Shown in pieces: positions 1-64,000 of a stretch of DNA of 64,000 nt. The stretch lies in the NCBI GenBank assembly GCA_021775255.1, contig JAJFIA010000009.1, positions 1 to 64,000 of the forward strand. Direction: 5' to 3'. Each line of letters starts with the position of its first letter. The first letter of the stretch is position 1. The DNA comes from Roseovarius sp. GTDB lineage: Bacteria; Pseudomonadota; Alphaproteobacteria; Rhodobacterales; Rhodobacteraceae. Below the pieces are notes generated by a model. The model made no database searches. It was not told where the DNA came from and worked only from the letters and a program-made list of their open reading frames with translations. Made by a program: the position numbers and the translations under genes.

Positions 1-584
1 ATCTTTACAAGGACGGGCTGAACCGGCAGTTGTTTTTGCCTTTCATCGCCATGCTGAAACAACAAATGGTGGTGCATGAAATGATCAGCCCCACAGATTA
101 CCGGCAAAACCTGCTGGCGGATAATCCGGCCTATTTCACCCCCCTGAACGATGAAACACGCGCTGAAATCAATGCCGTCTGGCAAAACCTGACCGGCGGC
201 AAAGCTTCGCCGCATATCCTGATTGTCAACAAGCGCGAGGTTGAAATACCCGCCTTCCACAACGGCGTGGCCCGCGCCTCGTTCTATGATCTATGCGCCA
301 AACCCCTTGGTCCGGCGGATTACCTTGCCCTTGCCGATGCAACGCGGGTTCTGGTGCTGGAAAACATCCCGCTTCTTGGCCGCTCGAACTTCAACGAGGC
401 CAAGCGTTTCGTCATCTTGATTGACGCCCTATACGAGGCCCGCGTTCGCCTGATATGCTCGGCGGCGGCGGTGCCGGAATTTCTTTATATTGAGGGCGAA
501 GGCAGCTTTGAATTTGAACGCACCGCCAGCCGGTTGCGTGAAATGCAATCGAGCGGCTGGGGACAGGTGGAGCAAACCCAATGA
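1..584 (+). CDS. zapE: Cell division protein ZapE / AFG1-like ATPase, C-terminal part (5' end outside window)
   Basis: The frame is open from the left edge (first full codon at base 3), so this is the last ~193 residues of a longer protein; family members are usually about 350-400 aa. The first residues read LYKDGLNRQLFLPFI, a conserved stretch of the AFG1/ZapE P-loop ATPase family just after the Walker region, and the tail LLGRSNFNEAKRFVILIDALYE is the typical sensor-region block of the same family. ZapE is an ATPase linked to Z-ring stability in gammaproteobacteria; mitochondrial AFG1 acts in protein quality control. Which role applies here cannot be read from the sequence. The stop overlaps the next start by 4 bases, so the two genes are probably co-translated. 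Confidence 0.85.
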   Translation, partial: LYKDGLNRQLFLPFIAMLKQQMVVHEMISPTDYRQNLLADNPAYFTPLNDETRAEINAVWQNLTGGKASPHILIVNKREVEIPAFHNGVARASFYDLCAKPLGPADYLALADATRVLVLENIPLLGRSNFNEAKRFVILIDALYEARVRLICSAAAVPEFLYIEGEGSFEFERTASRLREMQSSGWGQVEQTQ

Positions 585-1615
585 CAAAACGAGGCCCTTT
601 TGAAATCAATGGCGACAGCATCGACCCCGGCACGCGCAAAACCGTGGATATCCCCGTCAGCGTGCTTTCCGATCACACGCCGGTGCATCTTTCGGTGCAT
701 GTGATCCACGGCACCAAACCTGGCCCGGTGATGTTTGTCTCAGCCGCCATTCACGGCGACGAGGTGATCGGGGTTGAGATCGTGCGCCGCCTGCTGCGCG
801 CCAAGGCGCTTGAGAACATGTCCGGCACCCTGCTGGCCGTTCCGATCGTCAACACATTCGGCTTTCTCAACCACGCGCGCTATCTGCCCGACCGGCGCGA
901 TCTCAACCGGGTGTTTCCGGGATTGCCCGAGGGTTCAATGGCCTCGCGGCTGGCGCATATATTCATGACCCAGGTGGTCGCGCGCGCCGAAGTGGGCATT
1001 GATCTGCATTCCGCCGCCATCCACCGCACCAACCTGCCACAACTGCGCCTGACGCCGGGAAATAACCGTCTGGCAGAATTGGGCGCGGCCTTTGGCGCTC
1101 CGGTGATGATGCATTCCAAGCTGCGCGAGGGCTCCTTGCGCATGGCCGCCGAAGAGGCCGGGATTGATGTGCTGCTCTATGAGGGCGGCGAGGGCATGCG
1201 ATTTGACGAACAGGCCGCGCGCGCCGGGGTTGCGGGCATTCTGCGGGTGATGCGGCAGCTTAAAATGATCCGGGCCAAAGGCGTGCCCCGCGTCTCGGCC
1301 AAGCCGATGTTTTGCAGCACCTCGCACTGGTACCGCGCCCCCGCCAGCGGGCTGATGCGCGGCTATCTGACGATCGGCGACACGGTCGAGCCCGGGACTA
1401 TTCTTGGCACCATTTCCGACCCCTTTGGCGAGGTTGAGACCGAAGTCGTCGCAGATATGACCGGTATCATCATCGGCCGCACCAACATGCCGTCGGTTTA
1501 TGAGGGCGATGCCCTGTTTCACGTGGCAGAAACCCCCAGCGCCGATGACGCCGCCGAACGGGTAAACGCCCATCTTGATGCCGCACCCCTGTTCGATGAA
1601 GATGAGATCATCTGA
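581..1615 (+). CDS. Succinylglutamate desuccinylase/aspartoacylase (M14-like) family zinc hydrolase
   Basis: A 344-aa protein of the AstE/AspA zinc-hydrolase family. The zinc ligands are visible as AAIHGDE (His and Glu) and GIDLHSA (second His), with the family block DLNRVFPG between them. The last ~80 residues (GYLTIGDTVEPGTILGTI onward) resemble the barrel-sandwich tail common in this subfamily. These enzymes cleave amide bonds of N-acylated amino acids or related amides; the exact substrate is not evident. It starts at an ATGA overlap with zapE. No astABCD genes are nearby, so a role in the arginine succinyltransferase pathway is not supported. Confidence 0.85.
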   Translation: MTKRGPFEINGDSIDPGTRKTVDIPVSVLSDHTPVHLSVHVIHGTKPGPVMFVSAAIHGDEVIGVEIVRRLLRAKALENMSGTLLAVPIVNTFGFLNHARYLPDRRDLNRVFPGLPEGSMASRLAHIFMTQVVARAEVGIDLHSAAIHRTNLPQLRLTPGNNRLAELGAAFGAPVMMHSKLREGSLRMAAEEAGIDVLLYEGGEGMRFDEQAARAGVAGILRVMRQLKMIRAKGVPRVSAKPMFCSTSHWYRAPASGLMRGYLTIGDTVEPGTILGTISDPFGEVETEVVADMTGIIIGRTNMPSVYEGDALFHVAETPSADDAAERVNAHLDAAPLFDEDEII

Positions 1616-1778
1616 GCTGCCCCCGCCGAGGCCCCCGACCTCATCAAGCGCAACAGGTGGCAGCCGGATCGTTGAAATAATACCCTGAAGGATAAATCTC
1701 CTTCAGTTCGACCGGTGAAAACGGTCATCTGATCAAATTTGTCAAATGGCGGGAATGAGCCCGAAGCGGACGTCTTTG

Positions 1779-2468
1779 CTATCGTGTAGCTCGACGCGAC
1801 GCCACCTTGGTGATCGGGCCAAGGTTGAGCCATTTGGTAAAGGCGCGGCTGGCCCAGCCATCGCCAAGAACTTCCAATCGTTGCGTGTCAATGGCCTGTT
1901 CCGGCGACAGATCCCCTCTGACGATGTGGATTGCGTCGGGAAGCGTGCACGCAAGATAAAGATTCACATCGCCACCCGGATCATCAACACACAGCTCACA
2001 ATGCCCCTTCTGGTTGAGAAACCACCATAGCCTTTTCGCCTTAATCTGATCGCTCAGTTCAAGCCGGATGAGACAGCGCTTTTTACCAAATGCAAGGGGG
2101 TTGGCTGAACGTTCCAAACTCCAGACAAGCAGTCCCAGATCAATTTCATGATCCCTGAGGTCCCGCCGTGTCCAACGCTGGCCCCAGATACCAAGTGCCT
2201 CAACCAGAGGGGCAAACTCGCGCCCGGCTTCCGTCAGGATGTAACCGGATCGTTTCTCGCCCAGATCTTGGCGGGCGATAACTCCTTCGTCCACAAGCCA
2301 TTTCAACCGCGATGAAAGAAGTGAGGGTGACATGAGCGGAACCCCGCGCTGCAAGTCAGTGAAACGGCATGGCCCAGCGGCCAGGTCGCGAATGATAAGG
2401 GCGTTCCACCTTTCGCAGAACAACTCGGCCGCCTTTGCGACGGGACAGTACTGACCGTAGGATTTCAT
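1779..2468 (-). CDS. HxlR-family transcriptional regulator
   Basis: A 229-aa protein. The N-terminal ~100 residues are a canonical HxlR winged helix: a single early Cys in SYGQYCPVAKAAE, then ERWNALIIRDLAAGPCRFTD, and PLMSPSLLSSRLKWLVDEGV as the recognition region. The C-terminal half (about residues 110-229) is an additional domain of the SCP2-like type often attached to this HxlR subfamily. HxlR proteins usually act as redox- or electrophile-responsive repressors of a divergent gene, here the methyltransferase starting at 2567. The 98-bp divergent intergenic region contains a palindrome (listed separately). The 163 bp downstream hold only weak hairpins, such as one at 1685-1706. Confidence 0.88.
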   Translation of the reverse strand: MKSYGQYCPVAKAAELFCERWNALIIRDLAAGPCRFTDLQRGVPLMSPSLLSSRLKWLVDEGVIARQDLGEKRSGYILTEAGREFAPLVEALGIWGQRWTRRDLRDHEIDLGLLVWSLERSANPLAFGKKRCLIRLELSDQIKAKRLWWFLNQKGHCELCVDDPGGDVNLYLACTLPDAIHIVRGDLSPEQAIDTQRLEVLGDGWASRAFTKWLNLGPITKVASRRATR

Positions 2469-2519
2469 TCGGTTGCTCGTCGCGTTACTACAGATTTTGA
2501 ACTATACCTCACAAGGCAT

Positions 2520-2532
2520 GTGGTGTCACCAC
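2520..2532. promoter_or_regulatory. Palindrome in the hxlR/methyltransferase divergent promoter (candidate operator)
   Basis: GTGGTGTCACCAC is a perfect palindrome around a central T/G, lying between the divergent HxlR regulator and methyltransferase, 34 bp before the methyltransferase start. Seen directly; binding by the HxlR protein is inferred from position only. Confidence 0.35.
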
Positions 2533-2566
2533 TGGTCAGATCACGATTGAACCAATAGGTGAGACC

Positions 2567-3373
2567 ATGACAACCAAAGCCGCAACAGCCGGGCAAGTCT
2601 CAAACTCCGCCGCCGAAATTTATGATGAATTCTTTGTCCCGTCCCTGTTCGGTGCGTGGGCGGGCCCGCTCTGCGACTTGGCAGGAATTACACCCGGCAG
2701 CCACGTACTGGACGTTGCCTGCGGAACAGGCGCAACGACCCGTGAAGCCGCCAGACGCAATGGGCCGTCAGGGCGTACTGTCGGCTTGGATCGAAACGGC
2801 GGGATGCTTGCCGTGGCAAAATCGCGTTCTGCCGATATTGAGTGGATCGAAGGCTTTGCCGAGGCACTCCCCTTCGCAGGCAATACCTTCGATACCGTCC
2901 TGTGCCAATTCGGGCTAATGTTTTTCGACAACAGATCAAAGGCCCTGACCCAGATGATGCATGTCCTACGCCCGGGTGGCCGAGTTGCCTTCACTGTCTG
3001 GGATGATGTTGAAAATTCGCCGGGATATGTAGAGATGGTCGAATTGATTGACTCGATGTTTGGAAAAGACGCCGGAAATGCGCTCCGCGCGCCCTATGTT
3101 CTGGGCGACCGACAAACCCTGCAGGGTGTTCTAGACGAAGGCGGACTTACACGGGCAATCGTGCAAACTGTCACTGGCGAAGCACGTTTTGCATCCGTCC
3201 GTGAATGGGTGAGAATGGATGTGCGCGGCTGGACATTGTCCGATGACATCGACGATGCAGGGTTCGAGGCGCTCGTGGCTGCCGCCGAAGATAGGTTTGG
3301 ACGATTTCGCGGGCAGGATGGAAAGGTCGTGTTCCCAGCGCCTGCGCATCTCATTGTCGGGGTGGCGGAATAG
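2567..3373 (+). CDS. Class I SAM-dependent methyltransferase
   Basis: A 268-aa Rossmann-fold methyltransferase. Motif I is VLDVACGTGATTREAA (about residues 45-60), the acidic motif II follows at GLDRNGGM, motif post-I/IV is FDTVLCQFGLMFFDN, and motif V is HVLRPGGRVAFTVWDD. The FGLMFF block resembles UbiE/MenG-like and arsenite-methyltransferase-like small-molecule enzymes, but the Cys residues required by ArsM are absent. Substrate unknown. It is transcribed divergently from an HxlR regulator, which probably controls it. No partner gene follows in the same operon. Confidence 0.85.
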   Translation: MTTKAATAGQVSNSAAEIYDEFFVPSLFGAWAGPLCDLAGITPGSHVLDVACGTGATTREAARRNGPSGRTVGLDRNGGMLAVAKSRSADIEWIEGFAEALPFAGNTFDTVLCQFGLMFFDNRSKALTQMMHVLRPGGRVAFTVWDDVENSPGYVEMVELIDSMFGKDAGNALRAPYVLGDRQTLQGVLDEGGLTRAIVQTVTGEARFASVREWVRMDVRGWTLSDDIDDAGFEALVAAAEDRFGRFRGQDGKVVFPAPAHLIVGVAE

Positions 3374-3592
3374 GCAAAGGCCGATTACTGGGACGCGCAG
3401 CATCGCGGCTTCTTCACTCATGGTGGCAATTTCCGCATTGTTCCGCATGGCATAGTCCCGCATGGCAGACCTCAGCCCAATTATTCTGCGCATCCCCTGT
3501 CAAAGACACCCCCAGCACCGATAACGCCGCCACTTGCGCGGCCCTATCCCCTGCGCTACCTCTTGCATCACAAAAGGCAACAGGAAACCCAG

Positions 3593-4069
3593 ATGACAGC
3601 CACCGGATGGCGCGGTAAACTGGATCATATCCACATCACACCCGCCAAATCCCAACCGATGCAGCCATTACAGACCGCCGCCCTGATTGCCGGTCGCGGC
3701 ATCGAGGGCGACAGATATTTCCTGGAAACCGGCACCTATTCAGGCATCCCCGGCGAAGACCGCCAGATCACCTTGATCGAATCCGAGATGCTGGAACGGG
3801 TTGCCACGGATTGCGGCGAAGAAATCCACATGAACGAGCACCGCCGCAACCTCACAGTTTCCGGCGTGCCCCTGCAACATCTGGTGGGGCTGCAATTCAC
3901 CGTGGGCGAGGCGGTGCTGCAAGGCGTGCGCATCAACCAGCCCTGCAAATACCTCAACCTGATGCTCAAGCGCGATGTCTATATGCCGCTTTGGAATCGC
4001 TCGGGCCTGAATTGCAAGATCATCACCGGCGGCATGATCCACGTGGGTGATCGCGTCCGCGCGCGTTAA
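3593..4069 (+). CDS. MOSC domain-containing protein
   Basis: A 158-aa protein consisting of a MOSC (molybdenum cofactor sulfurase C-terminal) domain. The diagnostic features are GRGIEGDRYF near the N terminus, the RRNLTVSG segment, and INQPCKYL containing the conserved Cys proposed to carry sulfur. Stand-alone MOSC proteins bind molybdenum cofactor and take part in sulfur transfer or N-hydroxylated-compound reduction. The ATG at 3593 is preferred because AGGAAAC lies just before it; an upstream in-frame TTG at 3563 has no ribosome site. It converges on the methyltransferase gene with a 4-base overlap of ends. The ~190 bp before it hold no gene I can support. Confidence 0.82.
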   Translation: MTATGWRGKLDHIHITPAKSQPMQPLQTAALIAGRGIEGDRYFLETGTYSGIPGEDRQITLIESEMLERVATDCGEEIHMNEHRRNLTVSGVPLQHLVGLQFTVGEAVLQGVRINQPCKYLNLMLKRDVYMPLWNRSGLNCKIITGGMIHVGDRVRAR

Positions 4070-4914
4070 TCCCGCCGTGCCGTACACAGGTTCAGCATCG
4101 CGGGAATGCGTATCCCCTTCGGCGTGTCATAGGCTGCCAGCGCCTCGGCGGTGGCCGCTTCAACCGCCCGCGCATCCGCTTCCGAGCCATCCCTGGCCTG
4201 CAATACCCGCGCCGCCATGCCCACCCGGCACGCAAGCCCTGCCGCGCCCTCCGGCCCGCCCGGCGGGGTCAGATCAACCTGCACCTTTGATACCGAAATA
4301 TCCTGCCATCCGGCCCGGTCCAGCAAGTCACAGACATATCCCCGGTCGGCAAATGCCATCGGGTTCGGCCCCTGCTGTTCAACCGCCGGCATATCGCCCA
4401 CCCGTGCCACCGCCGCCAGCCTTGGGATCTCGAACCACGGGTTTTCCGCCAGATCAGCCCAGGCCATGAACGCCATCCTGCCCCCCGGCCTGACCGCCCG
4501 CGCGATATTGCCAAACGCCGCCACCGGACCCGCAAAAAACATCACCCCAAAGCGCGAGATCACCGCGTCATAAGCCGCCGCCTCAAATCCATGCACCTGC
4601 GCGTCAACCCGTTTGAATTCGATATTCGTGAGGCCCGCATCCGCCGCGCGCACCATCGCCCGGCCCAGCAGCAGCTCCGATATATCAGCCCCAAACACCC
4701 GGCCCTTTGGCCCCACCAGCCTCGCCGCCGTCATCGTGCTCATCCCGGTGCCGCAGCCGATATCCAATACCGCTTCACCGGGCTTCAGCCCCGCCGCCCC
4801 CAGCGTCCCCGCCAAAACCGGCTCCAGCGTGGCATCCAGCCCATCCTGGAACTCGATCCATTTCTGCGCCGCGCCCCAATACTCTGCCTGATCCTTGTTT
4901 GGATTATCCGTCAT
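4066..4914 (-). CDS. Class I SAM-dependent methyltransferase
   Basis: A 282-aa methyltransferase with motif I VLDIGCGTGMSTMTAARL, motif II GADISELLL, YDAVISRFGVMFFAGP and RAVRPGGRMAFMAWAD. It is similar in architecture to the protein at 2567-3373, particularly in the RFGVMFF segment, but clearly diverged from it. It is the last gene of a minus-strand run (aminopeptidase, NlpC/P60, ureohydrolase, methyltransferase), 11 bp after the ureohydrolase stop, so it is probably cotranscribed. The substrate is not identifiable from sequence. Confidence 0.85.
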   Translation of the reverse strand: MTDNPNKDQAEYWGAAQKWIEFQDGLDATLEPVLAGTLGAAGLKPGEAVLDIGCGTGMSTMTAARLVGPKGRVFGADISELLLGRAMVRAADAGLTNIEFKRVDAQVHGFEAAAYDAVISRFGVMFFAGPVAAFGNIARAVRPGGRMAFMAWADLAENPWFEIPRLAAVARVGDMPAVEQQGPNPMAFADRGYVCDLLDRAGWQDISVSKVQVDLTPPGGPEGAAGLACRVGMAARVLQARDGSEADARAVEAATAEALAAYDTPKGIRIPAMLNLCTARRD

Positions 4915-4925
4915 TCCCGCTCCCC

Positions 4926-5888
4926 TTAATTAACCTGCCCTGCCATCACACAGAGCATCTCAAACATGATCGACACGCCCAGAAAGGCCGTGCCGCCCGC
5001 CATGTCAAACGGTGGTGACACCTCAACCATATCCGCGCCGATGATATTCAGCCCCTCCAGCTCACGGCACACCTGCACCGCCTGATACGAGTTCGGCCCG
5101 CCCACTTCCGGCGTGCCCGTGCCCGGCGCGAATGTGGGATCAACAAAATCAATGTCATAGCTCACATAGGTTTTCGCAGTGCCGGCAATCTCCCGCGCCT
5201 CGGCCATCACATCCTCAACGCCGCGCGCATGAAACTCTTCAATCAATATCAGGCGGATGCCATTGGCGGCCGCAAAATCACGATCCTCGGTGTCATACAT
5301 GGTGCCGCGCAGCCCGATTTGCACAATGCGTTTGGGGTCGAGCAGGCCCTCCTCCACCGCCCGGCGAAAGGGTGTGCCATGGGTGTACATGGTGCCACCA
5401 AAATAGGAATGAAACAGATCGGTATGGCTGTCAAAATGCACCATCCCCATGGCGCCGTGCACCTTGGCCAAAGACCGCAGAACCGGCAGCGAAGTCAGGT
5501 GATCCCCGCCCGCAGTCAGCGGCACAATCCCCGCCGCCAGAACCTGATCATAAAACGCCGTGATCCGCTCCATACTGTCCATGATATCCGCCGGATTCGG
5601 CCCCACATCGCCCAGATCAGCACAGTTTGCCGCCTCATAGGGCCGCATCCCCGAGGTGGCATGCTGTGCCCGCATCATGGTAGACGAATCGCGAAGCTGC
5701 CGCGGCCCATGGCGCGGGCCGGGGCGGTTGGTGGTGCCGGAATCCCACGGCACGCCAATCAGGCCGATCTGCACGTCCTTGATCCGATCATGATCCAACG
5801 GCACATAGGGCAGCCGCATGAAGGTCGGAATCCCGGCAAACCGCGGAAACTGAAAGCCCGAAACCGGGTGAAAAAAACTGTCGCTCAT
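4926..5888 (-). CDS. speB: Agmatinase-family ureohydrolase
   Basis: A 320-aa ureohydrolase (arginase/agmatinase superfamily) that hydrolyses a guanidino group to urea with a binuclear manganese centre. All metal-binding motifs are present: GGDH, HFDSHTD, and SYDIDFVDPTFAPGTGTPE. Length matches agmatinases (about 305-325 aa). The DSHTD variant of the usual DAHTD and the extended N terminus also occur in guanidinobutyrase-type enzymes, so agmatine is only the default substrate. Its start codon overlaps the stop of the upstream NlpC/P60 gene, which implies translational coupling. Confidence 0.85.
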   Translation of the reverse strand: MSDSFFHPVSGFQFPRFAGIPTFMRLPYVPLDHDRIKDVQIGLIGVPWDSGTTNRPGPRHGPRQLRDSSTMMRAQHATSGMRPYEAANCADLGDVGPNPADIMDSMERITAFYDQVLAAGIVPLTAGGDHLTSLPVLRSLAKVHGAMGMVHFDSHTDLFHSYFGGTMYTHGTPFRRAVEEGLLDPKRIVQIGLRGTMYDTEDRDFAAANGIRLILIEEFHARGVEDVMAEAREIAGTAKTYVSYDIDFVDPTFAPGTGTPEVGGPNSYQAVQVCRELEGLNIIGADMVEVSPPFDMAGGTAFLGVSIMFEMLCVMAGQVN

Positions 5889-6733
5889 CTCTGTCCTCCC
5901 ATTTTTGATTTCAGGCGTTTGCGTGCAATCACCGGCCCATCGCCCTGCGAGGCAATCCGCTCAATCGCCGCCTCAATGCCTTCATATGAAACCGCCATGG
6001 AGCCCGCATTGGCATGGATCAGCCGGGCCTCATCGGCAACCCAGGCCACATGCCCCTTCCAGAAAACCAAATCCCCGCGGCGCAGCTTGGCATCAGGGTC
6101 CATCTCCTGCCCCAGTTCCGCCTGTTGCATGTCGCTATCGCCGGGGCAGGCAATGCCGCAAGCATGGCATCCGGCCTGTACCAGCCCCGAGCAATCAATC
6201 CCATAGGATGAGTTTCCGCCCCAAAGATACGGCGTGCCAAGATATAATTCCGCCACTGAAACAGGGTCATCCGCCAGATCGCCCACAGGCTTCAGATGCG
6301 CATGCGCCACATAACCCAAAGGCGTCTTCGCAAACCGGCCCTCCTGCGCCAGAACCCGGACCCGGCCCCTATGGCTGAGCCCGTAAAGCTCCGGCACTTT
6401 CAGGTCAGGCTTGGGGTAGACATGGGTCATCCGCGCGCTCACAAAATGCGTGGGTGCCTCGGCCTCAATCAGCGCATCCGACGGCAGATACCCCACATAG
6501 CCATCCCGCCCAAGCTGCACAAAGGCCCAACCATCGTGAACCTCATAAACACTAACCGCTTCCCCGCTCACCACCTGACGCTGCCGCCGGCCGCCCGGCG
6601 CGTGCAAAAGATCAGCCAAGGCAGGCAACAGCAGACGCGCCGCCCCGCCTGAATAGCGCGGGGCCTCAACCGAACCACGCAAATGCTCTGCCGCCACACG
6701 GGCATTGGCCGGGATAAGCCGCGCATCCGTCAT
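5885..6733 (-). CDS. NlpC/P60-family cysteine peptidase with N-terminal SH3-like domains
   Basis: A 282-aa protein. Residues ~1-150 look like bacterial SH3 domains (SVYEVHDGWAFVQLGRDGYV and a second copy around RVRVLAQEGRFAKTPLGYV). Residues ~160-270 form the NlpC/P60 (C40) catalytic domain: GIDCSGLVQ with the nucleophile Cys, GHVAWV with the catalytic His, and IHANAG with the third polar residue. Enzymes of this kind cut gamma-D-Glu-diamino-acid bonds of murein peptides and often recycle them in the cytoplasm; no signal peptide is visible. It sits between an M17 aminopeptidase and a ureohydrolase with 4-base overlaps on both sides, consistent with peptide recycling. Confidence 0.88.
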   Translation of the reverse strand: MTDARLIPANARVAAEHLRGSVEAPRYSGGAARLLLPALADLLHAPGGRRQRQVVSGEAVSVYEVHDGWAFVQLGRDGYVGYLPSDALIEAEAPTHFVSARMTHVYPKPDLKVPELYGLSHRGRVRVLAQEGRFAKTPLGYVAHAHLKPVGDLADDPVSVAELYLGTPYLWGGNSSYGIDCSGLVQAGCHACGIACPGDSDMQQAELGQEMDPDAKLRRGDLVFWKGHVAWVADEARLIHANAGSMAVSYEGIEAAIERIASQGDGPVIARKRLKSKMGGQR

Positions 6734-8109
6734 AGCCCTAAAACCTCGGGCAGCGCCGCCAGCACCGCCCGCGCGCCCATGCCAACCCCGCCCTTGGGCC
6801 GGGCCGGGGCAGCCGTGGGGTTCCAGCCATAGATGTCAAAATGCGCATAGCGCGCGCCGCCTGCAAACCGGCGCAGGAACAAAGCCGCCGTGACCGACCC
6901 GGCAAAGCCCCCCTTGGGCGCGTTATCAAGATCGGCAATTCCGGGTTCTATCATGGACTCATAGGGGTCGTGAAACGGCATCCGCCAGACCGGATCGGCC
7001 ACCGCTTTGGCGGCCTTCTCCAGTGCCGCCACAACCGCATCATCATCGGTGTAATAGGGCGACAGATCAGGCCCCACCGCCACCCGTGCTGCACCCGTGA
7101 GCGTCGCCATCGACAGCATCAGATCGGGGGCACCTTCCGCGCCATATGCCAGCGCATCCGCCAGCACCAGCCGGCCTTCCGCATCGGTATTGTTGTTCTC
7201 AACCGTCAGCCCGTTGCGCGCCGTTAAAATATCACCGGGCCGCATGGCATTGCCGCTCACAGAATTCTCCACCGCCGGGATCAGCACCCTCAGGCGCAGC
7301 TTCAACCCTAAGGACATGATCATCTGCGCCAGCCCCAGCACGGTAGCTGCCCCGCCCATATCCTTTTTCATCAACCCCATGCTGGCCCCTGGTTTCAAAT
7401 TCAGCCCGCCGGTATCAAAACACACGCCCTTGCCCACAAGGGTCAGCGCCGGGCCCGCATCGCCCCATGTCATTTCAATCAGGCGCGGCTCCTGCGCCGA
7501 GGCGCGGCCAACCGCATGAATCATCGGAAAGTTCTGCTCAAGAAGCATGGCACCCTTGATCACCGTGACAGCCGCAGCAAACTGTGCCGCCAGCTCGACA
7601 CAGGCGGCCTCAAGCTGATCCGGCCCCATATCGGATGCGGGCGTGTTGATCAGATCACGGGTCAGCACCTCGCCTTTGGCAATCGCCTCAAGCCGGGCGG
7701 CATCCACCCCCTCGGGGGCCACCAGCCGCGCTGATGCCTTCTTTTGCTCGCGATACCGATCAAACCCATAGCCTGCCAACAACCATCCCAGCGATTCCTC
7801 ATTGGCGCGCCCCGAATCCAAACCTTCCAGCCGATACACCCCTTCCGGCAAGGCGGCCGCAACCGCCGCCAGATGAAACCGCCCGCGCGCGCGCTCATCG
7901 GCTGAGCCATAGCCCGCCAGCACCCTCTCAATCCGGCCATCATCACCGGGAATCAGCAAACTGGCACCCAGATCCGCTTTAAATCCCGCGGCTTCAACCC
8001 AAGCAAAAACACGGCCCGGCTGACCTTCAAGCCAGTCATCAATCGCATCTTTCCCAATTACATGAACCGGAAGGGCTTCAGCACTATCGGGGGCAAAATT
8101 CAACGGCAT
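6730..8109 (-). CDS. Leucyl aminopeptidase family (M17) metallopeptidase
   Basis: A 459-aa M17 aminopeptidase. The C-terminal catalytic domain has the signature NTDAEGRLVLADAL and the metal/active-site block GVCFDTGGLNLKPGASM followed by MKKDMGGAA. It removes N-terminal residues from peptides using two metal ions in the cytosol. It is the first gene of the operon continuing with the NlpC/P60 peptidase, ureohydrolase and methyltransferase; the stop overlaps the next start by 4 bases. Similar to the PepA/PepB group; I do not assign the symbol because paralogues are common. Confidence 0.9.
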   Translation of the reverse strand: MPLNFAPDSAEALPVHVIGKDAIDDWLEGQPGRVFAWVEAAGFKADLGASLLIPGDDGRIERVLAGYGSADERARGRFHLAAVAAALPEGVYRLEGLDSGRANEESLGWLLAGYGFDRYREQKKASARLVAPEGVDAARLEAIAKGEVLTRDLINTPASDMGPDQLEAACVELAAQFAAAVTVIKGAMLLEQNFPMIHAVGRASAQEPRLIEMTWGDAGPALTLVGKGVCFDTGGLNLKPGASMGLMKKDMGGAATVLGLAQMIMSLGLKLRLRVLIPAVENSVSGNAMRPGDILTARNGLTVENNNTDAEGRLVLADALAYGAEGAPDLMLSMATLTGAARVAVGPDLSPYYTDDDAVVAALEKAAKAVADPVWRMPFHDPYESMIEPGIADLDNAPKGGFAGSVTAALFLRRFAGGARYAHFDIYGWNPTAAPARPKGGVGMGARAVLAALPEVLGL

Positions 8110-8401
8110 GGGCGCGTCTTTCAGTTGGAGCGTCTGACACCCAACCTAGCCACCCTCGTCGGCACCGCAAGGGTGAAACGTCAAAGATGTTTGACATCTC
8201 CGTCATAACATTGACCCAACTGGCAGGGGAGGAGAGAATCCAAATTGCCTGTTGTCTCCGCCTGGAACTAAAGCGCATCGCGCCACCGAACAGCAATGTT
8301 CGCTATGCGGCCTTTAACCAACAGTTTCGCCTAGGCCCGCTTCGCGGACTTTCCTACCCTTCGCTGCGCTTGTGCCCACGTCTGCTTTAGAAAAGTTATT
8401 G
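8110..8401. other. Intergenic region, no supported gene
   Basis: About 290 bp between the start of the aminopeptidase operon and the end of the TPR gene. The part near 8110-8200 should contain the aminopeptidase promoter. Short frames are present, but none has a ribosome site or recognisable product, and I see no strong terminator hairpin. Confidence 0.5.
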
Positions 8402-9685
8402 TCAGATGCCCTTAACGGCATTTCCGATAATTGCTTTGGGGCGACGCATGGCAAGTTGCCTACGCGCTTCGTCATGACGCCCCAACCGCAGCAGGACACC
8501 GACTGACGCATATTCTATCAAATCACGCTGCGCGCGACTGCCACCAAGCCGCGCGTGATCCCAAAGCGCTTTTGTCAAAAACTCATTCGCATCCGACCAG
8601 TTCTGATCAGCGATGGCACCGAATGCCTCTGCCAGATATCGCACAAGATCGGCTGCCGGTCCCTTGGCACCTACTATGATCCGTTGAAGTGCCTCGGATC
8701 TTCCTGCCATCGCATATCCAAGTGCTGCATGTGCATCCGCAAAACCCAAGCCGGGGTTCGGAAACTTCTCTGCGGCATAGTCGCAAACGATCTGCCACCG
8801 TTCTTGAGGAACCGCTACACCCGAGAGCTCCGCCCGATATAGAACCGCCGCCAGATCAACCATTACATTTAACGGAGGCCCCCATGCTCCGCGCGGATCG
8901 ATATCCCGGTCAACAATGCACCACATCTCGTCCGTATCACCACGCGCCAATGCCCAAAGCGCAATATGCCAGGCAATATGGCAATGCATCTGCCCCTCTT
9001 TTTGATAGGAGCGTTGCCAGTCCGTGATGAAAGCATAACCCTCCTCTGTCTGGCCTGTTTCGTAATAGAGATGTGATCGAAAATGCGCACCATGCGCATT
9101 TCGCGGATTGGCCGTTAGTGATTTATCAATGCTCTTTTCGGCACGGTGGAATTGGCCGACTTCGACTTGCGCGAACCCCAACAAACCTTGGAACCACCAG
9201 TCATCGCCATAATGGGGCTCAAGAATCTCAGCCAGCGCAAGGTTCTCGGCTTCGCGTCCCGGCTCGCCACTGAATCCGATCAGACTCAGGACGCCCAGAC
9301 AGGCTTGCGCGATAATCACATCACGGGGATATTCTTGCAATTGATCCCGCGCGGCCTGATATCCTGCGGTGCTTTTGCCGTCGGTCAAAAGGCCGATGAT
9401 CTTGATCTGCCGCGCTTCCCGTTCTGTCAGCGGCCCGGCGCACTGTTTGGCGAGATGAAGTGATTGTTTCGCACCAGCCCTATCTCCGACAAGCTGCCGG
9501 TAACGTGCCAATACGACATGGGGGAGGGCGAAACCTTCGTCTTCTTGGGTCGCCAGTTTGAGCGCGGCTTCAACGCCAATCTCGGCACCGAGAAACCGAT
9601 CAAGGCCAAGAACATACGCATCTCTGGCCTTTTTCGAGTTCGTAGAAAGCGAATATCCGTATCTGTCTTTCATACCCAGCACCAT
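8402..9685 (-). CDS. TPR-repeat protein of the TTC38-like type, function unknown
   Basis: A cytosolic protein of about 427 aa made of helical repeats. TPR-like units are visible around LPHVVLARYRQLVGDRAGA, WFQGLLGFAQVEVGQFHRAE (followed by a TANPRNAHGAH unit) and near the C terminus (VGVLLRLGRHDEARRQLAM). The overall layout resembles the TTC38-like family of bacterial TPR proteins of unknown role. An upstream in-frame start at 9736 exists, but the extra residues look non-coding; ATG 9685 or 9673 is more likely, though neither has a clear ribosome site. It is a single gene without an evident operon. Confidence 0.65.
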   Translation of the reverse strand: MVLGMKDRYGYSLSTNSKKARDAYVLGLDRFLGAEIGVEAALKLATQEDEGFALPHVVLARYRQLVGDRAGAKQSLHLAKQCAGPLTEREARQIKIIGLLTDGKSTAGYQAARDQLQEYPRDVIIAQACLGVLSLIGFSGEPGREAENLALAEILEPHYGDDWWFQGLLGFAQVEVGQFHRAEKSIDKSLTANPRNAHGAHFRSHLYYETGQTEEGYAFITDWQRSYQKEGQMHCHIAWHIALWALARGDTDEMWCIVDRDIDPRGAWGPPLNVMVDLAAVLYRAELSGVAVPQERWQIVCDYAAEKFPNPGLGFADAHAALGYAMAGRSEALQRIIVGAKGPAADLVRYLAEAFGAIADQNWSDANEFLTKALWDHARLGGSRAQRDLIEYASVGVLLRLGRHDEARRQLAMRRPKAIIGNAVKGI

Positions 9686-9870
9686 GTTTGAGCCAATGCT
9701 ACAACAAACCGCACGAAAAGTCTGTGGCTTCGCCAAAGTGGTCGCTGATCAGTCGCGCAGCATTCAGAACAATGGGCTCAGACCTGACCTTCACCGTGCA
9801 GGCTCTCAATGTCAACTTTAGTTCACATACCCGAATGAACCAGCATCACATCCATCTCCACCGCAAGCCT

Positions 9871-10290
9871 TCAAATGGAAAGATCCTGCAAATCCCATAT
9901 CTCGCTCAGTGATCTTTCCCCGATTCTAAGCAATCGCGCCAGCGTCGCGGCCAGCCCCACCCGGTCACTTTCATCAATGCAGCGGGTCACATCGCGCGCC
10001 ACCTGCGCCAGTTTCAACATGCCGATCTGCTCGGCTATGGCGATCAGGCTGCGTGCAGATTTGCGCATATCGCTGATTCGTATCTCCCGATAACAGCGCT
10101 CCGTATATGATAGCCGCGCCGCCAGCTCTTCCAAAGCGCGGCATACCACATCCTCGGCACCGGCCTCTCCCAACTGGCTGTAAAGCTCTTCCAACCGTGC
10201 GGAATCCAGCCCGACCACCTCATTCTGTTTCAGTAACGTCACCTGTTCCAATGTCTCACCCTCAAACTCATCTGGCCCCCAAGGCTGCAT
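9871..10290 (-). CDS. Conserved-looking hypothetical protein, Hpt-like helical bundle
   Basis: About 139 aa if started at the ATG at 10290 (MQPWGPDEFEG); the longer frame to 10377 adds an implausible leader. The body is almost entirely helical, with CYREIRISDMRKSARSLIAI followed by a helix and LLRIGERSLSEIWDLQDLSI, and resembles histidine-phosphotransfer-type four-helix bundles in spacing, but no phosphorylatable His in an HxxKG context is present. No function can be assigned. It is divergent from the carbonic anhydrase gene. Confidence 0.6.
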   Translation of the reverse strand: MQPWGPDEFEGETLEQVTLLKQNEVVGLDSARLEELYSQLGEAGAEDVVCRALEELAARLSYTERCYREIRISDMRKSARSLIAIAEQIGMLKLAQVARDVTRCIDESDRVGLAATLARLLRIGERSLSEIWDLQDLSI

Positions 10291-10347
10291 ATGTTTATGA
10301 GGCACAGAGATTTGCAAAAGGTTTCCGGAAAATAGAAATATCACTCG

Positions 10348-10362
10348 AATTCTCTGAGAATT
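10348..10362. promoter_or_regulatory. 15-bp palindrome upstream of the carbonic anhydrase gene (candidate operator)
   Basis: AATTCTCTGAGAATT is a perfect palindrome with 7-bp arms around one base, in a locally AT-rich stretch 38 bp before the carbonic anhydrase start and near the probable promoter. It could serve either of the divergent genes. The regulator is unknown. Confidence 0.4.
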
Positions 10363-10400
10363 ATGAGTACTTACCATAAAACAAACACATGAGGGACAAG

Positions 10401-11051
10401 ATGCAGCACGCCCGCCCTTTACCCGATTATCTGGTCAAACGCTTTCACGGCTGGAAGGCCACGGCCTATGCCGAAAACCAGGCCTGGTACCGGTGTCTGG
10501 CCGAAGGCGGGCAGCATCCGCGCGCGATGGTGATCTCATGCTGTGACAGCCGGGTGCATGTAACTTCCATTTTCGGCGCCGATCAGGGCGAGTTTTTCCT
10601 GCACCGCAATATTGCCAATCTGGTGCCGCCCTATGCCAATGACGGCAATCATCACGGCACCTCGGCGGCCTTGGAATATGCCGTAACCACCCTCAGGGTG
10701 GCGCATCTGATTGTGCTGGGCCATTCCAACTGTGGCGGGGTGCAGGGCTGTTTTGACATGTGTTCGGGTGCCGCGCCCGAGCTGAATGAGGTTTCATCTT
10801 TTACCGGCCGCTGGATGGATATTCTGCGCCCGGGCTATGAGCGGGTGAAGGACATCAGCGACCCGGCCGAGCGCACCCGCGCATTGGAAAAAGAAGCGGT
10901 GCTTGTCTCACTGGAAAACATGATGAGTTTTCCGTTCATTGCCTCGGCCATTGATACCGGCCACCTTACCTTGCATGGCCTGTGGCATGACATCGGCGAG
11001 GGCGGTCTTGAACAATATAATGCCGATACCGGAGTGTTCGCCCCAATCTGA
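10401..11051 (+). CDS. Beta-class carbonic anhydrase
   Basis: A 216-aa beta-carbonic anhydrase that interconverts CO2 and bicarbonate. The zinc ligands are visible in ISCCDSRVH (Cys, with the Asp-Arg dyad) and in LGHSNCGGVQG (His and Cys). Length fits the family (about 200-230 aa) and there is no signal peptide, so it is cytosolic. The ATG at 10401 is chosen because GAGGGA lies five bases upstream; an earlier ATG at 10389 overlaps that site. A palindromic candidate operator lies upstream. Confidence 0.93.
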   Translation: MQHARPLPDYLVKRFHGWKATAYAENQAWYRCLAEGGQHPRAMVISCCDSRVHVTSIFGADQGEFFLHRNIANLVPPYANDGNHHGTSAALEYAVTTLRVAHLIVLGHSNCGGVQGCFDMCSGAAPELNEVSSFTGRWMDILRPGYERVKDISDPAERTRALEKEAVLVSLENMMSFPFIASAIDTGHLTLHGLWHDIGEGGLEQYNADTGVFAPI

Positions 11052-11169
11052 CCGCTCCTGCTCTGGTCAGGGTTTCTCAAAAATGAGTGTGCGCCGCGCG
11101 CCCACGCTGATATCTCGTCATCCGTCTGTCGGCATCTTCCTCGGGCTGGTGCCTGTGGCGGATGCCGGA

Positions 11170-11661
11170 TCAAAATTTTCCAGCGCTGATGCGTAACTGC
11201 CGGGCGCGTGCCAGAATGGCATCTTCCACCGCGCGTTGGGTGCTGGCACTGACCGGCCCGCGTTGCGATTGCAGTGCCACATTCAGTGAGCGTGCATCAA
11301 GTGCGGGATCGCTGATCAGAACCGTTGCGCGATAGGCCGCACCACCGCCGGGCGGGCGGCCATAGCCGGTTGAGATAACGCCGGTAAACGGATCAGCCGT
11401 TTCCACCGGCAAAAAGCTCAGAACATCCAAAGTGGCGGTCCACAAGAACCGGTTCACACGAATATCGGCTTTGCCTTTATTTCGGAATGCATCAAGTATC
11501 GTCCCGCCTTTTCCGGCACGCCCGGCAGCGGAGGCACCCTTGCCTGAACTCACGGTTGTGGCTTCTTCGTCCAGCCCTCTGTTTTGCACACCACTGCAGG
11601 ATGCAATCATCACAACGGAGGCCAGTGCAAGGCAGGTATTTTTCAAAGCTGGGTATGTCAT
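11170..11661 (-). CDS. DUF3576 domain-containing lipoprotein
   Basis: About 163 aa from the ATG at 11661. The N terminus LALASVVMIASCSG is a lipoprotein signal with a lipobox Cys. The mature part contains VNRFLWTATLDVLSFLPVET, followed by DPFTGVISTGY and a C-terminal segment SQRGPVSASTQRAVEDAILA, the pattern of DUF3576, an envelope family of alphaproteobacteria with no settled function. From memory the gene often neighbours leuS and lptE in this group; neither is seen here. It is convergent with the carbonic anhydrase gene and divergent from yggS. Confidence 0.8.
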   Translation of the reverse strand: MTYPALKNTCLALASVVMIASCSGVQNRGLDEEATTVSSGKGASAAGRAGKGGTILDAFRNKGKADIRVNRFLWTATLDVLSFLPVETADPFTGVISTGYGRPPGGGAAYRATVLISDPALDARSLNVALQSQRGPVSASTQRAVEDAILARARQLRISAGKF

Positions 11662-11812
11662 TATACGATCCGAAACTGTTTTCCCCTCCCTACTATCCAA
11701 CGCAAGGCGGTGGGGCAAGCGGTTTGGCGCATTGAAGCCCGGCCAGCATAATCAACATTGCATAACAGCCTGTGATCATGCCATTTCTGAGTTGATCCGA
11801 AGGAGAGTATCC

Positions 11813-12460
11813 ATGAGCCTCACAGAAATCAATTCCCGCCTTGCCCAGGCCTGCGCCGATGCCGGGCGCGCGCCCGGCTCTGTCACCCTGATTGCCGTAT
11901 CCAAAATGCAGCCCGATGCGCGGGTTGTGTCAGTTCTGAATCAGGGCCAGCGGATATTTGGAGAAAACCGGGTGCAGGAGGCCGCCGGCAAATGGCCCGG
12001 ATTTCGCGAGCAATATGACGGTATTGAGCTGCATCTCATCGGCCCCTTGCAAACCAACAAGGCCCGTCAGGCCTTTGGCCTGTTTCAATCGATTCATACA
12101 CTTGACCGCCCCAAGCTGGCCAAAACCATCGCCCGTCTGGCACAGGAAACAGGCCATTGCCCGCGCCTTTTCATTCAGGTCAACACCGGGCAGGAACCGC
12201 AGAAAGCCGGGGTCATGCCCGAGCAGGCGGATGCCTTCATCACCGAATGCCGTGTGCTTGATCTGCCGATTGAGGGGCTGATGTGCATCCCCCCCACCGA
12301 GGAAGAGCCCAGCCTGCATTTTGCCCTTCTGGGCAAGATTGCCGCGCGCAACGGGCTGAGCGGGCTTTCCATGGGCATGAGCGGAGATTTCGAAAGCGCC
12401 GTTGCCCTTGGGGCCACCCATATCCGCGTGGGCTCGGCCATTTTCGGTGCCCGCGATTAA
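11813..12460 (+). CDS. yggS: YggS-family pyridoxal-phosphate homeostasis protein
   Basis: A 215-aa PLP-binding protein of the YggS/PROSC family. The PLP-binding Lys is in LIAVSKMQP, and the signatures FGENRVQEA, HLIGPLQTNK and MGMSGDFESAV match closely. The family controls intracellular PLP levels and has no established catalytic activity. The start at 11813 is fixed by AAGGAGAG six bases upstream; the frame stays open further upstream but without a plausible start. In its stop region begins TAAAGCGTTTT, matching one end of the dispersed repeat described at 30709 and 41771. Confidence 0.93.
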   Translation: MSLTEINSRLAQACADAGRAPGSVTLIAVSKMQPDARVVSVLNQGQRIFGENRVQEAAGKWPGFREQYDGIELHLIGPLQTNKARQAFGLFQSIHTLDRPKLAKTIARLAQETGHCPRLFIQVNTGQEPQKAGVMPEQADAFITECRVLDLPIEGLMCIPPTEEEPSLHFALLGKIAARNGLSGLSMGMSGDFESAVALGATHIRVGSAIFGARD

Positions 12461-12526
12461 AGCGTTTTACATGTACCGCAACTGGCGGTTATCCTACCTT
12501 TGTAACTTGTCTCGTCGGAGGCCCCC

Positions 12527-12916
12527 ATGCGCCGTTTGTTGATCTCGCTTGCTGCACTCACCTTATCCGCCACAACCGCATCGGCGGAATTTTCCTTTAC
12601 ATTTGAATGGGGTGACATTCCCAGTTGCAAAACAGGCCGCCCGAATACCGTTGGCAGCCCGGCCTTTGTGCTCAAGGGCCTGCCCGCCGGCACCACTTCT
12701 GTACGCTTCAAGCTCAAAGACAGAAATGCCCCCTCTTATAACCACGGCGGTGGCAATGTGGCGGTCACAAGCGATGGCACCCTGCCGTTTGGGGCTTTCA
12801 AATACAAAAGCCCCTGCCCCCCCGGTGGCGTTCACACCTATGAATGGACGGCCACCGCCCTCAAGGGCAAAACCAAGCTGGACCGCGCCACTGCCCGGCG
12901 CAAATACCCTGAATAA
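12527..12916 (+). CDS. Small secreted PEBP-like (YbhB/YbcL-type) protein
   Basis: A 129-aa protein with a cleavable signal peptide (MRRLLISLAALTLSATTASA). The mature domain has features of the phosphatidylethanolamine-binding-protein fold: GLPAGTTSVRFKLKDRNAP (the DPDAP-like strand) and SPCPPGGVHTYEWTATAL (matching the GPCPPxGxHRY block). It is shorter than typical bacterial PEBP proteins (about 150-180 aa) and lacks an obvious DPD triplet, so ligand binding may be changed. Preceded by GGAGG at the right distance. Function unknown. Confidence 0.65.
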   Translation: MRRLLISLAALTLSATTASAEFSFTFEWGDIPSCKTGRPNTVGSPAFVLKGLPAGTTSVRFKLKDRNAPSYNHGGGNVAVTSDGTLPFGAFKYKSPCPPGGVHTYEWTATALKGKTKLDRATARRKYPE

Positions 12917-12923
12917 CCCGCGC

Positions 12924-13754
12924 TTAAGCCCTCCGGCGTGCGATCATAATCACCGGGGCCAGCAAGCCATCAGATATGGCATTTGAGATATTCATCAGCT
13001 TCTCCTTTGCCGTTGCCCCCATGATCAGATGCGGCCCCAATGGCTTTGGCCCGCCCTGCATCGCGGCAAAGCTGCGGCGGAAGAATTCTTTGGCGAAATC
13101 TGTCCGATCCTCCGTCAGTTTAACCTCAAACCCGGCCCCTTCCAACAATGCGCGCGTCTCATCCGGCGTTGTCAGATGGCTTGTCACAGCGGTTTCAGCC
13201 CAGGGCATCGGATAGGGTATCTCACCATCGCCCTTACGCATCACATCATAGACACAAAATGCCCCGCCGGGCTTCAGCACCCTTGCAACCTCGGCATATA
13301 AACCGGCCCGGTCGGGGATATTCATCGCCACATGCAAGGTTATCGCCGCATCAAACGCCCCCGCCTCAAACGGCATATCAAGCGCGCTTGCCACCGTAAA
13401 GGAAGCCTTCTGCTGCAAACCGGTCATATCCGTCAGCGCCCGGGCCACGGCGATGAAATCCGGCGTCAGATCAATCCCCGTCACCCGGCAGCCTAGATTG
13501 GCCGCGATATACCGCGCCGCGCCGCCAATGCCACAACCGACATCCAGCACATGATCCTGTTGGCCCGGTGCCAGTTTCGCCACCGCATATTCCGTGGCGG
13601 CCCGGCCGCCGACATGCAGCTCATCCACCGGGGCCAGATCATCGGGTGTCACCGCATCGGGCGCAATCCCCATCTGCTTCAGCCGGTCAAGTATCCGTTC
13701 CAACAAATCCAAATTGCCGTAATGCTGTGAAACAGCAGTTTCGATATCCGACAT
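12924..13754 (-). CDS. Class I SAM-dependent methyltransferase (UbiE/sarcosine-MT-like)
   Basis: A 276-aa methyltransferase with a long N-terminal helix region (ETAVSQHYGNLDLLERIL) and the core motifs VLDVGCGIGGAARYIA, GIDLTPDF, FDAAITLHVAMNIPDRAGLY and RVLKPGGAFCVYDVM. The DELHVGGRAAT segment before motif I and the overall layout resemble methyltransferases of the gamma-tocopherol/sarcosine type. Substrate not identifiable. It converges on the PEBP-like gene with 7 bases between ends. Confidence 0.85.
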   Translation of the reverse strand: MSDIETAVSQHYGNLDLLERILDRLKQMGIAPDAVTPDDLAPVDELHVGGRAATEYAVAKLAPGQQDHVLDVGCGIGGAARYIAANLGCRVTGIDLTPDFIAVARALTDMTGLQQKASFTVASALDMPFEAGAFDAAITLHVAMNIPDRAGLYAEVARVLKPGGAFCVYDVMRKGDGEIPYPMPWAETAVTSHLTTPDETRALLEGAGFEVKLTEDRTDFAKEFFRRSFAAMQGGPKPLGPHLIMGATAKEKLMNISNAISDGLLAPVIMIARRRA

Positions 13755-13917
13755 GCGTGACCTCCCTCACATCTCTGGCATAATGCAACAAATCTCTGCC
13801 CTGTCGGCAAAATATAAGCCAATCCTCAATGCCGTGACCAGCGCAGATATGTCACAACCTCGTGCAGTCGATATTTTCTTGCTGGACAAGCCCGCGCCGC
13901 CCCGGCTCACTCAGCCC

Positions 13918-14655
13918 ATGAAGAACCCGCTCTATATCCTTCCTGACATCCATGGTCAGAGCGCCATGCTGGACAAGGCCCTCGCCCGGATTGAGGCCGA
14001 CGGCGGGGGAGATGCCCGCCTCATCTTCCTCGGTGATTACGTTGATCGCGGCCCCGACAGCCGCGGCGTGATCGAGCGGCTGATGGCAGGGCAGGCACAG
14101 GGCAGGAACTGGCTCGCCCTGCGTGGCAATCACGATCAGATGTTTCTTGATTACCTCGATAACAATTCCATCACCTCGCCGCGCATGACCAAGCCCGGCT
14201 ATAGCTGGCTGCATCAGCGCCTCGGCGGGATGGATACGCTCGCCTCCTACGGCGTTACCGCCACGGCCAAGGCCCCCAACCACGCCGCAGCGCTTGATGC
14301 TGTCCCGATTGAGCACCGCAACTGGCTCGCGAGCCTGCCCTATTACCACCTGACGAACGAGCTTCTGATCCTGCACGCAGGCATCAAACCGGGCGTGCCC
14401 CTGTCACGGCAATCGCCCGAAGACATGCTCTGGCTGCGCGGTGATTTCCTGGAAAACCCCATGCCCCACCCCTGGCTCGTGGTCCATGGCCACACCGCCC
14501 TCGACATGCCCACCCATTTCGGCAACCGGATTGACCTTGACGGCGGCGCAGGCTGGGGCCGCCCCCTCTGGCCCGCAGTTTTTGAGGGCCGTGACTGCTG
14601 GCTGCTTTCCGATCAAGGCCGCCTGCCCCTGACACCGCCCGTAAGCCGGGCTTAA
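13918..14655 (+). CDS. Metallophosphoesterase, PrpE/ApaH-like serine/threonine phosphatase family
   Basis: A 245-aa calcineurin-like phosphatase. All metal-binding blocks are present in order: PDIHGQ, LGDYVDRGPDS, LRGNHDQM, and LHAGIKPG and VVHGHT further on. This is the bacterial PPP-type phosphatase arrangement; substrates can be phosphoproteins or dinucleotide polyphosphates. The ATG at 13918 (MKNPLYILPDIHG) places the first motif near the N terminus, as usual; longer upstream starts overlap the divergent methyltransferase promoter and look non-coding. The stop codon lies inside an 18-bp palindrome. Confidence 0.88.
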   Translation: MKNPLYILPDIHGQSAMLDKALARIEADGGGDARLIFLGDYVDRGPDSRGVIERLMAGQAQGRNWLALRGNHDQMFLDYLDNNSITSPRMTKPGYSWLHQRLGGMDTLASYGVTATAKAPNHAAALDAVPIEHRNWLASLPYYHLTNELLILHAGIKPGVPLSRQSPEDMLWLRGDFLENPMPHPWLVVHGHTALDMPTHFGNRIDLDGGAGWGRPLWPAVFEGRDCWLLSDQGRLPLTPPVSRA

Positions 14656-14662
14656 GCCCGGC
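14645..14662. repeat. 18-bp perfect palindrome at convergent gene ends
   Basis: GCCGGGCTTAAGCCCGGC is a perfect palindrome that includes the phosphatase stop codon and lies 5 bp from the pbpC stop. It may act as a bidirectional terminator or REP-type element; no T-run follows on either strand. Confidence 0.5.
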
Positions 14663-14667
14663 CTACC

Positions 14668-16713
14668 CTATTCAATCTCGATATTCACCCGTGATACCCG
14701 CCCGCCTGCGTCGATCACTGTCAGCCGGGAAAACCCTTCTGAAATTCCCGGCAAGGCGGTTTCGCGCCGGTAGACCCCGGTCAGAATTGGCCTGCCATTG
14801 GCGAGCCATGTAAAGGGCGGTTTGCCGTCGCGCACCTTCACCGGCAGGGCCTCTTCAAGGCTCAGTCGCGCACCCTCGGGCGGGAAGATCAGTTTCGGCG
14901 CATCCTCGGGCGCTTTGAACACCGCCTCGCGCCCGGTGAACCGGCGCAAAGGCTGCGGCAGCTCGGCCGTTGACAGGATCAATGTCTCAGGCGGCGGGGC
15001 AGGCAAAGGATCAGAATTTGGTTTAAGCCGTTGAAATATCTCAAACAATACTGGTGCTGCCAGATCACCGCCAAACGCCCCGGGCACCGGCGTTCCATCT
15101 GCCCGGCCAATCCAGACACCCACCACATGCGCCCCGTCAAAGCCGATGGCCCAGGCATCGCGGTGGCCATAAGAAGTGCCGGTTTTATAGGCAATCCGCC
15201 CGCTTGGCCCGCCTTTCGGCGGCGCTAACCCGGCAAGAATATCAGACACCTGCCACGCCGCCGAGCGGCTGATCACCTGCGTTTGCGCGCCCGTCTGCCC
15301 TGCCCCCGCACGCCAATACAAGGGCCGCGCCTTGCCGCCATTCGCCAGCATCGCATAAAGCTGCACCAGATCGCGCAGGCTTACCCCCACACCGCCCAGC
15401 GCCACCGCCAAACCGGCCTGATCTCCGGGCAATTTTGCCTGCATCCCAGCCCGCTTCAGTGCCTGCATCAGATGCGCGGGGCCGATCTCATCCAGCAACA
15501 GAACCACCGGAATATTCAACGATTGCCGGAGCGCCTGCGTCACGGTTATCTCGCCCCTGAACTGCCCGTCAAAATTGAGCGGCGCATAGCGGCCAAACGC
15601 CACCGGCCGGTCATTGATCAGGGTTTCGGGATGCGCCAGCCCGCGATCAAACGCCATGGCATAAACCAACGGTTTAAGCGTTGACCCCGGTGAGCGTACC
15701 GCCCGCGTCATATCAACAAACCCCTGCCGGGCGGCATCATCCTGATACCCCGCCGATCCGACCGAGGCCACAATCTCACCCGTGCGATGATCCGCCACAA
15801 CCATGGCAACAGAAACATCCCCCGGCAGATCAGGCAGCGCATTTATAGCAAGCTTTTCAAGGCTTTGCTGTAACCCCAAATCAATCGTCAGATCATGCCG
15901 CAGCGCCAGTGGCTCCACCGCCAGCGCCTGATCACTTAGATGCGGGGCCAGCGCCGGAAAACCTGCGCGCATGCTTGGCACCGGCTCGGACAGGGCCGCC
16001 GCTGCTGCGCCCGCGCTCAGATAACCGCCGCGTTTCATCCGTTCCAGAACCCGCGCCCGCGCCGCCATTGCCGCAGCATGATTGCGGTCGGGCCGCCGTG
16101 CTTCGGGCGATTGCGGCAGCGCCACCAACAGCGCCGATTCCGCAGGCGTCAGGCGGGTGGGTTCTTTACCGAACCACGCCAGGGTGGCCGCGCGCACCCC
16201 CTCAAGATTGCCGCCATAAGGCGCGCGCGTGAGGTACAGCGCCAGGATCTGATCCTTGCTCAGCCACCGCTCCAGCGCCAAAGCCAGCCGGATTTGCCGC
16301 AGTTTGCCACGCCACTTACCTGTGCCGCTATCCTCCAAAAGCCGCGCCACCTGCATCGTCAAAGTTGAGCCGCCCGAGACCACCTCGCCATTCGTAACGG
16401 CCTGCGAAACCGCCCGCAGCATGGCGCGCGGATCAACCCCGGAATGCCGGTAAAACCGCTTGTCCTCATAGGCGATCAGCATCTCAAGAAAACCGCGATC
16501 CACTTGCCCCGGCGTGACAGCCAATCGCCAGCGCCCATCCGCCACCGTGTAAACCCGCAGCATCCGGCCCGCGCGGTCGCGCACTTCCACCGAGCTCTCG
16601 GAGATCAGCACCGGCAACCGGGTATTCGCCACCCATTGATCCAACCCATCGCGCAGGCCGGCCATGACCAAAAGCACGAATGCCAGTGCAAATATCATCC
16701 GCTCAGCCCGCAT
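14668..16713 (-). CDS. pbpC: Penicillin-binding protein 1C (bifunctional glycosyltransferase/transpeptidase)
   Basis: A 681-aa class A PBP of the PbpC type. An N-terminal membrane anchor (MIFALAFVLLVMAGL) is followed by a GT51 glycosyltransferase domain with EDKRFYRHSGVDP and GGSTLTMQVARLL. The transpeptidase domain has SPGSTLKP (Ser nucleophile in SxxK), a QSLN (SxN) motif and KTGTSYGHRDAW. A C-terminal BiPBP_C-like domain (PVKVRDGKPPFTWLANGRPI) completes the PbpC architecture. It is the last gene of an operon with an alpha-2-macroglobulin and a glycolipid-binding-fold gene, overlapping the latter by 11 bases. In E. coli pbpC is likewise paired with the macroglobulin gene yfhM. Confidence 0.95.
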   Translation of the reverse strand: MRAERMIFALAFVLLVMAGLRDGLDQWVANTRLPVLISESSVEVRDRAGRMLRVYTVADGRWRLAVTPGQVDRGFLEMLIAYEDKRFYRHSGVDPRAMLRAVSQAVTNGEVVSGGSTLTMQVARLLEDSGTGKWRGKLRQIRLALALERWLSKDQILALYLTRAPYGGNLEGVRAATLAWFGKEPTRLTPAESALLVALPQSPEARRPDRNHAAAMAARARVLERMKRGGYLSAGAAAAALSEPVPSMRAGFPALAPHLSDQALAVEPLALRHDLTIDLGLQQSLEKLAINALPDLPGDVSVAMVVADHRTGEIVASVGSAGYQDDAARQGFVDMTRAVRSPGSTLKPLVYAMAFDRGLAHPETLINDRPVAFGRYAPLNFDGQFRGEITVTQALRQSLNIPVVLLLDEIGPAHLMQALKRAGMQAKLPGDQAGLAVALGGVGVSLRDLVQLYAMLANGGKARPLYWRAGAGQTGAQTQVISRSAAWQVSDILAGLAPPKGGPSGRIAYKTGTSYGHRDAWAIGFDGAHVVGVWIGRADGTPVPGAFGGDLAAPVLFEIFQRLKPNSDPLPAPPPETLILSTAELPQPLRRFTGREAVFKAPEDAPKLIFPPEGARLSLEEALPVKVRDGKPPFTWLANGRPILTGVYRRETALPGISEGFSRLTVIDAGGRVSRVNIEIE

Positions 16714-17278
16714 GTTGCACCTCGCCCTGCCACAGCCCGGGATAGCGCGTCACAAATCCGGTTTCATCAACCTCAAGCGTGGTGGAAAAACCATTTTGCT
16801 CAGAGGCATAGGATATGTTCCCGTCCTCCTCCAACACCACATAGGTTTGATCCAACGGGTGCAACACGGCTTGCGGATAACGCAGCCAGGCCGCCCGCAG
16901 GCGGATGTCACGTTGGCCCGATGCCCTCAACCGGCGCAACGGCATCAGATTGGTGGCCGGGGTGAATGACAGATCAAGATCATCCGCGGCCTCAACATCA
17001 GGCTGCATATCCCCGTTCAATATCCAGCCGTTACTGCCATGTTCGATCCTGACCCGCACCTCAAGATCGCCGTGCAACCCTGCCAGATCAGCACTGATCG
17101 TGTGCCAGTTTTCATCACATCGCACAGTATAATCAAGTGCTGCATAGCCAAGATCATCGCGAAACCGCGCGTGGCCAATCAGCAGCCAGCCCTGATCCAC
17201 CCGCGCCAGTCGACAACTATCATCCCCCTCCCACCCAAGGGCACGCCAGGTGCAGGTGGCGATGGTTTTGCCGGTCAT
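16703..17278 (-). CDS. Putative glycolipid-binding protein (DUF1089 family)
   Basis: A 191-aa protein whose signature segments fit the putative glycolipid-binding family (PF06475): a start with TCTWRALGWEGDDSCRL, GWLLIGHARF, a Tyr-rich core YAALDYTVRCDENWHT, NGWILNGDMQPDVEAADDLD and FTPATNLMPLRRLR. No signal peptide is seen. The start at 17278 (MTGKTIATCTW) is chosen because the upstream frame is a shadow of the macroglobulin gene. It begins 10 bp after the macroglobulin stop and ends inside pbpC, so the three genes are one transcription unit. Lipid binding is only the family's proposed role. Confidence 0.8.
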   Translation of the reverse strand: MTGKTIATCTWRALGWEGDDSCRLARVDQGWLLIGHARFRDDLGYAALDYTVRCDENWHTISADLAGLHGDLEVRVRIEHGSNGWILNGDMQPDVEAADDLDLSFTPATNLMPLRRLRASGQRDIRLRAAWLRYPQAVLHPLDQTYVVLEEDGNISYASEQNGFSTTLEVDETGFVTRYPGLWQGEVQHAG

Positions 17279-17288
17279 CGCGGCGGGC

Positions 17289-20200
17289 TCATTCCACCAC
17301 CGACATCGCGCCGGTTGCGGTGCGCGCGCGGTAGCTTGGGCGGTACATATCCTCCACCGTGGCGGCCGGATGATGATACCTTCCCGGCGATACCGCCCGC
17401 ACCAGATAGGCCAGTTGAAACGGCTTGTCGCTGCGCCAGTCCACCGCCGCCAAAAACCGATCCGAGCGAAACTCGGAATGCTCGGCATAGGTGGTTTGCA
17501 GCCAATCCAGCGATGAAATGTCGCCTGATTGCAACAAGTTGGGGTTGTCGATCTCAAGCCCTGCCGGCAATGGATCATTCACCATCAGCCGGGCCTCGCC
17601 CTTCTCGGCGGGGTCAATTTCAAGCACCACCACCAGCCTTGTGCCGGTACTTACCTGATCCAGCGTCACCTGATTGCCGTCCATGTCGTAATACTGCCGC
17701 CCAATGGCATAGCCATAGCCCCCCGCCGGGGCGGGCACCTGCGGCACACCAAGGGTGGTGAGGGTAATATCCGCTGGCAGGGTTGACGTGTTGCGGATCA
17801 TTTGAGGCGTCAGTGTCCGGGCCTCAATCCGGCGCAGGAACGGGCCGGAAATATCCGCGCCATTGAGGCTGAGCCCGGCGGAGGAGGCATCGCCGATCAG
17901 CGCCCGCGCCGCCATCAATGTCCAGACCTGTTCCTGGGTCGACATATGTGGTGCCGGCTGGCTGAGCATGTTCACCAGCGCATCGCGATTAACCGCGTCG
18001 CTTCCCGCCTCAACAGCCAGCGTCAACAGCCCGGCACGATCCCGCAGGCGGGTGCCATAATCGGTGCGCCACAACTGGCGCTCGGGGCCTTTGGGATTGT
18101 TCATCAGATATTGCGCCCGGGCAAACATCCGGTCGGCGCGGGTCTGATCGCCGTAGGAGGCCAGAGCCGCGCCAAGCTGTGCCGCCGCCAAGGGCGTGGA
18201 AAACGCTTTGGCCTTCACATCGGCGAAATAGCGCAGATCGCCCATGCGGGCGGCACCCTCGCGGGCCAGAACCATCAGGGCATAGGCAATATCCTGCCCA
18301 CCCTCGTCAAAATCGGCGGCATAGTTCACCTGATTGCGCAGGTTGTCCATCGCCATGGCAAAGGCCTGATCCGGCACCGCATAGCCTTCGGCGCGGGCCC
18401 GTGACAGGAAATCCCCGACATAGGAATCCAGCCAGAAATCGCCGGAACTAGCGCGCCACAGGCCAAAGGCCCCGTTGCCGGTTTGCCGGGTCAGAATGCG
18501 GGCAATCGCCTGATTGATACGCTGGTCAACTTGTGGTGCATCGCCCAGCCCCATGGCCCCGGCCACCTGATTGAAATACAACAGCGGCATCGCCTGCGAG
18601 GTCACCTGTTCGGTACAGCCATAAGGATACCGGTCCAGCGCCGAGAGCAATGCAGGCGCGTTCATTTTCGCCAGAGGCCCGGCAGAGATGATCGCTTCGC
18701 CTGATCCGGCGCGATACTCGGCAAACACCTGATCATCCAGGGTAAATGTGTCACCCGGGGCCAGTGAGAACCGCCGCGTTGTGGCAATCTCGGGATCATT
18801 CGAGCGCACCGGCAAGGTCAGCGTTTTGATCAGTTGTTTGCCATCCGGCGTGGTCAATGCCACGCGCAGCTCATAATCGCCCTCAACACCTGCCGTGACC
18901 GGCAGTCTCAGAACAACCTTCTGCTGCGCGCCCAGATCAAACCCCGAAGGCAGCGTAGTGCCCAGCCGCAGCCCGGATGCACTTACATCAAGACCCATGC
19001 GCCCGGTAGGGCCATCGGCATGGATGATCTCAAGCAGCATCTGGCTGGTATCGCCCGGTGCCAGAAATCGCGGCAATGTGGCTGTCACCACAACCGGATC
19101 GCGCACCAGCACATCGCGCGCCGCCTGCCCCACGGCTTTATCCGACCACGCCACCGCCATCAGCCGCACAGTGCCGTTGAAATCGGGGATGTCAAAGCTT
19201 GCGGTTGCCTTGCCACCCGCATCAATCGTAATCGGCCCCGTGAAGAAGGCCACCAGCTCTTCGGTCGGGGGCGGCGATTGCATCTGCATGCCAAAGCCCC
19301 CGTCGCCGCCCGAGCGCACCTGCCCGGCGGCCCCGTTCATGCCGTCAATCAACCGCCCGTAAAGATCGCGGATTTCCACGCCCAGGCGGCGCTGGCCAAA
19401 ATAATGCCCGGTAGGGTCCGGGCTTTCAAACCGCGTGAGGTTGAGAATGCCCAGATCAACGGCGGCCAAAGTGACATAACCCTGATCGCCCGCCGTCAGC
19501 CCATCGACATTGACAGACACCGCCAAAGCCCCGCGCGGTGCGGCACTATCTGGCGCGTCAATGCTGACGCTCAACTGCCGCGCGCCGGGGTCAATCCTGG
19601 CATAGCTCAGCCCCAATGCCCGCGCCGGATTCTGCCCCGCCGCCACATCCATTGGCCGGATCACCTGCGCCGTGACATAAGCGCCTGCGCCCCAATCCCC
19701 GGTGACGCTGAGCGGGATCAGATTATCGCCGGCACTCACGTCAACCGCCTCGCGGTGGATAACCCGGTTTGACATCACGGTGATCAGCGCCGTGCCACTA
19801 TAGCGCGGCACGATGCGAAGTTTCGCCGTATCGCCAACCCGGTAATCCGGCTTATCAAGTGATAACTCAAGCGTATCAGGGGTTTGCGAGGCATCCGCAG
19901 GCGCGTACCACCCGGCATAGAAATCCGTTGACGTGGCCACATAGGCCCTGTCCAGACGCTCGACCACCAGCTCATAATGGCCCCAACCCACCGGGGCGCT
20001 GACCGTCAGAGGCGCGCCGTTCAGCGCGGCTTCACCGGTGGCCACACGGCTGCGGCGGGTGATCGGCTCCCAGTTCCAATAGCCATATTCCTGATACCAT
20101 TGATAGCGGGTTTCGACCCGGTTCAACGTCCAGCGTACCTGCATAGCAGCAGGCGCAAGATCGGCCCCGATAGCCATCACCTGAAATGCGGCTTCGGTGC

Positions 20201-22727
20201 CCTCACCAACAACCCCGTCAAATTCGGGCTTCACCCCAATCATCGCTCCGGATGGGGCGAGCATCCGCACCAGTTGCCGCTCAACCGGACGGCCCGAGCC
20301 TTCGCGGACCTCAATATTCAGCGCCACCTCATAGGGCCGGTCGGAAACCTCGGCCTCGGGTATTTCCACCGGCAGCGATAAAACCCCGGCCGCATCCGTC
20401 ACCCCGCCGTCAAGATAGGTGGTGCCGGTTGAGGCCCGCTCATCATGGCGGCCAAAGACATAACCCGGGAAGGCCTCAAGGCTGCGTTTGGCGCGCAGTT
20501 GTGCCGTGCCTTCCGCCTTAAGCCCGGCCCCCGGTGCGCCAAAAAGATAGCGCGCTTCAAGGCTCAGCGGCACCGTGTCACCGGGGCGGATTTGCCCCTC
20601 GGGCAGGGCCAGATCAAAATCAATCCGCTCGGGCAGGAAATCCTCGACCAGCAGGGTCTGGCGCGCCAATGCGGGGGCCTCAGGATCGGCCTTTATCTCA
20701 AGCGTCCAGGTGCCGCGCGGGGCGGTATCGCCCACCGGCAGGGTAAAGACATGCCCGCCGCCCGCGTCCTGCGTTGACAGGTGCCGGGTATATTCCACTC
20801 CGTCGGGACGCAACAGAATGGCGGTCAACGGCAGGCCGGGGATGGCATCGGCCACAGCGTCACGCGCCAAAACCGTGGCATGGATTACCTCACCGGCGCG
20901 GTAAGCGCCGCGATCGGTGGTTAAAAATACATCCACCGGCCCGGCAGGCGGGCGGCCCTCAACCCCGCGATCCGACAGATCAAATGCCGGATCGGTCAGG
21001 GATATGAATGCAGTGTCATCCTTGCCTGCACGGGCAAGGATCAGGGCCGGAGCCGCCCCGCCGCTGCCGCGCGTGAGACCCGGCGCAAACATGGCATGGC
21101 CTTCCGCATCGGTTTGAACCGTGGCCAGTTCACGATTGGCGCGTGACAAGAGCGTCAATTCAACCCCCGCCATCGCCGCCGCATCCGACAGCCCGCGCAC
21201 GAATACATGCAACCCGTCATTGCCCTTCAAAGTGGTCAGGCCCATATCCGTCAGCACAAACCATTGCGTGGCGCCGGGATCGTCATAAAGCTCAACTCCC
21301 TTGATCCGGGCGGTCAGCGCATAAATTCCAGGGTCCTGATCGGCCAGCACCGCGCCCATCGGCAGGCGGGTTGTCATGGTCTGGTTGAGCTGGTTTTGCA
21401 CCTCACCCACCCCGGTCCAGACCTCTTCGGCCACGTCATTGGAAAAGCTCTGATCCTGATATTCGCTCAACGGGCTGCCAAAATACCCGTCCTGAATGGC
21501 GCGCAAAAGATTGCGGTCACTGACCCGGCGCAGTTGCAATTCAACCCGGTCAAGATTGACCGTCTCGATCGGCAGGGCCGCATCCGCCGCCTTGGGCAGG
21601 ATATAAGCCCGACCGGCAAAATTGACCTTCGGCGCGCGGTCACGCACGTAAAGCGATATTTCCACATCCTTGCTCAGGGCCTCGCCATTGGCGGCGGGCA
21701 ATCCCTTGCGGAAGGTCACGCTATAGCGCTGCCCGTGCTGCAACCCGTCAATGCAAAGCTGCTTGCCTTCAGCTTGCACCACAAGCCCCGGATCGGGCAG
21801 GTGCACATAGGGCGTATAATCCGCGCCCGCCCTGATCAGATCGCCGGAAAAGGTTGCGCAAATGCGCGGGCTGGCACTTTCATTATCCGAGCTGTGCTCG
21901 GCTATCCGAAAGCCGTATTTGGCAATCGCATCATTGAGCGCAGCCACAATATCAGGCCGCGCCTGAATATCGGAGGCCAGCCGCAGCGCGGTTACCATAT
22001 CGCCCCCGCGCCCGGATTTTTCCAGCGCCTCCGCCATGACCGACAGCGCCGAAACCCGCGCACCATCATTCAAAGCCCGCAAATAGGCATTGGTTGAGGC
22101 CAGCAATGCCTGCTCATGATGGCGGCGTATTCTGGCTGCATCGTCGGTTTTTATTTGCAGGGAAAGCCGGGCATATTCGGCCCATAAATCACTGCTGTCG
22201 AGCTTTGATATTGCCCCGCCCGTCCAGCGCATCGCGTTCAGGAAATCGCCCTCGCCGGCGCGGGCGCGGGCCGCATCCAGCATGGCCTGCGCCTGCCACT
22301 GCCCGGCCGGATGGGCCGCCCCGATATTGACAGCCTGCGCATAAGCCCGGCTCAAATCCTCAGCCGCCAGAAATTTCAGATCTTCGCGGCGCGCATCCGC
22401 AACCGCCAGAACCCTGGGATCAGCGGGCAGAATCTCAGCCGAAACCGCGCCCACATATTCCGTCCTTTCGGAAACTTCACTTTTGGGGAAACAGGCATTT
22501 GAGCGGCTGTTATAGGTATAGGCCTGGCACGCGGGATTGCCCAAGCAGAGGTTCTGACAGGCCTGCCGCGTGGTATCAAATAACGGCTCAAGATCAGCAC
22601 CATAAAAATCAATGTCCTGCGTTACAACCTGATGCCGGGGCGGGATTGCTGGCTGAGCCGTGGATTGTGCTGCGGCCTGCATGGCGATCACAGTGGTGAA
22701 AATACACGTAAAAATAAAGCGGATCAT
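17289..22727 (-). CDS. Bacterial alpha-2-macroglobulin with N-terminal PAN domain
   Basis: A 1812-aa periplasmic protease-trapping protein. A signal peptide (MIRFIFTCIFTTVIAMQAAA) has no lipobox Cys, unlike the E. coli protein, which is a lipoprotein. Residues ~35-90 form a PAN/apple-like domain with four Cys (CQNLCLGNPACQAYTY and a later Cys). Macroglobulin domains follow, then a thioester-domain region with YPYGCTEQ (Cys1371-Gln1374), so the reactive thioester is retained, and a C-terminal receptor-like domain. Start 22727 has GGGAG eight bases upstream. It is the first gene of the operon with the DUF1089 gene and pbpC, matching the known association of bacterial macroglobulins with PBP1C, thought to protect the envelope when murein is breached. 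Confidence 0.93.
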   Translation of the reverse strand: MIRFIFTCIFTTVIAMQAAAQSTAQPAIPPRHQVVTQDIDFYGADLEPLFDTTRQACQNLCLGNPACQAYTYNSRSNACFPKSEVSERTEYVGAVSAEILPADPRVLAVADARREDLKFLAAEDLSRAYAQAVNIGAAHPAGQWQAQAMLDAARARAGEGDFLNAMRWTGGAISKLDSSDLWAEYARLSLQIKTDDAARIRRHHEQALLASTNAYLRALNDGARVSALSVMAEALEKSGRGGDMVTALRLASDIQARPDIVAALNDAIAKYGFRIAEHSSDNESASPRICATFSGDLIRAGADYTPYVHLPDPGLVVQAEGKQLCIDGLQHGQRYSVTFRKGLPAANGEALSKDVEISLYVRDRAPKVNFAGRAYILPKAADAALPIETVNLDRVELQLRRVSDRNLLRAIQDGYFGSPLSEYQDQSFSNDVAEEVWTGVGEVQNQLNQTMTTRLPMGAVLADQDPGIYALTARIKGVELYDDPGATQWFVLTDMGLTTLKGNDGLHVFVRGLSDAAAMAGVELTLLSRANRELATVQTDAEGHAMFAPGLTRGSGGAAPALILARAGKDDTAFISLTDPAFDLSDRGVEGRPPAGPVDVFLTTDRGAYRAGEVIHATVLARDAVADAIPGLPLTAILLRPDGVEYTRHLSTQDAGGGHVFTLPVGDTAPRGTWTLEIKADPEAPALARQTLLVEDFLPERIDFDLALPEGQIRPGDTVPLSLEARYLFGAPGAGLKAEGTAQLRAKRSLEAFPGYVFGRHDERASTGTTYLDGGVTDAAGVLSLPVEIPEAEVSDRPYEVALNIEVREGSGRPVERQLVRMLAPSGAMIGVKPEFDGVVGEGTEAAFQVMAIGADLAPAAMQVRWTLNRVETRYQWYQEYGYWNWEPITRRSRVATGEAALNGAPLTVSAPVGWGHYELVVERLDRAYVATSTDFYAGWYAPADASQTPDTLELSLDKPDYRVGDTAKLRIVPRYSGTALITVMSNRVIHREAVDVSAGDNLIPLSVTGDWGAGAYVTAQVIRPMDVAAGQNPARALGLSYARIDPGARQLSVSIDAPDSAAPRGALAVSVNVDGLTAGDQGYVTLAAVDLGILNLTRFESPDPTGHYFGQRRLGVEIRDLYGRLIDGMNGAAGQVRSGGDGGFGMQMQSPPPTEELVAFFTGPITIDAGGKATASFDIPDFNGTVRLMAVAWSDKAVGQAARDVLVRDPVVVTATLPRFLAPGDTSQMLLEIIHADGPTGRMGLDVSASGLRLGTTLPSGFDLGAQQKVVLRLPVTAGVEGDYELRVALTTPDGKQLIKTLTLPVRSNDPEIATTRRFSLAPGDTFTLDDQVFAEYRAGSGEAIISAGPLAKMNAPALLSALDRYPYGCTEQVTSQAMPLLYFNQVAGAMGLGDAPQVDQRINQAIARILTRQTGNGAFGLWRASSGDFWLDSYVGDFLSRARAEGYAVPDQAFAMAMDNLRNQVNYAADFDEGGQDIAYALMVLAREGAARMGDLRYFADVKAKAFSTPLAAAQLGAALASYGDQTRADRMFARAQYLMNNPKGPERQLWRTDYGTRLRDRAGLLTLAVEAGSDAVNRDALVNMLSQPAPHMSTQEQVWTLMAARALIGDASSAGLSLNGADISGPFLRRIEARTLTPQMIRNTSTLPADITLTTLGVPQVPAPAGGYGYAIGRQYYDMDGNQVTLDQVSTGTRLVVVLEIDPAEKGEARLMVNDPLPAGLEIDNPNLLQSGDISSLDWLQTTYAEHSEFRSDRFLAAVDWRSDKPFQLAYLVRAVSPGRYHHPAATVEDMYRPSYRARTATGAMSVVE

Positions 22728-22866
22728 GAATATAGCTCCCGAATATACAGCGTCATGGTGCCATGGGATTATCAACCTGACAACGATTCCACGCTGAATT
22801 TAAGCACTTATTCACCACAATAGCGGATTGTTGCCTGCAAGAATACCTGCCTGCCGGAGAACGGGA

Positions 22867-25074
22867 TTGAGCCTCGCCAATAAATTATCGCAAGAACGCC
22901 GCGCGCGGCTCTCGGCTGAACGCCTGCTTGAGCAAAAGCAGGCCGAGCTGCAGGCGGCCAACCGCAAGCTTGGCAAACACGCGCTTGAGCTGTCGAATGA
23001 GATCGTTGAGACCCGCGCCGAGGTGCAGAATGTTCTGAATGAAAATCAGCGGGTTAAATCCGATCTCAATGTTGCCAATGAAAATCTTGAGATTGCCCAG
23101 CGGCGGCTTTGGCATTCGATTGAAACCATTCAGGATGGCTTTGCTTTCTTCAATGCCGACAGTCAGATGATCGGCGCAAACAACGCCTGGCTTGCGGTGT
23201 TTGACGGGCTGGAAGCGGTGCAGCCCGGGGTCAGCTATGTTGAAATTCTGCAGCTTCTGACCGAAGAAGGGATTGTCGATATTGGCGATATGGCGCCTTA
23301 TGCATGGCGCGAAAACATGCTGGATCGCTGGCAATCGCCTGTGCCCGGACCGGAGGTGATCCGCCTGTGGAACGGGGAATATATCAAGCTGATTGATCAG
23401 CGCGGCCATGGCGGCGATGTGGTCAGCCTTGCGCTCAATATCTCGGAAACCGTGCGCTATGAAAAACAACTGAAAGAGGCGCGCAAACGGGCCGAGGCGG
23501 CGAGCCGGGCGAAATCCTCCTTCCTTGCCAATATGAGCCATGAGATCAGAACACCGATGAATGGCGTCGTCGGCATGGCCGAGCTGTTGCAGGATACCGA
23601 GCTGAACGAAGAGCAGATGCTATACGCCAACACCATCAAAAACTCCGGCGAGGCGCTTTTGGTGATCATCAATGACGTGCTGGATTATTCCAAGATCGAG
23701 GCCGAAAAACTGGTGCTGCACAAAGATCCGTTTGATCTTGAACGCTGCATTCATGAACTGCTGATGCTGATGCAGGCCAATGCCCGCGACAAGGGGCTTG
23801 ATCTGCTGGTGGATTATGATTTCTTTTTGCCGACGCAATTCATCGGCGATGCCGGCCGTATCCGTCAGGTGATGACCAATCTGATGGGCAATGCCGTGAA
23901 ATTTACCGAAAGCGGCCATGTTATGGTCCGGGTGGTGGGCGTGCACTCGGATGAAGAAGGCAGCACCCAACTGCATATCTCGATCGAAGATACCGGCATA
24001 GGCATCCCCGCCGACAAGGTTGGCCATATCTTTGGCGAATTCAATCAGGTCGATGATGAGCGCAACCGCAAATTTGAAGGCACCGGGCTTGGCCTTGCGA
24101 TCTCGCAAAAGCTGATCAAGCTGATGGGCGGCGAGATTTGGGTCGACTCCACCGAGGGGGAAGGCTCCAGCTTTGGCTTCAGCATTACCTTGCCGGTGGC
24201 CGAAAAGGTTGAACGTGATTGCTTCCGCCCGCATGAGGGGTTGAAAACCGCGCTGATGGTTGATGATCATGCCGTCAACCGCGATATTTTGCAGCATCAG
24301 CTTGAGGGCATCGGCATCAAAACCATTGCCTGCGGTAGCGGGGCCGAGGCATTGGAGCACCTCAAGGACAAGCCCGATCTTGTGCTTGCTGACCACAACA
24401 TGCAGGGTATGGACGGGTTTGAACTGGCCGAGGCGCTTTCAAAAGAAGCCCCTGAAATCCCCATCATCCTGCTCAGCTCCAACACCGGCAGCGCCGAGGC
24501 TGATCCGGCGCGGAAATTTGTGACCACGGTGTTGCAAAAGCCCGTCCCCCGGCGCGAGCTTTTCGCCGCCTTGCAGGCGTTGCGCAGTGTAATGCCCTAC
24601 GCAAAGGAAGATGAACCCGCGCCCGGCCCCGCCAGTGAGGCATCCGCCCCCGCGCCCGAGCGGCAGATGCGGGTATTGGCGGCGGAAGATAACAAAACCA
24701 ACCGGCTGGTCTATTCCAAAATGGTCAAATCCCTCGATATTGACCTGCAATTTGCCGAAAACGGCCTTGAGGCGGTTGAGCTTTACCAATCCTTTGATCC
24801 CGATATCGTGTTCATGGACATATCAATGCCCGAGATGGACGGCAAAGTGGCCACCGGCAAAATTCGCGAGATTGAACAGCAAACCGGCCGTCATGTGCCC
24901 GTGGTGGCGATGACCGCGCACGCAATGGACGGCGATGAGGATGGCATCCTTGCGGCGGGCCTTGACCATTATCTGACCAAGCCTTTGAAAAAAGCAAAGA
25001 TTATTGAACAGATCATCGCGGCAAAACCCGATTGCGCGCGCGACCCGCAGGCCGCGGATCAACCCGCCGGGTAA
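22867..25074 (+). CDS. Cytosolic hybrid sensor histidine kinase with two receiver domains
   Basis: A 735-aa protein starting at a TTG (22867) that has GGAGA six bases upstream; in-frame TTGs at 22828 and 22831 lack such a site. The N-terminal ~95 residues are a charged coiled coil ([34 protein letters not shown]), followed by a PAS-like domain ([14 protein letters not shown]), a HisKA domain with His225 in [12 protein letters not shown], an HATPase with DTGIGIP and GTGLGLAIS, and two receivers with Asp509 (VLADHNM) and Asp651 (VFMDISMP). No membrane segment is present, so it senses an intracellular signal. I recognise this architecture as a Rhodobacteraceae type, but no output regulator is adjacent. 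Confidence 0.9.
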
Positions 25075-25823
25075 TCGCGCAGGAAAACCCAAATATCGCC
25101 CTCGGACATCTCCGCGTTATAGTGGTATCCGCCGCTGTCAAAATCCTTGAGCGATTCCGCATCCTTCAGCCGGTTTTGAATAACAAACCGCGCCATCGCC
25201 CCCCGTGCCTTTTTGGCATAAAAACTGACGATTTTGGCCTGACCTGCCTTTTCCTCCATGAAAACCGGCGTGATCACCCGCAATTTCAGCGCCGCAAGCG
25301 CCACCGCGCCGAAATATTCCTGACTGGCACAGTTGATCAGCAGATCCGCGCCTACCTTTGCCGCCTGTGCGTTCAAGGCCTTGGATATCTCATCGCCCCA
25401 ATAATCATAAAGCGATTTGCCGCGTTTGGTTTGCAACCGGCTGCCCATCTCAAGCCGGTAAGGCTCAATCGCATCCAGGGGCCGCAAAACCCCGTAAAGC
25501 CCTGATAATATGCGCAAATGATCCTGCGCATACGCCATTTCATCATCGTCCAGCGATCCCGCTTCAAGCCCCTGATAGGTATCACCGGCAAAGGCCAGGG
25601 CGGCGGGCTTGGCCGCCATCGCGCCAAAATCGCGGAACCGGCCCGCGTTGAGCCGCCCCAGATCCTCGCTGATCTTCATTAGCTTTTGCAACGCGCCCAC
25701 GCTCAAACCCCGCGCCACCGCTGCCAGTTCATTGGCATGGCTTTGAAACGCAGGCCGCGTGGCATGAACGCCCGCAACCGGGTCCATATTCAGCTTCTTG
25801 GCCGGGGAAACAACGATCAGCAT
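25059..25823 (-). CDS. yaaA: Peroxide stress protein YaaA (UPF0246)
   Basis: A 254-aa member of the YaaA/DUF328 family: N terminus [15 protein letters not shown], then [36 protein letters not shown], and NCASQEYF. In E. coli YaaA binds DNA and lowers free iron during hydrogen peroxide stress. The start at 25823 has AGGAGG seven bases upstream; the longer frame runs into recQ. It lies 10 bp after recQ and is probably cotranscribed with it, and it overlaps the end of the convergent kinase gene by 16 bases. Confidence 0.92.
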
Positions 25824-25833
25824 GCACAACCTC

Positions 25834-27873
25834 CTAATCCACCTGATGGATAACATCCAGAAAGGCCGCGCCAAAGCGCTCAAACCGCCTGTCGCCCAGC
25901 AAACGCACCATGGCATCCGCATCACCCGGCTGCGCCGACGCCACCCGCGCCAGCAATGACGCCGAACAACTGAGCGGCCGGTCAATCCCGTCTGCCCCCT
26001 GCGCCAATTCTGCCTGCACTTCAAGCAACCGATCATAAAGCGGGCCGGATTTCTGCCCGGCCAGCTTGCGCCGCATGGGATGCATATCCTCGGCCGCGCC
26101 ATTGATCACCTGCAGGAATATATCGCCATATTTCTCAAGCTTTGCCGCCCCCACGCCGCCAATCCCGGCCATCTGATCAAGATTTGCGGGCCGGGTTTCT
26201 GCCATTTCAATCAGCGTGCGGTCATTGAACACGATATAGGCGGGCATTTTTGCGGCCTCGGCCAAGGCCCGGCGTTTGGCCTTCAAAGCCGACAAAAGCG
26301 GCGCGTCCTCGTCCGAGACCAGCGCCCTCACCGCCGGGCGGCCCGCCTTTGCCGCCAGCGTATCACGGCGCAGCATTATGCTTTGCTCGCCGCGCAGAAT
26401 GGGCCGCGCGGCCTCGGTCATGCGCAGACCGCCGTGGCGTTCAGGGTCCGGGCGCAACAGATCAAGCCCCATCATCTGCCGAAACACCCCCTGCCATACC
26501 CTTTGTTCAAGCTCACGACCCACACCAAATGTCGGCAGTTGGTCATGGCCGCGCGCCTGCACCTTGTCGGTTTGCTTGCCCAACAGCACATCAATCAGAT
26601 GCCCCGCGCCAAAATATTCGCCGGTGCGCAACACCGCCGACAGCGCCTTGCGTACGGCTTCTGTTCCGTCAAAAACCTCAGGCGGCGCATCGCATAAATC
26701 GCAGTTGCCGCAGGCGGTTTTTTCCTCGCCAAAATAGCCCAGCAATGTGGCCCGGCGACAGGTCTGCGCTTCGGCCAGCCCCAGCAACGCATTGAGCCGC
26801 GCGTGATCCGCCATGCGCCGCTCGGGCGGGGCCAGCCCCTCATCAATCTGACTGCGACGCAGGCGGATATCATCAGGGCCATAAAGCGTGAGCGTCTCGG
26901 CGGGCGCGCCATCGCGGCCCGCGCGGCCAATTTCCTGATAATAAGACTCGATGGATTTGGGCAGGTCCGCATGCGCCACCCAGCGGATATCGGGCTTGTC
27001 CACGCCCATGCCAAAAGCCACTGTGGCGACCACGATCAGCCCGTCTTCGGTGTTGAACCGCGCTTCCACCTCGCGCCGCGCCTCAGCCATCATGCCGCCG
27101 TGATAACAGCAGGCGTTATGCCCGCCCTGCCGCAAGGCCTGCGCCAATGTCTCAGATTTGGCGCGGGTGCCGCAATAGACAATCCCCGATTGCCCCTTGC
27201 GGGCGGCGGCAAAATCCATGATCTGCCGACGCGGGCCATCCTTGACGGCAAAGGCCAGATGAATGTTGGGCCGGTCAAACCCGTGCAAAAAGCTGGTCGG
27301 CGCATGGCCATCAAACAGTTTTTCTACAATCTCGGCACGGGTCTCAACATCGGCGGTGGCGGTGAAGGCGGCCAAAGGCACGTTCAGCGCCCGGCGCAAT
27401 TCGCCAATACGCAGATAATCCGGGCGAAAATCATGGCCCCATTGCGATACGCAATGCGCCTCGTCCACCGCAATCAGACTGACATTGATCCGCCGCAGCA
27501 TACCCATCGCCGATCCCGCCGCCAGCCGCTCGGGCGCCATATACAACAGCCTGAGCCGGCCCTGTTCAAGCGCCCGCCAGACCGCATCGGTTTCTTCATC
27601 GGTGTTGCCCGAGGTCAGCGCACCTGCCTCAATCCCCGCAGCCTTAAGCGCGCGCACCTGATCGCGCATCAAGGCAATCAGCGGCGATATGACCACGGTA
27701 ACCCCGTGGCGCATAAGCGCAGGCAGTTGAAAACAAAGGGATTTACCGCCACCCGTGGGCATGATCGCCAGCACGTTCTCGCCGCCCGTCACCGCGCGCA
27801 CAATCTCTTCCTGCCCCGGACGGAACGCATCAAAGCCGAAAATATCGCGTAGCAATGTGGCAGCGTCCGGCAT
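25834..27873 (-). CDS. recQ: ATP-dependent DNA helicase RecQ
   Basis: A 679-aa RecQ helicase. Walker A MPTGGGKSLCFQLPA, DEAH box VDEAHCVSQWGHDF, the aromatic loop nearby, GRAGRDG in motif VI, a zinc-binding region with CRRATLLGYFGEEKTACGNC, a winged-helix domain and a C-terminal HRDC domain around AKMPAYIVFNDRTLIEMAE. The extra C-terminal ~80 residues are usual for longer RecQ forms. RecQ unwinds DNA during recombination repair and replication restart. It is the first gene of a two-gene unit with yaaA. Confidence 0.95.
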   Translation of the reverse strand: MPDAATLLRDIFGFDAFRPGQEEIVRAVTGGENVLAIMPTGGGKSLCFQLPALMRHGVTVVISPLIALMRDQVRALKAAGIEAGALTSGNTDEETDAVWRALEQGRLRLLYMAPERLAAGSAMGMLRRINVSLIAVDEAHCVSQWGHDFRPDYLRIGELRRALNVPLAAFTATADVETRAEIVEKLFDGHAPTSFLHGFDRPNIHLAFAVKDGPRRQIMDFAAARKGQSGIVYCGTRAKSETLAQALRQGGHNACCYHGGMMAEARREVEARFNTEDGLIVVATVAFGMGVDKPDIRWVAHADLPKSIESYYQEIGRAGRDGAPAETLTLYGPDDIRLRRSQIDEGLAPPERRMADHARLNALLGLAEAQTCRRATLLGYFGEEKTACGNCDLCDAPPEVFDGTEAVRKALSAVLRTGEYFGAGHLIDVLLGKQTDKVQARGHDQLPTFGVGRELEQRVWQGVFRQMMGLDLLRPDPERHGGLRMTEAARPILRGEQSIMLRRDTLAAKAGRPAVRALVSDEDAPLLSALKAKRRALAEAAKMPAYIVFNDRTLIEMAETRPANLDQMAGIGGVGAAKLEKYGDIFLQVINGAAEDMHPMRRKLAGQKSGPLYDRLLEVQAELAQGADGIDRPLSCSASLLARVASAQPGDADAMVRLLGDRRFERFGAAFLDVIHQVD

Positions 27874-27946
27874 GAAATTCCCGTAAGATTTTATTCAAGT
27901 CTTATGGAAACATCTTTCACACTAAGAATAGGTGAACAAGGCCGGA

Positions 27947-28237
27947 TCAGTAAAACATCATCGCATTGTTGCGCAGGATGATCTGAAGCGCAAAAACACC
28001 CAGCAAAGCCACCAGCGGTGCCAGATCAATCCCCGACATCGGCGGCAAAATCCGCCGGATGCGGCTATAGAGCGGCTCAAGCACCCGGTTGAGCATATAC
28101 CAGACCTGCGCGACAAATTGCTGGCGCAGGTTGAGAACCTGAAAACTGATCAGCCAGCTCATGATCACATGCGCCAGAATGAAAAATTTCGCCACCGACA
28201 AAAGCAGCATCAATATCTGGAAAAGGGAAGTCATCAA
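27947..28237 (-). CDS. yggT: YggT-family membrane protein
   Basis: A 96-aa integral membrane protein with two hydrophobic helices (LFQILMLLLSVAKFFILAHV and LVALLGVFALQIILRNNAM) and the family blocks SWLISFQVLN and EPLYSRIRRILPPMSGIDLA. YggT proteins are single- or double-unit membrane proteins with suggested roles in osmotic tolerance or division-site biology. Single gene, divergent from the transporter gene downstream. Confidence 0.88.
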   Translation of the reverse strand: MMTSLFQILMLLLSVAKFFILAHVIMSWLISFQVLNLRQQFVAQVWYMLNRVLEPLYSRIRRILPPMSGIDLAPLVALLGVFALQIILRNNAMMFY

Positions 28238-28368
28238 CGCGGTCCTTCATTCACAATTTCACCAGACCTATGCGCGAAAGGCCCCTTACGCAAGCCTGAG
28301 CGTAAAGGAAATACTTGCCAGTCAAAGCCATAGCCTGTCATACCTTGGTGAAAACAAGCGGGGCAGGA

Positions 28369-29724
28369 ATGGCCAATATTTCACATCGCAAGCGCATCTG
28401 GGGCTGGTTCTTTTTCGATTGGGCCAGCCAGCCCTATAATACCCTGCTGATCACCTTCATCTTCGCGCCCTATTTCAAAGAACTGATGCCGGACGGTGTC
28501 TCGGCACAGGCGGCCTGGGGTTTTGGCATCGGCACGGCAGGGGTCATCATCGCCCTGCTGGCGCCGGTGCTGGGGGCGCTGTCGGATACATCGGGCAACC
28601 GGCTTGGCTGGATCTGGCTGTTCTCAATCATGTATGTTACCGGCGCTATCGGCCTGTGGTGGGCGGCACCGGGCAGCTTTGATGTGACGCGCACGCTGAT
28701 GTTTTTCATCATCGGCATGATCGGGATGGAATTTGCCACGGTCTTTACCAATTCCATGCTGCCCGATCTGGGCACCAGGGAAGAGATCGGGCGTATATCC
28801 GGCAATGGCTGGGCGTTTGGCTATGTCGGCGGGTTGGTGGCCCTGATAATCATGCTGACATTGCTGGCCGAAAACGCCGCCACCGGCAAAACCCTGATCG
28901 ACATATCGCCGATTTTCGGGCTGGATCCGGCGATGCGCGAGGGCACGCGCTCGGTCGGGCCGCTCACGGCGATCTGGTACGCGGTGTTCATGATCCCGTT
29001 TTTCCTTTGGGTGCGCGATCCGAAAGCCCATAAAGCCCCCAAGGGCGCCACCAGAAAAGCCATGGCCGAGCTGCTACACACCATAAAATGCCTGCCGCGC
29101 ACGCCCTCCTTGTTTGCCTATCTCAGCAGCTCGATGTTTTACCGCGATGCCCTCAACGGCATGTACACATTCGGCGGAATCTATGCGGCGGGGGTGCTGG
29201 ACTGGTCGGTGGTTGATGTTGGCATCTTTGGCATTATCGCGATCATCGCCGGGGCGCTGTTTGCATGGCTCGGCGGCATGGCGGATGAAAAATTCGGGCC
29301 AAAGCCGGTGATCACCACCTGTATCCTGACCCTGACAGGCGTGGCCATCGGCGTGGTCATGATCTCACGCGAGAGCGTCTTTGGCCTGCCCGTCGGCCCC
29401 GAAAGCGCGCTGCCGGATGTTGTATTTTACATCCTTGGGGCGCTGATCGGGGCCGCAGGCGGCGCATTGCAATCGGCCAGCCGCACGATGATGGTGCGTC
29501 AGGCAAATCCCGCGCGCATGACCGAGGCCTTTGGCCTTTATGCGCTTTCCGGCAAGGCCACATCCTTTCTGGCCCCCTTCCTGATCGGCATCGCCACCTA
29601 TCTGAGCGCCAGCCAGTCCCTGGGCGTGACCCCGCTGATCGGGCTTTTCCTGATCGGATTGTTGCTGTTAAGATGGGTAAAACCACAAGGAGATAACGAG
29701 ACATGCCACGTTACCTCAAGCTGA
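28369..29724 (+). CDS. MFS transporter, UMF1/Atg22-like family
   Basis: A 451-aa membrane protein with about 12 hydrophobic segments. The N terminus WGWFFFDWASQPYNTLLITF is the hallmark of the UMF1 (Atg22-like) branch of the major facilitator superfamily, with APVLGALSDTSGNR as the loop 2-3 signature. Related vacuolar proteins export amino acids; the substrate here is unknown. Start 28369 gives the usual length for the branch, with GGGGCAGGA just upstream. Its 3' end overlaps mepA by 22 bases. Confidence 0.88.
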   Translation: MANISHRKRIWGWFFFDWASQPYNTLLITFIFAPYFKELMPDGVSAQAAWGFGIGTAGVIIALLAPVLGALSDTSGNRLGWIWLFSIMYVTGAIGLWWAAPGSFDVTRTLMFFIIGMIGMEFATVFTNSMLPDLGTREEIGRISGNGWAFGYVGGLVALIIMLTLLAENAATGKTLIDISPIFGLDPAMREGTRSVGPLTAIWYAVFMIPFFLWVRDPKAHKAPKGATRKAMAELLHTIKCLPRTPSLFAYLSSSMFYRDALNGMYTFGGIYAAGVLDWSVVDVGIFGIIAIIAGALFAWLGGMADEKFGPKPVITTCILTLTGVAIGVVMISRESVFGLPVGPESALPDVVFYILGALIGAAGGALQSASRTMMVRQANPARMTEAFGLYALSGKATSFLAPFLIGIATYLSASQSLGVTPLIGLFLIGLLLLRWVKPQGDNETCHVTSS

Positions 29725-30629
29725 TCCTACTCGGGGTGGGCCTTTCCGGATGCGGCGATGGGGTGCCTGATCCGGTATCGCCAAAGCCGGTGATCTCAAC
29801 CCAAAACATCCCCACCGCGATGCAAGGGATTGAGGCAAAACAGCTATTTGGCAAGAAACGCGGCGCTTCGCATCAGGAGGCCCTGCCCTATGGCAGCTAT
29901 GCCAAGGGCTGTGTCGCCGGGGCGGCGCAACTGCCGGAAACCGGCCCCACATGGCAGGCCATGCGCCTGAGCCGCAACCGCAACTGGGGGCATCCGGAGC
30001 TGATTGATTTCATTCGCAAACTTTCTGAAAAAGCAGCCAAACAGCCGGGCTGGAACGGGCTGTATGTCGGCGATATGAGCCAGCCGCGCGGCGGACCGAT
30101 GCTCAGCGGTCACCGCAGCCATCAGATCGGGCTGGATGCGGATATCTGGCTGCGTCCGGCGGTTAATCTCAGTCTGTCGGTGGCGGAGCGGGAAAATATC
30201 TCGTCCATCTCGATGCGCCGCTCAAACGGGGCCTTCACCAATTCAAGCTGGACCCGCACCCAGCACGAAATCATCAAAGCCGCCGCCAAAGACCCGCGCA
30301 CCGCGAGGATTTTCCTGTTTCCCGGTGCCAAGGTGCAGATGTGCAGGGATGAACCCCCGGGCGACCGGGCCTGGCTCAATAAAATCAGGCCGTGGTGGGG
30401 GCATCACTATCATTTCCATGTGCGCCTGAATTGCCCCGAGGGCGCGCGCGGCTGTGTCAATCAGGCCCCGCCGCCCCCCGGAGATGGCTGTGCCGATGCG
30501 CTCGAATGGGTGAACAACATCCTCAACCCGCCGCCGCCCGATCCCAATGCACCGCCGCCAAAACCCCGGCGCGAGCTGACGATGAAGGATTTGCCCGGTC
30601 AATGTGTAGCGGTCCTACAGTCGCAATAA
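29703..30629 (+). CDS. mepA: Penicillin-insensitive murein endopeptidase MepA (M74), lipoprotein
   Basis: A 308-aa LAS-type metallopeptidase. An N-terminal lipobox (LILLGVGLSGC) suggests membrane anchoring. The zinc site is in MLSGHRSHQIGLDADIWL (HxxxD context), and the second His cluster is in WWGHHYHFHVRLNCP. MepA cleaves D-Ala-meso-diaminopimelate crosslinks in murein. The C-terminal Pro-rich tail (PPPPDPNAPPPKPRREL) is typical of alphaproteobacterial versions. AAGGAG lies 10 bases upstream of the ATG, inside the transporter gene, so the two genes are coupled. Confidence 0.93.
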   Translation: MPRYLKLILLGVGLSGCGDGVPDPVSPKPVISTQNIPTAMQGIEAKQLFGKKRGASHQEALPYGSYAKGCVAGAAQLPETGPTWQAMRLSRNRNWGHPELIDFIRKLSEKAAKQPGWNGLYVGDMSQPRGGPMLSGHRSHQIGLDADIWLRPAVNLSLSVAERENISSISMRRSNGAFTNSSWTRTQHEIIKAAAKDPRTARIFLFPGAKVQMCRDEPPGDRAWLNKIRPWWGHHYHFHVRLNCPEGARGCVNQAPPPPGDGCADALEWVNNILNPPPPDPNAPPPKPRRELTMKDLPGQCVAVLQSQ

Positions 30630-30708
30630 CGCAACATCTTGCGGCCTTATCATCAGCCACCCCCAAAATTTTGTTTTGACATCGAGGATTTCTATGTCAG
30701 GCTGTCTT

Positions 30709-30824
30709 TAAAGCGTTTCGGGATTAACTTGAGTCGCAAGTTGATTTCGAAACGCCCACAACATCAATTGGATTCGGGCGTTTCGCGCCAAACCTGTGAG
30801 CCAGGTTTTTCACGAAACGCTTTA
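30709..30824. repeat. 116-bp MITE-like element with 12-bp terminal inverted repeats (copy 1)
   Basis: The ends are TAAAGCGTTTCG and CGAAACGCTTTA, perfect inverted repeats. Inside is a second pair, CGAAACGCCC (30748) and GGGCGTTTCG (30776), and two small hairpins (ACTTG/CAAGT and AACCTG/CAGGTT). The element at 41771-41885 has the same size and related ends, and in reverse orientation shares internal blocks such as AAACGCCCACAAC. It contains no coding frame. Confidence 0.65.
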
Positions 30825-30853
30825 ATGTTCAACAATCGAAAGGAGGTGGTCCA

Positions 30854-30910
30854 GTGTCTCATGAGGTATTGGAGCGAGGTGTCGGAACAATTCGGGATAC
30901 GCAAATCTAG
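30854..30910 (+). CDS. Possible 18-aa peptide inside the small RNA
   Basis: A GTG at 30854, five bases after GGAGGTGG, opens a frame encoding MSHEVLERGVGTIRDTQI and ends at TAG 30910. The ribosome site is the best in the region, but so short a frame can occur by chance, and the same bases could serve only as RNA structure. Confidence 0.2.
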   Translation: MSHEVLERGVGTIRDTQI

Positions 30911-30980
30911 GGCCAAACCCTAAAGCGTTCTCCCGCCCGGATTGGTGCGTCATATTCGATCCACCTCCGAAAACTTCTGA

Positions 30981-31009
30981 AGGGCCGTTCTGATCAGAGC
31001 GGCCCTTTT
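30981..31009 (+). terminator. Intrinsic terminator of the small RNA
   Basis: AGGGCCG and CGGCCCT form a 7-bp GC-rich stem extended by the palindrome TCTGATCAGA, followed by TTTT. Well-formed rightward terminator just before arfB. Confidence 0.8.
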
Positions 31010-31043
31010 GATTTTGCACAGGGTGATTTAAAGGATTGGTAAC

Positions 31044-31466
31044 ATGCTGAAAATCACCAATGATATCACCATTGAAGACTGGGAGCTTTCCGAACAGTTT
31101 ATCCGCGCCAGCGGCCCCGGCGGTCAGAATGTGAACAAGGTCAGCTCGGCGGTTGAGCTGCGGTTCGAGGCCGAACGCTCGCCCAACCTGCCCGGCCCGG
31201 TCAAAACCCGGCTGAGGCGACTGGCAGGCAGGCGCTGGACCAAAGAAGGGGCTTTGATCCTGCAATGCGATGAAACTAGGTCGCAGGCGCGCAACCGCGA
31301 TATTGCAAGACAAAGACTGCGGGATTTGATCCTGAAAGCCACGGAAAAACCCAAACGCCGGGTGCCGACACGGCCAACACTGGGCTCGAAAAAGCGCCGG
31401 TTGAAGGCCAAAAAGGTACGCGGCGATATAAAATCACTCCGGGGTCGTGTTGAAGGCGAGGATTAA
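31044..31466 (+). CDS. arfB: Alternative ribosome-rescue factor ArfB (peptidyl-tRNA hydrolase ICT1-like)
   Basis: A 140-aa ArfB protein. The catalytic GGQ is in ASGPGGQNVNKVSSAVELRF, and the basic C-terminal tail (KKRRLKAKKVRGDIKS) is the element that enters the empty mRNA channel of stalled ribosomes. It hydrolyses peptidyl-tRNA on non-stop complexes. It follows the small-RNA terminator after 34 bp and its end overlaps the convergent transpeptidase-family gene by 4 bases. Confidence 0.93.
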   Translation: MLKITNDITIEDWELSEQFIRASGPGGQNVNKVSSAVELRFEAERSPNLPGPVKTRLRRLAGRRWTKEGALILQCDETRSQARNRDIARQRLRDLILKATEKPKRRVPTRPTLGSKKRRLKAKKVRGDIKSLRGRVEGED

Positions 31467-31960
31467 CTGCGCACAATCAGCCGGCTGCCAGGCGTGATCC
31501 GCGCCGCAATCCAGCGCAGATGGTCCCTTTGAAACCCGATGCAGCCCTCGGTCGGGTATCCCGGCCTGCGCCATTGATGAATGAATATGCATGATCCCTG
31601 CCCCGGAATGACATCGGGCCAATTCCAATCCGTTATCAAAATGAGATCATATAAAGGATCGGCGCGCCTGAGCGCCTCATGGCTATGATCATAAGGCGCG
31701 CGCACCAGCAGGTTATAGCCCGCATCCCCACCATCATCCGACCATAAATCACCAGGCCGGATCGGCATGGCCCAGGGTGCGGGCCGTGCCATACGCTCGG
31801 GCCGGTAGAGCATCCCTACAATCTTGTGCGCGCCGGCCGGCGTGGCCCCGTCGCCCTCGGATTTATCCGCGCGAATGCCGCCACGCCCGATGGTGCAGGG
31901 AAACCGCCGGTTCATGAACCGCAGGCCCAATGGCATCAGCACAAGATCATCCGCTTTCAT
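31463..31960 (-). CDS. L,D-transpeptidase (YkuD) family protein
   Basis: About 166 aa from ATG 31960 (AGGA about eight bases upstream). The catalytic signature is IFIHQWRRPGYPTEGCIGF, with the His and the nucleophile Cys in GC; RGGIRADKSEGDGATPAG is the typical substrate-entry block of the single-domain YkuD branch. No signal peptide is evident, so this is the cytosolic-looking L,D-transpeptidase/carboxypeptidase-like subgroup whose role is less clear than that of the periplasmic enzymes. It follows ribA after the inverted repeat at 31981-32028. Confidence 0.85.
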   Translation of the reverse strand: MKADDLVLMPLGLRFMNRRFPCTIGRGGIRADKSEGDGATPAGAHKIVGMLYRPERMARPAPWAMPIRPGDLWSDDGGDAGYNLLVRAPYDHSHEALRRADPLYDLILITDWNWPDVIPGQGSCIFIHQWRRPGYPTEGCIGFQRDHLRWIAARITPGSRLIVRS

Positions 31961-31980
31961 ATGCAACATCCTGATTGGCA

Positions 31981-32028
31981 TGTAGGGTGGGTGCAACCCA
32001 CGCCGGGGTGGGTTGCACCCACCCTACA
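31981..32028. repeat. Perfect 21-bp inverted repeat, GGTGGGT family (copy A)
   Basis: Arms of 21 bp beginning TGTAGGGTGGGTGCAACCC, separated by GCCGGG. It carries the ribA stop codon within the right arm and lies 20 bp before the start of the transpeptidase-family gene. Related copies occur at 41369 and 51487. Confidence 0.85.
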
Positions 32029-33115
32029 ACAGATGCCCCGATTTCGCCGCCTTGGTGGCCAGGTACCCCCGGTTATGGGCATTCTCGCCCACCTTCAGCG
32101 GCACACGCTCTGCCACGTCGATGCCATGCGCCTGCATCATCGCAATCTTGCGCGGATTATTGGTCAGCAACCGCACCCCGGAAAACCCCATGGTTTTCAG
32201 GATCATCGCGCCAATGCGGAAATCCCTTTCATCATCCTCAAAGCCCAGCCGGTGATTGGCCTCAACCGTATCAAACCCCTGATCTTGCAAAGAATAGGCC
32301 CGCATCTTGTTGGCCAGGCCAATCCCGCGCCCCTCCTGATTGAGATAGAGCAGAATCCCGGCCCCCGCGGCACCCATCTGCGCCAGCGCGCCGCGCAGTT
32401 GCGGCCCGCAATCGCATTTCAGACTGCCCATCAGATCGCCGGTAAAACAGGCCGAATGCAGCCGCGCCAGTACCGGCTTATCGCGCGCGGGCTGGCCGAT
32501 CTCAATCGCATAATGCTCTTCCCCGCCATCCTCGGGGCGAAAGACATGCAGCCGCCCGGCCTCGGACACATCCAGCGGCAGGCGCGCGCTGACAACCGGA
32601 TTAAGCGGGCTTGAGACCGCCATCTGCGCCGCCGCCGTACCGGCATCAATCATCGTCAGCCCATGCAAAGCGGCAAATCTTTCCGGCTCAGTCAGAGGCA
32701 GCACCAGGGCTGCGGGCAATAGCCGTGCCGATTTGGTCAGCCGCAAAGCCAGCCTGTGCAAATCAGCCGCACCATCGCGCATGGCAATCAACGGTCCTTT
32801 CATTGGCGTTTTCAGGTCATCCGCCGGGTCTGCCACCCCCAAAACCCAGGCCAGTGTGGCCTCGACCGGCAGCCTGACCCGCGCCAGATCACCGTCATAG
32901 GCCCGTGCCTTCAATGTCTCGGCCCGGCGCGCGGTGATGGCCAGCACCGCCTCATTGCCCAGCGCCCGCACATCCGCGAGCCTTTGCGCCTCAAGCGTTT
33001 CCGCCGCCAGCACCAGTGCTGCCTCCTCATCTCCCCGCAAAACCACCGGCACCCCCATGCGCAGATCCCCCCGCGCACGGGCCATCAATTCTGTGATATC
33101 AGGTGTCAGGCTCAT
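32024..33115 (-). CDS. ribA: GTP cyclohydrolase II
   Basis: A 363-aa protein. The C-terminal ~200 residues are GTP cyclohydrolase II: zinc ligands in CFTGDLMGSLKCDCGPQL, catalytic LYLNQEGRGIGLANK, and TVEANHRLGFEDDERDF. It opens GTP to the first riboflavin precursor. The N-terminal ~150 residues resemble a degenerate RibB-like domain without its usual catalytic acidic cluster, an arrangement known for alphaproteobacterial forms. No FMN riboswitch pattern is visible upstream (33116-33292). The stop falls in an inverted repeat. Confidence 0.93.
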   Translation of the reverse strand: MSLTPDITELMARARGDLRMGVPVVLRGDEEAALVLAAETLEAQRLADVRALGNEAVLAITARRAETLKARAYDGDLARVRLPVEATLAWVLGVADPADDLKTPMKGPLIAMRDGAADLHRLALRLTKSARLLPAALVLPLTEPERFAALHGLTMIDAGTAAAQMAVSSPLNPVVSARLPLDVSEAGRLHVFRPEDGGEEHYAIEIGQPARDKPVLARLHSACFTGDLMGSLKCDCGPQLRGALAQMGAAGAGILLYLNQEGRGIGLANKMRAYSLQDQGFDTVEANHRLGFEDDERDFRIGAMILKTMGFSGVRLLTNNPRKIAMMQAHGIDVAERVPLKVGENAHNRGYLATKAAKSGHLL

Positions 33116-33292
33116 ATAATTCTATACTCCAACGCTGCTTTACCACGAAATAATGCCTTTTGCATTGAAATGAAACATTCGCTCGCGGCGTAACACGAGG
33201 GCGTTATTTACCTGTAGCAGCCCTTGCCGAATGACGTCATCTAGCACATCTTAAATCCATAAAGGCAAAAAACCACCCAAAGGAACTCACCC

Positions 33293-33979
33293 ATGGGACA
33301 ACTCAAAAAAATTCTGCTCGTCGATGACGACGATGATCTGCGCGAGGCGCTGAGCGAGCAATTGGTCATGACCGAAGATTTCGACGTGTTCGAAGCCACC
33401 AATGGCTCGCAGGCCATGGCCAGGGCCAAAGACGCGGTTTATGATCTGGTGATCCTCGATGTCGGCCTGCCTGATACCGATGGCCGCGAGCTGTGCCGCC
33501 TGATGCGCAAGCAGGGCGTCAAGGCCCCGATCATGATGCTCACCGGCCATGATGGCGATGCCGATACCATCCTCGGGCTTGATGCGGGGGCCAATGATTA
33601 TGTCTCCAAACCCTTCAAATTCCCGGTTCTTCTGGCGCGTGTGCGCGCCCAGTTGCGCCAGCATGAGCAATCCGAAGACGCGGTGTTTCAGCTTGGCCCC
33701 TATACTTTCAAACCCGCGATGAAACTGCTGGAAACTCAGGACAATCGCAAAGTGCGCCTGACCGAGAAGGAAACCAATATCCTGAAATTCCTCTACCGCT
33801 CACCCGATGGGGTGGTGGCGCGCGATGTGCTGTTGCATGAGGTCTGGGGTTATAATGCGGGCGTTACAACCCACACGCTTGAAACCCATATCTACCGCCT
33901 GCGCCAGAAAATTGAGCCAGATCCCTCAAATGCCCGCCTGTTGGTGACAGAATCCGGTGGATACAGGCTTTTGACCTGA
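33293..33979 (+). CDS. cenR: OmpR-family response regulator, CenR-like
   Basis: A 228-aa regulator. The receiver has ILLVDDDDDLREAL (acidic pocket), phospho-acceptor Asp in LVILDVGLPDTDGREL, Thr in MMLTGHDGD and Lys in VSKPFKFP. The winged-helix domain ends ETHIYRLRQKIEPDPS and GGYRLLT. The sequence strongly recalls the CenR regulator of Rhodobacteraceae, which controls cell-envelope genes and is essential in Rhodobacter sphaeroides; this identification is from memory. No kinase gene is adjacent, as expected for CenR. AAAGGAAC precedes the ATG. A strong terminator lies downstream. Confidence 0.82.
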   Translation: MGQLKKILLVDDDDDLREALSEQLVMTEDFDVFEATNGSQAMARAKDAVYDLVILDVGLPDTDGRELCRLMRKQGVKAPIMMLTGHDGDADTILGLDAGANDYVSKPFKFPVLLARVRAQLRQHEQSEDAVFQLGPYTFKPAMKLLETQDNRKVRLTEKETNILKFLYRSPDGVVARDVLLHEVWGYNAGVTTHTLETHIYRLRQKIEPDPSNARLLVTESGGYRLLT

Positions 33980-34080
33980 AAACTTGAGCCAGATCAAAGA
34001 GCCCGCCCGGTATTTCATTTATTGATGCCGCATTGCATCCCGCATATGCGGGGATTTACATGCATTCCCTGTTGGACTTG

Positions 34081-34107
34081 CCCCGGCTTTCTGGCCGGGG
34101 TTTTTTT
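34081..34107 (+). terminator. Intrinsic terminator downstream of the cenR-like gene
   Basis: CCCCGGC and GCCGGGG form a 7-bp stem with a short loop, followed by seven T residues. About 100 bp after the stop. Confidence 0.85.
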
Positions 34108-34126
34108 ATTTCCGCACCAAAACGAA

Positions 34127-34160
34127 ACGGCCGGGCCTCACTCACGAAACACCCGGCCGT
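34127..34160 (-). terminator. Likely intrinsic terminator for the LuxR-hydrolase gene
   Basis: ACGGCCGGG and CCCGGCCGT form a 9-bp stem with a 16-base loop; on the minus strand it is followed by a T-rich stretch (TTCGTTTT). It lies about 105 bp after the minus-strand stop. Confidence 0.55.
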
Positions 34161-34264
34161 CCCTGCAATAAACCTATGCAAAACTCTAGTAACTTTTATC
34201 AACACATCGTGATGTCTCGCCGGGAATCGCCTCGGTAAATATCCCCAAATGAGGACAAACGTCG

Positions 34265-35998
34265 TCAATTCAGTGGAATTTCATAGGTTTCAGACTCAAG
34301 TTCAACATCGCGCCCCGCAGCACGGGCCAGCAACCCCGGCCAGTTGTTAAAATGATGGTAATGGCCTTTGTCCGGCAATCTGTGCAACACCGCATTTGGC
34401 AACATCCCGGCCAACAGCACAGCCCCTTCAATCGGGGCAACATTATCATGCACGCCATGCACAAGCTCAACCGGTACCCTGATGTTACAAGGCTCAAAAT
34501 CCCAACCGTTCACATTCAGCAGGCATTCCTCGACAAATCCCGCCATTCCGGTTGATGTGCGCTCGGCCAGCATCTCAACCGTGCGGCGGCGCGCGGTGGG
34601 GTGATACAGGATTTCAATATCATGCGCACAGCGTGAGTTTTTAATATACTTGTCAAAAAAGCGATCGGTATTTTGCATGATTGACCGCACAAAAAACGGC
34701 AGAATCTGGCGCATCAATGTGGGCCATTTACGCCCCAATACGTTTGAGAGCTGGTAAAACTGATCCAGTTTCCGCCAATCGGGATGCTGGTATAGCGGAT
34801 AACTTGCCGATGACAGTACAACCCTGTCAATCCGGCTTTGCAATTCATGCGCCACCGCCAAAGCCGAGGCCGAACCGAATGAAACCGCACTAACACCAAA
34901 CCGCTTGACACCCAGATGATCCAGCAATTCCGCCACATCCGGGGCGAAGTCACGCAGGCTGTTCATTTGCCGAAAATCCGAGCGAAACGTGCCCGGACGG
35001 CACGGGATGATCAGCCGTATGTTATGCCGCTTCAGATGGGGAAGGCATTCAGCCGGATAACCCAGAACATCTATATCATGCCCTGCAAGCGCATCAAAAT
35101 GCACCACAACATCGCCCGATCCCGGCCCCAGTTCAAAATATTCCATTACCCGGCCGTCATTCAAATTCATCAGCCGCCTGACCTGATGGGTTTCGGCATC
35201 TGATATATCCGGTTTGCGCAGCATCGCCATTGGCGTGCGCGCCAGCCCTGAGACAAGCTCGGCCTGACTGCGGCAATCGGTTTTCTCAAACACCCGCTTG
35301 AGATAGGTGCGCGCGCTCTCATAGGAAATTCCCATATCCCCGGCTGCCGTCCGCAAATCGCCGGTTTTATATATTGCCCCAACCAGATCCGTTTCCCGGC
35401 GGGTCAAGCCGTGCATCATTGAAAAACTGCGCAGCCCGTCATTTTCGCCCATGTCTGTCGACAGCAACACCGCCGCCGCCTTGACAGGAAAGCCCATGCG
35501 CCGCGCATCACGCCGCGGTAGCATCAAAAGATTATGATCCGCGCAATCGGGCAGTTGCAACATCCGCGGCAGGTTGTTGCGGTTACAGCAACCCACCCAT
35601 TCACAGAGCCGTTGGCTTACTCCCTGATCAGGCGCAATCAGACGCACACCACAAGGATCATCCCCCGGATCGGGTATGCGGCTGCGCATCCGCCGGTTTG
35701 CCAGCATCACCTGCCCGTCATCGCCAATCAGGGCCAATCCAAATGACAAGCTGTCCAGCACCTTGCCCAGACATGCTTCCTCTTCCTGCAAACCGACAAT
35801 TTTTTCTGAAATATCAAAAGCCCGGCGGAAATGCTCGGCCAGCCCGCTGAGGTTTTCCGATTTCTCTTTGCCAATCATTTCCCCTGAACGTACCCGCAAC
35901 AGTTGCTCGGTCAATTCTATGATCAGCTCAGGCCAGAGCGAATTATCCAGCGATGCCTCATAGACAAGATGCGTCAGATTTTCAGAATCATTAACCAA
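34265..35998 (-). CDS. LuxR-type HTH regulator fused to an alpha/beta hydrolase
   Basis: A 577-aa two-part protein. Residues ~1-190 include a PAS-like region (SFGLALIGDDGQVMLANRRM). Residues ~197-256 are a LuxR-type helix-turn-helix (GLTRRETDLVGAIYKTGD, SYESARTYLKRVFEKTDCR). Residues ~275-577 are an alpha/beta hydrolase with an apparently intact triad: Ser373 in SAVSFGSA (first Gly of GxSxG replaced by Ala), Asp518 in HGVHDN and His546 in DKGHYHHF. The HTH is therefore central, not C-terminal as in classic LuxR proteins. No signal peptide. Target genes and substrate are unknown; it is a single gene. Confidence 0.85.
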   Translation of the reverse strand: MVNDSENLTHLVYEASLDNSLWPELIIELTEQLLRVRSGEMIGKEKSENLSGLAEHFRRAFDISEKIVGLQEEEACLGKVLDSLSFGLALIGDDGQVMLANRRMRSRIPDPGDDPCGVRLIAPDQGVSQRLCEWVGCCNRNNLPRMLQLPDCADHNLLMLPRRDARRMGFPVKAAAVLLSTDMGENDGLRSFSMMHGLTRRETDLVGAIYKTGDLRTAAGDMGISYESARTYLKRVFEKTDCRSQAELVSGLARTPMAMLRKPDISDAETHQVRRLMNLNDGRVMEYFELGPGSGDVVVHFDALAGHDIDVLGYPAECLPHLKRHNIRLIIPCRPGTFRSDFRQMNSLRDFAPDVAELLDHLGVKRFGVSAVSFGSASALAVAHELQSRIDRVVLSSASYPLYQHPDWRKLDQFYQLSNVLGRKWPTLMRQILPFFVRSIMQNTDRFFDKYIKNSRCAHDIEILYHPTARRRTVEMLAERTSTGMAGFVEECLLNVNGWDFEPCNIRVPVELVHGVHDNVAPIEGAVLLAGMLPNAVLHRLPDKGHYHHFNNWPGLLARAAGRDVELESETYEIPLN

Positions 35999-36159
35999 AA
36001 TTCACGCTCCTGCAGGGTGATGTTCACCCGCTGTTTTCCCCGATTGAAAGTAAAAATTACAAAGCTCAAGGGCCGGAAACTTTGCGGCGTGGTTGCACTC
36101 GACAATCTCTCGTAAAAGACAGGATGCACCTGAAAAGCCGGCAAGCCAAGTCAGGAAAA

Positions 36160-36187
36160 CCCGCCCTTAGTTTGATTTAAGGGCGGG
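36160..36187 (-). terminator. Intrinsic terminator for the small lipoprotein gene
   Basis: CCCGCCCTTA and TAAGGGCGGG form a 10-bp stem with an 8-base loop; the minus-strand copy is followed by GTTTTCC. It lies ~70 bp downstream of the minus-strand stop. Confidence 0.65.
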
Positions 36188-36254
36188 CCTGTTCGCGTTC
36201 AGATAGCATTCTATTGGGTGCAGCCCGCTAACGATTACGGGTTTCTCCCGGCCC

Positions 36255-36503
36255 TTACAGGCCGGCTTTTACCCGTTTGCCTTCGTCAAAGCAGATCTTG
36301 TCGGCCGTCTCAATCGACATGCCCGCCGGGGCTGCGATGGCTCTGTCCCAAAGAACTTTCTCATGGGTATAAAGCTGGCAGGTCACCACGCCTTGCGCAG
36401 TCGATACCTGTACCGGCTCGGTTTCAAAACTTTTCTTATCCAGACAGCCCGACAGCAAAACAGTTGATGCCAGTGCCGATGCTATTAATAACAGTTTACT
36501 CAT
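36255..36503 (-). CDS. Small lipoprotein of unknown function
   Basis: An 82-aa protein with a lipoprotein signal (MSKLLLIASALASTVLLSGC, lipobox LSGC). The mature part of about 60 residues has two Cys (VTCQLYTHEKVLW and KICFDEGKRV) that may form a disulfide. AAGGAAG precedes the ATG at 36503, which decides the start over longer upstream frames. Not recognised as a named family. The intergenic region upstream (36504-36736) holds no other gene. Confidence 0.65.
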   Translation of the reverse strand: MSKLLLIASALASTVLLSGCLDKKSFETEPVQVSTAQGVVTCQLYTHEKVLWDRAIAAPAGMSIETADKICFDEGKRVKAGL

Positions 36504-36736
36504 GGTTCTTCCTTTTATTCGCTCGTTGTTCATACACCGCCCTGTTTCTAGCGCGGCCAGATTGCTTTGGTAAAGATTTGCCTGACTGAACGGGCCATAA
36601 TCTATTTCATTTGACACAAAATAGTTACGCCGAGATTGCGGCATTAGTTATTCGCGAATACGGCATTAGTAAGATTTTATGCAAAATTTTCATTCATCTC
36701 TGCGATCCATGAACAAAAGCAAATTTCAAATTCACA

Positions 36737-37885
36737 TCATGTAGTCAATTCAACATCGCTCCCGAGGTTTTTCGCCATGTAATTCAGAAAATCCCAGATC
36801 GTGCCCTCAAGGTCTTCCGGGCCAAGCGGGCCGGGCTGATAATACCGGGTATTCTGCGCCATCTGCAACGTTTCCAGCTTTTCACGATCTTCCCCATTAA
36901 AGGATTTGCACAACTCAATGAAGGCGGCCACCTCCGGATCTTCGGGATCCTCCTTGAGCCCGGCAATCCCCCAGCGAATCGCCACCCTTTCCGCCCCCGC
37001 AGGGCGCAAACACAGGTACAGCGTGTAATTCGCCGCTACTGAAATCACAAAGCTTGGAAAGACATTGAACAACACGGAATTGTTCTTTTCCGCCTCTGTC
37101 ATATCCATATGAAACGGGCCACGGGGCGGGAAATCGGGGTGGTAATAGGCGCGGTAGGCCGTCCACGCCGCAGCCCCCGGCAATTTACGGCACAACTGCG
37201 TTGGCGTCATCGGCTGCAGCGTCTGCGGATGGGTGGCAAAAAGATGATAGCCTTCCATGAAATTCTCGGTCAGGTTTTTCCAGTTGGTGCCCCAGATCGC
37301 CTCATCGGTGAATAAAAGATTGCGCTCTTCATGGTGATAATTGCGCAAAACATCCTCAAGCCCGGCCATTTGCGGTGCCAGAGGCTCGGCGTTGCCATCG
37401 AGATTGACAAAGATGAAATTATTCCAAATCTCCGATTTCAGCCGGGGCAAGGCGCAATTTTTCGCGTCAAACCCTTTGACCGTTTTCATCAGGGGCGCGG
37501 TTTTCAACACGCCGTCATGATCATAGGTCCAGGCGTGATACTGACAGGTAAAACTGCGCCGGTTGCCGCGCCCTTCCACCACGATATTGCCGCGGTGGCG
37601 GCAGACATTTGAAAGCACATGAATGCGGGCCGCCTTGTCACGCGCCACAATCAACTGTTCGCCCACCAGTTCGGTGGTGAAATAATCCCCCGATTCGGGT
37701 ATTTCACCAACATGGCCCAGACACACCCATTGCCGGCGAAAAATCTGATCCTTTTCCAGCTCATGAAACCCTTCCAGCGTATAAAACGCCGAAGGCATGG
37801 TGCGGGCCTGTGATTTATCAAGCGATTTGAGATGGGTAAGCTCGCGGCGTAATCCATCAACTGAATTGACATATGTGTGTGCCAT
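36737..37885 (-). CDS. Rieske-type ring-hydroxylating oxygenase alpha subunit
   Basis: A 382-aa oxygenase. The Rieske 2Fe-2S ligands are C95 and H97 (NVCRHRGN) and C114 and H117 (FTCQYHAW). The mononuclear iron site is in ENFMEGYHLFATHPQTLQP. The size and the lack of an obvious beta subunit fit the group of oxygenases acting on quaternary amines or related compounds as well as aromatic substrates; the nearby GcvT-type dehydrogenase (46-49 kb) makes a methylated-amine substrate conceivable but is too distant to prove it. Start 37885 has AGGA seven bases upstream. No reductase gene is adjacent. Confidence 0.85.
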   Translation of the reverse strand: MAHTYVNSVDGLRRELTHLKSLDKSQARTMPSAFYTLEGFHELEKDQIFRRQWVCLGHVGEIPESGDYFTTELVGEQLIVARDKAARIHVLSNVCRHRGNIVVEGRGNRRSFTCQYHAWTYDHDGVLKTAPLMKTVKGFDAKNCALPRLKSEIWNNFIFVNLDGNAEPLAPQMAGLEDVLRNYHHEERNLLFTDEAIWGTNWKNLTENFMEGYHLFATHPQTLQPMTPTQLCRKLPGAAAWTAYRAYYHPDFPPRGPFHMDMTEAEKNNSVLFNVFPSFVISVAANYTLYLCLRPAGAERVAIRWGIAGLKEDPEDPEVAAFIELCKSFNGEDREKLETLQMAQNTRYYQPGPLGPEDLEGTIWDFLNYMAKNLGSDVELTT

Positions 37886-37973
37886 GGCCCGTTCCTGCAA
37901 TCAATCCGGACAATATCTGCCCGCAGGTTAGGTCAGGTATCCAGGCCCGGTATATAATAAAACCGACACCGCA

Positions 37974-38001
37974 TAAAAAAACCCCAGCCAGCAGGCCGGG
38001 G
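37974..38001 (-). terminator. Intrinsic terminator downstream of trcR
   Basis: CCCCAGCC and GGCCGGGG form a stem with one mismatch; the minus-strand copy is followed by a run of T (seen as AAAAAAA on the plus strand). It lies 28 bp after the trcR stop. Confidence 0.75.
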
Positions 38002-38029
38002 TTACATATTCTGCAAAGCAGGCGCAGCC

Positions 38030-38776
38030 TCAGGGCTGCTCATCCTCCTCATCGTCATCGGGCAGATTGAACAGGTTGTCGGCGTCTATATGATCATGGT
38101 CTGCCTTGTCCTCTGCCTCAACACTAAGGCTGAATGTCTCAAGCCCTTCAATCGCGGTTGGCATTTTCGGCGCCTCTTCCACAAGGCCAAGGCTTTCATC
38201 GGTGCTGAGCAATTTGCGACGCTCATCATCGCTCATGGTTTCGCCTTCCTTGGCCTTCTTGGCAGCGGCCTTTTGCACGGCAGTATCCAGCTCGGATTGC
38301 TTGCACAGGCCCAATGCCACCGGATCAATCGGCTGAATATTCGAGATGTTCCAATGGGTGCGTTCGCGAATCGCCGTAATCGTCGGCTTGGTGGTGCCCA
38401 CCAGTTTTGAGATCTGACTATCGGCCAGTTCGGGGTGAAACTTGACCAGCCACAGGATTGATGCCGGCCGGTCCTGACGCTTGGACAATGGCGTATAGCG
38501 CGGCCCCCGGCGCTTTTCCTCGCCGGTCGCCGCCGCGTAAAACTTCAGCTTTAGCTTATGCAGCGGATCTTTCTCAGCCGCTTCAATTTCCGCATGGGTG
38601 AGCTGATTATTGGCAATCGGATCAAACCCCTTGACGCCTGCGGCCACATCACCATCGGCAATGCCCTGCACTTCCAATTCGTGCATCCCGGTAAAATCAG
38701 CGATCTGTTTGAAGCTGATCGTCGTGTTGTCCACCAGCCAGACAGCAGTGGCCTTGGCCATTAACAGTTTTGCCAT
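38030..38776 (-). CDS. trcR: Cell-cycle transcriptional regulator TrcR (DUF1013)
   Basis: A 248-aa protein nearly specific to alphaproteobacteria. The signature includes ATAVWLVDNTTISFKQIADF at the N terminus, RRGPRYTPLSKRQDRPASIL, and KLVGTTKPTITAIRERTHWN, which looks like an HTH region. The C terminus is strongly acidic (PDDDEEDEQP). DUF1013 proteins are named TrcR after the Caulobacter regulator and are usually essential. Monocistronic, with its own terminator, and divergent from the RNase T2 gene. Confidence 0.9.
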   Translation of the reverse strand: MAKLLMAKATAVWLVDNTTISFKQIADFTGMHELEVQGIADGDVAAGVKGFDPIANNQLTHAEIEAAEKDPLHKLKLKFYAAATGEEKRRGPRYTPLSKRQDRPASILWLVKFHPELADSQISKLVGTTKPTITAIRERTHWNISNIQPIDPVALGLCKQSELDTAVQKAAAKKAKEGETMSDDERRKLLSTDESLGLVEEAPKMPTAIEGLETFSLSVEAEDKADHDHIDADNLFNLPDDDEEDEQP

Positions 38777-38908
38777 ATCTCAGGTCTCCTATACGCATAT
38801 CTTCCCCGTCGCCTGAAAGGGCGGCACCGTTATTTTGGTGCAGGTTTCCGTTGTCGGGGAACTTGGGGGTTATATACTGGGCTTAATTCCAAAAAGAAAG
38901 TCCAAAGA

Positions 38909-39556
38909 ATGCGCGTGCTTATCAAGCTGTTTTTGGCCCTTTTCTCGCCCGTACTCGCCCCTGCGGCCCATGCCGATGGCGAGCGTTCGGGCACGTTTGA
39001 TTATTACGTTCTCAGCCTTAGTTGGTCGCCCACATGGTGCGCCATCGAGGGCGACGCGCGCCAATCGCCACAATGCGATGCGGCCTCTGGCTTTGGCTGG
39101 GTGCTGCACGGGCTATGGCCGCAATATCATTCCGGCTGGCCCAGCTTTTGCCCCACTGCCCAGCGCCCGCCATCCCGCGCCATGACCGAAGACATGGCCG
39201 ATATCATGGGCACATCCGGCCTGGCCTGGTATCAGTGGAAAAAGCACGGGGCCTGTTCGGGCCTCTCCGCGCCGGATTATTTCGCCCTTGCCCGGCAGGC
39301 TTACGCCCGCGTGATCCGCCCCGAGGTATTTCGCAAACTGCCCAACCCGGTCAGGCTCCCGGCCCATGTGGTGGAACAGGCCTTTCTCAAGGCCAACCCT
39401 GAATGGACGCCCGACATGCTGACCATCACCTGCCGCGAAGGCCGTATCCAGGAGGCCCGCCTGTGCCTGTCAAAAGATCTGACCCCGATGCCCTGCGGCC
39501 GCGACATGAAGCGCGATTGCCGGATGAAGGATGCCTTGTTTGAGCCCCTGCGATAA
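38909..39556 (+). CDS. Ribonuclease T2 family, secreted
   Basis: A 215-aa protein with a signal peptide (MRVLIKLFLALFSPVLAPAAHA). Catalytic segments CAS1 (FGWVLHGLWPQYHSGWPSFC, containing the first His) and CAS2 (WYQWKKHGACSG, containing Glu-like position and the second His) are well conserved, and FDYYVLSLSWSPTWC is the N-terminal family signature. It degrades RNA non-specifically in the periplasm or medium, probably for phosphate and base scavenging. A hairpin terminator lies about 100 bp downstream. Confidence 0.92.
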   Translation: MRVLIKLFLALFSPVLAPAAHADGERSGTFDYYVLSLSWSPTWCAIEGDARQSPQCDAASGFGWVLHGLWPQYHSGWPSFCPTAQRPPSRAMTEDMADIMGTSGLAWYQWKKHGACSGLSAPDYFALARQAYARVIRPEVFRKLPNPVRLPAHVVEQAFLKANPEWTPDMLTITCREGRIQEARLCLSKDLTPMPCGRDMKRDCRMKDALFEPLR

Positions 39557-39659
39557 CCCTTCACCGTTTTTATAACACATTTGCCCTCATCTTTCCCCAT
39601 TCCCATCGCATTGCAGACAAACTGGCCCTTCATACAAGCTGTCAGTTGCGTATGAGTAC

Positions 39660-39710
39660 CCCGGTGCCGCGAGGGTATGTTTCCTACCCGATATCCGGCA
39701 CCGGGTTTTT
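39660..39710 (+). terminator. Strong hairpin/terminator in the RNase T2-GGT intergenic region (possible sRNA end)
   Basis: CCCGGTGCC and GGCACCGGG enclose a second hairpin (GGGTA/TACCC) and are followed by TTTTT. It lies ~100 bp after the RNase T2 stop. It may end that transcript or a separate small RNA from 39557 onward; no promoter is evident by eye. Confidence 0.7.
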
Positions 39711-39784
39711 ACCATCGCCGCATTGGCAAATCATTTTCCCCCCTCTAAAGTCACGTTGAACAGCCAGTCATAGGGGGCCATTAT

Positions 39785-41362
39785 ATGCGCGATTTTCAAC
39801 TGCCCGGACGCTCGCCGGTGTTTGCCTGCAACGGCATGTGCGCCACCTCGCACCCCTTGGCCGCCGGCACGGCAATTGATATTCTGGCCCGGGGCGGCAA
39901 TGCCATGGATGCGGCTATTGCCGGCGCGGTTCTTCTGGGGTTATGCGAGCCGCAAAGCACCGGCATCGGCGGCGATTGCTTTGTGCTCTTTTCGCCTGCG
40001 GGTAGCGATGACATTCTGGCGCTCAACGGCTCGGGCCGGGCGCCCGCTGCTGCCAATGCCGCCGATCTGCGCGCGCAGGGGCATAAGGCCATACCGGTTT
40101 ATAGCGCGCAGGCGATTACCATCCCCGGCGCGATTGATGCTTTTTGCCGCCTCAGTGCAGACCACGGCAAGCTTGGGCTTGATATGCTGCTTGCCCCTTC
40201 GATCCACTATGCCGAGGCGGGTATCCCGGTGGCCCCCAAAGTCAGCTTTGACTGGCACAGATCCGGAAATGTTCTGCAGGGCCCCGGCCTTGCCCATTAC
40301 ATGCCAAATGGCAAACCGCTCGAGACGGGGGCCATTTTCCGCGCGCCCGGTCAGGCCGAGGTGTTGCGCCGCATTGCCCGTGATGGCCGCGCTGCCTTTT
40401 ATGAAGGCGAGGTGGCCGAAGATATGCTGGCCACGCTCAATGCTGCGGGCGGGTGCCACACGGCGGCTGATTTCGCAAATACTGCCTGCAATTACACCAC
40501 GCCAATTCACGGCCCCTATAAAGGCATTGATCTGGTCGAGCATCCGCCCAATGGTCAGGGCGCAACCGCAATCCTGATGCTGAATATCCTGTCACATTTC
40601 GATATTGGCAGCATGGATCCCCTTGGGAGCCAGCGCGCCCATATCGAGGCCGAAGCGGCCAAGCTGGCCTATGACGCCCGCAACCGCTTTATCGCCGATG
40701 CCGGTTACACCACCGGGCTTGATCATATGCTGGCACTGGAAACCGCTGAAAAACTCGCCGGTCTGATCAATCCCAGGAAGGCGATGAAATCGGCGGCAAG
40801 CCTCAGCGAATCCGTACATCGCGATACTGTCTATATCACCGTGGTTGACCGCGACGGCATGGCGGTATCGCTGATCTATTCGATCTTCCACAGCTTTGGC
40901 TCGGGGCTGGCCTCGGAAAAATTCGGCATCCTGTTCCAAAATCGCGGCGCGGGGTTTTCAGTGCAGGAAGGCCACGCCAATGAGCTGATGGGCGGCAAAC
41001 GCCCGATGCACACGATCATCCCCGGCATGCTGCGTGAAAATGGCAAAGCGATCATGCCTTTCGGCGTTATGGGCGGGGCCTATCAGCCCAACGGCCACGC
41101 GCGGTTTGTCAGCAATCTCAGGGATTTCGGCATGGATCCGCAATCGGCCATTGATGCGCCGCGATGTTTCAGCGACGAAGGCGTGATGAATGTCGAACGC
41201 GGTTATTCGGATGACATCCGGCAAGAGCTTGCGGATATGGGTCATGATGTTGTTATCCCAAAGGCACCGATTGGCGGCGCTCAGGCAATTCTGATCCGCG
41301 GGGATGGCGTTCTGGAAGGGGCCAGTGACCCACGCAAAGACGGCTGTGCTTTAGGCTACTGA
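39785..41362 (+). CDS. Gamma-glutamyltransferase family protein
   Basis: A 525-aa Ntn-hydrolase-type protein. Family signatures are GGNAMDAAIAGAVLLGL, GIGGDCF, NGSGRAP and HPPNGQG. The autoprocessing/nucleophile region reads HRDTVYITVVDRDG, which keeps a Thr at the expected position but departs from the usual TTHYSVVD. No signal peptide is visible, so it is probably cytosolic, unlike the periplasmic E. coli enzyme. Members of this branch include GGT and cephalosporin-acylase-like proteins; the substrate is unproven. Followed by an inverted repeat. Confidence 0.87.
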   Translation: MRDFQLPGRSPVFACNGMCATSHPLAAGTAIDILARGGNAMDAAIAGAVLLGLCEPQSTGIGGDCFVLFSPAGSDDILALNGSGRAPAAANAADLRAQGHKAIPVYSAQAITIPGAIDAFCRLSADHGKLGLDMLLAPSIHYAEAGIPVAPKVSFDWHRSGNVLQGPGLAHYMPNGKPLETGAIFRAPGQAEVLRRIARDGRAAFYEGEVAEDMLATLNAAGGCHTAADFANTACNYTTPIHGPYKGIDLVEHPPNGQGATAILMLNILSHFDIGSMDPLGSQRAHIEAEAAKLAYDARNRFIADAGYTTGLDHMLALETAEKLAGLINPRKAMKSAASLSESVHRDTVYITVVDRDGMAVSLIYSIFHSFGSGLASEKFGILFQNRGAGFSVQEGHANELMGGKRPMHTIIPGMLRENGKAIMPFGVMGGAYQPNGHARFVSNLRDFGMDPQSAIDAPRCFSDEGVMNVERGYSDDIRQELADMGHDVVIPKAPIGGAQAILIRGDGVLEGASDPRKDGCALGY

Positions 41363-41368
41363 TCAGGC

Positions 41369-41425
41369 GAGGGTGGGTTTCACCCACCTTACAGGCAAAA
41401 TGTAGGGTGGGTGAAACCCACCCTC
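41369..41425. repeat. 25-bp inverted repeat, GGTGGGT family (copy B)
   Basis: Arms of 25 bp starting GAGGGTGGGTTTCACCCACC, one mismatch, 7-base loop (GGCAAAA). It lies between the convergent gamma-glutamyltransferase and hspQ genes and can act as their terminator. Confidence 0.85.
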
Positions 41426-41432
41426 GGCTATG

Positions 41433-41759
41433 TCAATTCAATTGAAAATGCAGCGGGTACTGCCCGTCTTCAAACGGCCCGAACATATCGGAAATATCCG
41501 GGTGCCCCACCGGCTCTCCTGAATTATCCGCCATCAGGTTTTGCTCGGACACATAGGCCACATAATAGCTTTGATCATTTTCCGCCAGCAGATGATAATA
41601 CGGCTGTTCCTTCACCGGGCGGCTGTCTTCGGGGATTGAGGCATACCATTCATCAGTATTGGAAAATTCCGGATCCACGTCAAATATCACCCCGCGAAAC
41701 GGGTGTTTTTTGTGCCTTACAATCTGGCCCAGATGATATTTTGCCTGCGTCTTCAACAT
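41433..41759 (-). CDS. hspQ: Heat shock protein HspQ (YccV-like)
   Basis: A 108-aa protein: AKYHLGQIVRHKKHPFRGV is the start of the family domain, followed by DVDPEFSNTDEWYAS and PYYHLLAENDQSYYVAYVSEQ. HspQ binds hemimethylated DNA in E. coli (as YccV) and acts as a specificity factor for Lon-dependent degradation. The ATG at 41759 is preferred over an upstream TTG. Single gene, with a MITE-like repeat directly upstream. Confidence 0.93.
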   Translation of the reverse strand: MLKTQAKYHLGQIVRHKKHPFRGVIFDVDPEFSNTDEWYASIPEDSRPVKEQPYYHLLAENDQSYYVAYVSEQNLMADNSGEPVGHPDISDMFGPFEDGQYPLHFQLN

Positions 41760-41770
41760 ATCCAATTGCC

Positions 41771-41885
41771 TAAAGCCTTTTGCGTGTTACCTGAACCAGG
41801 GAAAATGTAAAAGGCCCACGCCATCTGTAAGTTGTGGGCGTTTTGCATTTAATCTCTTGTCTCAGATTAAATGCAAAACGCTTTA
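41771..41885. repeat. 115-bp MITE-like element (copy 2, opposite orientation to copy 1)
   Basis: The ends are TAAAGCCTTTTGC and GCAAAACGCTTTA (one mismatch). It contains a hairpin with 15-bp arms (TTTTGCATTTAATCT). Read on the minus strand it aligns with the 30709 element, sharing the terminal repeats and the internal AAACGCCCACAAC block. Confidence 0.65.
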
Positions 41886-42032
41886 CCGGCAGATTGTGGC
41901 GGTTTCAAGACCCGTTTGCCCGGTCAAACCCCCAAATCTTTCGGGATTAATCGTTAAAACCTTACATAATTCCGTAAGGTATCAACAGGCATGGCAAATG
42001 GATGGCGATCGTGGCTGCTGCAAACCCGCCTG

Positions 42033-43805
42033 TCACGCGGCGGCGGTTTCTTGCCTCTTTTTGCATAATTCCAGCAGCTTATTCACGCCTACCGGCTCTT
42101 CCGCCTGCATCGGCACCACCGCGTATCTTGTTGACAGCGCATCACGCACCTTGTTGATTTGCCCGCGCTCCCTATGCGCGCGTTGCTGCAACAAAGGTTG
42201 TGTTGTTGTCGCCGCCGCGAGGCTGGCATTGACGATCCAGCCCCAGGGTGTAATCCCGGCGCGCATCAGATCATCCTGCAAATGCGCGGCTTCAAGTACC
42301 GGGGTGGTTTCCGGCAGGGTCACCAACAGGATTTTGGTCTGCCCGGGATCCTGGATGCGCATCATCGGTGTCACCATGCGGGCCTGTTGATTGCTGTCGG
42401 CATGGCGCAGGATGTCCTTGTGGTATGATCCGGTTGCGTCCAGCAACAGCAGGGTATGGCCGGTGGGCGCCGTATCCATCACCACGAAATGCCGGGTGCT
42501 TTCGCGGATCACTTTTGAGAACGCCTGAAACACCGCAATCTCCTCGGTGCAGGGCGAGCGCAGATCCTCTTGCAGCATGGCGCGGGCCTGTGCATCCAGC
42601 GCCTTGCCCTTGGTGGCCATGACATGATCACGGTAACGCGCGGTTTCCACGGCAGGGTCAATCCGGCTGACGGTCAGGCCGGGCAAATCCCCGGCCAGCG
42701 TTTCTGTGATATGCGCCGCCGGGTCGGTGGTGGTCAGCAAAACCTCATGACCGCGCCGGGCCAGCTCACAGGCCACGGCGGCGGCCATTGTGGTTTTGCC
42801 AACCCCGCCTTTGCCCATGAACATGATCAGCCCCTTGCCGGGGGTTTCAATGTCGTCAATCAACCCGCCAAGCGAGGGGAAATCGGCACGGGTTGCGCCG
42901 GTTTCAACCGCCGTATCGGGCGCATCATCCGCGTCACTGGCAAAGCGTTTAAGTGCCTCAATCCCCACAAGGTTTTCCGAACGCAGGGTAAATTCGGCCC
43001 GTGGCAGCGCGGCAACCTTTGGCGTCATGGCATCAAGCGCATCCCTGTCACGCTTCAGCAAGGCCTCGGCCAGGGGATCACCGCCGGTATTGGCGGGCAT
43101 CATGCCGTTGATCGCAAGCTGTTGGTTTTTAATGCCAATATCGGCCAGCTCAATCGAGGTCCGCGCCACTTCCGCCAATGCCGACTGGCGCGGGCGGGCC
43201 ACCAGAACCAGCCGCGTGGTGGCGGCATCCGACAGCCGGTCCACCGCCGCGCCATAGCGGTCGCGCTGCTTTTCCAGCCCGGCGAGCGGGCCAAGGCACG
43301 AGGCATCGCCCTTGCCCTCCTCCAGAAAACCCGACCAGGCCCCGGGCAATTTCAGCATGCGGATGGTGTGGCCGGTGGGGGCGGTATCAAAGATCACATG
43401 ATCATAGCGGTCCACCAGTTCATTGTCAGTCAGAAGCGCGGTGAATTCGTCAAACGCGGCAATTTCGGTGGTGCAGGCGCCGGAAAGCTGTTCTTCGATG
43501 CTGCGCAGGGCATCCTCGGGCAGGATATTGCGCATCGGGCCAACGATGCGCTCGCGGTAATCGGCGGCGGCCTCTTCTGGGTTGATCTCAATCGCGTCAA
43601 GGCCGGGGGCCTGTGTGATTTTGGTGATCTTGTTGCCAATCACAGCTTCAAACACCTGCCCGACATTCGAGGCGGGATCGGTACTGACAAGCAAAACTTT
43701 CTTGCCGTTTCCCGACAGGTTCAACGAGGTGGCGCAGGCAAGCAAGGTTTTGCCAACGCCGCCTTTGCCGGTGAAGAAGACGAATTTGGGCAGGTTCTTG
43801 AACAT
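42033..43805 (-). CDS. arsA: Arsenical pump-driving ATPase ArsA
   Basis: A 590-aa duplicated ATPase. Each half has a deviant Walker A P-loop (FTGKGGVGKTLLAC near the N terminus and MFMGKGGVGKTTMAAA in the second half) and the DTAPTGHT switch motif (twice). It hydrolyses ATP to power arsenite export with ArsB or a related carrier. The ATG at 43805 has AAGG upstream; a TTG at 43823 is less likely. It is the last gene of the operon aquaporin-lyase-arsD-arsA and starts 35 bp after arsD. No ArsB or ACR3 transporter gene is in the window. Confidence 0.95.
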   Translation of the reverse strand: MFKNLPKFVFFTGKGGVGKTLLACATSLNLSGNGKKVLLVSTDPASNVGQVFEAVIGNKITKITQAPGLDAIEINPEEAAADYRERIVGPMRNILPEDALRSIEEQLSGACTTEIAAFDEFTALLTDNELVDRYDHVIFDTAPTGHTIRMLKLPGAWSGFLEEGKGDASCLGPLAGLEKQRDRYGAAVDRLSDAATTRLVLVARPRQSALAEVARTSIELADIGIKNQQLAINGMMPANTGGDPLAEALLKRDRDALDAMTPKVAALPRAEFTLRSENLVGIEALKRFASDADDAPDTAVETGATRADFPSLGGLIDDIETPGKGLIMFMGKGGVGKTTMAAAVACELARRGHEVLLTTTDPAAHITETLAGDLPGLTVSRIDPAVETARYRDHVMATKGKALDAQARAMLQEDLRSPCTEEIAVFQAFSKVIRESTRHFVVMDTAPTGHTLLLLDATGSYHKDILRHADSNQQARMVTPMMRIQDPGQTKILLVTLPETTPVLEAAHLQDDLMRAGITPWGWIVNASLAAATTTQPLLQQRAHRERGQINKVRDALSTRYAVVPMQAEEPVGVNKLLELCKKRQETAAA

Positions 43806-43840
43806 GGGTTGTGGCCTTTTCAAATTGATGTCTCAGGGGA

Positions 43841-44233
43841 TCAGCAGCAGCCGGATGTGGATTTTTCGGCGTTGGAACCGCCGCCGCAACAGCCGGTGCT
43901 TTTTGCTGGCCCGGATATATCCGGCTTTGCCGCCACATTCACCCAACCCGCCAGTTCGGCGCGGTCCGGGTAGCGGCCGGATGAGCGCATTTCACTGTCA
44001 ATCAGGACGACAGGCAGGCCCTCAATACCGGATTTTTGCAGCACGTCACTGACCTGTTTATTGGCAGCAAATTCGGCCGGCTCCTGTGACAGGTTGATGC
44101 GTGTGACGCTCACCCCTTCGCTTTTCAGCCAATCGAGATCAGCGGCGAAGTTGACAAGTTTCTGATCAACTTCCGCGCCACATATTCCGGTGGAACAGCA
44201 CATTGCGGGGTCATAGACGGTGAGGGTTGTCAT
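43841..44233 (-). CDS. arsD: Arsenite metallochaperone ArsD
   Basis: A 130-aa ArsD. The functional Cys set is present: the vicinal pair C12-C13 and C18 in DPAMCCSTGICGAEV, plus the C-terminal vicinal pairs (STGCCGGG and SGCC). ArsD carries As(III) to ArsA and raises its affinity. The stop-start overlap with the upstream lyase gene is 4 bases. Confidence 0.95.
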   Translation of the reverse strand: MTTLTVYDPAMCCSTGICGAEVDQKLVNFAADLDWLKSEGVSVTRINLSQEPAEFAANKQVSDVLQKSGIEGLPVVLIDSEMRSSGRYPDRAELAGWVNVAAKPDISGPAKSTGCCGGGSNAEKSTSGCC

Positions 44234-45435
44234 CGGGATTCTCCTGAGGTTTTGATGTGGTCGGTCAGTGCGCCTGACAGGCTGTCAAGCGCGGCGTTCA
44301 GTTTGGCGCGGGGGCAGGCGATGTTGAGCCGGGCAAATCCCGCGCCCTCGGGGCCAAAGGCAATGCCACGGGTTACGGCCCAGCCAGCATTCTGGCGCAG
44401 AAATGTGGTCAGATCATCAGGTGCAAACCCAAGGGCGCGAAAATCCAGCCAGACAAGGAAAGTGCCTTCGGGCTCGATCATCGCAACACTGGGCAAGGCG
44501 GCAAGGCGCGTGCGCAAAAGTGCAAGGTTGCCTGCAAGATAGGCGATCATCGCCTCCAGCCATTCAGCGCCACAACGGTAAGCCGCCTGCATCGCCACGC
44601 TGGCGAAAGCGTTGTTTTTATTGACGGTCAGGCGGCTCATTTCAGCCTGAAACATACGGCGGCGCGCCTTATCCGCGATCACCGTGAAGGCCGAGCAGCA
44701 GGATGCGATATTGAAGCTTTTGGCGGGGGATATGCAGATGATGCTATTGGCCGCGGCCCCTGCCCCAAGGGCGGCAAACGGCGTATAGTCATGGCCGCCA
44801 AAGGTGATGTCGCCGTGGATTTCATCCGAGACCACCAGCACACCGTGGCGGCGACAGATTGCATCCAGCCGCTCCAGCTCACCGCGCGTCCAGACCCGGC
44901 CCACCGGGTTATGCGGATTGCACAGGTAAAGCATCCGGTTGCGCGGTTCTGCCGCCAGCCGTTCCAGCCCGTCAAAATCCATCTGGTAACGCCCGTCACG
45001 CAGGATCAGCGGATTGCGGACCTGCTCGCGGTGGTTCTCGGCAATGATGTCATAAAAATCAAAAAAAACCGGTGGCTGTACGATGATCCCGTCACCCGGG
45101 CCGGTGAACAGCGAAGCGGCAATGGCAAGGCTATCGAGCACATTCGGGGCGCGCAGAACATGGCCCGGATCAATCAGCCAGCCATGGCGGGCCTGCATCC
45201 AACCGGTCAGGGCGGGCATCAATCCCTCGGGTACCGCCTCATAGCCGAAAATGCCATGATCCAGCCGGTCTTGCAGGGCAGCAATCACGCAGGGCGGCGC
45301 GCGAAAATCCATATCCGCGACACCGGCGGGAAACAGCCCCTCCCCGTCGGCGCCCAGAACCATTTTGTGCCATTTCAGTGCCGGAACTGCGCGGCGGTCA
45401 ATTTCTTCATCAAAATCGAATTCCGGTGCCCTCAT
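44230..45435 (-). CDS. MalY/PatB-family PLP-dependent C-S lyase or aminotransferase
   Basis: A 401-aa fold-type I PLP enzyme. The N terminus FDFDEEIDRRAVPALKWHKM with GVADMDFRAPP is the MalY/PatB (cystathionine beta-lyase-like) signature; NPHNPVGRVW binds the cofactor phosphate area and the PLP Lys is in ISPAKSFNIAS. MalY/PatB enzymes split C-S bonds of cysteine conjugates, releasing a thiol, pyruvate and ammonia. It overlaps arsD and the aquaporin gene by 4 bases each, so it belongs to the arsenic operon; such an enzyme is not a standard ars gene. Confidence 0.85.
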   Translation of the reverse strand: MRAPEFDFDEEIDRRAVPALKWHKMVLGADGEGLFPAGVADMDFRAPPCVIAALQDRLDHGIFGYEAVPEGLMPALTGWMQARHGWLIDPGHVLRAPNVLDSLAIAASLFTGPGDGIIVQPPVFFDFYDIIAENHREQVRNPLILRDGRYQMDFDGLERLAAEPRNRMLYLCNPHNPVGRVWTRGELERLDAICRRHGVLVVSDEIHGDITFGGHDYTPFAALGAGAAANSIICISPAKSFNIASCCSAFTVIADKARRRMFQAEMSRLTVNKNNAFASVAMQAAYRCGAEWLEAMIAYLAGNLALLRTRLAALPSVAMIEPEGTFLVWLDFRALGFAPDDLTTFLRQNAGWAVTRGIAFGPEGAGFARLNIACPRAKLNAALDSLSGALTDHIKTSGESR

Positions 45436-46106
45436 GCGGCACCGCTTTCGCTTGCGGCCTCATCCGCCAGCAGCCATTTGAAAAACCCGGTTGCCAGAAC
45501 CGCGGCGACAAGCTGAACCGCAACGAAAGCCGCCACATTTGAGGGATGAATCCCGGCAAAAGTATCGGAGAATCCGCGCGCGATTGTCACCGCCGGATTG
45601 GCGAATGAGGTTGACGAGGTAAACCAATAGGCGGCGGTGATATATAGCCCCACGGCCATCGGCACCGCATCGGGCCGCGCCTTGAGACAGGCCAGAATGG
45701 TGCCGACTAGGCCGAATGTGGCGATAAACTCACCCATCCATTGCCCCGGCCCGCTGCGCATTGTGGTAGAGGCCTCCAGCAGATTGAGGTCAAACATGAA
45801 ATGCGCGGCAAACACGCCGATAATGCCGCCGATGATCTGCGCCAGCACGTAAAGGCTGGCATCACCGGGCGATATTTCGCGGCGCAGGGCAAAGCTGAGC
45901 GTGACCGCCGGGTTGAAATGCGCGCCTGAAATTGGCCCGAACACCGTGATCAGCACCACAAGAATGGCCCCTGTCGGGATGGTATTGCCCAAAAGCGCAA
46001 TCGCCACGTTCCCCCCGGCAAGGTTTTCGGCCATGATGCCTGATCCCACAACCGTGGCCAGCAATGAAAAAGTGCCCAGCCATTCGGCCATCAATCTGCG
46101 TATCAC
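45432..46106 (-). CDS. aqpS: Aquaglyceroporin of the arsenic-associated (AqpS-like) type
   Basis: A 224-aa six-helix channel of the MIP family with both NPA boxes intact (GAHFNPAVTLS and SFANPAVTIARG). In Sinorhizobium meliloti the aquaglyceroporin AqpS stands in the ars operon in place of a pump and lets arsenite diffuse out. Here it is the first gene of an operon with a C-S lyase, arsD and arsA, which supports that assignment. Upstream (46107-46360) is a palindrome but no arsR. Confidence 0.85.
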   Translation of the reverse strand: MIRRLMAEWLGTFSLLATVVGSGIMAENLAGGNVAIALLGNTIPTGAILVVLITVFGPISGAHFNPAVTLSFALRREISPGDASLYVLAQIIGGIIGVFAAHFMFDLNLLEASTTMRSGPGQWMGEFIATFGLVGTILACLKARPDAVPMAVGLYITAAYWFTSSTSFANPAVTIARGFSDTFAGIHPSNVAAFVAVQLVAAVLATGFFKWLLADEAASESGAA

Positions 46107-46179
46107 CGGTTTAGCTCCTTTATGTCATTCACGTGTCTCTGCTCTCGTGTATTCAGGTAGCCGCCCAAAAATATCCACT

Positions 46180-46197
46180 ATTCGGGAATTACCGAAT
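46180..46197. promoter_or_regulatory. Palindrome upstream of the aquaporin-ars operon (candidate operator)
   Basis: ATTCGG and CCGAAT, 6 bases apart, lie 74 bp before the aquaporin start in an AT-rich stretch. ArsR-type repressors bind such dyads; no regulator gene is in the window, so the assignment is a guess. Confidence 0.35.
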
Positions 46198-46360
46198 TAA
46201 CTACTAAACAAAGCCGGTTTTATTGTCAAGCACCGCAAACAAGAGCTGCAGAAACCTGAAGTTATGATGGCAAAGAAAGCCACAGCCGCAAGCTGGCAAA
46301 TCTATAAAATACAATAATTTCAGAGCCTTGCAGGCGTCATCACGGGGTATTGCCCAGTAC

Positions 46361-48805
46361 TCACAACTTTGCGCGCGCGCCTTTTGGATCATAGATTGGC
46401 CGCAATGAGGCTTCGGCCGTCACCCGGCTGCCTGCCACGTCAATCTCATAGCTTGAGGCCAGAACCTGTTCCACGGTTTCGCCTTTGCATGGCACATAGC
46501 CCATGCCGATGGCCGCCCCCAGATGATGGCCGTAATTGCCCGAACTGAGATAGCCCACGATCTCGCCATCGCGGATCACCGGCTCGTTGTGATACAAAAG
46601 CGGCTCGGGATCGGTCAGTTTGAACTGCATCATGCGGGTTTGCAGCCCCTCATCACGCTTGCGCAGTACCGCATCGCGGCCGATGAAATCCGGCTTGGCG
46701 GCTTTCACAGCAAATCCAAGCCCGGCCTCAAGCACGTGATCCTCACAGGTGATGTCATGGCCAAAATGCCGGAAGCCCTTTTCGATCCGGCAGCTATCCA
46801 TCATATGCATGCCGCACATCTTCATGCCGTGCGCCTGCCCGGCCTCTTGCAGCACCTCAAAGGCATGCCCGGCCATATCGGCGCTTACATAAATCTCCCA
46901 TCCCAGCTCGCCCACATAGGTAATCCGGTGCACCCGCGCGAGGCCCAGCCCCAGCTCAATTTCCTGCGCCGTGCCAAACGGGTTGACCGCATTCGAGAAA
47001 TCATTGGGCGAGACCGCCTGCAGCACCTCGCGCGCCTTTGGCCCCATCACCGCCAGCACGCCTTCGCCCGCCGTTACATCGGTGATCACCACGTTGAAAT
47101 TGCCCTTGTGGCGCATCATCCATGTCTGATCCGCCAGCCGCGTGGCGGCGGGGGTGACCACCAGATAAGCCAGCGCGCCAAGCCGCGTCACGGTCACATC
47201 CGCCTCAATCCCGGCGCGGTTGTTAAGGAACTGCGTATAGACGATCCTGCCCGCCGGCACCGAATAATCGCCGCCGCCGATGTAATTCATAAATGCCTCG
47301 GCATCCGGCCCCTCGACGCGGATTTTGCCAAAGGACGACATATCATACATGCCCACGCCTGTACGGATGGCCTTATGCTCGGCTGCGGCATTTTCAAACC
47401 AGTTTTGCCGCTTCCATGAATATTCATAATCCCGCGCCTGCCCCTCATGGGCAAACCAGTTGGGCCGTTCCCAGCCCGCCGCTTCGCCCATCACAGCGCC
47501 AATTTTCAGCAGGTGATGATGGAAGGGCGAGCGCCGCACACCGCGCGCGGTGCGTTTTTGCAGATAGGGGAAATGATCGGCGTAAAGCAGGCCCAGCGTT
47601 TCCTTGGAGCGCTCATAGAGATAATGCTTGTTGCCCTGAAACGGCTGCATCCGGGCAATATCCACATCCCCCAGATCAAACGGCTTTTCACCGCTGTCCA
47701 TCCATTGGCTCAGCGCGTGGCCCGCGCCCCCCGCCGACTGAATGCCGATCGAATTGAACCCGGCAGCAACCCAGACGTTATCCATCTCGGGCGCCAGCCC
47801 CAGATGATAGGCATCATCGGGGGTAAAGCTTTCCGGCCCGTTGAAAAACGTATGTATGCCCGCCTCGGCCAGCATTGGCATCCGGTTGCAGGCCGCTTCC
47901 AGAATGGGCTCGAAATGATCAAAATCCTCGGGAAGCTGATCGAATTCAAAATTCTCAGGGATACCCTTCATGCCCCAGGGTTTGGACTGCGGCTCAAACG
48001 CGCCCAGCATGATCTTGCCCGCGTCTTCCTTGTAATAGGCGCATTCATCGGGCACCCGCAGCACCGGTAATTGCGTGAGGTCGGCAATCGGCTCGCTCAC
48101 AATATAAAAATGCTCACAGGCATGCAGCGGCACGTTGGTATTCAGCATCCGGCCCACGCCGTGCCCCCACATACCGGCGCAATTCACCACCATATCGCAG
48201 GCGATATGGCCCTGATCACCATCCTCGGCCTGCCAGTCCACACCGGTGATCCTGCGGCCATCACGCACAACACCCGTCACCTTCACCCGCTCTTTGATCA
48301 CCGCACCGCGTTGCCGCGCGCCCTTGGCCATGGCGAGGGCAATATTGGCCGGATCGCCCTGCCCGTCTGTGGGCAGCCAGACGCCGCCGGTGACCCCTTC
48401 AAGATTGATATGGCCGTATTTATCCTTGACCTCAGCCGGGGAAAGCTCCTCCACCGGCACACCAAAGGCGCGCGCCATGGCGGCCTGACGAAACAGCTCT
48501 TCTTTACGCTCATTGGTCAACGCCACCGAGACCGAGCCAACCTGCCGCAGGCCCGTGGCCACGCCGGTTTCTTCCTCAAGCCCGTTATAAAGCTCGGCCG
48601 AATAGCGCGCCAGCTTGGTCATGTTGGATGAGGCCCTGAGCTGCCCGATGAGGCCAGCGGCATGCCATGTGGTGCCCGATGTAAGCTGCTTGCGTTCCAG
48701 CAGGATAACATCTTTCCAGCCAAGCTTTGCCAGATGATAGGCCACCGAACAGCCGATCACCCCCCCGCCGATAATAACCACACGCGCCTTTGAAGCCAGA
48801 TCCAT
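46361..48805 (-). CDS. FAD-dependent dehydrogenase fused to GcvT (dimethylglycine/sarcosine dehydrogenase-like)
   Basis: An 814-aa protein. Residues ~8-30 are the FAD-binding Rossmann motif (VVIIGGGVIGCSVAYHLA); His48 in SGTTWHAAGL matches the covalent FAD-attachment site of DMGDH/SARDH enzymes. The DAO-type domain runs to ~400 and the C-terminal half is a GcvT-like tetrahydrofolate-binding domain (TYVGELGWEIYV, MMDSCRIEKGFRHFGHDI). Such enzymes demethylate N-methylated glycines and pass the methyl group to folate. Start 48805 has GGGAG upstream. It stands alone; substrate choice among dimethylglycine, sarcosine or others cannot be read. Confidence 0.9.
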   Translation of the reverse strand: MDLASKARVVIIGGGVIGCSVAYHLAKLGWKDVILLERKQLTSGTTWHAAGLIGQLRASSNMTKLARYSAELYNGLEEETGVATGLRQVGSVSVALTNERKEELFRQAAMARAFGVPVEELSPAEVKDKYGHINLEGVTGGVWLPTDGQGDPANIALAMAKGARQRGAVIKERVKVTGVVRDGRRITGVDWQAEDGDQGHIACDMVVNCAGMWGHGVGRMLNTNVPLHACEHFYIVSEPIADLTQLPVLRVPDECAYYKEDAGKIMLGAFEPQSKPWGMKGIPENFEFDQLPEDFDHFEPILEAACNRMPMLAEAGIHTFFNGPESFTPDDAYHLGLAPEMDNVWVAAGFNSIGIQSAGGAGHALSQWMDSGEKPFDLGDVDIARMQPFQGNKHYLYERSKETLGLLYADHFPYLQKRTARGVRRSPFHHHLLKIGAVMGEAAGWERPNWFAHEGQARDYEYSWKRQNWFENAAAEHKAIRTGVGMYDMSSFGKIRVEGPDAEAFMNYIGGGDYSVPAGRIVYTQFLNNRAGIEADVTVTRLGALAYLVVTPAATRLADQTWMMRHKGNFNVVITDVTAGEGVLAVMGPKAREVLQAVSPNDFSNAVNPFGTAQEIELGLGLARVHRITYVGELGWEIYVSADMAGHAFEVLQEAGQAHGMKMCGMHMMDSCRIEKGFRHFGHDITCEDHVLEAGLGFAVKAAKPDFIGRDAVLRKRDEGLQTRMMQFKLTDPEPLLYHNEPVIRDGEIVGYLSSGNYGHHLGAAIGMGYVPCKGETVEQVLASSYEIDVAGSRVTAEASLRPIYDPKGARAKL

Positions 48806-48944
48806 ATCCCATCTCCCGAATGTCAGGTATTTTGACACAGTTATGACAGGTCAAACATCACGGGGTATGGCTGTTTGCGTCACCCATCCAGTAAATTTCA
48901 GCACCTATGCGGCGGATGGGGGCTATAGCCTTGCCTGTACACGG

Positions 48945-48978
48945 AAAAAAGCCCCGCGAAATCAATCGCGGGGCTTTT
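48945..48978. terminator. Bidirectional intrinsic terminator downstream of ald
   Basis: GCCCCGCG and CGCGGGGC with an 8-base loop, flanked by A-run and T-run (AAAAAA and TTTT). It ends the minus-strand ald transcript 30 bp after its stop. Confidence 0.85.
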
Positions 48979-49008
48979 GTTCAAAGTGGCCGGTAAAGGC
49001 GGCCCCTA

Positions 49009-50127
49009 TCAGCCGTTGATCGCGGCATCCGCCGTGATCACATCAAGGCCCAGCGCCTCGCCCACGGCGGCATAGGTCAGCTTCCCGGCATGGACGTTCA
49101 GGCCGTTTTTCAGGTGCGCATCATCGGCACAGGCCTTTTTCCAGCCCTTACCGGCCAGGGCCAGCATGAAGGGCATGGTGGCATTGCCCAGCGCCAGGGT
49201 GGAGGTCCGCGCCACAGCGCCGGGCATGTTGGCCACGCAGTAATGCATGATGCCGTCAATCTCATAAATCGGGTCGGCGTGGGTTGTGGCGTGGGAGGTC
49301 TCAAAGCAACCGCCCTGATCAATCGCCACGTCCACCAGCGCCGCACCGGGCTTCATGCTGGCGAACTGATCGCGACGGACAAGCTTGGGGGCCGCAGCAC
49401 CATGCACCAGAACCGCGCCGATCACCAGATCAGCCTGTACCAGATGCTCGGCCAGCAGCCCGGCCGAGGAATAGCCGGTGCGAAACTGCGACCCGAATAC
49501 ATCATCAAGATAGCGAAGCCGGGGCAAGGAACGATCCAGAACCGTCACTTCCGCGCCCATGCCGGCGGCAATCCGCGCCGCGTGGGTGCCAACAACACCG
49601 CCACCAATCACCAGAACCCGGGCCGGGCCAACACCGGGCACGCCGCCCATCAGCACACCGCGCCCGCCATTGGCTTTTTGCAATGTCCACGCACCAACCT
49701 GCGGTGCCAGACGCCCGGCCACTTCCGACATCGGCGCAAGCAGTGGCAGGCCGCCCATGCGGTCGGTTACTGTCTCATAGGCAATCGCGGTGCAGCCGGA
49801 TGCAAGCAGGTCTTTGGTCTGGGCCGGATCGGGCGCAAGATGCAGATAGGTGAACAAAAGCTGCCCCTCGCGCAGCATTTTGCGCTCAACGGCCTGCGGC
49901 TCCTTTACCTTGACGATCATATCGGCACTGGCGAAAATTTCTTCCGCCGTGTCGATGATCACCGCACCGGCGGCAACATAATCGGCGTCGGCAAAGCCCG
50001 CGCCAACACCGGCACCGGCCTGAATGATTACGTCATGGCCATGGCCAACGGCTTCCTGTGCCGCATTTGGCGTCATGCCAACGCGAAACTCCTGCGGTTT
50101 GATCTCTGTCGGGCATCCGATTTTCAT
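49009..50127 (-). CDS. ald: Alanine dehydrogenase
   Basis: A 372-aa NAD-dependent alanine dehydrogenase interconverting L-alanine and pyruvate plus ammonia. Signatures: KIGCPTEIKPQEFRVGMTP, VKVKEPQ with catalytic Lys, LFTYLHLA with catalytic His, and the NAD-binding RVLVIGGGVVGTHAA; HYCVANMPGAVARTST closes the active site. ATG 50127 has AAGGA upstream. The adjacent divergent Lrp-type gene is the likely regulator (AldR). A strong terminator follows. Confidence 0.95.
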   Translation of the reverse strand: MKIGCPTEIKPQEFRVGMTPNAAQEAVGHGHDVIIQAGAGVGAGFADADYVAAGAVIIDTAEEIFASADMIVKVKEPQAVERKMLREGQLLFTYLHLAPDPAQTKDLLASGCTAIAYETVTDRMGGLPLLAPMSEVAGRLAPQVGAWTLQKANGGRGVLMGGVPGVGPARVLVIGGGVVGTHAARIAAGMGAEVTVLDRSLPRLRYLDDVFGSQFRTGYSSAGLLAEHLVQADLVIGAVLVHGAAAPKLVRRDQFASMKPGAALVDVAIDQGGCFETSHATTHADPIYEIDGIMHYCVANMPGAVARTSTLALGNATMPFMLALAGKGWKKACADDAHLKNGLNVHAGKLTYAAVGEALGLDVITADAAING

Positions 50128-50203
50128 GGGGGCATTCCTTTTCATGCGTGGTTTGCCGCACCCTGCCGCATCCTGCGTGCAATTGGGTTGAAATATTCAC
50201 CGG

Positions 50204-50220
50204 AGAATGCAAATAATTCT
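50204..50220. promoter_or_regulatory. AT-rich dyad between ald and the Lrp gene (candidate AldR/Lrp site)
   Basis: AGAAT and ATTCT are separated by seven A/T-rich bases, in the 140-bp divergent region; an AGAAT-like half-site follows closely. This resembles Lrp/AsnC sites in form. No experimental support. Confidence 0.4.
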
Positions 50221-50267
50221 GAAGAATACTCTGGAATACCCGGATTTCTTCGAAAGGTCTTGCGTCA

Positions 50268-50726
50268 ATGTCCCTTGATTCGATTGATCGTCGCTTATTA
50301 ACCGCCTTGCAAAAGCAGGGCCGCATCTCAAATGCCGATCTTGCCGACAAGGTCAATCTCTCGGCCAGCGCCTGCCACCGCCGGGTGCAGCGGCTTGAGG
50401 CTGAGGGTTATATCGCGGGCTATGTCGCCTTGCTGAATGCCCGCAAACTGGGCGTTGCCGCCACGGTTTTTGTTGAGATCACCCTCTCCACTCAGGCCGA
50501 TGAGGTGCTGGAGGCGTTTGAAAAGGCCGTGGCGCGTATTCCCGATGTGCTGGAATGCCACCTGACTGCCGGTGCGGCGGATTATATCCTCAAAATCGTG
50601 GCGGAAAATACCGATGATTTTGCCCGTATCCACCGGCAATATCTGACCCGCCTGCCCGGCGTGGCCAAGATGCAATCGAGCTTTGCCCTGCGCACCGTTT
50701 TCAAAACAACCGCCCTGCCGGTTTAG
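50268..50726 (+). CDS. Lrp/AsnC-family transcriptional regulator (probable AldR)
   Basis: A 152-aa regulator: N-terminal HTH (SIDRRLLTALQKQGRISNAD, LADKVNLSASACHRRVQRLE) and a C-terminal RAM ligand-binding domain (VLECHLTAGAADYILKIVAE). It is divergent from ald, the usual arrangement for AldR-type activators that switch on alanine dehydrogenase with alanine or a related amino acid as ligand. The 5' region contains an A/T-rich dyad. Confidence 0.88.
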   Translation: MSLDSIDRRLLTALQKQGRISNADLADKVNLSASACHRRVQRLEAEGYIAGYVALLNARKLGVAATVFVEITLSTQADEVLEAFEKAVARIPDVLECHLTAGAADYILKIVAENTDDFARIHRQYLTRLPGVAKMQSSFALRTVFKTTALPV

Positions 50727-50845
50727 GGGCAGGGCGGCACTGATCAAGTTTGGTGTCTGGCGCAAAGCCGCTTCGGAACTAAGCTGGAATTACCCCGAAA
50801 AGGCATGTGGGGACGCGCGCCAGACACCGGACCAAGACAGCAACC

Positions 50846-51382
50846 TCAGGTGGCAGGACCGTTACAGGTGCTTTGACCATAGTTATTGCTGTCATTGGTT
50901 TCTGTGGTGTCGTCGTTATGATCGGCGGCGATCAGAAATTCGACACTGCTATGATATTGCGATGCGCCCCAGGCCCCGGCGGGGATGGTTTTGCTGCGCA
51001 ATGTGCTTTGATTGGGGGCAAGCTGTGGCACGGTGATGGTGCTGTTATAGCCGTCATTGAAGCCGATATAGACATCCGATGAGGCGGCAATACCATTGCC
51101 AACATTCTTGACGTAGAAGTAAATCTTCTGGTTGCCCCCATTCCACGGGCCGCAAAAGCCTGAATTGGGCAGGCCGGAATTGCCACTGTGCCACGGCAGG
51201 ATCACCAGATCAGCCTTGGCAACACCATGCCCGCCCTTTTGCGGTGCGGTTCTGATCCCCAGATCCGTTGCCCCATCCGAGCGTTTCAGGCGCAGGCTAC
51301 CGGCATCCGCAGAGGCGGCACCAACTATCATGGCAGAAATCAAAGCGATCAGCTTGATGTTATTTGTCATTGAATTTGTCAT
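50846..51382 (-). CDS. Secreted CARDB-like protein
   Basis: A 178-aa protein with a signal peptide (IKLIALISAMIVGAASADA). The mature part resembles a CARDB (cell-adhesion-related) beta-sandwich: YFYVKNVGNGIAASSDVYIG, TITVPQLAPNQST, HSSVEFLIAADHNDDTTETN. Three Cys are present. ATG 51382 has AGAGGA eight bases upstream. It lies downstream of the subtilase gene on the same strand, separated by inverted repeat copy C, and may or may not belong to that locus. Confidence 0.6.
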   Translation of the reverse strand: MTNSMTNNIKLIALISAMIVGAASADAGSLRLKRSDGATDLGIRTAPQKGGHGVAKADLVILPWHSGNSGLPNSGFCGPWNGGNQKIYFYVKNVGNGIAASSDVYIGFNDGYNSTITVPQLAPNQSTLRSKTIPAGAWGASQYHSSVEFLIAADHNDDTTETNDSNNYGQSTCNGPAT

Positions 51383-51486
51383 TGCATCATTCCTCTTAAT
51401 CATCCGTTATAAATATTGGTCGTACCGGGATGAGGAATGGTTCAAAGAAAGTTGAAAATAAAATGTAGGGCTGTCATTTTCTATAA

Positions 51487-51558
51487 TTGTAAGGTGGGTG
51501 AAACCCACGCATGCCTTGAATACATCCCAAGGGCGTGTGGGTTTCACCCACCTTGCAA
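51487..51558. repeat. Long inverted repeat, GGTGGGT family (copy C)
   Basis: Arms of about 24 bp (left begins TTGTAAGGTGGGTGAAACCC, right ends CACCCACCTTGCAA) separated by ~22 bases. It lies 38 bp after the subtilase stop. Confidence 0.75.
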
Positions 51559-51595
51559 ATAACAAATCTACAGCACAATTTAACAGCAGTCCGGA

Positions 51596-53014
51596 TCAGC
51601 AGCCGCCGGATTGCACCAGGCCGAACCCATATTTCGTATCGCGCCCGGCCGGGCCAAGATCGCGCACACCCCGGCGCAGGCTGCTGCGGGCTTTGGTCAG
51701 CGACAGCCCGCCACGCGCGGCCGTGCGCGCCAGAAGTGCCGTCACGATGGGGGCCGCATATGACGTGCCCGAAAGATAGCCGCCACCACCACCCTTGGCG
51801 GCATAAAGATCAACACCGGGGGCGGCAAATTCGATATGTGCGCCGGAATTGGCTTTGCTGTAAACCCGCCCGGCGGCATCCACCGCCGTCACCGCGATAG
51901 TATCGGGCGATCCGGCCGGATAGCGCAGTTTTGACGTGCCTTCATTGCCCGCCGCCGCCACCAGGATCATGCCTTTGGCCCGCGCCCGCGTCATCAGGCC
52001 GGCAAAGGCCTGATTGCTGCTGCCGGACATCGAAAGATTAACAATCTGCACGCTTTGGCCCAACAACCAGTCAATCCCGACGGCCACATTCTCAAGCCGC
52101 GCGCCGTTGCGGCCCTTGATATTGGCAAAGGCTTCGGCGGCATAGATTTTGGCGCCAATGGCAAAACCCGCAAGCGAACCGCCTGCGGGCTGTCCGGCGA
52201 TGATACCGGCAACTGCGGTGCCGTGATCGGTGCGCGCGGGGCGCTCCCCCTCGGCCAGAACCGAGGCCCTCGAAACGGCAACCCCGGCCAGAGCCGGGTG
52301 GGATGTGTTGACCGGGCCGTCGATCTGCCCCACCCGCACGGCGCGGCGCAATCTGCACGCCCCGCCCGGATCATCGCCGATCATCGCAGCGGCATAGATC
52401 CGGGGGCCCGCCGCCAGCCCATAGATGTGATGCTGATCAAGCACCGCGCCGGGGGCGGAATTGCCCAACAGGCTGCGGGCGCGCTCAAGGCTCAGATTGC
52501 CAGGAAAGCTGAAGAGCAACAGGGTGCGGTCCAACTGCCGCAAGGTGCGGGTTCTGAGCAGGGTGGCCCCCTGCGCCTGAAGCGCGTTGCGCGCGGCCTG
52601 CGCCTGACCGGTTGGGGCAAACACCATATATTCAGGCGATCCATCGGGCGCAGGCACCACATCACGCGCCGCGCGGGTCCGGTTGGGGGCCGCCGTGGTG
52701 CAGATGGTGATCTTGCCCAAAGGCCGGGCAATGGTGCCGGCAGTGGCCCAGCTCACCACATAGGTATCGCCCAGTTTCAGGCCGCGGCGTGGCAGGGTGA
52801 CACGGATCTGCCGGCTTGACCAGCTTTTCACCGTGAGGTTCTCAGTGCGCGCGCCCGATTTGGCCAGGATTTCGCCGGTGGGCTGGCGCGTGAAACTACG
52901 GCCAGAGATGGTCAGCGATGCGCCGGGCGAGACACATCCCGTGGCCGCAATCCGAAAATCTGCCAGGGCAAGACCGGGCCACATCATGATCAAAATCATC
53001 AAATAATAACGCAT
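51596..53014 (-). CDS. Secreted subtilase (S8) with N-terminal IPT/TIG-like domain
   Basis: A 472-aa protein. Signal peptide (MRYYLMILIMMWPGLALA); residues ~20-95 resemble an IPT/TIG beta-sandwich (SPGASLTISGRSFTRQPTG); residues ~125-205 look like an S8 propeptide; residues ~225-470 are the catalytic domain with Asp232 (VGQIDGP), His264 (TDHGTAVAG), Asn357 (AAAGNEG) and Ser418 (SGTSYAAP). It is an active-looking serine peptidase for the periplasm or outside. It begins 3 bp after the anti-sigma stop and is the fifth gene of the run from 57199. Confidence 0.92.
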   Translation of the reverse strand: MRYYLMILIMMWPGLALADFRIAATGCVSPGASLTISGRSFTRQPTGEILAKSGARTENLTVKSWSSRQIRVTLPRRGLKLGDTYVVSWATAGTIARPLGKITICTTAAPNRTRAARDVVPAPDGSPEYMVFAPTGQAQAARNALQAQGATLLRTRTLRQLDRTLLLFSFPGNLSLERARSLLGNSAPGAVLDQHHIYGLAAGPRIYAAAMIGDDPGGACRLRRAVRVGQIDGPVNTSHPALAGVAVSRASVLAEGERPARTDHGTAVAGIIAGQPAGGSLAGFAIGAKIYAAEAFANIKGRNGARLENVAVGIDWLLGQSVQIVNLSMSGSSNQAFAGLMTRARAKGMILVAAAGNEGTSKLRYPAGSPDTIAVTAVDAAGRVYSKANSGAHIEFAAPGVDLYAAKGGGGGYLSGTSYAAPIVTALLARTAARGGLSLTKARSSLRRGVRDLGPAGRDTKYGFGLVQSGGC

Positions 53015-53017
53015 GGC

Positions 53018-53635
53018 TCACTCTCCCATTTCTGCGCTGTCAACCAATGCAGAATTGGCATTCAACTGGCTCAGGGCGCTGGCCCGTGATTCCGCATCAC
53101 GGGCGGCCAGCGTATATAGGCCAAGCGCCGAAGGGCCGCCGACGATGCTCAGGTCAAGCCGCAACAGCAGGCGGCGAATATCGGCTTCGCTGGCATCCTC
53201 GGCAAAAGCCACGATCAGGGTTGGGCCATCGGCCTGAACTCCGCCGCCCCCGGCCAGATCAATGATCTCATCCGGGGCCATGACCACATAGGCGCTTTGT
53301 ACGGCAAACAACCCGATGGCAATCACCGCCGCAATCTTCCAGATATTTGACTTTGGTTGCGCCGCCGGGGCCTGCCGCGCGCCTTCCCGGTCAATATCGC
53401 GCATCAGCCGCGCCAATGCGAATTCTGAGGAGGTGGATTGCACAGGTTCGGCCAGTATTTCAGCCTGCATTTCATCGCGGATGCTGCGCAGCGCCTCAAG
53501 CTCGGCCATGAGCTGCGGATCGGCAGCCACGGCCGCTTGCATAGCCTCGCGTTCCTGCCCCTCCAGCGTATCATTGGCCAAGAACACCATCAGTGCTTCC
53601 AGCTCATCGCGGGGAATATCCATCGGGTTGTTCAT
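53018..53635 (-). CDS. Transmembrane anti-sigma factor with subtilase-propeptide-like periplasmic domain
   Basis: A 205-aa protein. The N-terminal ~90 residues (cytosolic) have an acidic helical region (RDELEALMVFLANDTLEGQE) and no zinc ligands, unlike zinc anti-sigma factors. One membrane helix (IWKIAAVIAIGLFAVQSAYV, ~97-118) precedes a periplasmic domain (~135-205) reading TLIVAFAEDASEADIRRLLL and IVGGPSALGLYTLAA, the pattern of fervidolysin-type/I9 subtilase propeptides. It overlaps the ECF sigma gene by 4 bases and the subtilase gene follows after 3 bp. Anti-sigma activity is inferred from position and layout. Confidence 0.8.
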   Translation of the reverse strand: MNNPMDIPRDELEALMVFLANDTLEGQEREAMQAAVAADPQLMAELEALRSIRDEMQAEILAEPVQSTSSEFALARLMRDIDREGARQAPAAQPKSNIWKIAAVIAIGLFAVQSAYVVMAPDEIIDLAGGGGVQADGPTLIVAFAEDASEADIRRLLLRLDLSIVGGPSALGLYTLAARDAESRASALSQLNANSALVDSAEMGE

Positions 53636-54186
53636 GACGTGGCCCTTTCCATCCGGCCAGAAAGACAGCGCAGCAGCAGCTTCTTGGCGTGAAAAATCCG
53701 TGTCTTAATGGTGCCCTCGGGCACATCTGCAACCTTGGAAATTTCGCCGTAACTCATGTCTTCATAAAACGCGAGCTCAATCGCCGAGCGGTGATCCGGC
53801 TTTAGCTGATCCATGCAGAACTTAAGGTGCTCGGCTTCCTGACTGGCCGCAAGGCACGCATTGGCATCGGGGCTGTCATCGGTCAGCTCGGGCATTTCAT
53901 CCGTAACGGTGAGCCGGGAATATTTGCGAAAATGATCCATTGTCTTCCTGTATGCTATACCAAAAACCCAAGTTTTGACCTTGGACCGGCCCTCGAACTT
54001 ACCCGCCGAGCGCCAGACATCCATAAACACTTCATGAAGTATGTCGTTGGCTTCGACCGGATCGTTCAATTTTTTTGCTATAAATCTGAAAACAGGCTTT
54101 TCAAGCTGGCGGTAAAACTCGGCGAATGCGGCTTTGTCGCCCCCGGCCATATAGGTCAAAAGCTGCTCTAAAGATGCATCACCCAT
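53632..54186 (-). CDS. ECF-type RNA polymerase sigma factor
   Basis: A 184-aa sigma-70 group 4 protein. Region 2 contains FYRQLEKPVFRFIAKKLND, ILHEVFMDVWRSAGKFEGRS and VKTWVFGIAYRKTMDHFRK; region 4 contains KPDHRSAIELAFYEDMSYGE and VPEGTIKTRIFHAKKLL. It overlaps the downstream anti-sigma gene by 4 bases, the usual coupling. No extra C-terminal domain is present. Its target promoters are unknown; the divergent region before 57199 is a candidate. Confidence 0.92.
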   Translation of the reverse strand: MGDASLEQLLTYMAGGDKAAFAEFYRQLEKPVFRFIAKKLNDPVEANDILHEVFMDVWRSAGKFEGRSKVKTWVFGIAYRKTMDHFRKYSRLTVTDEMPELTDDSPDANACLAASQEAEHLKFCMDQLKPDHRSAIELAFYEDMSYGEISKVADVPEGTIKTRIFHAKKLLLRCLSGRMERATS

Positions 54187-54213
54187 GGGTATTCCCTTGT
54201 GATTATTCTATTG

Positions 54214-55302
54214 TCAGAAGCCGCCACCTGCGCGGCGAATGGGCGAGGTTGCAAGCTTTTGGCCATTTCCATCATAGGCCGTCACCCGCCAGTAAACCAG
54301 CCTGTCCCCTTGCAACCGGGCCAGTGTTATACCGCGCAATCTGGCGCTGTTGGATTTTACATCCATCGCCGCCAGTCTGTCCCCGGCCACGCCGCCCGCC
54401 CCCGCGCTCAGAAATTCCAGCCGATAGCTTTTGGCACCCGCAACACTGCGCCATTCAAACCGGCTTGCAGCATTCAGCCGCCCTCCGGCCTGTGGGGCCA
54501 GCAAATCAAGCTGCGCCACATCGCCATTAAGCAAAACCGAATAGGTCAGGACCGGAAAGGCCTCGGTCTGACCGCGCGGCACATTGCCGTCGGGGATGAA
54601 CCGAAGCCGGTAAATGCCCACGCGGTCGGTTGGCAGTTGCGGGCTTTCAAAGATGGTTTTGCGTGATCCCGCCAACACCTGCCGCACCCGCCGGATCGGG
54701 CGAAAGCCCGCGCCCTGGGTGGCCGAGGGGCCGGAAATTTCCCAACTGCCCCGGAACGTGCCATGGCCATTGGTTGTGAGGATTGCCCGCGCCGTAAGCG
54801 CCTGATTCTGGCCCACGGTCCTGAACAGGCTGTCATCATCAAACCGCAAAGCAAAATTGCGAAATGACAATTCGCCCCCAGAGATGATCTGCAAGGCAAC
54901 CGTGCTTGTGGCGGTGCCCAGGGTGGTGTTGTCGGCAAATGTGCGGGCATAGGTCGTGGTGCCCACCTGCGATATGCGCCTGGCGGTGGTGCGATCCACC
55001 CTTAAGCGTTCATTCAGTGTTACCGTCACAATGCCGGTGCCGGGATGGCGGAAGGATTTGGAAATCATCCCCCCCGATATACCGCCAATGCCCAGCGCGC
55101 CCGAAGGTGAGCTGACAAGGATGGTTGTGGGCGTGCCGCTTGTCAGGCTGACATCCACCTGCCAGCGGATTGAAATCACGCTCTGGCCCGCGTCGTTGAT
55201 CCGGAACGAGGCGGGATTGCTGCTGGCCGATGTCACGGCCTGCGCCACGCCCGCAAATCCAAGGAGCGTCAGAACCGTAAGAATTTTAACAAGGCGTGTC
55301 AT
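54214..55302 (-). CDS. Secreted multi-domain beta-sandwich protein, function unknown
   Basis: A 362-aa protein with a signal peptide (LVKILTVLTLLGFAGVAQA). The first ~150 residues are a beta-rich domain (SFRINDAGQSVISIRWQVDV, ISGGMISKSFRHPGTGIVT); the last ~95 look like a fibronectin-III-type module (RFEWRSVAGAKSYRLEFL, VYWRVTAYDGNGQKLA). No Cys in the mature part. ATG 55302 has AGAGG seven bases upstream. It stands 10 bp after the barrel gene and 27 bp before the ECF gene, so it is likely an external partner of that locus. Confidence 0.7.
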   Translation of the reverse strand: MTRLVKILTVLTLLGFAGVAQAVTSASSNPASFRINDAGQSVISIRWQVDVSLTSGTPTTILVSSPSGALGIGGISGGMISKSFRHPGTGIVTVTLNERLRVDRTTARRISQVGTTTYARTFADNTTLGTATSTVALQIISGGELSFRNFALRFDDDSLFRTVGQNQALTARAILTTNGHGTFRGSWEISGPSATQGAGFRPIRRVRQVLAGSRKTIFESPQLPTDRVGIYRLRFIPDGNVPRGQTEAFPVLTYSVLLNGDVAQLDLLAPQAGGRLNAASRFEWRSVAGAKSYRLEFLSAGAGGVAGDRLAAMDVKSNSARLRGITLARLQGDRLVYWRVTAYDGNGQKLATSPIRRAGGGF

Positions 55303-55312
55303 GGGGTGCCTC

Positions 55313-57199
55313 TCACTGAAAAATACTGGTGTTGGCCCGCAACAGCAGGCCAAAGATTGTGTCATGCCCGGCGCCGCTTTCGTTCGCATAGGCACCATCA
55401 TTATACGCCGCACTCAGCACCAGCTCTGCCGAGGGGTTGAATCGCCAGGTCAGGTCGCTTGAAAATGCCCCACCATTTTCGGCAAACGGCTCGCCGGTAT
55501 CGGTATAATTGGCGTTTATCGAAAACAGCCACTTATCCGGCACGATAGCATATTGAGCCCCAAACCCGACATCATATTTCCACCATTCATCTGTGGATGC
55601 CTCTTCATATGTGATCTCGCCGCTGCCATTCAAGATCAGGCGATCATTTGGCTCATAATCGAAATTCGCCCGCAGGTTATGCAAAATTGTATCCTGATTG
55701 AAGGCGGATATGTCATTGCTGTCGATAAAATCATAATCCAGCGACCACGACCATGTATCGGTATATTTATCCATCCCCAGATAATAATTCATGTCGAGAT
55801 AATCGGCCGAAGCCTGCGCGGCGGGGGATTTCAGCCGGTCCTGCCAATCCACAATCGCCCCGAAGCGCAGGGTGACGGTATCCCAGAACCCCTGCCCCTG
55901 AACATCGTAATAGCCATTGACTGACATCCGTGAAATCCGGTCGGTCACATCGGTTGCCGGGCCGCCTTCATTGGTTTTCTGGGTATCGGCAGTAAGATTG
56001 AGGCTCAGCTTGTCAGCGGTATAATCCGCGGTGAACAAAAACGTCTCAGCTCCGACATTCTGTTCCGGGTTCGCCAGGCTGTAATAGTTGTCATCGACAA
56101 CCTCATAGCCAACACCAACCGTCAGCGTCCGGCTGCCGCCATCATGGCCAAACACATCAAATTCAACGCTTGATAGCACGGCATGGCCGGTTTGTGACTG
56201 AAACGCAACGCCGCCGCCATCCTCATCAAATTCGGTGCGGCCATAAACCCCGCCATAACGCAGCCTGCCCGCCATGAGCGAGCCCTCAAGCCCGAAGGAT
56301 ACCCCATCACCAGAGCCGGAAATCAGCCCGCCATTGGGGATGCCCTGACCATCATAAACCTGCGCCGAAAGCCGCAGGTCATTGCCCGAAAACGGCTGCC
56401 AGGCAAGGGTGGCCCCCGCCATCCTGTCATTTTCATGTTGCAGCCCGGATATATTATCAATCCCCAAAGCATCGGCCGAGCGGGTGCTGAATGCCCCAAA
56501 CCTGAACCGGTCATCGGGGGTGTTGAACAAAAATGAAACCCCCCGCCTGTTCACATTGCTGATCAGCGCCCGGTCATAATTCAGCGATTGATGCCCCAAT
56601 CGACCGGTGAAATCGACCACCCCGCCACTGCGTTTATATTCCAGAAAATAGGTGCCGATATTGACCGGCTTGCCATTGATCTGATCCTCACTGCGCGAGG
56701 TGGCGATATAATCAACATTGCCGGTCAGGGAATTATCATCGGTTGTCAGGTCTGCCGTGCCGGTGCTGTTTACGATCTCCTCGGCGTCGCCGTTCACCGT
56801 GCGCCCGCCAAGCTGATGCGTGGCCTCCACCCCGACATGCGCACCACTGCCGCCCGCGCCCTGATCTGAGCCGGTAAAGCTATAGCTTGCAATCACCTCA
56901 TAATCGTCGCCCTGAAACAGATAAACGGTGATCCGGTGCGCTCCGCCCCCAAGCGGCGCGCCGGGGCTGAGTACAAGCTGACCATTCACAATCGAGGCAA
57001 ATTCGGTGACGTCAATATCATCAATTTCAATCGCAACGTCACCGGAAAGCCGGGATACATCTATCGGCAGAACCAGCGCACTTCCCGGCTCAAGCTGCCC
57101 CAGATCCTGCGCCATGGCCTGCCCGGTCAGCCAGATCGACAGGCCCAGCCCAAACAGGGTTTTGCCCAGTTTACCCGAAAATCTTATCGCCAAAATCAT
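55313..57199 (-). CDS. Predicted outer-membrane beta-barrel protein with N-terminal domain
   Basis: A 628-aa protein. A signal peptide (GLGLSIWLTGQAMA) is followed by a ~90-residue beta domain (LEPGSALVLPIDVSRLSGDV, GGGAHRITVYLFQGDD), then about 500 residues of alternating amphipathic strands with many aromatic/Gly repeats (DLRLSAQVYDGQ, GRLRYGGVYGRTEF, TLTVGVGYEVVDDNYY, DTVTLRFGAIVDWQD). This looks like a transmembrane barrel, but it ends SIFQ rather than with the terminal Phe/Trp usual for BAM substrates. Not recognised as a named family. First gene of the run down to the subtilase. Confidence 0.7.
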   Translation of the reverse strand: MILAIRFSGKLGKTLFGLGLSIWLTGQAMAQDLGQLEPGSALVLPIDVSRLSGDVAIEIDDIDVTEFASIVNGQLVLSPGAPLGGGAHRITVYLFQGDDYEVIASYSFTGSDQGAGGSGAHVGVEATHQLGGRTVNGDAEEIVNSTGTADLTTDDNSLTGNVDYIATSRSEDQINGKPVNIGTYFLEYKRSGGVVDFTGRLGHQSLNYDRALISNVNRRGVSFLFNTPDDRFRFGAFSTRSADALGIDNISGLQHENDRMAGATLAWQPFSGNDLRLSAQVYDGQGIPNGGLISGSGDGVSFGLEGSLMAGRLRYGGVYGRTEFDEDGGGVAFQSQTGHAVLSSVEFDVFGHDGGSRTLTVGVGYEVVDDNYYSLANPEQNVGAETFLFTADYTADKLSLNLTADTQKTNEGGPATDVTDRISRMSVNGYYDVQGQGFWDTVTLRFGAIVDWQDRLKSPAAQASADYLDMNYYLGMDKYTDTWSWSLDYDFIDSNDISAFNQDTILHNLRANFDYEPNDRLILNGSGEITYEEASTDEWWKYDVGFGAQYAIVPDKWLFSINANYTDTGEPFAENGGAFSSDLTWRFNPSAELVLSAAYNDGAYANESGAGHDTIFGLLLRANTSIFQ

Positions 57200-57380
57200 C
57201 CCTCGTACAATTCTCTGGCCCGGATCAATCCATACTGCTTAATTTTTATTAATTACAAATATGGCAGGCACTTAAAATCATCTGTCAAATAGCTGTTTAT
57301 TGCCTGTGCGGCAGATTGAATAGGCCCTGTTCCGTTTTATCCGCAAATGTTACTTCAAAACCATTCTTATCACCGGCTAC

Positions 57381-57413
57381 TTGTCACTTGACAAATCTTG
57401 ACCATTTGGTCAA
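57381..57413. promoter_or_regulatory. Tandem palindromes in the cofG promoter (candidate operators)
   Basis: TTGTCACTTGACAA (57381-57394; perfect arms of 6, spacer CT) and TTGACCATTTGGTCAA (57398-57413; perfect arms of 7, spacer TT) lie side by side with centres 18 bp apart, ending 9 bp before the cofG start. They share TTG...CAA ends and resemble operator pairs of TetR-, MarR- or GntR-type repressors. Overlap with the probable promoter suggests repression of the F420 operon. Confidence 0.6.
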
Positions 57414-57422
57414 ATTTAATCC

Positions 57423-58562
57423 ATGGAGATGACGGCATCACAAGCATTGGCATTTGCAAATTCCGGGGGTGATGATCTGCGGGCGTTGATGGCGCGGGCC
57501 ACGGCGCGGCGGCGTATGCACTGGGGCGATGTGATCACCTATTCGCGCAAGGTGTTTGTGCCCCTCACCAACATGTGCCGCGATACCTGCAGCTATTGCA
57601 GCTTTGTGGCGCATCCCGACAGCCCGCGCGCCAATATCATGACCCCGGATCAGGTGCTGGCCACCGCCCGCAAGGGGCAGGCGCAGGGCTGCAAAGAGCT
57701 TCTGTTCAGCCTCGGAGAACGGCCCGAGCAGCGCTATGACAAAGCCCGCGAGGCGCTGGCGCGGCTGGGCTACAAGAGCACCAATGATTACCTGCGCGAT
57801 ATGTGCGCTTTGGTGCTGCGCGAAACCAGCCTGTTGCCGCATGTGAATGCCGGCACGTTGCGCACGGACGAAATCGATATGCTGCGGCCGGTCTCGGCCT
57901 CGATGGGGATGATGCTTGAAACCGTCTCGCGCCGCCTGAACCGCAAAGGCATGCCGCATCACGCCTGCCCCGACAAGGTGCCCGCCCAACGGCTGCGCAC
58001 GCTGGACCGCGCAGGCACGCGCGGCGTGCCCTTCACCACCGGGCTGTTGATCGGCATTGGCGAGACATGGGCCGAGCGCGTCGAAAGCCTTGCTGCGATC
58101 AACGCATCACACAAGCGCCATGGCCATATTCAGGAGGTGATCATCCAGAATTTCCAGCAAAAGCCGGGAATTGTGATGGCGGATCACCCCGAGCCAAGCC
58201 TGAATGACATGCTGCGCACCCTTGCGGTGGCACGTCTGATGCTGGCCCCTGAGATCAGCCTGCAGGCACCCCCCAACCTGTCATCGCGGCATATCGAATA
58301 CCTTAAAGCGGGGATGAACGACTGGGGCGGAATTTCCCCGGTGACAATAGATTTCATCAACCCCGATCACGACTGGCCCGAGATCACCACGCTCGCCGCC
58401 GCGACCCGCGCGGCGGGCTGTGAACTGGCCGAGCGGCTGACAATCTACCCGCGTTACCTGCACCGTGCGGATACATTCCTTGATCCCGCGTTGCGCGCCC
58501 GGATCACCGCCATGTCACGGCCCGATGGCCTGGCACGCGCGCAATCATTGGAGGTCTCATGA
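57423..58562 (+). CDS. cofG: FO synthase subunit CofG (radical SAM)
   Basis: A 379-aa radical SAM enzyme. The 4Fe-4S cluster ligands are Cys52, Cys56 and Cys59 in MCRDTCSYCSF. The family blocks KELLFSLGERPEQRY, TNDYLRDMC and PHVNAGTLRTDE match CofG. With CofH it builds the deazaflavin FO from tyrosine and the ribityl-diaminouracil of riboflavin synthesis. CofG and CofH are separate proteins here, unlike the fused FbiC of actinobacteria. First gene of a cluster in which the next four junctions overlap by 4 bases. Confidence 0.95.
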   Translation: MEMTASQALAFANSGGDDLRALMARATARRRMHWGDVITYSRKVFVPLTNMCRDTCSYCSFVAHPDSPRANIMTPDQVLATARKGQAQGCKELLFSLGERPEQRYDKAREALARLGYKSTNDYLRDMCALVLRETSLLPHVNAGTLRTDEIDMLRPVSASMGMMLETVSRRLNRKGMPHHACPDKVPAQRLRTLDRAGTRGVPFTTGLLIGIGETWAERVESLAAINASHKRHGHIQEVIIQNFQQKPGIVMADHPEPSLNDMLRTLAVARLMLAPEISLQAPPNLSSRHIEYLKAGMNDWGGISPVTIDFINPDHDWPEITTLAAATRAAGCELAERLTIYPRYLHRADTFLDPALRARITAMSRPDGLARAQSLEVS

Positions 58563-59803
58563 ACATCCAAACCCCCAAAACCCCCGTCACCCGCATATTG
58601 GACCGCTTTGCCGCTGGTCGGGAAATCAGCATGGCCGAAGGCGAGGTTCTGTTCGCCGCCGAAGGCACGGATATTACCGCCATCACCACCATGGCCGATC
58701 ACCTGCGCCATAAAGTCAACGGCGATCAGGTGGGATTTGTTGTCAATCGCAACATCAACTTCACCAATATCTGCTATATGGGCTGCAAATTCTGCGGCTT
58801 TGCCAAGCGGCGCGAGGACGCGGGCGCGGAATGGCTCACGCTCGACACCATCGTCGCCCGCGCGGTTGAGGCACAAAATCGCGGCGCCACCGAGGTTTGC
58901 ATCCAGGGCGGCATTCACCCCAAAATGCCCGGCACCTATTACCGCGACATCGTTCTGGCGATCAAAGCCGAGCTGCCGGACATGCATATCCATGCGTTTT
59001 CGCCTTTTGAGATCTGGTATGGTGCTGCCAAAACCAAAATGTCCTATGCCGATTTCATCATGGATCTCAGGGAATGCGGCCTTGGCTCGATGCCCGGCAC
59101 GGCGGCGGAAATTCTTGATACTGAAGTGCGCAAAGAGCTGACCAAAGACAAGCTGAGCGCCGCCAAATGGGTGGAAATCATCCGTGCCGCGCATCATGCA
59201 GGTGTGCGCACCACCGCCACCATCATGTATGGCCATATCGACGGCCCGAAACACTGGGCCGCGCATATTGTCCTTCTGCGCGACATCCAGAAGGAAACCC
59301 ACGGCTTTACCGAGCTTGTCCCGCTCAGTTTCGTGCATTCCGACAGCCCGCTTTATCTGGCAAATCCGGGGTCTGTGCGCCCCGGCCCGACGGATGCGGA
59401 AGTGGACAAGATGCACGCCGTCTCGCGCCTCATGCTGCGCGGGGCTATCGACAATATCCAGACATCATGGACCAAACTCGGCCCTGAGCGGGCACAGAAA
59501 TTACTGTGCGCCGGGGTGAATGATCTGGGGGGCACCTTGATGAATGAAAGCATCAGCCGCGCCGCCGGATCGGAATTTGGCCAGGAAGTCACGGCCTATG
59601 AAATGGTGCAGATCATCCGCGCTGCGGGCCGCATCCCGGTGCAGCGCAATACCGGCTATGATGTGTTGGAAGTGTTCGACAATCACGATCCCGCGCGGCA
59701 AGAGCCATTGGTAGAGCGCGGCGGCCACACGCCGATTGATTTTCTCGGTGCAGACCTTCCGGATTTCCTGAAAGAGCCAGAATTACCGAAAGAGGCTGTG
59801 TGA
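58559..59803 (+). CDS. cofH: FO synthase subunit CofH (radical SAM)
   Basis: A 414-aa radical SAM protein with Cys72, Cys76 and Cys79 in NICYMGCKFCGF, and CofH blocks EVCIQGGIHPKMPGTYY, HIHAFSPFEI, SMPGTAAEILDTEVR and TTATIMYGHID. It performs the tyrosine-dependent half of FO assembly. Start overlaps cofG stop by 4 bases and its stop overlaps cofD. Length normal. Confidence 0.95.
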   Translation: MNIQTPKTPVTRILDRFAAGREISMAEGEVLFAAEGTDITAITTMADHLRHKVNGDQVGFVVNRNINFTNICYMGCKFCGFAKRREDAGAEWLTLDTIVARAVEAQNRGATEVCIQGGIHPKMPGTYYRDIVLAIKAELPDMHIHAFSPFEIWYGAAKTKMSYADFIMDLRECGLGSMPGTAAEILDTEVRKELTKDKLSAAKWVEIIRAAHHAGVRTTATIMYGHIDGPKHWAAHIVLLRDIQKETHGFTELVPLSFVHSDSPLYLANPGSVRPGPTDAEVDKMHAVSRLMLRGAIDNIQTSWTKLGPERAQKLLCAGVNDLGGTLMNESISRAAGSEFGQEVTAYEMVQIIRAAGRIPVQRNTGYDVLEVFDNHDPARQEPLVERGGHTPIDFLGADLPDFLKEPELPKEAV

Positions 59804-60729
59804 TGCTCAAGGTTACCCTTCTTGCCGGTGGCGTCGGCGGGGCCAAAATGGCCGAGGGTTTTGACGGGCTGGAAGGCGTTGAATTGTCGGTCATCGGCAA
59901 TATCGCCGATGATGCCGAGTTTCACGGGCTTTGGGTCTCGCCCGATATTGATACGTTAACCTATTCGCTGGCAAACCGCATCGACCGGGCGCAGGGATGG
60001 GGGGTCGCGGACGAATCCCACCGCGCATTGAGCGTGTTGAATGAGTTGGGTGATGATACGTGGATGACGCTTGGCGATCGTGATTTCGGCCTTCATATCT
60101 ACCGCACGAATGCGCTGCGGCAAGGCCAGAGCCGCTCGGAAATTGCCGCCCATGTGGCGCGGGTTTTCGGCGTGACCTCGCAGATCATCCTGCCCACGGA
60201 TGACGTGGTGCAAACCCGCGTGCGGGTGTCCTCGGGCTGGCTTACCTTTCAGGAATATTTCGTGCGCGAGCAGTGCAAACCCGAGGTTATGGCGCTTGAA
60301 TTTGAGGGCATTGGGGCCGCCCGCCCCACACCTGCCGCCCTTGAGGCCATCAACAGTGCCGATCTGATTGTCATCGCGCCAAGCAACCCTTTAGTGTCGA
60401 TTGATCCGATCCTGAACATCCCCGGCATTCGCGCGGCAATCGGCGCGGCGAAAGCCCGCAAAATTGCCGTAAGCCCTTTGATTGACGGCAAAACCATCAA
60501 AGGCCCCGCCGCCGGGATGATGGCGTCTTTGGGCCTGCGCGCGGATGCTTACGGCATAGCCGGGCATTATCAGGGGCTGATCGATACGCTGGTGATCGAC
60601 CACGCCGACAGCGCCCTGAGCAACCAGATCAATGCGCTGAACTTGGCCGCAATATGCGAGCATACCCTGATGCAGACCCGCGCCGATAAAATCGCGCTGG
60701 CCCAGGCCATCATCGGGGGGCTGCCATGA
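59800..60729 (+). CDS. cofD: 2-phospho-L-lactate transferase CofD
   Basis: A 309-aa CofD/FbiA-type transferase: VTLLAGGVGGAKMAEG at the start, SVIGNIADDAEFHGLWVSPD (the GNxxDD motif), SPLIDGKTIKGPAA and an acidic cluster near LVIDHADSA. It transfers the phospho-acid moiety onto FO to make F420-0 or its variant. Overlaps cofH and cofC by 4 bases each. Confidence 0.95.
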   Translation: MMLKVTLLAGGVGGAKMAEGFDGLEGVELSVIGNIADDAEFHGLWVSPDIDTLTYSLANRIDRAQGWGVADESHRALSVLNELGDDTWMTLGDRDFGLHIYRTNALRQGQSRSEIAAHVARVFGVTSQIILPTDDVVQTRVRVSSGWLTFQEYFVREQCKPEVMALEFEGIGAARPTPAALEAINSADLIVIAPSNPLVSIDPILNIPGIRAAIGAAKARKIAVSPLIDGKTIKGPAAGMMASLGLRADAYGIAGHYQGLIDTLVIDHADSALSNQINALNLAAICEHTLMQTRADKIALAQAIIGGLP

Positions 60730-61325
60730 AGGAATTGCTGTTTGTCATCCCGATGAAAGACCCGCTCATTGGCAAATCGCGCCTGTCATCGGTGCTGCCC
60801 GCCCCGGCCCGCGCCCGGCTGGCCATGGCACTTTTCCGGCAGGTTCTGGGGTTTTTGCACCGCAATCAACCCGACCATGATGTGCTGGTGGTGACCGGCT
60901 CGAAGGATGTAGCCAAAGCTGCCACCGAACAGGGCGCCTTAATCCTTAAAGAAACCGCAACAGGTCTTAACAAAGCGCTCTCTCAGGCCGCCCTCTGGGC
61001 AAAACCAAATTACCAATCCATCTGTATTCTACCCGCTGATCTGGCCGATCCCGAAGCCGCCGATCTGGCGCAACTGCTGCATTATCCGCGCGAGGGGCGT
61101 GCCATCACAATCGCGCCCTCGCAGGATGGCGGCACCAACTGCCTGATCGCCTCGCCGCCGGATGTGATCGCGTTCCGTTATGGCCCCGGCTCATGCCTTG
61201 CGCACCAGAAAGAGGCCGAAAAATGCAACGCCGCCTGCACCATCGCGCCTTTGTCAAGCTTTGCCTATGACATCGACACCAACGCCGATTTGCACCGTTT
61301 GCAATGGAAGGCTGGTAAGATATGA
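60726..61325 (+). CDS. cofC: Phospholactate (or phospho-acid) guanylyltransferase CofC
   Basis: A 199-aa nucleotidyltransferase of the CofC/FbiD family: FVIPMKDPLIGKSRLSSVLP (the KSRL nucleotide-binding start), ICILPADLADPEAADL, APSQDGGTNCLI and SFAYDIDTNADL. It activates the phospho-acid that CofD transfers. Enzymes of this family use 2-phospholactate, phosphoenolpyruvate or 3-phosphoglycerate depending on lineage; which one applies here is not readable by eye. Overlaps both neighbours by 4 bases. Confidence 0.92.
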   Translation: MKELLFVIPMKDPLIGKSRLSSVLPAPARARLAMALFRQVLGFLHRNQPDHDVLVVTGSKDVAKAATEQGALILKETATGLNKALSQAALWAKPNYQSICILPADLADPEAADLAQLLHYPREGRAITIAPSQDGGTNCLIASPPDVIAFRYGPGSCLAHQKEAEKCNAACTIAPLSSFAYDIDTNADLHRLQWKAGKI

Positions 61326-62080
61326 GCGTGACCCTGACGCCAATACCGGGCATTCCCGACATCCGTCCGGGAGATGATCTGGCGCAGATAATCGGCGATG
61401 CGCTGGAGCCGCTTGGCGTTCAGGGCGGCGATATCCTGACCTCGGCCCACAAGATATTTTCGAAGGCCGAAGGCCAGATCGTGGCGCTGAAAGACGTGAC
61501 GCCATCGGCCCGCGCCCGTGAGATTGCCAATGATCTGAACAAAGACCCGCGCAAGGTTGAGGTGATCCTGTCGGAAAGTTCAAAACTGGTGAAAATGTTT
61601 CACCACAAGCACCAGAATGAGGGCGTGATGATCTGTCAGCACCGGCTTGGATTCATCTCGGCCAATGCGGGCGTGGATGAAAGCAATACCGGCGCTGAGG
61701 AAACCGTGATCCTGCTGCCGAAAGACCCGGACGCCAGCGCGCATCGCCTGCGGGAGGCGCTCATGGCGCGATTCAATGCCCGCCTTGGCGTGGTCATCAC
61801 CGATACATTCGGGCGGCCCTGGCGGCTGGGGCAGGTCAATGTGGCCATCGGCCTTGCCGGGGTGCCCGCCACGCTGCCTGAAGTTGGCAACAGGGATGCT
61901 TATGGGCGCGAACTGGCGGTGACGGAACCGGCCTTTGCCGATGAGATCGCCGCCGCCAGTGGGCTGGTGGTGGGCAAAGCTGCACGTACCCCGGTGATGC
62001 GGCTGCGCGGGCTGTACTGGGCAGATGCAAATGACAAAGCTGCGGATATTCTACGCCCCCAAAAGGAGAACATGTTTTGA
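61322..62080 (+). CDS. cofE: F420-0:gamma-L-glutamyl ligase CofE
   Basis: A 252-aa ligase: [60 protein letters not shown], and [20 protein letters not shown]. It adds glutamates to F420-0. It is a stand-alone CofE without the C-terminal FMN-type reductase domain of actinobacterial FbiB. Overlaps cofC by 4 bases, and its stop overlaps the TTG start of npdG. Confidence 0.95.
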
Positions 62081-62745
62081 CAGATAAAATCGCAATCATC
62101 GGCGGCACCGGGCCGCAAGGACAGGGGCTGGCGCTGCGTTTCGCGCAGGCGGGCGTGCCTGTGGCGCTTGGCTCGCGCGATGGCACGCGCGGCGCTGAAA
62201 TTGCTGCGGAGCTGAACGCTAAAATCGGCAGTGATCTGATCACCGGGCTTGAGAATGGCGCGGCGGTGGCGGCAGCGGCGGAGATTGTCATCCTCGCGGT
62301 GCCGTTCTCGGCCCATAATGCCACGCTTGAAGCGTTGAAAACCGGCCTCAGGGGCAAGATTCTGGTGGATATCGTGGTGCCGCTTGCGCCCGATGATCCC
62401 AAGCGGGTTGAGATGCCCCCCGAAGGTTCGGCCACCGAGGCGGCGCAGGCTCTGCTTGGCCCCGACATTCCCGTTGTGGGCGCGCTGCATAATGTCTCGG
62501 CCCATACGCTGAACCATCTTGAGCTGCCGATCAACTGCGATATTCTGGTCTGCGGCAGCAGGCTTGAGCCACGCCAAAAGGTGATGGCGCTGATCAGCAA
62601 ACTGGGGGTCACCGCCTATAACGCAGGCGGGGCCGAGGCGGCGCGCTGCATCGAGGCACTGACACCGATCCTGATCCGCCTCAATATATCCAAGACGGTG
62701 CCGTTTACCCATGCAGGCCTGAAAATCTGGGCCCCTGAAAACTGA
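62077..62745 (+). CDS. npdG: F420H2:NADP oxidoreductase (NpdG/Fno)
   Basis: A 222-aa Rossmann-fold enzyme with [20 protein letters not shown] (nucleotide-binding), [23 protein letters not shown], and [13 protein letters not shown]. It moves hydride between NADPH and F420, supplying reduced cofactor. The start is a TTG overlapping the cofE stop; AGGAG sits eight bases upstream, supporting it. Confidence 0.92.
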
Positions 62746-62765
62746 CTCAACAAAGGAGAAAGACA

Positions 62766-63767
62766 ATGGAATTTGGTATTACTTTCAAAGGTGTCGTAGA
62801 ACCCAAACGCGCCCGCGCGCTGGTGCGGCAGGCCGAAAATGCAGGCTTTGAATATTGCTGGTATTACGACAGCCATATCCTGTGGCGCGAAAGCTTTGTC
62901 GCCATGGCGATGCTGATGGAACACACCACGACCATGCGTTTTGGGCCGTTGGTGACCAACCCCAACACCCGCGACTGGTCACATGCCGCAAGCCTGTTTG
63001 GCTCATTGGCCAAGCAATCCGACGGGCGGTTTGACATCGGCCTTGGCCGGGGCGACAGCGCGGTGCGGGTGATGGGCAAAAAACCGGCCCCGCTGGCGCG
63101 GCTTGAGGAATTTGTCGATGTGGTCAAGGGCCTGATCCGGGGCGAAGAACGGCAATATGGTGAATGCCCTGCGCCGGTGAAATTCCCCTGGGCCACGGGC
63201 TATGAACTGCCGGTCTGGGTGGCGGCCTATGGCCCAAAGGCGCTGGAATCGGCGGGCACGGTGGGTGATGGTCTGGTGTTACAGATCGCCGAGCCTGGCA
63301 TCTGCAAATGGCTGGCGGATCAGGCGATTGCGGCGGGCAAGGCGGCGGGGCGTGACATGTCGGGCTACCGGGTGATGTCCGCCGCCCCCGCCTGGACCGG
63401 GCCAAAGGCCGAAGGCATTGCCGCCACGCGCTGGTTCCCGGCGATGGTGGGCAATCATGTGGCTGATATTGTTGAGAAATACGGCAGTGATTCTGATATG
63501 GTTCCGGCCAGCCTGACTGCCTATATCGAAGACAGGAAGGGTTATGATTATTCCAAACACGGCCAGACCGATAACCCCTATCTGGATTTCATCACCGATG
63601 AGATCGTCGATAGTTTCGCGGTTCTGGGCAGCCCGGATGAGCATATCGCCAAGCTCAAGGAGCTTGAGGCAGCAGGCGTCACACAGTTCAACATCTATCT
63701 CGATAATGGCGATGAAGAACGCATTCTGATGGATTATGCCAACAAGATCATACCCGCCTTTCGCTAA
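62766..63767 (+). CDS. LLM-class F420-dependent oxidoreductase (CPS_4043-like)
   Basis: A 333-aa luciferase-like monooxygenase-fold protein: MEFGITFKGVVEPKRARALV, YCWYYDSHILWRE, TMRFGPLVTNPNTRDW and VWVAAYGPKALESAG. It matches, as far as I recall, the putative F420-dependent branch called CPS_4043-like, in which proteobacterial members are often the only LLM protein near F420 genes. It follows npdG by 20 bp with AAAGGAG upstream, so it is probably the enzyme that uses the cofactor. Substrate unknown. Confidence 0.88.
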   Translation: MEFGITFKGVVEPKRARALVRQAENAGFEYCWYYDSHILWRESFVAMAMLMEHTTTMRFGPLVTNPNTRDWSHAASLFGSLAKQSDGRFDIGLGRGDSAVRVMGKKPAPLARLEEFVDVVKGLIRGEERQYGECPAPVKFPWATGYELPVWVAAYGPKALESAGTVGDGLVLQIAEPGICKWLADQAIAAGKAAGRDMSGYRVMSAAPAWTGPKAEGIAATRWFPAMVGNHVADIVEKYGSDSDMVPASLTAYIEDRKGYDYSKHGQTDNPYLDFITDEIVDSFAVLGSPDEHIAKLKELEAAGVTQFNIYLDNGDEERILMDYANKIIPAFR

Positions 63768-63773
63768 AGCCAT

Positions 63774-63799
63774 CGGGGCGGTGCCTTTGTGCCGCCCCG
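63774..63799 (+). terminator. GC-rich hairpin after the F420 operon (weak terminator candidate)
   Basis: CGGGGCGG and CCGCCCCG with a 10-base loop directly after the LLM stop. No T-run follows, so factor-independent termination is uncertain. Confidence 0.35.
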
Positions 63800-63825
63800 G
63801 ATGCGTGCGGCACGGATACCCTCGC

Positions 63826-63846
63826 GTCCCGGGCCTGATCCGGGAC
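63826..63846. repeat. Short palindromic repeat (GTCCCGG / CCGGGAC)
   Basis: Perfect 7-bp arms around GCCTGAT. Dispersed intergenic palindromes of this kind are common in alphaproteobacteria; only this copy was noticed here. Confidence 0.5.
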
Positions 63847-63973
63847 CTCTTGCTAAAACCCCCGCTTTTTAACCCGATTGGGATATTTTCACGTCGCATG
63901 CAGTGACTACTGGAAGCGCTCGGGGTTAACCGGTATCATCAGCAGAATGGACCAATCACACCAGAGGCCCATC

Positions 63974-64000
63974 ATGACGCTCAAAATCTATCTTTCCGGC
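63974..64000 (+). CDS. Start of a probable YtoQ-family protein (truncated by window end)
   Basis: ATG at 63974 with AGAGG seven bases upstream opens MTLKIYLSG, which matches the beginning of YtoQ-family proteins. Only nine codons are visible, so the call is provisional. The ~200 bp upstream hold the F420-operon end hairpin and a short palindrome. Confidence 0.5.

Follow-up and report, generated by a model that had tools for sequence, protein, structure and literature searches.

Conserved pairing of a subtilase gene with a membrane anti-sigma factor that ends in a propeptide-like domain

The window, by which we mean the whole stretch of 64,000 nucleotides of Roseovarius sp. DNA that was analysed, holds a compact cluster on its minus strand, and all cluster coordinates below refer to that strand. 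The genes are transcribed in the order of a 628-aa protein, a secreted protein, an ECF sigma factor, an anti-sigma factor and an S8 subtilase. The first three are spaced by 10 and 27 bases, the sigma and anti-sigma genes share 4 bases, and a 3-base gap parts the anti-sigma gene from the subtilase gene. The 628-aa protein at the upstream end (55313..57199) is of the outer-membrane type as judged from its sequence; no family was assigned to it in family-model scans, and it had homologues in seven of the 57 compared loci (L001-L004, L015, L036 and L047). The next gene (54214..55302), 27 bases upstream of the sigma gene, encodes a secreted protein whose likeness to Ig-like domains is weak: PF25788 reached E 0.013, below its cut-off, when the stretch was taken two residues longer, and the product itself matched nothing at E<=0.01. 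Homologues of this protein were present in L001-L004 and in the gammaproteobacterial L047 and L051, and in L001-L004 and L047 homologues of both first cluster genes lie upstream of the sigma gene. The gene at 54214..55302 and the sigma gene are probably one transcription unit. A CARDB gene at 50846-51403 was rejected as a member of the cluster, having no homologues among the 57 loci compared. The pattern GGAA[CT]-N14-19-CGT[ACT], tried as a shared ECF promoter, was present in one of the 51 stretches upstream of the clusters, where shuffled sequence would give 1.98, and this is uninformative either way. The F420 coenzyme genes cofG, cofH and cofD stand in a row at 57423-60729 of the window, with matches over the cut-off (TIGR03550, TIGR03551 and TIGR01819). 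The genome contains one copy of the anti-sigma factor and two S8 genes.

The ECF sigma factor (53632..54186, 184 aa) has regions 2 and 4 (Pfam Sigma70_r2, 2.1e-13; Sigma70_r4_2, 1.7e-12). Its neighbour (53018..53635, 205 aa) has the features of a class I membrane anti-sigma factor, namely an N-terminal anti-sigma domain, one membrane segment and an adjoining ECF sigma gene. The cytoplasmic anti-sigma domain occupies residues 1-96 (53348..53635), and RseA_N (E 0.084, residues 29-98) was the sole family listed in the Pfam scan of the whole protein, in which no propeptide family was matched. Residues 11-115 gave weak matches to NF010501 (1.3e-6) and NF052375 (1.6e-4), both under the cut-off, and zf-HC2 was matched at E<=1 by 14 of 32 aligned sequences. 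Kyte-Doolittle hydropathy placed the single transmembrane segment at about residues 100-119 (53279..53338), with a top window of 2.2 at 101-119. A Gly-rich periplasmic linker follows at residues 120-136 (53228..53278), as read from the sequence, and is a possible cleavage region. The chain ends in a domain of 69 residues (137-205; 53021..53227).

This end of the protein was what the first-pass annotation had singled out: the C-terminal 70 or so residues (135-205 with the stop codon, 53018-53233, including SEADIRRLLL) were said to resemble the propeptides of the I9/fervidolysin type. The resemblance was borne out by the predicted fold and by profile matches. AF2 modelled residues 137-205 with a pLDDT of 96.8 and a pTM of 0.82, with elements E3-8, H14-23, E27-30, E37-41, H45-57 and E62-67 of the 69-residue domain. 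This beta-alpha-beta-beta-alpha-beta topology is ferredoxin-like, as it is in subtilase propeptides according to the model and the structural alignments. The five highest query TM-scores in the best 50 Foldseek rows all belonged to subtilase propeptides or their partners (2z56_B, 0.70; 1scj_B, 0.68; 3cnq_P, 0.68; 3wqb_B, 0.65; 3whi_A, 0.65). The fold is thus propeptide-like, though it is a common one, and we do not take it alone as proof of propeptide identity because unrelated ferredoxin-like folds score level with propeptides in structural alignment.

The profiles of the domain point in the same direction. The isolated domain of the window matched PF22148 with E 0.022 and 15.5 bits, under the curated cut-off of 21. 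Across the aligned domain sequences, PF22148 was found at E<=1 in 15 of 47 (best 1.5e-5) while every other family matched one member, and a relative in G008 reached 22.8 bits, above the cut-off of 21. A comparison of the domain profile with a profile of ten PF22148 propeptides gave a score of 25.9 and a probability of 56% over a nearly full-length alignment, whereas the best of 200 column shuffles scored 15.3. By these profiles, the propeptide likeness of the domain exceeds chance. The only sequence match of the domain in the PDB at E<=10 was POIA1 (1v5i_B, E 1.6). PF22148 had no match at E<=0.001 in the domain's own genome. Among 200 genomes of the phylum it exceeded its cut-off 12 times: nine of these matches fell in frames that also matched S8, one in the G008 anti-sigma factor, which belongs to this family and adjoins a subtilase, one in a long frame where no S8 stretch was recognised, and one in a 233-aa frame. 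A subtilase that carries this very domain as its propeptide was sought at E<=0.01 in 385 genomes of the class, and none was found. An S8 match was also absent from a 658-aa frame in G029. The domain does not precede an S8 catalytic domain in cis; it ends the anti-sigma factor, and S8 is encoded by the next gene.

In 47 aligned rows, the chain of the anti-sigma factor stops 0-5 residues past column 67 of the 69-residue domain. In structural alignments with the prosegment of subtilisin BPN' (77 residues) and with POIA1 (76 residues), the model ends at their residues 72 and 71, respectively, so that the copy in the window ends about five residues short of the classical propeptide tail; a few members are longer. 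Column 63 is acidic in 40 of the 47 rows, and this residue may have the helix-capping role that is known in subtilisin propeptides. In proforms, the C-terminal tail of the propeptide occupies the active site (PMC10580911). Because the chain ends short, most members should not plug an active site in the way of a classical propeptide.

The gene after the anti-sigma gene, with the 3-base gap given above, encodes a secreted S8 subtilase (51596..53014, 472 aa; PF00082, 5.6e-32). The first-pass annotation's statement that its triad is intact held, since D232, H264 and S418 are invariant across 36 aligned sequences, and N357 is the oxyanion residue. With this Asp-His-Ser triad, the oxyanion Asn and a propeptide of its own, the protein is an S8 subtilase with a prodomain (AF2 pLDDT 90.6). 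The N-terminus is signal-like, with a hydrophobic stretch at residues 5-23, and hydropathy suggests a signal peptide at about residues 1-18 (52961..53014). The prodomain, residues 122-203 (52406..52651), was recognised from the AF2 model (E127-134, H135-146, E151-158, E163-169, H176-186, E191-194, E196-200), from Foldseek, in which the best 18 rows of the whole model were proforms of subtilases, and from a profile score of 25.6 against the PF22148 propeptides. A low-confidence loop (203-206) follows the propeptide fold, and the catalytic domain extends over residues 206-472 (51599..52399), with PF00082 matched at 225-465. As the subtilase has its own propeptide, there are two propeptide-type domains in the cluster, one in cis and one on the anti-sigma factor. 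Close kinship between the two was unsupported (hhalign probability 1.6%); both match PF22148 and not each other. The subtilase has cysteines at 27, 105, 220 and 472. Among 36 aligned sequences C472 never varies and C220 hardly does, which suggests that the last residue of the mature enzyme may be tied by a disulfide to its N-terminal part.

The pairing of the two genes is well supported and nearly obligate, and homologues without a linked subtilase are uncommon. After domain-bearing loci were merged by identical C-termini, 114 distinct anti-sigma genes remained, and 107 of them had a subtilase within 1.5 kb. The order was colinear (sigma, anti-sigma, S8) in 94 of these; in eight, the anti-sigma gene lies antiparallel between sigma and S8, in two S8 comes first, and three had other arrangements. 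The pairing spans the Alpha- and Gammaproteobacteria and the Acidobacteriota in at least three gene orders. Outside the tally of 114, five of eight further genes were accompanied by S8, and in two of these five (L208, L211) the domain profile itself was below the threshold. As a control, we inspected the best 20 matches from the same query that do not extend into the domain, and S8 was found within about 3 kb of none of them. The loci were sampled by similarity and share ancestry, and these counts are thus not independent events.

Among 56 relatives on GTDB contigs, sigma factor, anti-sigma factor and subtilase occurred together in 51 by phmmer and in L056 by tblastn; of the other four, L034 and L055 run into a contig edge, and L052 and L054 had no subtilase. 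The broad anti-sigma profile was matched in 63 of 398 genomes of the phylum, many of them in the anti-sigma region only. Among the matches listed for this set, S8 was present in 29 of 30 loci, and seven other matches reached the domain; S8 accompanied five of these (G102, G217, G287 and the two copies in G380) and was absent beside those in G225 and G322. In the order, the anti-sigma factor was matched at E<=1e-10 in 32 of 292 genomes; S8 was again present in 29 of 30 loci among the matches listed, the remaining locus being at a contig edge, and of three further matches, G415 and G437 had S8 and the second G436 copy did not. The 385 genomes of the class contained 17 true domain matches, 16 of them with S8, and four matches outside anti-sigma factors (L186-L189) that look like chance.

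A few copies have other surroundings. In G246 (L138:6953-8400), a caspase-domain gene (Peptidase_C14) adjoins the domain-bearing anti-sigma gene, and in G322 (L204:3153-4901) such a gene (Peptidase_C14) lies about 2 kb off; neither locus has a subtilase. Replacement of the subtilase by a caspase gene in two copies means either that the domain is able to work with a different protease or that these copies changed use. G225 has two domain-bearing anti-sigma-like frames on opposite strands about 0.6 kb apart (L212:3448-3951, 4531-5268), with no subtilase within the 7.5 kb read. G962 has the anti-sigma factor twice, and the 3.2 kb (L172) around the second copy (L203:4908-5672) contained no sigma or subtilase match.

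Presence and absence across the order gave a further view of the association. In the 292 genomes, S8 of this family (E<=1e-40) was found in 31 of the 32 with the anti-sigma factor (E<=1e-10) and in 26 of the 260 without it; the exception, G590, has its locus at a contig end. In 20 of the 26 S8-only genomes the surroundings of S8 were read, and an ECF sigma match lay near S8 in all 20, while none had a match to the propeptide-like domain. Thirteen of the 20 had an anti-sigma-like protein of another kind, the outer part of which mostly carries an LCREFE/VACR-like motif; in the four of these proteins that were scanned, Pfam gave no name to that part. Two more of these genomes were covered, G598 with a sigma match and G502 without, which makes 22 of the 26 in all. 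The outer part with the LCREFE...VACR-like motif would represent a second, different type of sensor paired with the same protease family. Sister subtilases beside another ECF sigma/anti-sigma pair were seen within the same order (L118-L137, L140-L142). Since sister subtilases adjoin other ECF pairs, the link between ECF sigma factors and subtilases is wider than the propeptide-type sensor.

Correlated evolution was measured by evolutionary distances in 42 dereplicated loci from L001-L050, all with alphaproteobacterial labels except the gammaproteobacterial L047. The domain was correlated with the S8 catalytic domain when the sigma factor was held constant (partial r 0.35, 0/500 permutations; 0.36 with L047 left out), and the S8 propeptide was correlated with the catalytic domain in cis to the same degree (0.35). 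Given the catalytic domain, the anti-sigma region followed the sigma factor (0.37), a value that bears indirectly on the predicted binding and inhibition of the sigma factor by the anti-sigma factor. The domain was uncorrelated with the sigma factor (0.02), its own anti-sigma region (-0.03) and the S8 propeptide (0.05), and the anti-sigma region was correlated more weakly with the catalytic domain (0.18, 7/500). Mere proximity is a poor explanation, because the S8 propeptide lies between the domain and the catalytic domain on the DNA and yet gave only 0.05. In a further 48 loci, which are more divergent, the correlation between the domain and the catalytic domain fell to 0.11 (4/200), and to 0.06 (36/200) when the anti-sigma region and S8 propeptide were also corrected for, while that with the sigma factor was 0.38. 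Pairs of this set with a sigma distance below 0.8 gave 0.32 (3/200) with the catalytic domain and 0.34 with the sigma factor, and all 89 loci gave 0.09 (15/200) and 0.47, respectively. The domain thus co-evolves with the catalytic domain among loci close to that of the window and weakly among divergent ones. We take the values among close loci as support and not proof; partial Mantel tests are liberal. The values bear indirectly on the possible binding and inhibition of the subtilase by the domain.

We suggest, at somewhat less than an even chance, that the periplasmic end of the anti-sigma factor is an in-trans docking module of the propeptide type for the adjoining subtilase, which would cut the linker and free the sigma factor. 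We infer physical docking, the cut and its place, and the regulon as follows. The subtilase would be exported as a zymogen that carries a propeptide in cis. After maturation, the free periplasmic enzyme would expose the surface that binds propeptides and could dock with it on the anti-sigma domain; such docking is the likely, predicted step. This would bring the active site near the Gly-rich linker by the membrane, where site-1 cleavage would take place. The usual intramembrane proteolysis would then dispose of the membrane stump, and the released ECF sigma factor would transcribe its own cluster. Because most members have no plug, the subtilase would, most simply, dock by its propeptide-binding surface and keep its active site available for the linker, and because a subtilase gene nearly always adjoins the domain-bearing anti-sigma gene, the switch probably reads that enzyme directly. 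The first-pass annotation had seen in the domain a propeptide mimic displayed as bait or sensor, which free subtilase would bind or cleave, or which would keep the protease inactive. That idea is partly supported: the fold and the linked subtilase stand, while a simple bait fits poorly with the short chain end, the subtilase's own propeptide, the sister subtilases paired with anti-sigma factors that lack the domain and the two copies with caspase neighbours.

The short end also bears on whether the domain is instead a receptor and sink, which would hold surplus mature subtilase and protect the cell, the bound state being the signal and another protease making the first cut. RsiV, the anti-sigma factor of SigV, is a precedent: it binds the active-site pocket of lysozyme, inhibits the enzyme and needs this binding for its site-1 cut (PMC5014341). 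The sole PDB sequence match of our domain, POIA1 at E 1.6, is a propeptide-like inhibitor that was solved with subtilisin. We nevertheless consider this fairly unlikely, since the product-like tail that fills the active site in proforms is short or missing in the 47 rows, and since the ligand would be made by the cell itself, unlike lysozyme. It is also conceivable, if unlikely, that the subtilase is only a target of the sigma factor and that the domain senses something else. The commonness of the ferredoxin-like fold would agree with this, as would the sister subtilases next to ECF pairs whose anti-sigma factor carries another domain, the two caspase replacements and the weak co-evolution among divergent loci. 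It is harder to reconcile with the fact that the domain predicts a subtilase (107/114 against 0/20 without the domain), that the pair persists through gene rearrangement, that the domain and the catalytic domain co-evolve in loci close to that of the window, and that Pfam and profile matches point to propeptides. A structural match to the ASP chaperone ORF2 of Aeromonas (3wqb_B, TM 0.65) would favour an intermolecular folding helper for the subtilase that has no signalling role; with the domain anchored on an anti-sigma factor and the subtilase already having its own propeptide, we think this very improbable.

To our knowledge, the signal sensed by most ECF anti-sigma factors is unknown. In this case the protease partner of the outer domain can be recognised and is kept across classes and rearrangements, and the signal is therefore testable with two purified proteins. 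Docking followed by cleavage, if true, would bring a protease-receptor principle into ECF signalling and would mean that subtilase propeptides were recruited as sensors. We offer more tentatively, as a possibility on the doubtful side, that this is a widespread module in which a pseudo-propeptide on the anti-sigma factor reads subtilase maturation, the subtilase is the site-1 protease, and an inhibitor fold that works in cis became a receptor in trans. The eukaryotic site-1 protease is a subtilase, and a bacterial counterpart is proposed here. An anti-sigma factor with a propeptide-type sensor was not described among the open-access matches listed, judged mostly by title or abstract, and the main text of a paper on ECF and class I anti-sigma factors (PMC7406223) makes no mention of subtilase, propeptide or peptidase S8. 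The nearest statement, in PMC8999054, concerns the ECF54 sigma factors, which have conserved subtilase, carboxypeptidase and CHAT neighbours, are presumed to be free of an anti-sigma factor and were proposed to be controlled by proteolysis; the cluster in the window differs in having an anti-sigma factor.

In comparison with known systems, the domain shares with the PF22148/I9 propeptides its fold, a profile alignment of nearly full length and an S8 protease as the partner gene. It differs from them in being off the protease and at the C-terminus of a membrane anti-sigma factor, in its short tail and, for the copy in the window, in a score under the Pfam cut-off. POIA1 and yeast IB2 are soluble, free-standing fungal inhibitors that resemble propeptides; POIA1 is about five residues longer than the model, and no sigma factor is involved. 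The Aeromonas sobria chaperone ORF2 is like the domain in being a separate chain, in its structural match and in serving a serine protease; it is soluble, and we know of no membrane or sigma link for it. In RsiV, the site-1 cut is made by signal peptidase, and the lysozyme-sensing domain is unrelated to the propeptide-like domain. The likeness to RsiV is one of working mode only, in that RsiV, an anti-sigma factor, binds an enzyme by its outer domain (PMC5014341). The ligand of RsiV is lysozyme, while the presumed ligand here is the cell's own protease, encoded in the same gene cluster.
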